Assembly: GCA_021800745.1 (NCBI GenBank)
Contig: JAJYYS010000018.1
Location: forward strand, 1-16,837
Direction of reading: 5' to 3'
From: a bacterium
GTDB taxonomy: Bacteria; SZUA-79; Acidulodesulfobacterales; Acidulodesulfobacteraceae
DNA length: 16,837 nt
Shown in pieces: positions 1 through 16,837 of the stretch. Position 1 is the stretch's first letter. Every line of letters starts with the position of its first letter. A program made the translations under genes and the position numbers. The notes under the pieces were generated by a model that was given only the letters and a program-made list of their open reading frames with translations, was not told the DNA's origin and did no database searches.

Positions 1-323
1 AATTTTTCAAGATTTTTATTGAACTCTTGAAACCTTTTATTTGTAAGGCTTATTAAGGCGTTTAATTTTAAAAGAGATGTTTTAACCCTTTTTTTATCGT
101 TTTCCCGTGAAAAATAGACCACGTCTTGCGCCGAATCTATGGTTAGCCTTATACTATTAGAAAGTTTTATAGTCTCAAGCTGAATATTATTGTCCGCATT
201 CATATCGTTTTCCATTTTTAAAACAACAGAATTATAAATAATTGCGGAAATAACAATATACGCGGTCAAAATAACAATGCCGAATAAAAATGTTTTCGAT
301 TTGATTAACCTATAAAAATTCAT
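1..323 (-). CDS. membrane-anchored protein, N-terminal fragment (probable sensor/signalling protein)
   Basis: Partial gene: the frame is open for 107 codons from an ATG at 323-321 to the left edge with no stop. The protein begins MNFYRLIKSKTFLFG and has one hydrophobic segment at about residues 11-30, after a short basic cytoplasmic tail (positive-inside). The rest is a charged, probably helical, extracytoplasmic region. This layout is typical of the amino end of histidine kinases, chemoreceptors or diguanylate cyclases, but no catalytic domain is inside the window, so the function is unknown. An AGGA ribosome binding site lies about 8 nt before the ATG. A TTGACT-17-TATTTT promoter sits at 381-409. 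The GGDEF protein encoded at 2780-4750 begins in a similar way, but no close relationship is shown. Existence of the gene is likely; its family is a guess. Confidence 0.7.
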   Translation of the reverse strand, partial: MNFYRLIKSKTFLFGIVILTAYIVISAIIYNSVVLKMENDMNADNNIQLETIKLSNSIRLTIDSAQDVVYFSRENDKKRVKTSLLKLNALISLTNKRFQEFNKNLEK

Positions 324-380
324 CGCAAATTCCTATTAAAAGCCGATAAATAAATTAAAAGACAATGATTATGCTATCAC

Positions 381-409
381 AAAATAAAATAAAATATAGA
401 TATAGTCAA
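381..409 (-). promoter_or_regulatory. sigma-70-like promoter for the left-end membrane protein gene
   Basis: On the minus strand, TTGACT (409-404) is followed by a 17-nt spacer and TATTTT (386-381). The predicted start of transcription is near 374, giving a leader of about 50 nt before the ATG at 323. An inverted repeat, AGATAT-N9-ATATCT (398-418), spans the -35 hexamer and could be an operator. Confidence 0.5.
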
Positions 410-471
410 TACATATCTTTATGCTCTAATTTTTCGTAGGAGGTTCAAAGTTTATAAAAGAATATTAATTA

Positions 472-501
472 TTGACTTAAAATAGGACAATATAGTATTA
501 T
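472..501 (+). promoter_or_regulatory. promoter of the tRNA-Ala gene
   Basis: TTGACT (472-477) and TATTAT (496-501) are separated by 18 nt and lie about 25 nt upstream of the tRNA 5' end. This is a good match to a housekeeping-sigma promoter in the expected place. Confidence 0.6.
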
Positions 502-525
502 TATATCATAACGCAAAACGCAAAT

Positions 526-601
526 GGGGCTGTAGCTCAGTTGGCAGAGCGCTTGCATGGCATGCAAGAGGTCGTCGGTTCGACCCCGATCAGCTCCACC
601 A
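526..601 (+). tRNA. tRNA-Ala (anticodon GGC)
   Basis: A complete 76-nt cloverleaf can be folded by eye. The acceptor stem is GGGGCTG/CAGCTCC, with the G3-U70 pair that is the classical alanine identity element. The D stem is GCTC/GAGC. The anticodon stem is CTTGC/GCAAG with loop ATGGCAT, so the anticodon is GGC. The variable loop has five bases, and the T stem is GTCGG/CCGAT with loop TTCGACC. The 3' ACCA is encoded in the DNA (598-601). It decodes GCC and GCU codons. It appears to be a single-gene transcript with its own promoter. Confidence 0.97.
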
Positions 602-617
602 TTCAAAATCCCATATT

Positions 618-639
618 TATTGCAGTTCAGGATGCAATA
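618..639 (+). terminator. possible terminator hairpin after tRNA-Ala
   Basis: TATTGCA (618-624) and TGCAATA (633-639) form a perfect 7-bp stem with an 8-nt loop, 16 nt after the tRNA end. It is followed by CCTTTCTT rather than a clean T tract, so it would be a weak intrinsic terminator. Confidence 0.35.
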
Positions 640-733
640 CCTTTCTTGGCAATTATGTCTTTTTACGTCAAAATAAATAGTAAGTTAAATAACGATAATA
701 CGCCTTAAGATATTGAAATTTTAGCCTTGACTT

Positions 734-767
734 TGGGGAGTAGTTTAACATGGGGAACAGTTTAACG
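734..767. repeat. two tandem copies of a 17-nt sequence
   Basis: TGGGGAGTAGTTTAACA (734-750) is directly followed by TGGGGAACAGTTTAACG (751-767), with three differences. It lies just beyond the 3' end of the TetR gene. GAGTAG (738-743) and CTACTC (768-773) also flank most of it as an inverted pair. No function is known. Confidence 0.6.
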
Positions 768-793
768 CTACTCGTATGATTATTATAGTTGAA

Positions 794-1414
794 TCAGCAG
801 GCATAAAGCGACGAAATATATTTTTTCAGCAAATCGAAGCAATTTTTCAGCGTTTCTTTGCTCTGATTAGACTTTGACATCATTATGCAGCCCTCGAAGG
901 AGGCAATAATAAAATCGCTTATGGCGGGGATATTGCAATCTTTAGATATTATTCCTTTTTTTTGAGCTTTTTTAAAACCCGACTCTAAAAAGCCCCGCCA
1001 CAACGTTATTACGTCTTTTATATGGTTTGCGAGAACAGGGTCTTTGGCGGATATTTCTATTATTAAGTTCCCGAGCGGACAGCCCGTTTTAGACAATCTC
1101 TCGGCGCCGCTGTCAAATATCTTGTCTATAGTCGAACAGAGGGCTTCCAACGGGTCGCCGGACTTGTAAAAATTTCCCCAGACGGACTGGTAATGCGGCT
1201 TGATGACCTCTTCTATAACGGCGGCGGCTATGTCTTTTTTCGATTTAAAATAATAGTAAATACACCCTTTAGTCACGCCTATTTTAGATAGTATATCCTG
1301 AATGCCTGTATCCTCGTATCCTTTTTCGAGCATAAGCTCGAAGGCCGTGCTTACTATTTCTTTCCTGTAGCCGCATTTGCCGTTTTCCTTCTTTTTCTTT
1401 TTAGTCGCAGTCAT
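794..1414 (-). CDS. TetR/AcrR-family transcriptional regulator
   Basis: A 206-residue protein, the usual length for the family, predicted to be a homodimeric DNA-binding repressor whose C-terminal domain senses a small ligand. After a lysine-rich tail (KKKKK at residues 5-9), the helix-turn-helix spans about residues 38-58 with the familiar IGVTKGCIYYYFKSKKD. The C-terminal part contains GCPLGNLIIEISAKDP (about 111-126), a signature seen in the LmrA/YxaF-like branch. It lies 170 nt downstream of the nitroreductase gene on the same strand, so it may be a separate unit or the operon's own regulator. The AGGG before the ATG directly abuts it, too close for a normal ribosome binding site. A weak TTGAAT-17-TAACTT lies just upstream, so a very short or absent leader is possible. 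The ligand and targets cannot be read from the sequence. Confidence 0.92.
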   Translation of the reverse strand: MTATKKKKKENGKCGYRKEIVSTAFELMLEKGYEDTGIQDILSKIGVTKGCIYYYFKSKKDIAAAVIEEVIKPHYQSVWGNFYKSGDPLEALCSTIDKIFDSGAERLSKTGCPLGNLIIEISAKDPVLANHIKDVITLWRGFLESGFKKAQKKGIISKDCNIPAISDFIIASFEGCIMMSKSNQSKETLKNCFDLLKKYISSLYAC

Positions 1415-1584
1415 CCCTATAAGTTACATTTTTTCCAAAAAGAATTCAAGCCGCCTGAAAAACATTCCGACGACTTTTAAAATACCTGTATAATAGCTAT
1501 ATTCCTTTTGTTTCTTCACTATGTAAATTAAAAGCAGGCGGAGAGAGAAATTTATAATTCGTTTGCCGCTACAAGCTTATCTTC

Positions 1585-2181
1585 TTATTCGATAATTTTA
1601 ATTACTTCCTCGATGTCCGTTCTTGAAGACTTAGACTGCCTTTCGACAGGTTTTCCTATGGGAATTAACGCGACAAGATTGTCCGGGCTTTTTACGCCCA
1701 ATATTTTTTCTATTTCAGGCTTGGCGATTAACGGGCCGGTCATCCAACATGCCCCAAGTCCTTCATTGTGAACGACAAGCAAGATATGCGTTATAAAGCT
1801 GGAAACGCCCTGCAGTCCGGGGTTAACTATAAACTTTCTGTCGTAGCTTCTATTTGCATCCGCCTTCTCTATTACTGCATCGAGGGCTCCTATATAAGGT
1901 TTTTGAACGACCGCCAGCACAACCGGCGCTTCGTTAAAAAAAGCGTACACGCCCGGAGCGCTTTTGCCGGTTATTTTTTCATAGACCGTTTCGACCTCGT
2001 TTCTCATCCCGTCGAGAATGTCTTTATTTTTTATTATGTAAACAAACCAGTTTTGGGCATTGCCTCCGCTTGGCGAATTAATCGAAACTTCGATAATTTT
2101 TTTAATTTGATCTAAATCTAAGTCTTCCTGTTTAAATTTTCTAATGCTTTTTCTTGTTTTTACGGCCTCTATTATGTCCAT
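1585..2181 (-). CDS. nitroreductase-family FMN oxidoreductase
   Basis: A 198-residue protein of the FMN-dependent nitroreductase fold, which uses NAD(P)H to reduce nitro compounds, quinones, flavins or other substrates as a dimer in the cytoplasm. The FMN phosphate-binding start is clear (TRKSIRKF, residues 9-16). So are SPSGGNAQNW (36-45), GLGACWMTGP (141-150) and IPIGKP near the end, which belong to the flavin pocket. A GGAAGG ribosome binding site lies 11 nt before the ATG. The gene starts 44 nt after the DsrE-like gene and is probably cotranscribed with it from the promoter at 2654-2682. Members of this superfamily have very diverse substrates, so the specific reaction is not predicted. 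Confidence 0.93.
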   Translation of the reverse strand: MDIIEAVKTRKSIRKFKQEDLDLDQIKKIIEVSINSPSGGNAQNWFVYIIKNKDILDGMRNEVETVYEKITGKSAPGVYAFFNEAPVVLAVVQKPYIGALDAVIEKADANRSYDRKFIVNPGLQGVSSFITHILLVVHNEGLGACWMTGPLIAKPEIEKILGVKSPDNLVALIPIGKPVERQSKSSRTDIEEVIKIIE

Positions 2182-2225
2182 TTTAATTTTAACCTTCCGC
2201 TAAAATAATTGTTTTATAATTTATT

Positions 2226-2576
2226 TTAAAACATCATCGGCTGGTAGCCCTCTCCCATTAATTCGGCAATTCTCTGCCCGACATGAACCAACTCCATTTT
2301 TTTTTCTTGAAGAGCTTTCGATACGCCGAAGCCGTCCGCTATAAAAACGCACGCCTGCGGCATTATATTGTTTTTAAGAACCTCGTCGTAGGCGTCAAGA
2401 ATATCCTTGTCATCTGTTTTTGCGATAAAATCCTCGCTTGGACCGAAAAATAATAGTTTTACGTCCTCGAATGCGCCGCTGTTTTTTGTCCTCCATGCTA
2501 AAGTAAGTCCAAGTCTTACTTTAATCGGACTGTCCACCCCCGATAATATAATAATCAACGCCTTTGCCTTTGACAT
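2226..2576 (-). CDS. DsrE/DsrF-like sulfur-relay family protein
   Basis: A 116-residue soluble protein with the DsrE-fold pattern: a hydrophobic first strand (KALIIILSG), a helix with LGLTLAWRTKNSG, a second strand (VKLLFFGPSE), and a C-terminal half carrying QACVFIADGFG and a methionine-rich end. The only cysteine is C76, in the region where active family members carry their sulfane-sulfur-binding cysteine. Sulfur-carrier chemistry is therefore possible but not proven. The start is set by a strong AAGGAGG site 5 nt before the ATG. The gene is first in a transcript with the nitroreductase gene behind it, suggesting a redox or sulfur-related pair. Many DsrE-like proteins outside the dsr operon have no assigned role. 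Confidence 0.8.
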   Translation of the reverse strand: MSKAKALIIILSGVDSPIKVRLGLTLAWRTKNSGAFEDVKLLFFGPSEDFIAKTDDKDILDAYDEVLKNNIMPQACVFIADGFGVSKALQEKKMELVHVGQRIAELMGEGYQPMMF

Positions 2577-2621
2577 AACTGCCTCCTTAGAAATTAAGTT
2601 TGTTAAGGTTTCTGAACGAAA

Positions 2622-2636
2622 TTATTCATTGAATAA
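2622..2636. promoter_or_regulatory. palindrome in the DsrE-gene leader, candidate operator
   Basis: TTATTCA-T-TGAATAA is a perfect inverted repeat with a one-base centre. It lies about 10-25 nt downstream of the predicted transcription start of the DsrE-nitroreductase transcript. That position is compatible with a repressor site; the downstream TetR regulator is one candidate partner. Confidence 0.4.
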
Positions 2637-2653
2637 CATACCGACTGGTTTGT

Positions 2654-2682
2654 ATTTTATCGCCTGCAAAAAATTTTGTCAA
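2654..2682 (-). promoter_or_regulatory. near-consensus sigma-70 promoter for the DsrE-nitroreductase operon
   Basis: On the minus strand, TTGACA (2682-2677), a 17-nt spacer and TAAAAT (2659-2654) match the consensus at eleven of twelve positions. The predicted start is near 2647, leaving a leader of about 70 nt before the DsrE ATG. Confidence 0.75.
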
Positions 2683-2730
2683 GTTATTTTTTATAATTTT
2701 ATACTTTTAAGCCTTGGAGTAAATAAATCT

Positions 2731-2754
2731 GACACCTTTATTGACACCTTTATT
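2731..2754. repeat. two perfect tandem copies of a 12-nt sequence
   Basis: GACACCTTTATT occurs twice back to back, about 50 nt upstream of the -35 box of the DsrE-operon promoter and 26 nt past the stop of the GGDEF gene. It could be an activator site or a replication-slippage scar. Confidence 0.6.
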
Positions 2755-2779
2755 CTGCGTTATAAATCCCGTCTTTCTT

Positions 2780-4750
2780 TTATTCCGCGCTTTCCACCCT
2801 GTTTCTGCCGTTTTCTTTCGCTTTATATAAGGCATTGTCCGCCCTTTTTATTATTATATCCGCCGTATCGCCGCTCTTGCATGCTGTTACTCCGAAACTG
2901 CATTTAACGTTTATTTTTAAGGGAAAACCGTGGGTTTCTATCGTCAACCTTAATTTTTCGGCAAGTTCGACCGCGCCGCCGACGCTGATATTATTCGATA
3001 TTATCATAAATTCTTCCCCGCCGAACCTTGCAAAAAAATCGTCTTTTCTTATATTCTCTTTGATTAAAGACGCAAGCTCGAAAAGAACTGCATCCCCCGC
3101 CTGATGTCCAAAGGTATCGTTAATTTCCTTAAAATGGTCTATATCGAGCATTATCAATGAAAACTTAAGATTTTTAAGCAGCGTATTGCTTAAATAATAT
3201 TCCAGCTTTGCATCGAACGACCTTCTGTTAGGAATATCGGTTAAACCGTCAACCTCAGAAAGCTCTTTAAACGCGTCTTTTTCTTTTAATAATTTAAGTT
3301 CGTTGACGACCCTGTCGCTTACGTCGGCAATAATAACGAGACCGGTCCATGCATTTTCAAAAAATATCGTGGTCGAAACGATTTCCCCCCAGAACGTTTC
3401 GCCGCTTTTTTTCTTTACTTTTAAAGTATATTTCGATTCAAACTGCTCGCCGCCAAGCCTTCTTTTAATATTTTCCGATAAAAGAAATTTCTCTTCTTCT
3501 CTTACTTCTGCCAAGTCCAACGGACTCAACTCTTTGATAGTTTCTTCGTTATAGCCGAGTATTTTAAAGCCGAAAGGGTTCATATAAACAATTTTTTCGC
3601 GGTACAAATATATTATCGAAGGAATATTCTCGCTCAATATTTTAAAGAATTCGACGGATTTTTTTAACGCATTTTCATAATTTATTTTTTCCGTTATATC
3701 TTGAATGGAATCAATCAGATATTCTTTACCATCTACCTCTATCGGCGCAATAATAAGCTCCACCCTTCTTACTTCATCGTTTTTTAATTTGTGGTTTATA
3801 ATCCTCACCGTGGGATTTTCTGCCCCCCTGTTATACACTTCTAACCTGAATTTTCTGTGTTCTTCTTTATCTTTGAGAGCTATATCCGCAATATTCATAT
3901 CCGTCAGCTCTTTTCTTGTGTATCCGTAAAACTTTTCGGCGGCTTTATTTGCATCTATAATTTTGCCGGTATTTATATTTATTAATAAATGTATGACCGG
4001 GCTGTTATTAAACATTGTTTTAAATCTCTGTTCGCTTTTCCTGATTTCGCCAAAAAATTTATTTAAATAGTATATGGTCAGAATGGCAAAAAAAATAATA
4101 GCCAATGTTCCAAAAATAAACGTAAATGCGGCAAGGCGGACTAAATATACAAAACCGGCCGATATTTTTCGTATAAATGAATATGTGGGCAAAATAGACT
4201 TATCTAAAGAATATTCAAGGAACATTTTGTCCGACAATTTTAAAGACACGAAAGCGTTATATTTAATAAATCTTTTAATTATCGGCTTGGAAACGTATTC
4301 CCAGTGATAATAAGATTTTTTAACGAATGTCGAAAAATATTCGACGTTAGAAAAAGACGCTTTTTTTAAGCCGGTAGAAGGTTTAATGTGCAGTAGGGTA
4401 AATAAATTTTTATAATCCCCGTCGGTCTTATTTATAATAAGGGATAATTTTTTAAAATATTTTCTTATATCATTTTTATAATGAACGGGTTTATAGGTTT
4501 CGTAAAAAACTATCCTTTTCATTAAAAACCCAATTTTGGCAATATCGTCGTTTATTATAGATACGCGTAAAATGACGCTTGAATTCCTGCTTATATAATT
4601 TTTTAAAGGTATAAACGTCCTGTCGAAAGTTACGGCAGCTATTATTATCCATAAAATTATAGCAGCTATTCCTGCAATTATTACAGTTTTATTATTGTTT
4701 ATTAATTTATTCATTAATGGCGATATATATTTCTCGCTCGCACCAAGCAA
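2780..4750 (-). CDS. membrane-bound PAS-PAS-GGDEF diguanylate cyclase
   Basis: A 656-residue sensor that should make cyclic di-GMP from two GTP at the inner membrane. Residues 1-22 are cytoplasmic, with a transmembrane helix at about 23-41. A helical periplasmic sensor region follows to about 200, then a second membrane helix at about 203-229. Two PAS domains follow at about 240-355 and 365-485. The GGDEF domain (about 490-650) has DGLTDIPNRR at 501-510 and an intact GGEEF active site at 577-581. RxxD (R568-D571) lies five residues before it, the canonical product-inhibition I-site. No EAL domain is present. The longest frame starts at a TTG (4750) with a GGGA placed too close to it. An ATG at 4714 (MNKLINNN) is at least as likely and removes 12 residues. 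It starts 9 nt after the ribonuclease gene and is surely in the same operon. The signal sensed is unknown. Confidence 0.93.
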   Translation of the reverse strand: MLGASEKYISPLMNKLINNNKTVIIAGIAAIILWIIIAAVTFDRTFIPLKNYISRNSSVILRVSIINDDIAKIGFLMKRIVFYETYKPVHYKNDIRKYFKKLSLIINKTDGDYKNLFTLLHIKPSTGLKKASFSNVEYFSTFVKKSYYHWEYVSKPIIKRFIKYNAFVSLKLSDKMFLEYSLDKSILPTYSFIRKISAGFVYLVRLAAFTFIFGTLAIIFFAILTIYYLNKFFGEIRKSEQRFKTMFNNSPVIHLLININTGKIIDANKAAEKFYGYTRKELTDMNIADIALKDKEEHRKFRLEVYNRGAENPTVRIINHKLKNDEVRRVELIIAPIEVDGKEYLIDSIQDITEKINYENALKKSVEFFKILSENIPSIIYLYREKIVYMNPFGFKILGYNEETIKELSPLDLAEVREEEKFLLSENIKRRLGGEQFESKYTLKVKKKSGETFWGEIVSTTIFFENAWTGLVIIADVSDRVVNELKLLKEKDAFKELSEVDGLTDIPNRRSFDAKLEYYLSNTLLKNLKFSLIMLDIDHFKEINDTFGHQAGDAVLFELASLIKENIRKDDFFARFGGEEFMIISNNISVGGAVELAEKLRLTIETHGFPLKINVKCSFGVTACKSGDTADIIIKRADNALYKAKENGRNRVESAE

Positions 4751-4759
4751 TCCCGTCAG

Positions 4760-6136
4760 TTAAAAATTTATTTCTTCTCCGTAACCGGGGATATAAACGC
4801 TAAACCCTCTTTCTTCTAATTTGCCTTTATAAATATTCATAACGTCTTCATCTCCGTGTATAAGGCATACTTTTTCAGGCTTGAACTTTAAGGCGGTGAG
4901 CCATTCCATAAGTTCATTCTTGTCCGCGTGCGACGAAAAGCCGTTTATGGTATAAATTTGAGCGTTGACTTCAAAATTTTCGCCCAAAATATACACTTTC
5001 TTTTCTTTTTCGACGATTTTTCTTCCGAGCGTCCCTTTTGCCTGATATCCGACAAATATTACGGCATTTTCTTTTTTCCATATATTATGTTTGAGGTGAT
5101 GCAGAATTCTGCCGCCGTGAAGCATGCCGCTTCCCGCAATTATAATAGCCCTTTCCGATACTTTATTGATATTTTTAGACTCTTCCATATCTTTTACGAT
5201 ACTTAAATACGGAAAATCGAACGGGTCGCCTTTTTTAAAAAGCGGAATATTGTCTTCCTTAAAATAGGCAAAATTTTGGACAAATATATTAGTAACGTTT
5301 AAGGCAAGAGGGGAATCCAAAAAAACCCTGCATTTAGGCAGGAGCCCCTGCTCGTAAAATTCCCTAAGCATATAAAGTATATCCTGCGCTCTTTCCGTAG
5401 CATAGCTTGGAATTAAAACATTGCCGTTATTTTTAAACGTTTCCGTTATAGCCGCCAGAAATTCTTCTTTAGATTCTTTAAAACTTCTGTGATTTCTGTC
5501 GCCATACGTCGTTTCGGTATATACTATATCCGCCTCGTCGGGATATTCGAAATTTCTCACAATCGGTTTTTCTTTGTTTCCAAGGTCGCCCGAAAATATT
5601 GCCGATTTGCCGTTTTTATTTATCTTTACGAAAGAAGAGCCTAAAATATGTCCTGCGTCGTGCGCTTCTACGACAAAGCCGTTTTTTAATTCATGGGGTT
5701 TTCCGTATTCCAAGACCGGGTCGAAATAATCGAAAGAATCCAGTACGTCCGATTCGTCATATAAAAGGCTGGGCTTTTTTTCGTTTCTCCTTAAAGATTT
5801 TTTCAATTCGTATCTATAATTTTCGGACATTATCTTTCCGGTGTCTAAAAGTAAAACCTTGGCAAGCTGGTAAGTCGGCTTTGTGCATAGAATCCTACCC
5901 CTGAATCCGTTTTTTATCAAAAACGGGATTCTGCCGCAATGGTCGATATGGGCGTGGGTCAGGATTAAATAATCTATATTTTTAGGGTCAAAATCTAGCC
6001 TGTAATTTCTGCCTTCAAATTCCCTTTCCTGAAACAAGCCGAAATCCACCATTACGCTCGAACCGTCTTTTTCGTCCATTAACAGGTGGCAGCTTCCCGT
6101 AACGTTTTTTGCCGCTCCGAAAGATTTAACTATCAT
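4760..6136 (-). CDS. MBL-fold beta-CASP ribonuclease
   Basis: A 458-residue cytoplasmic zinc-dependent nuclease of the RNA-specific metallo-beta-lactamase group, related to CPSF73 and bacterial/archaeal beta-CASP RNases. All expected motifs are visible: the start MIVKSFGAAKNVTGSCHLL, motif 2 HAHIDH (61-66), H163 in GHILGSS, D184 in SGDLG, TETTYGDR at 207-214, the beta-CASP region PSYATERAQD (243-252), H403 in SSHADKNE and H428 in HGDED. The active site is therefore complete and the length is standard. Family members cut or trim RNA; the substrate here is unknown. A strong GGAGGGGG site precedes the ATG. Transcription probably starts at the minus-strand half of the promoter at 6376-6404. That would give a leader of over 200 nt that includes the inverted-repeat element at 6171-6334. 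The diguanylate cyclase gene follows 9 nt downstream. Confidence 0.95.
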   Translation of the reverse strand: MIVKSFGAAKNVTGSCHLLMDEKDGSSVMVDFGLFQEREFEGRNYRLDFDPKNIDYLILTHAHIDHCGRIPFLIKNGFRGRILCTKPTYQLAKVLLLDTGKIMSENYRYELKKSLRRNEKKPSLLYDESDVLDSFDYFDPVLEYGKPHELKNGFVVEAHDAGHILGSSFVKINKNGKSAIFSGDLGNKEKPIVRNFEYPDEADIVYTETTYGDRNHRSFKESKEEFLAAITETFKNNGNVLIPSYATERAQDILYMLREFYEQGLLPKCRVFLDSPLALNVTNIFVQNFAYFKEDNIPLFKKGDPFDFPYLSIVKDMEESKNINKVSERAIIIAGSGMLHGGRILHHLKHNIWKKENAVIFVGYQAKGTLGRKIVEKEKKVYILGENFEVNAQIYTINGFSSHADKNELMEWLTALKFKPEKVCLIHGDEDVMNIYKGKLEERGFSVYIPGYGEEINF

Positions 6137-6221
6137 TTATCCCCCTCCCCCATTGAATTTTTCGTTAATTCCTTAATCCTGCATTAGAAAATATTTAGAT
6201 GTTTCTTTTATATGTAAATTC

Positions 6222-6247
6222 TGGATTCCTGCTTTCGCAGGAATGAC
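6222..6247 (+). repeat. REP/dRS3-like palindromic repeat, copy 1
   Basis: This 26-nt unit begins TGGATTCC and ends with GGAATGAC. It contains a perfect hairpin, ATTCCTGC-TTTC-GCAGGAAT. The same consensus, with GGAATGAC and GGATTCC ends, is widespread as short palindromic repeats in proteobacteria (established knowledge). Copy 2 lies inverted at 6280-6305. Confidence 0.6.
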
Positions 6248-6279
6248 ACCCTTTGGGTTAAAACCTCAATTCCCGAATA

Positions 6280-6305
6280 GTCATTCCTGCGAAAGCGGTA
6301 ATCCA
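6280..6305 (-). repeat. REP/dRS3-like palindromic repeat, copy 2 (inverted)
   Basis: Read on the minus strand, this is the same 26-nt unit as copy 1 with two substitutions (TGGATTACCGC instead of TGGATTCCTGC). Its own hairpin is weakened to one mismatch and one G-U pair. Together the two copies can pair into a stem of about 26 bp. Confidence 0.6.
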
Positions 6306-6338
6306 AAAAATAAATTTCTAATGCAGGATTAAGGTAAT

Positions 6339-6367
6339 TTGCATAATTAGACCACATTATATATAAT
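6339..6367 (+). promoter_or_regulatory. promoter for the DUF167-TolC-adaptor-RND operon
   Basis: TTGCAT (6339-6344), a 17-nt spacer and a perfect TATAAT (6362-6367) are followed by a start near 6374 and a leader of about 25 nt. The -35 hexamer abuts the right end of the MITE-like element and overlaps its flanking TAATT. The -10 is inside the perfect palindrome at 6359-6384. Confidence 0.7.
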
Positions 6368-6384
6368 AATGCATTATTATATAT
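6359..6384. promoter_or_regulatory. 26-nt perfect palindrome carrying both -10 boxes
   Basis: The sequence is self-complementary over 13 + 13 bases, centred on TGCA at 6370-6373. It contains only A and T except for the central GC. Each arm holds TATAAT on one strand. It is a candidate operator that would control both directions, or simply the core of a symmetric divergent promoter. Confidence 0.65.
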
Positions 6385-6404
6385 TTCATTAAATTTTTAT
6401 GCAA
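6376..6404 (-). promoter_or_regulatory. mirror-image promoter for the ribonuclease-GGDEF operon
   Basis: On the minus strand, TTGCAT (6404-6399), a 17-nt spacer and TATAAT (6381-6376) repeat exactly the hexamers and spacing of the plus-strand promoter. The -35 box coincides with the start codon region of the DUF167 gene (ATGCAA). The transcript would start near 6369 and cross the MITE-like element before reaching the ribonuclease ATG at 6136. Confidence 0.65.
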
Positions 6405-6632
6405 AAAAAAATTTCGGTTGCCGTAAAAACAGGCTCAAAAACCGAAAGCTATGAAATACTCGGGGACGGAACGCTGAAAATTTCAATCAAAGAACGTCCG
6501 GTCGAAAACAAAGCAAACGAAGCAGTTATAAGAAAAATCGCCGAAATTTACGATAAGCCTAAAAATAAAATTACGATAAAAACCGGCTTAAAGTCCAAAA
6601 ATAAAATAATCGTCATTGACGATTGCGATTGA
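6399..6632 (+). CDS. DUF167 / YggU-family (UPF0235) protein
   Basis: A 77-residue protein with the YggU-type pattern: an opening strand (ISVAVKTGSKTES), then LKISIKERPVENKANEAVIRKIAEIYDKPKNKITIKTGLKSKNKIIVI, which holds the conserved PxxxKANxxV segment. The family has a known fold but no firmly assigned function; it is often encoded near other housekeeping genes. No Shine-Dalgarno sequence is visible before the ATG (only AT bases), so translation may be weak or depend on the unstructured AT-rich leader. It is the first gene of an efflux operon, and its TGA overlaps the likely TTG start of the TolC-like gene. Placement at the head of an RND pump operon is unusual and has no evident functional reason. 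Confidence 0.9.
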   Translation: MQKKISVAVKTGSKTESYEILGDGTLKISIKERPVENKANEAVIRKIAEIYDKPKNKITIKTGLKSKNKIIVIDDCD

Positions 6633-8077
6633 CGGGGAAAAATAGCGGCGTGGCTATAAAAATTTATATAAAAACGGTTTTTTTATTAATTATCGCAAAC
6701 TGTTTATTTAACTATTCAACCTTAATCCGATTAAATACCGTAAAAACGGCGTATGCTTTAAGCGCCGCAAGTTCACCCTCCGGTATTGCTTTGGCGGACA
6801 AAACCGAATCTTCCCCGCTTTCCGCGCCGGGTAGAATTAAAATATCTTTAGCATCGGCTATTAAAAGAGCTCTGTCGAATCAGGGAAATATTTTGAAAGC
6901 CGAGCATATAATATCCGAAAGAATGGACTTAAAAAAAGCGGCTTACGCAGGTTTACTGCCTGATATCGCCGTTAATGCCGGAGGGATATGGACAAGGACA
7001 AAAAACGGATATCCCGTGTTCGCTTCCGCCAACGGTATGAGGGAGTTAATCGGACAGGTAGGTTTAACCGTTCCGATATTCGACCCTAAAATCTACGGCG
7101 AAATTTCGCTTGCGGGAAATAATCTTAAAGTTGCGGAATACAGATTGCGCTTGGCGCGCCTTTTCACGGCCGCCCGTATAACGCAATATTTTTACGGACT
7201 GATTCTGTTAAAAGACGAAATAAAAATAGAACGAAAAGCGTTATACGGCGCTAAAAAAATTTTAACCGCCGCAAAAATAGGATATAAAGCCGGCAGTCTT
7301 CCGCGTTTCGACGTCGTTCAAACAGAGCTTATGGCGGCCGGCCTTCAAACTAATTTAGAAATTTTGAAATCCAAAGTAAAATCGTTTGAACGAATGTTTT
7401 TAATGGAGATATTTTACGGTAATGTTCATACCGCAAAACTTTTTTTGCTTATACCCGTTCCGGAATCCGCCGGTTTATACCGCCGGATTCCTCCCTTAAA
7501 TAACCTGATTTCAAAGGCTGTAAAAAAACAACCCTTAATTAAAATCGCACGGGCGGAAATTGAATCCGCAAAGGCATCCGTTTCAATAAGTAAAGCTGGA
7601 AAACTTCCGAGTATTCAGGGCGGCGGCGCATACGGAGAGGACACCGTAAATTCTTTCGACGCCCCGGATCTGGGGTGGCAGTTTTTTGTTATACTGAACA
7701 TTCCTATTTATAATTTTGGACTCCATAAAGATTATATCGATGCGGCGAATGAAAGGCTTATGGCGCTAAAATCAGCCGAATCCGCCGTTAAATTGTCCGT
7801 AAAAAAAAGGCTGACAATTGATTACGGCAGAGCGGCAGCCTCAAAAAAGAAAATTTACGGGGCAAAAATTTTAGTCAAAAAATCGTATGAGGCTTTTAAG
7901 ATGACGAAAGAAGGTTATTTGGCAGGAGCTTTTAACGCTCTTGAACTGCAGGAAGCGCAGAATAACTGGATAAAATCGCGCTTGGAACTCGCCAAAGCCA
8001 TAAACGAGTTTTATTTGGCAATTTCTCAGCTGGATATAGATATGGGGATAATCCCATCCGGAGATGGAAAACTATGA
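6629..8077 (+). CDS. TolC-family outer-membrane efflux channel
   Basis: About 482 residues. This is the outer-membrane/periplasmic tunnel of a tripartite pump, expected to work as a trimer with the adaptor and permease encoded next. A signal peptide is evident: a basic start, the hydrophobic run TVFLLIIANCLF, and a likely cleavage near AYALSA. The mature part shows the two structural repeats of the family, each with long helices and a beta segment: QVGLTVPIFDP in the first half and GWQFFVILNIPIYNFG in the second. The family's C-terminal helix (GYLAGAFNALELQEAQNNW) is also present. Start choice is open: the TTG at 6629 gives the same 4-nt TTGA overlap seen at another junction of this operon, a TTG at 6623 is in frame, and a GTG at 6650 has GGGGA 11 nt upstream. 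The stop overlaps the adaptor's ATG (ATGA). Confidence 0.93.
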   Translation: MTGKNSGVAIKIYIKTVFLLIIANCLFNYSTLIRLNTVKTAYALSAASSPSGIALADKTESSPLSAPGRIKISLASAIKRALSNQGNILKAEHIISERMDLKKAAYAGLLPDIAVNAGGIWTRTKNGYPVFASANGMRELIGQVGLTVPIFDPKIYGEISLAGNNLKVAEYRLRLARLFTAARITQYFYGLILLKDEIKIERKALYGAKKILTAAKIGYKAGSLPRFDVVQTELMAAGLQTNLEILKSKVKSFERMFLMEIFYGNVHTAKLFLLIPVPESAGLYRRIPPLNNLISKAVKKQPLIKIARAEIESAKASVSISKAGKLPSIQGGGAYGEDTVNSFDAPDLGWQFFVILNIPIYNFGLHKDYIDAANERLMALKSAESAVKLSVKKRLTIDYGRAAASKKKIYGAKILVKKSYEAFKMTKEGYLAGAFNALELQEAQNNWIKSRLELAKAINEFYLAISQLDIDMGIIPSGDGKL

Positions 8078-9063
8078 AAAATGAAATTTTAATCTTGTCT
8101 TTGTGCCTTGTTTGCGTCATTAGCATGCCGTCATCCGCCTTTGCCGGTTCCGCAATGCCGGTAAAAGCCGTCTATGCGAAAAAAACGACAGCGGTAAAAA
8201 ATATTACGTCGCCAGGAAAAGTTCACAGCAACGGCAGACAGATTTTTACGGCTCCCTTTACCGGAAGGCTGATAGAATCCTTTCCTTTCCCAAAATCCGT
8301 AACCGCCGGAACGGTTATCGCAAGAGTCGTAAGTCCCGGCTTATACGCAAAAATTATTTCGGCGCGGGCTGCGGTAAAATACGCAAAGATAAAGTTTAAA
8401 AGAGAAAAACTTCTATTTCATTACGGAGTTGCGGCAAAAAAAACGCTGGAGCAGGCTGCTTTAAATCTGTCCAATGCGCATTCCTCTCTTCACGCTCTTG
8501 AGTCCCTTGACCGCGAAGGCATCCTTATTTCACGTTTCAAAGGAACCGTGCATTATCTTACCGCCGACGGCTCAATAGTTGCAGCGGCTGGCCCGGTTGC
8601 CGTGTTAAACGGCAAAGGTTTGCCGTGGATAAAAACATATGTAACGCCCTCTCAGAGTTTTAATCTTTACGGCAATATGCGAGTCGGAATAAAAAAAGGG
8701 CGCATTGAGGAAACCGGCAGGATAATTTCAATCGGCGGCAATGCAGCCCATAACGGTCTTGTGCCGGTTTATATAAACCTGCCCGAAAATTCACGTTTAT
8801 TCCCCGGCGAATGGGTTAAACTGCGTTTTGCGGAACCTTCCGCCGCCGCCTTTTCTTTGCCTGAAAGAGCGGTTGTTATGCTTAAAGGTAAGACTTTCGT
8901 ATTTGCCGTAATAAATAACAAAGCGCAAGCAATTTTAATAAAAGTAATAGGACGGAAAGACGGAAAGATATACGTTGAAGGAGATATTAACGCGGGCGAA
9001 CCCGTAATAATATATCCCGTTACGCGCCTTATATCCGGCATCGCCGTGGAGATAAAACATTGA
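8074..9063 (+). CDS. RND periplasmic adaptor (HlyD/CusB-like membrane fusion protein)
   Basis: A 329-residue periplasmic adaptor linking the RND permease to the TolC-like channel. The signal peptide is residues 1-24, cleaved after SSAFA. The lipoyl-like halves are at about 52-90 (IFTAPFTGRLIESFPFPKSVTAGTVIARV) and 148-180 (ILISRFKGTVHYLTADGSIV). They surround a short alpha-hairpin at about 92-145. A beta-barrel follows at about 185-255 and the membrane-proximal domain at 262-325. It is shorter than classical CusB-type adaptors and has no N-terminal metal-binding extension and no methionine cluster. It overlaps the upstream gene by ATGA and the downstream gene by TTGA, so the three are translationally coupled. 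Confidence 0.9.
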   Translation: MKNEILILSLCLVCVISMPSSAFAGSAMPVKAVYAKKTTAVKNITSPGKVHSNGRQIFTAPFTGRLIESFPFPKSVTAGTVIARVVSPGLYAKIISARAAVKYAKIKFKREKLLFHYGVAAKKTLEQAALNLSNAHSSLHALESLDREGILISRFKGTVHYLTADGSIVAAAGPVAVLNGKGLPWIKTYVTPSQSFNLYGNMRVGIKKGRIEETGRIISIGGNAAHNGLVPVYINLPENSRLFPGEWVKLRFAEPSAAAFSLPERAVVMLKGKTFVFAVINNKAQAILIKVIGRKDGKIYVEGDINAGEPVIIYPVTRLISGIAVEIKH

Positions 9064-12000
9064 AAAGATATCTTAATTTTCTTTTAAAAAATAAATTTTC
9101 GATAATTCTTCTATCTTTAATGATTATCGGCATCGGTTGGTTTTATGCGCGCAATATGCCGGAGAGCATTTTCCCCGATGTCAATTTTCCAAGGATTTCC
9201 GTTTTAGTCCACAGCGGCAGACTTCCCGTAAAATTTATGTTAGTGCAGGCGACTAAGCCTCTTGAAGCCGCGGCGGAAGGAGAACCCGGCGTCCGCCTCG
9301 TCCGCTCCCAAACCGGCAACGGCATATCTAAAATTACCGTTTATTTTGAATCTAACATAAAACCGCACATAGCCTATTTAATGCTTGAGTCCCGTTTAAG
9401 TCAGGTAACGCTGCCGCCCGGCAGTAAAATGACCGTCCGGCTGATGTCTCCTAACGTATATCCTTTTGCCGAATATGCCCTTGTTTCTAACCGGCAGGGT
9501 TATAACAGTTCCGATATGATGTCGGTTTTTGCCTTTAAAATCAGACCGGCTTTGCTCTCCGTTAAAGGGATTTATCAGATTGAAGGAACCGGACGCGGCT
9601 GGCCGGAGGTCGCAATAAACTTAAATCCGCTCCGCCTTGCCCAGTATCATATCAGCCCTGAAAACATAGTAAAAATACTCCGGTCGTATCAAGGACCTTT
9701 TTTTTCCGGAGTGATGGATGCATATCATAAGCAGTTCGTAGTCGCAACTACTCCGCGTCCGGCGGATACAAAAGACCTGTCCAATCTTATGATTCCGGTA
9801 AAGCATACTCTTCTGCCATTAAAAACCTTGGGCGATATAAATATAAGCCCTCCTCCTTTAATCCGCGAAGCGGCGGTAAGCGGTTACCGCCACGCCCTTA
9901 TTATCGATATTATGCCGGATTTAAATATAAATACGGTTAAAGTTGCCGGAAATATCAGCAGCCGCATCAAATTTTTAAACAACCGCCTACCGAAAGGTTT
10001 GAAAATAGTTTCCGTTTATAATACGAGCAGGCTTATCCATTCTAATCTTAAAGACGTCTGGATTGCGCTTATTCTCGGCGGTTTAATTGCGTTGTTCGTA
10101 GTATTCCTTTTTTTAAAGCGCATGGACGGCGCTCTTATAGCCCTTGCAGTGATACCCGTTTCGGTATCTTTAACCGTCGTTATTCTCAATGCTTTAGGCT
10201 TCGGTCTTAACATTATGACGCTCGGCGGATTAACCGCTTCGATAGGAGCTATGATAGACCATGCGATTGTTATCGTGGAAAGAGGTTTTCATAAAATGAA
10301 AGGAGAAACGGGCGGAAAAGCCGATGCGGATGAATCGGCCCTTGAACGTGTCGGCAAAATACTTCCGCTTATGACTGCGGCGACAATAACGTCTTCTATA
10401 GTTTTTATACCTCTTATCTTTATACACGGAACGCTCGGCATCCTTTTTAAACAAATGGCGCTTTCTATAGTCATTGCGCTGATAACGTCGCAGTTGACGG
10501 CTTTAACCCTTACGCCGATACTCACCGTAATGCTTGCAAAAAGAAAAAGCGGCGGGAGCGGCGGTAAAATTTATAAAAAAAACAGGCTTAGGAAAATTTA
10601 CGGCTATATACTCATCAAAGGTATGCGGTCGCCGCGGCTTGCGTTGCCCGTTATTCTTGCATTGATAATTGCGATTGCGCTTTCTTTATTTTATCTGAGG
10701 ACGGCCTTTCTACCGAAATGGGACGAAGGGATTTTTGTGGTCCCGTTCAGGACTCCCGTAGGAAGCAGCGTTGCCGGTACCGAAAGAACCGGAAAATATC
10801 TTATGCGCATCGCTAAAGAAAACCCGAACGTGAAAACAGTTTCCTTAGTAGTCGGCAGAAGCTTGGACAACCCCTATTCCACGCCGAATAAAGGCGATTT
10901 GACAATCGTTTTAAGAAGAAACCGCGCCGAAACTACAGAAAAAATAATGAGAGAACTTTATAATAAATTTCATAATGCGGCGCCCAACCTTATAGACCTG
11001 AATTTTCAGCAGATTATGGTAAACCGTCTCGGATTTTTATCCGGTTCGCATACGCCTTTAGAGGTTATGCTTTTCGGCAAAAGTTCCGGCGCGCTCAGAA
11101 AATACGGTAAAACTTTAGCAGGCAAATTAAGAAAAACCGGCGATTTTCAATATGTCAATTTTAAATCTCCCTCCGCGGGACCGGAAATAACTCTTACGCC
11201 GTCCAATTATGCGGCGGTTTACGGCATACCGCCTCCCGTTATAGCGGATAAAGTAAAAAGACTCCTATGGGGACAGAAAGCCGGTTTTTTGCTGTACGGC
11301 GAACAGGTACTACCCGTACGCGTCTTTCTTAAAAAGAAATCCGCCTCCTTGTCGGAGCTAAAAAATTGGCCTTTTACCCTTAAAAACGGAACGCATACGA
11401 GATTAGATTATATTTCTAAAATACGCGTCAAGAAAGCCGTTCCTTTTATAACCCACCAGAATATGGCTCCTTATGCTTATATCTTCATTCAGCCGGTTAA
11501 AGGAGAAGGGCTTTCGGCAGGCGCAGCTAAAGCGCGCTCTATTATCGATTCGATGCATCTTCCGCCGTCGGTTACCGCATCTATCGGAGGCTATTATCAT
11601 TCGCAGGTAAAGAGCTTCAAGCAGATGGCCGTTATGCTTGTCTTTGCGCTGATTCTTATTTTTGTTTTTTTCGGTTTTCAGTTCGCAAGCCAGCGCGCGG
11701 CAATCGCATCTATGATAGCTATTGCGCTGTCTGGAGCCGGAGCGCTTGCCGCTCTTTTAATAACGGGCATAGAACTCGACAGCACGGCATTTCTCGGCAT
11801 TCTTTTAGTTTTCGCTATTTCCACCAATAACGCGATTCTTATATTCGCAAGGTCGAGGCAGATCAGCGGCGCGGTTAACTCTTCTCCAAGCCCGTCGTCT
11901 GTTTTTCTTGCCGCCAGAGAACGCCTCCGCCCGATACTTATGACTATGCTTGCGGATGTTTTCGGTTTTCTGCCGCTGGCTATAGGCATAGGAAGAGGCA

Positions 12001-12122
12001 CGGACCTCCTTAAGCCCCTTTCTGTTGCGGTTATGGGAGGCTTGTTAATATCCGTTTTTATGTCCCTGTGGCTTGCTCCCGTTATATACGGCGGGCTTTT
12101 TATGAAGAAAAAATCCGCATAA
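9060..12122 (+). CDS. RND-superfamily efflux permease (CusA/AcrB-like)
   Basis: A full-length 1020-residue proton-driven inner-membrane pump with the usual plan: TM1 at about 13-30, a large periplasmic porter loop (31-325), TM2-TM6 (about 333-495), TM7 at 528-547, a second porter loop (548-850) and TM8-TM12 (855-1015). The TM4 proton-relay aspartate is D400 in SIGAMIDHAIVIVE. TM10 reads ISTNNAILIFA (920-930) with asparagine where AcrB has lysine and CusA has glutamate; this is known in other RND branches. RLRPILMT (956-962) precedes TM11. The early part (FPDVNFPRISV, GRLPVKFMLVQATKPLE) is closer to CusA-like pumps than to AcrB. The substrate is not predictable. The start is a TTG with GGAG 9 nt upstream; no in-frame ATG fits. 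It ends 42 nt before a convergent operon. Confidence 0.95.
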   Translation: MKRYLNFLLKNKFSIILLSLMIIGIGWFYARNMPESIFPDVNFPRISVLVHSGRLPVKFMLVQATKPLEAAAEGEPGVRLVRSQTGNGISKITVYFESNIKPHIAYLMLESRLSQVTLPPGSKMTVRLMSPNVYPFAEYALVSNRQGYNSSDMMSVFAFKIRPALLSVKGIYQIEGTGRGWPEVAINLNPLRLAQYHISPENIVKILRSYQGPFFSGVMDAYHKQFVVATTPRPADTKDLSNLMIPVKHTLLPLKTLGDINISPPPLIREAAVSGYRHALIIDIMPDLNINTVKVAGNISSRIKFLNNRLPKGLKIVSVYNTSRLIHSNLKDVWIALILGGLIALFVVFLFLKRMDGALIALAVIPVSVSLTVVILNALGFGLNIMTLGGLTASIGAMIDHAIVIVERGFHKMKGETGGKADADESALERVGKILPLMTAATITSSIVFIPLIFIHGTLGILFKQMALSIVIALITSQLTALTLTPILTVMLAKRKSGGSGGKIYKKNRLRKIYGYILIKGMRSPRLALPVILALIIAIALSLFYLRTAFLPKWDEGIFVVPFRTPVGSSVAGTERTGKYLMRIAKENPNVKTVSLVVGRSLDNPYSTPNKGDLTIVLRRNRAETTEKIMRELYNKFHNAAPNLIDLNFQQIMVNRLGFLSGSHTPLEVMLFGKSSGALRKYGKTLAGKLRKTGDFQYVNFKSPSAGPEITLTPSNYAAVYGIPPPVIADKVKRLLWGQKAGFLLYGEQVLPVRVFLKKKSASLSELKNWPFTLKNGTHTRLDYISKIRVKKAVPFITHQNMAPYAYIFIQPVKGEGLSAGAAKARSIIDSMHLPPSVTASIGGYYHSQVKSFKQMAVMLVFALILIFVFFGFQFASQRAAIASMIAIALSGAGALAALLITGIELDSTAFLGILLVFAISTNNAILIFARSRQISGAVNSSPSPSSVFLAARERLRPILMTMLADVFGFLPLAIGIGRGTDLLKPLSVAVMGGLLISVFMSLWLAPVIYGGLFMKKKSA

Positions 12123-12138
12123 TTCCGAAAATTTATTA

Positions 12139-12155
12139 GCCTTAAAACTTAAGGC
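12139..12155. terminator. bidirectional terminator hairpin between convergent genes
   Basis: GCCTTAA-AAC-TTAAGGC forms a perfect 7-bp stem with a 3-nt loop midway between the stop of the RND gene (12122) and the stop of the DUF5714-type gene (12165). The flanks are A/T-rich on both sides (TTATTTT on the plus strand, TAATAAATTTT on the minus strand), so it could serve both operons. Confidence 0.6.
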
Positions 12156-12164
12156 GCGTTATTT

Positions 12165-13043
12165 TCAGCAGGGGGCGGGAGATATATCATTATTGCTTTC
12201 AAGGCTGAATTTATCGAGCTTCAAATTTATTTCAATAGCCGTATCTTTCAAACTTTCTTTTAACTTTTCGACGTTAACGATATAAGAAACGGCATAGTAA
12301 GGACATTTTTCCCGCATGCACCCATGTGGATGCAGTTCCTTGAAATTGCATGTTATATCTACGTCGTTATCTATTAAAAGAAAATTAAAATCTTCGTAAA
12401 GGCTTGCGGAGATTATCTCAAGCGCCTTAAAAAGATAAGCTTTACAGCAGGAAGGCCCGGTTAAATCAAACACGGCTTTGGAAAGAAGAGCCGTAATCTT
12501 CATGGTTATTTTTTGTTCTTTATCCTTGCCGCAGACAGAACCGGTTAAAATTGAATATATGATACCGCCCGCAGGAACTATGCCGCAAACCCCGCTCAAG
12601 CCGCAGTAGCCGCCTACCGCCTGCTTCGAGAGCCTGTAAAACGATTCTTCGATATCGGCTCCGGAAATATGTATATACCCCCTGTTTTTTAACGAAGCTA
12701 AAACCGCCCCCGTTAAAATATAAGCATGATGGCATCCTAACATAGGCACCGTTACGTTTGGGTTATTCAAAATATCGAATGTAATTTCGAAAGGGTTTTT
12801 GCCGCCGGTTGATAATATAAAATCTTTTATATAATTGAAGGAAGACAGGTTATGGCAGTCGTCGCAGACGTAATGAGACCTATCCGACGAACAAACGATA
12901 CTCCCCTTTTCTTTTTTGCCGCAATAAAAACAGGTCAATTCAAAGGCGGACGACAGATATTCAAGGGGATGTCCGCATATTAAGCAATTAGATTTATGTT
13001 CCCGTTCCTGTTCGGCACGAGAACCGCCGGGCTTATTAGACAT
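12165..13043 (-). CDS. DUF5714-type cysteine-rich protein of unknown function
   Basis: A 292-residue soluble protein with 17 cysteines. The amino third looks like a zinc-ribbon set: CLIC (20-23), CFYC (38-41), C51 and HYVCDDCH (58-64). The rest carries MLGCHHAY (101-108), GGYCGLSGVCGIVPAGG (144-160), GPSCCKAYLF (197-206), and HPHGCMREKCPYY (238-250). These pairs could bind zinc, iron-sulfur or another thiophilic metal. I recognise the pattern (MP..CHH, GYCG..G.CG, G..CCK) as that of DUF5714 proteins, for which I know no experimentally proven activity; the match is by eye. It is the last gene of an operon with a TauE/SafE permease and a CX5C protein, starting 10 nt after the latter. Its ribosome binding site is weak (GAGAAA), so coupling to the upstream gene is likely. 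Confidence 0.8.
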   Translation of the reverse strand: MSNKPGGSRAEQEREHKSNCLICGHPLEYLSSAFELTCFYCGKKEKGSIVCSSDRSHYVCDDCHNLSSFNYIKDFILSTGGKNPFEITFDILNNPNVTVPMLGCHHAYILTGAVLASLKNRGYIHISGADIEESFYRLSKQAVGGYCGLSGVCGIVPAGGIIYSILTGSVCGKDKEQKITMKITALLSKAVFDLTGPSCCKAYLFKALEIISASLYEDFNFLLIDNDVDITCNFKELHPHGCMREKCPYYAVSYIVNVEKLKESLKDTAIEINLKLDKFSLESNNDISPAPC

Positions 13044-13053
13044 TTTATTTTTC

Positions 13054-13374
13054 TCAACTTATACACTTTTCTATTATCTCGTCGAAAGCGGAAACATCCG
13101 GGTTAACGCCTTCATAGGCAACGGCTCCGGCTTCCTTTAAGGCTGTTATAAAATCTTCGCCGGAAACATAAACGGTATTTGACGGCTCTATGACCCTGCC
13201 TTTTATTATAACGCAAGGTCCGTCGGGGTCGCTTTTATCTTTATACTCGGACGGAATTATAGAAATTTTAACGTTTTTAAAAGTGGAAATGATAAGCCAG
13301 ACTACGGAAGAATACATTTTGCATCTTCCGTGGGGCGGACACTTTGTAATAATTTTTATTTCGACGGGTTCCAT
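13054..13374 (-). CDS. small CX5C thioredoxin-like protein
   Basis: A 106-residue soluble protein of probable thioredoxin-like fold. The first strand (VEIKIITKC) leads into C12-PPHGR-C18 and a helix. A second strand follows (VKISIIPSEY), then GPCVIIKGRVI (52-62), which occupies the place of the cis-proline strand and carries C54. The end is a helix containing FITALKEAG and a fourth cysteine, C104. The spacing between the first two cysteines is five residues instead of the standard two, so a classical thioredoxin disulfide is doubtful; metal or sulfur transfer is equally possible. GGAGG lies 6 nt before the ATG. It sits between the permease gene (43 nt upstream) and the DUF5714-type gene (10 nt downstream). 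The fold call is inference; the gene itself is clear. Confidence 0.75.
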   Translation of the reverse strand: MEPVEIKIITKCPPHGRCKMYSSVVWLIISTFKNVKISIIPSEYKDKSDPDGPCVIIKGRVIEPSNTVYVSGEDFITALKEAGAVAYEGVNPDVSAFDEIIEKCIS

Positions 13375-13417
13375 TTTTTTCCTCCATTTAATTAATTATT
13401 CAATAATCAAGATTTAA

Positions 13418-14323
13418 TTACGGTTTAAACACGTAAAATACGCCTACAAAAACTAACAGGACCATTAGAACATATTTTAACATTTTTTCGTTTAAATGCC
13501 GTGAAATTTTTGGACCCAATATCGAACCTGCTATAACGCCGACTAAGGTCGCCGACAGGATAGGAACGATTACCGGCACCCCCATTCTTATATAATTCGA
13601 CACGCTGGTTAAAGACGAAATTAAAACCACCAGAATGCTTATACCGGCCGCTAAAAAAACCGGAATACCTACAACGTCCGTCAGAAACGGAACAATCAAA
13701 AATCCGCCTCCTACGCCAAAAATGGACGATATCGTCGCTATTGCAAACCCTGCTATAAATAAAACGACCGGCGGGACGGAGTAATCCCTGTCCGCACATC
13801 TGAAATCGATTTTCTTAACGGAAAGTTTTACTATCGAAGGATTACCGCGTTTACCGCCTTCCCCTGCAGGGACGGCATCCGCTCCGCCTTCTTTTTTACT
13901 CTGCTCAGGTTTTTTCTTTCTCTGTTTTAAAATATTGTAAACCATTAAAGAGACGACTAAAAATGTCAGATACCCGAAGAGATATTTAAACGATTTAAGT
14001 TCAGAAAGATAGCTCTTGGAAAACCATGAGCCGAATAAAGCGCCCAGAATAGCGCCTGCGGCTATAATAAAGCCGATATAAAACAGAATGCTTTTTATCT
14101 GTTTGACCCTGTCCTGCCTTAAATAAATAGGAAGGGCGATAAGCGGCGAGACGATAATAAGAATCTGGCTCATTACCTTTACCGAATTGGCGGCATGAAT
14201 ATCTAAAACGGTAATAAATCCGAAACTTGCAAGGATTCCTCCGGCGGCTCCTACCGTGGAAAATACGAATCCGGTAAACAACGCCCATATAAAACCGGAA
14301 ATATAATAAATTAATGCTCCCAT
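13418..14323 (-). CDS. TauE/SafE-family membrane permease
   Basis: A 301-residue inner-membrane protein with the duplicated half-repeat of the TauE/SafE (DUF81) family. Members move sulfite, sulfonates, sulfoacetate or other small anions. The first half has GFVFSTVGAAGGILASFGFI (19-38) and the second has SSIFGVGGGFLIVPFLTDVVGIP (199-221), the paired glycine-rich signatures. Between them is a hydrophilic, highly charged cytoplasmic linker (about 133-182) that is longer than usual. Four hydrophobic segments lie in each half. GGAGG 8 nt upstream sets the start. It is the first gene of the operon with the CX5C protein and the DUF5714-type protein. This suggests transport of a sulfur- or metal-linked anion handled by those thiol proteins, but direction and substrate are not known. 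Confidence 0.92.
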   Translation of the reverse strand: MGALIYYISGFIWALFTGFVFSTVGAAGGILASFGFITVLDIHAANSVKVMSQILIIVSPLIALPIYLRQDRVKQIKSILFYIGFIIAAGAILGALFGSWFSKSYLSELKSFKYLFGYLTFLVVSLMVYNILKQRKKKPEQSKKEGGADAVPAGEGGKRGNPSIVKLSVKKIDFRCADRDYSVPPVVLFIAGFAIATISSIFGVGGGFLIVPFLTDVVGIPVFLAAGISILVVLISSLTSVSNYIRMGVPVIVPILSATLVGVIAGSILGPKISRHLNEKMLKYVLMVLLVFVGVFYVFKP

Positions 14324-14345
14324 AAGCTATTCCTCCGTTTAATGC

Positions 14346-14377
14346 ATTACATTAAATTACATTTTTATAAATGTAAA
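14346..14377. promoter_or_regulatory. ATTACATT repeat cluster upstream of the permease operon, candidate operator
   Basis: ATTACATT occurs at 14346-14353 and 14356-14363. An inverted near-copy, AATGTAAA, lies at 14370-14377. The second and third copies form a perfect 8-bp inverted repeat, TTACATTT-TTAT-AAATGTAA (14357-14376), whose centre reads TATAAA on the minus strand. It lies 23-54 nt upstream of the permease ATG, a typical repressor location. Confidence 0.45.
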
Positions 14378-14468
14378 ATGTGGATAATCCGTAGAATTCG
14401 CTTATGGGGAAGCCGACCTGACTCCCGTAATTATTCAGTTAATATACATATAATTAATATAAATTTTT

Positions 14469-14517
14469 TAATTTAGATAATTTTATTTTTTTTATTTTCA
14501 ATAAAATAATTAAATTA
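14469..14517 (-). terminator. possible AT-only hairpin after the HME pump gene
   Basis: TAATTTAGATAATTTTATT (14469-14487) can pair with AATAAAATAATTAAATTA (14500-14517), with one bulge and one mismatch. It is 125 nt past the pump's stop on the minus strand. The stem has no G-C pairs, so it would be a poor terminator. Confidence 0.2.
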
Positions 14518-14641
14518 TTATATATCAAAAAAAATTAATATTCAAAAATTTAAATTAACCCAAATCCCGATTTAGGATTAAGAAATTTGCTTATTGAAAT
14601 TTTCATAAACATTCATCCTTAAATAATCCGGTTAATTAAAT

Positions 14642-16837
14642 TTATTTAATATTGCCTGAATTTATTTGCCCGATTTCCCATTTTTTCCAAATAAGGTATA
14701 ATATCGGCAATAAAAGCAGGTTAAGTATCGTAGCCGTGACCATCCCGCCGACCATAGGCGACGCTATGAATTTTGTCATTCTTGCTCCAGTACCGTAGGC
14801 GAACATTGCCGGAAGAAGTCCGATAATGATGGACATCGCCGTCATAACGATAGGGCGGAGCCTTATTATCGAACCTTTAATTACTATCTGCTCTATGTCG
14901 GCGCCGGCTTCGTAATAATTATGGAACGTAAGCTCCAGTACGGAAATCATAACCACCCCTATTTCCGTCGATACCCCCATTGCGGCGATGATGCCTACCC
15001 AAACGGCAATGGACACCGTTATATGCATAAAATAGAGATACCAGAACGCCCCGACTAACGCAAACGGTATTGAAAAAAGCGCCATAAGCGATAACGGGAT
15101 AGATTTAAAGTTAAAATATATCAGAAGAAAGATAATAAATATAGTTATGGGAATTATAACCATAAGCTTGCCATTTGCCCTCTTGAGCGATTTGTATTCG
15201 CCGCTTATGGAATATGTGTAGCCTTTAGGAAACTTAACATACTTATTAATCATATTTTTGGCGTTTTTAGCCCATAATACCATATTTGGGGTATTCAATG
15301 TTATATCAACCGTGTCGTCGGGCGTTCCGCCCTGTGAAGATACGAAGGATGGACCCAGTTCGTATTTTATGTCGGCAATTTCATTAAGCGGTATAAATCC
15401 GCTGTCGGTTTTTACCAGTATGTTTCCCAGAGATTTTAAATTATTTCTATAAGCATAAGGGTATCTGACCGAAAGCGGATAACGGGCTAATCCGTCGTAA
15501 ATAGTGCTTATCGTTTTACCGCCGGCAGAGGAAGCTACCGCCTCATTTACACTTTTAAGCGTGATACCGTAAAAACCCATAGCCCTAGGCTTTGGCTTAA
15601 TCACTATGTAAGGTCTGTTATAAACCCTTTCGGCATATGCGCTTAAAGTTCCTTTTACCATTGAAACGGCTCCCGCTGTTTTTTCCGCCAATTTTTGCAA
15701 GATTTTTACATTGGAACCGTATATCTTTATTCCTATCGGCGTCCTTAAACCGGCGGACGTCATTTCTATCCTGTTTTTAATGGGCATCGTCCATACGTTT
15801 TCGAGACCGGGTATATTTAATGCTTTATTCATTTTGTTTATAAGTTTTCCGACCGTCATTCCCTCCGGCCAGTATTTCCTTCTTTTTAAAACTATCGTCG
15901 TTTCAGTCATACTTAAAGACGCCGGGTCGAAAGCCGTATTTGCCCTTCCCGCTTTTCCGGTTACCATTTTTACTTCAGGAAATTTTTTGATTATCCTGTC
16001 TTCTATTTGCAAGAGTTGCGCCGCATCCGTATAGGAATAACCCGGAGTCGAGGAAGGCATATATAAAAGCGTTCCTTCGTTTAGGGGCGGCATAAACTGC
16101 GAACCGAGCCGGCTGTATGCAAAGTATCCGCTTGCCAAAACAACAGAAAGCAGGATTAAAAATACGGCTTTATGTTTCATAATGAATTTTAAAATAGGTG
16201 AATATAAGAAAACTAAAAACCTGTTTACGGGATTTTTATCTAATGGCATTATCCTGCCTTTAATTAAATAAACCATAAGAATAGGCACAAATACAACCGA
16301 AATGACGGCGGCAAAAAGCATGGAAAATGTTTTAGTATAAGCCAACGGTCTAAACAATGCGCCTACTTCGCCGGTTAAAAAGAAAATCGGCAAAAATCCG
16401 ACCGCTATAATAATAAGCGAATAAAAAAGCGGACGCCCCATCTCTTTTGCGGAATCTACGATAACGAGTTTCCTCGCTTTGTTTTTATCCTCCATATCTC
16501 CGTAAGGAGAAATTTCGGGAGTGTTTTCTAAAATTTCAAGATGGGTATGAGAGTTTTCAATCATAACTATAGCGGAATCCGTCATTGCGCCTATCGCAAG
16601 GGCTATACCGGATAAAGACATTATATTTGCGCTTATATGAAGCATATACATTAGCAAAAATGCCCCCAGAATAGCAAAGGGAATCATAATAACGATAACT
16701 AAAGACGACCTTAAATGGAACAAGAAAAGCATTATGACGAATATGACTATTAAAATTATCATTATAAGCGTAGTTTTGAGCGTTGAGACGGAACGGCGAA
16801 TCAACGTACTCTGGTCGTATGTGGTGATAATCTTAGC
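14642..16837 (-). CDS. heavy-metal efflux RND permease (CusA/CzcA type), C-terminal 731 residues
   Basis: Partial gene: the frame stays open through the right edge, reading AKIITTYDQSTLIRRSV, which matches the family's TYDRSQLIDRAI segment before TM2. About 300 amino-terminal residues lie outside. Heavy-metal (HME) hallmarks are clear: SGIALAIGAMTDSAIVMIENSH with the TM4 proton-relay aspartate, PLNEGTLLYMPSSTPGYSY after TM7, WTMPIKNRIEMTSAGLRTPIGIKI, GLARYPLSVRYP, STEIGVVM in TM10 with the CusA-type glutamate, and SPMVGGMVTATILNLLLLPILY in TM12. It would export metal cations with an adaptor and channel encoded upstream, beyond the window. RIEM retains one methionine of the CusA Cu/Ag triad. 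The positions I align with the other two read I (YGIT) and F (SFVSS), so copper/silver specificity is not assured. Confidence 0.95.
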   Translation of the reverse strand, partial: AKIITTYDQSTLIRRSVSTLKTTLIMIILIVIFVIMLFLFHLRSSLVIVIMIPFAILGAFLLMYMLHISANIMSLSGIALAIGAMTDSAIVMIENSHTHLEILENTPEISPYGDMEDKNKARKLVIVDSAKEMGRPLFYSLIIIAVGFLPIFFLTGEVGALFRPLAYTKTFSMLFAAVISVVFVPILMVYLIKGRIMPLDKNPVNRFLVFLYSPILKFIMKHKAVFLILLSVVLASGYFAYSRLGSQFMPPLNEGTLLYMPSSTPGYSYTDAAQLLQIEDRIIKKFPEVKMVTGKAGRANTAFDPASLSMTETTIVLKRRKYWPEGMTVGKLINKMNKALNIPGLENVWTMPIKNRIEMTSAGLRTPIGIKIYGSNVKILQKLAEKTAGAVSMVKGTLSAYAERVYNRPYIVIKPKPRAMGFYGITLKSVNEAVASSAGGKTISTIYDGLARYPLSVRYPYAYRNNLKSLGNILVKTDSGFIPLNEIADIKYELGPSFVSSQGGTPDDTVDITLNTPNMVLWAKNAKNMINKYVKFPKGYTYSISGEYKSLKRANGKLMVIIPITIFIIFLLIYFNFKSIPLSLMALFSIPFALVGAFWYLYFMHITVSIAVWVGIIAAMGVSTEIGVVMISVLELTFHNYYEAGADIEQIVIKGSIIRLRPIVMTAMSIIIGLLPAMFAYGTGARMTKFIASPMVGGMVTATILNLLLLPILYLIWKKWEIGQINSGNIK

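What the first reader, a model, noticed from the sequence alone, without database searches (positions are those of the whole stretch)
6339..6404. Mirror-symmetric bidirectional promoter built on a 26-nt perfect palindrome
On both strands the same TTGCAT, the same 17-nt spacing and the same perfect TATAAT appear, reflected about 6371/6372. The two -10 boxes share a self-complementary 26-mer. The minus-strand -35 coincides with the ATG of the DUF167 gene. The two transcripts would overlap by a few bases at their 5' ends and compete for polymerase. This would couple expression of a ribonuclease/diguanylate cyclase operon to an efflux operon, possibly through one regulator binding the palindrome.
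Basis: partly seen in the sequence, partly recalled or inferred. Interest (0 to 1): 0.75.

Follow-up and report, generated by a model that had tools for sequence, protein, structure and literature searches.

The report
Two conserved promoters facing each other
Two opposite operons, one for an RNA-cutting enzyme and one for an efflux pump, appear to be read from a pair of promoters that point at each other; related bacteria keep the pair, while the striking perfect palindrome between them was seen only in this genome and is probably incidental.

Summary
The sequence observation is correct. Both strands carry TTGCAT-17-TATAAT, mirrored about 6371/6372, with a perfect 26-nt palindrome at 6359-6384. 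Relatives change the interpretation. The same gene order (beta-CASP nuclease left; [DUF167-]TolC-adaptor-RND right, whole or cut by contig ends) occurs in 10 of 16 genus genomes. Both promoters recur there as modules, while the linker between the -10 boxes runs from 8 to 55 nt. Of 12 loci with the nuclease gene, only the window has the perfect 26-mer; the nearest relative breaks 2 of 13 pairs, and G011 keeps 12 of 13 around an extra base. The palindrome core is no commoner in 16 genus genomes than its reversed control (16 vs 16 sites), so a regulon-wide operator is unlikely. The conserved feature is a face-to-face promoter pair. In the window, estimated starts lie 5 bp apart without overlap; in 8 relatives the 5' ends would overlap by 12-43 nt. 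Likely mechanism: RNA polymerases exclude or collide with one another at two housekeeping promoters (inferred, not measured). It is a new member of a known kind (overlapping divergent promoters, such as pLS20 Pc/Pr): real but modest.

The parts
6339..6344 (+). -35 box of the rightward promoter P+ (TTGCAT; or TTTGCA from 6338 with an 18-nt spacer)
   Evidence: read directly; exact TTGCAT-17-TATAAT in 9 of 12 loci with the nuclease gene
6362..6367 (+). -10 box of P+ (TATAAT)
6399..6404 (-). -35 box of the leftward promoter P- (TTGCAT), coincident with ATGCAA, the first two codons of DUF167
6376..6381 (-). -10 box of P- (TATAAT)
   Evidence: exact TTGCAT-17-TATAAT in 11 of 12 loci
6359..6384 (.). 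perfect 26-nt palindrome spanning both -10 boxes and the 8-nt linker
   Evidence: perfect in the window only, 0 of 11 relatives
6369..6374 (.). estimated start points: leftward about 6369-6370, rightward about 6373-6374 (inferred from 6-7 nt after each -10)
   Evidence: inference from box positions
6171..6334 (.). MITE-like repeat with terminal inverted repeats, in the leader of the leftward transcript, ending 4 nt from the P+ -35
   Evidence: many genomic matches; inverted arms; leader fold z -7.9; at this place in the window and G001 only, of 12 loci
4760..6136 (-). beta-CASP metallo-beta-lactamase RNase-like protein, first gene of the leftward operon
   Evidence: Beta-Casp, RMMBL, Lactamase_B
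2780..4750 (-). PAS-GGDEF protein (putative diguanylate cyclase), second gene of the leftward operon
6399..6632 (+). DUF167 (YggU family) gene, first gene of the rightward operon
   Evidence: PF02594
6623..8077 (+). TolC-type outer membrane efflux protein
   Evidence: PF02321
8074..9063 (+). RND periplasmic adaptor (sub-threshold match)
   Evidence: TIGR01730, 68.9 bits vs cut-off 94.9; no Pfam match
9060..12122 (+). RND efflux permease
   Evidence: ACR_tran

Best explanation
Two housekeeping-type promoters face each other between divergent operons, with -35 boxes outside and -10 boxes inside. P+ drives DUF167-TolC-adaptor-RND and P- drives the beta-CASP nuclease and PAS-GGDEF genes. In the window the two melting regions nearly coincide, so only one RNA polymerase should occupy the site at a time. 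In relatives with longer linkers each transcript would start inside the other's promoter region and the 5' ends would overlap. What selection has kept is each promoter and their interleaved order, not the symmetry; the near-palindrome appears where the linker is short (8-9 nt) and the two TATAAT contexts abut. Shown: boxes, positions, conservation, gene order, linker variation, lack of a conserved perfect palindrome. Inferred: that both promoters are active, the start points, polymerase exclusion, the operon limits, and any coupling of the operons.
For: Both boxes and spacing are exact on both strands in the window. The nuclease gene at 84% identity or more is in 13 of 30 family genomes: 10 of 16 genus genomes plus 3 of two other genera. 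Genes of the TolC-adaptor-RND operon lie across the intergenic region in all 10 genus genomes. P+ is exact TTGCAT-17-TATAAT in 9 of 12 loci and P- in 11 of 12. Among 149 TTGCATN{16,18}TATAAT hits in 16 genus genomes, every facing pair within 120 nt lies at this locus, in 8 genomes (my reading of the listing). The genus uses a TTGACA/TATAAT promoter type (307 hits vs 46 in reversed controls); TTGCAT is a weaker version (149 vs 49 reversed; 103 at the wrong spacing). In G021 no TolC, adaptor or RND match lies within the 4 kb held on that side and the DUF167 frame has a stop; there P- is exact but P+ has no correctly spaced pair. Changes in the G001 and G011 linkers and flanks leave both -10 hexamers intact.
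Against: No transcript data exist. The P- region overlaps the leader and start codon of the rightward gene, so its conservation is confounded. Scoring with recalled E. coli weights ranked P+ first on its strand in 9 of 12 loci and P- in 8 of 12; other leftward sites scored higher in G006, G009 and G010, and G004 gave a different register. G004 and G008 have P+ as TTGCAT-18-TATTAT, and G004 has P- as TACTAT. The wrong-spacing control for TTGCAT is high (103 vs 149, of which 18 are this locus), so TTGCAT as a general -35 is only mildly supported. The loci are related and not independent. In E. coli all five bidirectional promoters tested were too weak at basal level for competition (PMC12825309 abstract), so exclusion may be weak in practice.
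Confidence: 0.75

Rival explanations
1. The palindrome is an operator: a dimeric regulator binds it and blocks or switches both promoters at once, as in the E. coli bioA/bioB and argE/argCBH face-to-face promoter pairs (recalled).
For: The geometry suits such an operator; the 26-mer is unlikely by chance locally; short-linker relatives keep partial dyads: 11 of 13 pairs in G001, 12 of 13 around one extra base in G011, 9 of 13 in G015:C66; a 28-nt palindrome with a similar core exists at another locus in G011; a TetR-family gene lies further left on the same strand (794-1414).
Against: Perfect in 0 of 11 relatives; linker 8-55 nt; core with up to 2 mismatches at 16 sites vs 16 for the reversed control in 16 genomes. 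Fur, PerR, Zur and BirA consensus sequences (recalled) do not stand out from shuffles except PerR in G009 (7 of 60) and BirA in G021 (4 of 60). The TetR gene was not found beside the leftward operon in the 4 relatives of this gene order for which 4 kb beyond the nuclease gene are held (L099, L103, L104, L108). An ArgR-like match (recalled consensus, 2 mismatches) recurs in 8 of 12 rows with 1-10 of 60 shuffles as good; it lies over the conserved rightward leader and start codon, not the palindrome.
Confidence: 0.13
2. AT-rich coincidence: at most one of the two sites is a working promoter, and the other operon starts elsewhere or is read through.
For: The 62-bp region is 85% A+T; both -35 boxes are weak; other leftward sites score higher in three relatives; a loose facing pair arose in 264 of 200,000 local simulations.
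Against: Both sites persist with exact hexamers and spacing in 9 of 12 loci while the linker turns over; the exact mirrored pair arose in 0 of 200,000 simulations.
Confidence: 0.12

Closest known systems
Overlapping divergent promoters Pc/Pr of plasmid pLS20 (PMC4207663, passages seen)
   Same: Two promoters on opposite strands coincide or overlap, serve divergent genes, and polymerase is thought to bind only one at a time.
   Different: In the authors' favoured assignment the -10 and -35 boxes of one promoter coincide with the -35 and -10 of the other, and a regulator encoded on one side controls both. Here the -10 boxes are 8 nt apart and no regulator is encoded by the two genes next to the leftward promoter or by the rightward operon.
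Bidirectional promoters in the sense of Warman and colleagues (PMC12825309: abstract, introduction, discussion, passages; PMC10268837: passages), including the efflux example PacrA/acrR
   Same: TATAAT symmetry lets RNA polymerase engage in either orientation; divergent RNAs; steric exclusion; in PacrA/acrR one side is an RND efflux operon.
   Different: Those share or reciprocally overlap one -10 element, with starts 7-25 bp apart (most often 18). Here there are two separate -10 boxes and an estimated 5 bp between starts, with overlap in relatives.
E. coli bioA/bioBFCD and argE/argCBH face-to-face promoters with a shared palindromic operator (recalled; two searches gave only listings and none was read)
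   Same: Facing promoters between divergent operons with a dyad over the promoter region.
   Different: No conserved perfect dyad here; no BirA-type operator in the window; an ArgR-like match lies over the leader, not the dyad.

Membership tests
Overlapping (face-to-face) divergent promoters | Two promoters on opposite strands with interleaved core elements, between divergent genes | tested here: met
   at sequence level: window and 8 of 11 relatives with both modules exact; G004 and G008 have a weaker P+, G021 lacks P+
Overlapping (face-to-face) divergent promoters | Both promoters are active and exclude each other | not testable with these tools
   needs start mapping and in vitro transcription
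Bidirectional promoter (Warman type) | -10 elements on opposite strands reciprocally overlap | tested here: not met
   6362-6367 and 6376-6381 are separated by 8 nt
Bidirectional promoter (Warman type) | Divergent starts 7-25 bp apart | tested here: inconclusive
   estimated 5 bp from box positions; no mapped starts; definition from PMC10268837 passages
Palindromic operator controlling a divergent promoter pair | Dyad conserved across orthologous regions | tested here: not met
   perfect in 0 of 11 relatives; best ungapped 26-nt dyad has 2-6 mismatched pairs; G011 has 12 of 13 pairs if one central base is skipped
Palindromic operator controlling a divergent promoter pair | Operator recurs at other targets of a regulon | tested here: not met
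   16 sites vs 16 control sites in 16 genomes at up to 2 mismatches; a one-target regulator is not excluded
Palindromic operator controlling a divergent promoter pair | A cognate regulator binds it | not testable with these tools
   binding needs experiment; the nearest regulator gene seen, TetR at 794-1414, is not beside this operon in 4 of 4 relatives with enough DNA held

The most novel reading that the evidence does not exclude
A regulator-free seesaw: across this genus a nuclease/c-di-GMP operon and an RND efflux operon are set against each other only by polymerases facing each other on a short stretch. The linker length (8 to 55 nt) tunes the mode of interference, from mutual exclusion at one melted site to head-on collision with antisense 5' overlap, so the genus offers a natural length series for measuring it. 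The short linker may have been drawn into a near-perfect palindrome by template switching.
Probability: 0.2. Interest if true: 0.5.

Novelty: new member of a known kind. Interest (0 to 1): 0.3.

Why it matters
It suggests that a striking palindrome between divergent genes can be a by-product of two promoters packed together rather than a regulator's binding site, and that comparing relatives separates the two. The genus gives a natural series of similar promoter pairs at nine different linker lengths (8, 9, 24, 29, 34, 36, 38, 46 and 55 nt), useful for testing how facing promoters interfere.

Tried and rejected
Operator search: Fur, PerR, Zur, BirA and ArgR consensus sequences, typed from recall, were compared with 12 regions and 60 Markov shuffles each. 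Isolated rows beat most shuffles (PerR in G009, 7 of 60; BirA in G021, 4 of 60). The ArgR-like pattern has 2 mismatches in 8 of 12 rows (1-10 of 60 shuffles as good), always the same conserved leader stretch; I did not take it as an operator but it is not excluded.

TetR gene (794-1414) as the regulator: not found beside the operon in 4 of 4 relatives of this gene order with 4 kb held beyond the nuclease gene. Binding was not tested.

Palindrome as a repeat family: partly similar stretches at other loci (L091-L098) have other neighbours. They include a 28-nt palindrome just upstream of an ATPase-like gene in G011 (name recalled from its sequence), not followed further.

TATAAT-N8-ATTATA counted genus-wide: 103 vs 47 in reversed controls. 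Part of the excess is a repeated element, so no conclusion was drawn.

Column conservation: P+ rows were chosen by the promoter pattern (G004, G008 and G021 not included, G006 dropped as a near-copy of G015, G015:C66 included), and P- rows were anchored on ATGCAA, so the high values of those hexamers are partly by construction and are not used as evidence. The P- -10 (TATAAT in 10 of 11 rows) is not by construction. G015:C66 has no nuclease match in its contig and was left out of the 12; it has TTGTAT-17-TATAAT and TTGCAT-17-TATAGT, linker 8. For G021 the script printed a linker of 16 and an overlap of 4, but these rest on a spurious P+ assignment and are not used.

Literature: searches were listings. 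Seen: PMC12825309 (abstract, introduction, discussion, passages), PMC10268837 (passages), PMC4207663 (passages). The bio and arg examples are recalled. No search was made for prior description of this particular locus.

Full report
1. The observation. The two -10 boxes and the 8-nt linker lie in a perfect 26-nt palindrome, 6359-6384, and the symmetry returns in a 9-nt outer arm, TTTGCATAA/TTATGCAAA. In first-order Markov simulations a perfect palindrome of at least 26 nt appeared in 44 of 200,000 sequences of the local 62-bp composition (85% A+T), in 2 of 40,000 of the 262-bp intergenic region, and in 2 of 300 of the whole window. The exact mirrored pair appeared in 0 of 200,000 and a loose facing pair in 264 of 200,000. 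It is the only palindrome of 16 nt or more in the window. TTGCAT matches the -35 consensus TTGACA at 3 of 6 positions; the scan prefers TTTGCA with an 18-nt spacer, 10 of 12 overall.

2. Orientation. The -35 boxes are outside and the -10 boxes inside, so the promoters face each other although the genes diverge. The rightward leader would be 25 nt long. The leftward leader would be 233 nt and would carry a MITE-like repeat (6171-6334); folded as RNA, 6137-6370 is far more stable than shuffles (-79.5 vs mean -44.2 kcal/mol, z -7.9).

3. Genes. Leftward: a beta-CASP metallo-beta-lactamase nuclease-like protein (Beta-Casp, RMMBL) and a PAS-GGDEF protein; three further genes on the same strand follow after a 203-nt gap (2226-2576, 1585-2181 and a TetR-family regulator at 794-1414), and whether they belong to the same transcript is unknown. 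Rightward: DUF167, TolC-type OEP, adaptor, RND permease. The adaptor has no Pfam match and falls below the NCBIfam cut-off, so its name rests on a sub-threshold match and its place in the operon.

4. Relatives. The window's own assembly is not held; the nearest genome is G001. Of 30 family genomes, 21 have a nuclease homologue at E 1e-60 or better; 13 of these are at 84% identity or more, 10 of them among the 16 genus genomes. All 10 have genes of the TolC-adaptor-RND operon, whole or cut by the contig end or the piece fetched, on the other side of the intergenic region. G021, of another genus, has the nuclease and a DUF167 remnant with a stop in the frame, but no TolC, adaptor or RND match in the 4 kb held on that side. 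G023 and G020 have no match to the other window genes in the 4.4 kb held and no TTGCAT on either strand in the 300 nt upstream of the nuclease gene. The named records behind nine of the ten same-order loci (L099-L106, L108) are MAGs titled only 'bacterium isolate'; L107, with other neighbours, is titled Deltaproteobacteria.

5. What is conserved. In the 12 loci with the nuclease gene (window, 10 genus relatives, G021) P+ is exact TTGCAT-17-TATAAT in 9 of 12 and P- in 11 of 12. The exceptions: G004 and G008 have P+ as TTGCAT-18-TATTAT; G004 has P- as TACTAT; G021 has no correctly spaced P+, so its linker is not counted. The linker between the -10 boxes is 8 (window, G001), 9 (G011), 24 (G009), 29 (G010), 34 (G005), 36 (G003), 38 (G006, G015), 46 (G008) and 55 nt (G004). 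Estimated 5' ends therefore overlap by 12-43 nt in 8 of these 11 loci and not in the three short-linker loci. G006 carries a 34-nt tandem duplication of all of P+. In the tree of the nuclease gene the window pairs with G001 (99/99), while G011 (linker 9) pairs with G009 (linker 24) (95/94), so the linker length has changed more than once.

6. The perfect palindrome is not conserved. The longest perfect ungapped palindrome in the region is 26 nt in the window and 6-16 nt in the 11 relatives; the best ungapped 26-nt dyad has 2 mismatched pairs in G001 and 3-6 in the others. Against this, G011 has 12 of 13 pairs if one extra central base is skipped and G015:C66 has 9 of 13, so the short-linker loci share a partial dyad. 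In G001 and G011 the changes fall in the linker and flanks and leave both TATAAT boxes intact. The 18-nt core with up to 2 mismatches occurs at 16 sites in 16 genus genomes, the reversed control also at 16. G011 also has a 28-nt palindrome with a similar core at an unrelated locus; that locus was fetched for its similarity, so it is not an unbiased count.

7. The promoter type. In 16 genus genomes TTGACAN{16,18}TATAAT gives 307 hits vs 46 for the reversed control, so a housekeeping-type consensus applies. TTGCATN{16,18}TATAAT gives 149 vs 49, and 103 at a wrong spacing of 22-24; 18 of the 149 are this locus, so TTGCAT as a general -35 is only mildly supported. All facing pairs within 120 nt in the listing lie at this locus (8 of 16 genomes). 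Scoring with recalled E. coli weights ranks P+ first on its strand in 9 of 12 loci and P- in 8 of 12; in G006, G009 and G010 another leftward site scores higher, and G004 gives another register.

8. A natural test. In G021, where no rightward operon is found beside the nuclease gene and DUF167 is broken, P- is exact and P+ lacks a correctly spaced pair. In G015:C66, where no nuclease match is found in the contig, P- has TATAGT and P+ keeps TATAAT but has TTGTAT. These are single cases, but they run in the direction expected if each promoter serves its own gene, and in G021 the start codon of a working rightward gene is not a likely cause of the conservation of P-.

9. Mechanism. The most likely picture is two housekeeping promoters that polymerases cannot use at the same time when the linker is short, and that interfere by collision and antisense overlap when it is longer. 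Exclusion at overlapping promoters is described for pLS20 (PMC4207663, passages) and for bidirectional promoters, where competition appeared only when transcription was raised (PMC12825309, abstract, introduction and discussion). So at basal activity the two operons may be nearly independent. A regulator-binding operator is the main rival and is disfavoured by point 6; the recalled Fur, PerR, Zur and BirA operators stand out only in isolated rows, an ArgR-like stretch recurs over the rightward leader in 8 of 12 rows, and the TetR gene is not beside the operon in 4 of 4 relatives with enough DNA held.

10. Standing. This is a new member of a known kind: overlapping divergent promoters. It does not meet the definition of a Warman-type bidirectional promoter because the -10 boxes do not overlap; the estimated start distance (5 bp) is below their 7-25 bp but no start is mapped (PMC10268837, passages). 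On checking, the confidence in the main reading was set to 0.75 (from 0.76) and the operator rival to 0.13 (from 0.12) because of the G011 partial dyad, the recurring ArgR-like stretch and the TetR gene.

Noticed in passing
6399-6632 and relatives L081, L083-L088: In 7 relatives without DUF167 at this place the TolC-type protein begins with what looks like the first 11 codons of DUF167 (MQKKIS-AVKT or a variant) followed by its own signal-like segment, as if a deletion had fused the two starts. The 7 form one supported clade (98/99) in the nuclease tree.
   Followed up: partly
6171-6334: MITE-like repeat with terminal inverted repeats in the nuclease leader. The search with 6160-6400 gave 49 matching pieces each in G001 and G002 (not all candidates scored), and 19 of 31 genomes had a match. 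Of the 12 loci only the window and G001 carry its exact end sequence here; G015:C66 has a longer related stretch.
   Followed up: partly
L003, L004, L006 (DUF167 near 1501): DUF167 copies also sit next to the DUF5714 gene (window homologue 12165-13043) in G005, G010 and G015; G015 and G008 have two copies, one of them at the promoter pair.
   Followed up: no
L083 1251-1313 (G006:C33): 34-nt tandem duplication of the entire P+ promoter.
   Followed up: no
L105 and L106 (G004, G008), upstream of P+: TTGCATAAT-like boxes repeated at steps of 11-13 nt just upstream of P+, possibly a regulator site in those two relatives (read by eye).
   Followed up: no
L093 2386-2413, L091 2438-2459: 28-nt perfect palindrome ATGATATTATAATGCATTATAATATCAT just upstream of an ATPase-like gene in G011, 22 nt of it perfect in G009.
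   Followed up: no
4760-6136: The best NCBIfam matches of the nuclease are Cas14 of type VII CRISPR and aCPSF1, both well below their cut-offs.
   Followed up: no
12165-13043: DUF5714 protein with a sub-threshold match to the metal-binding double selenoprotein MbdU (302 of 600 bits).
   Followed up: no
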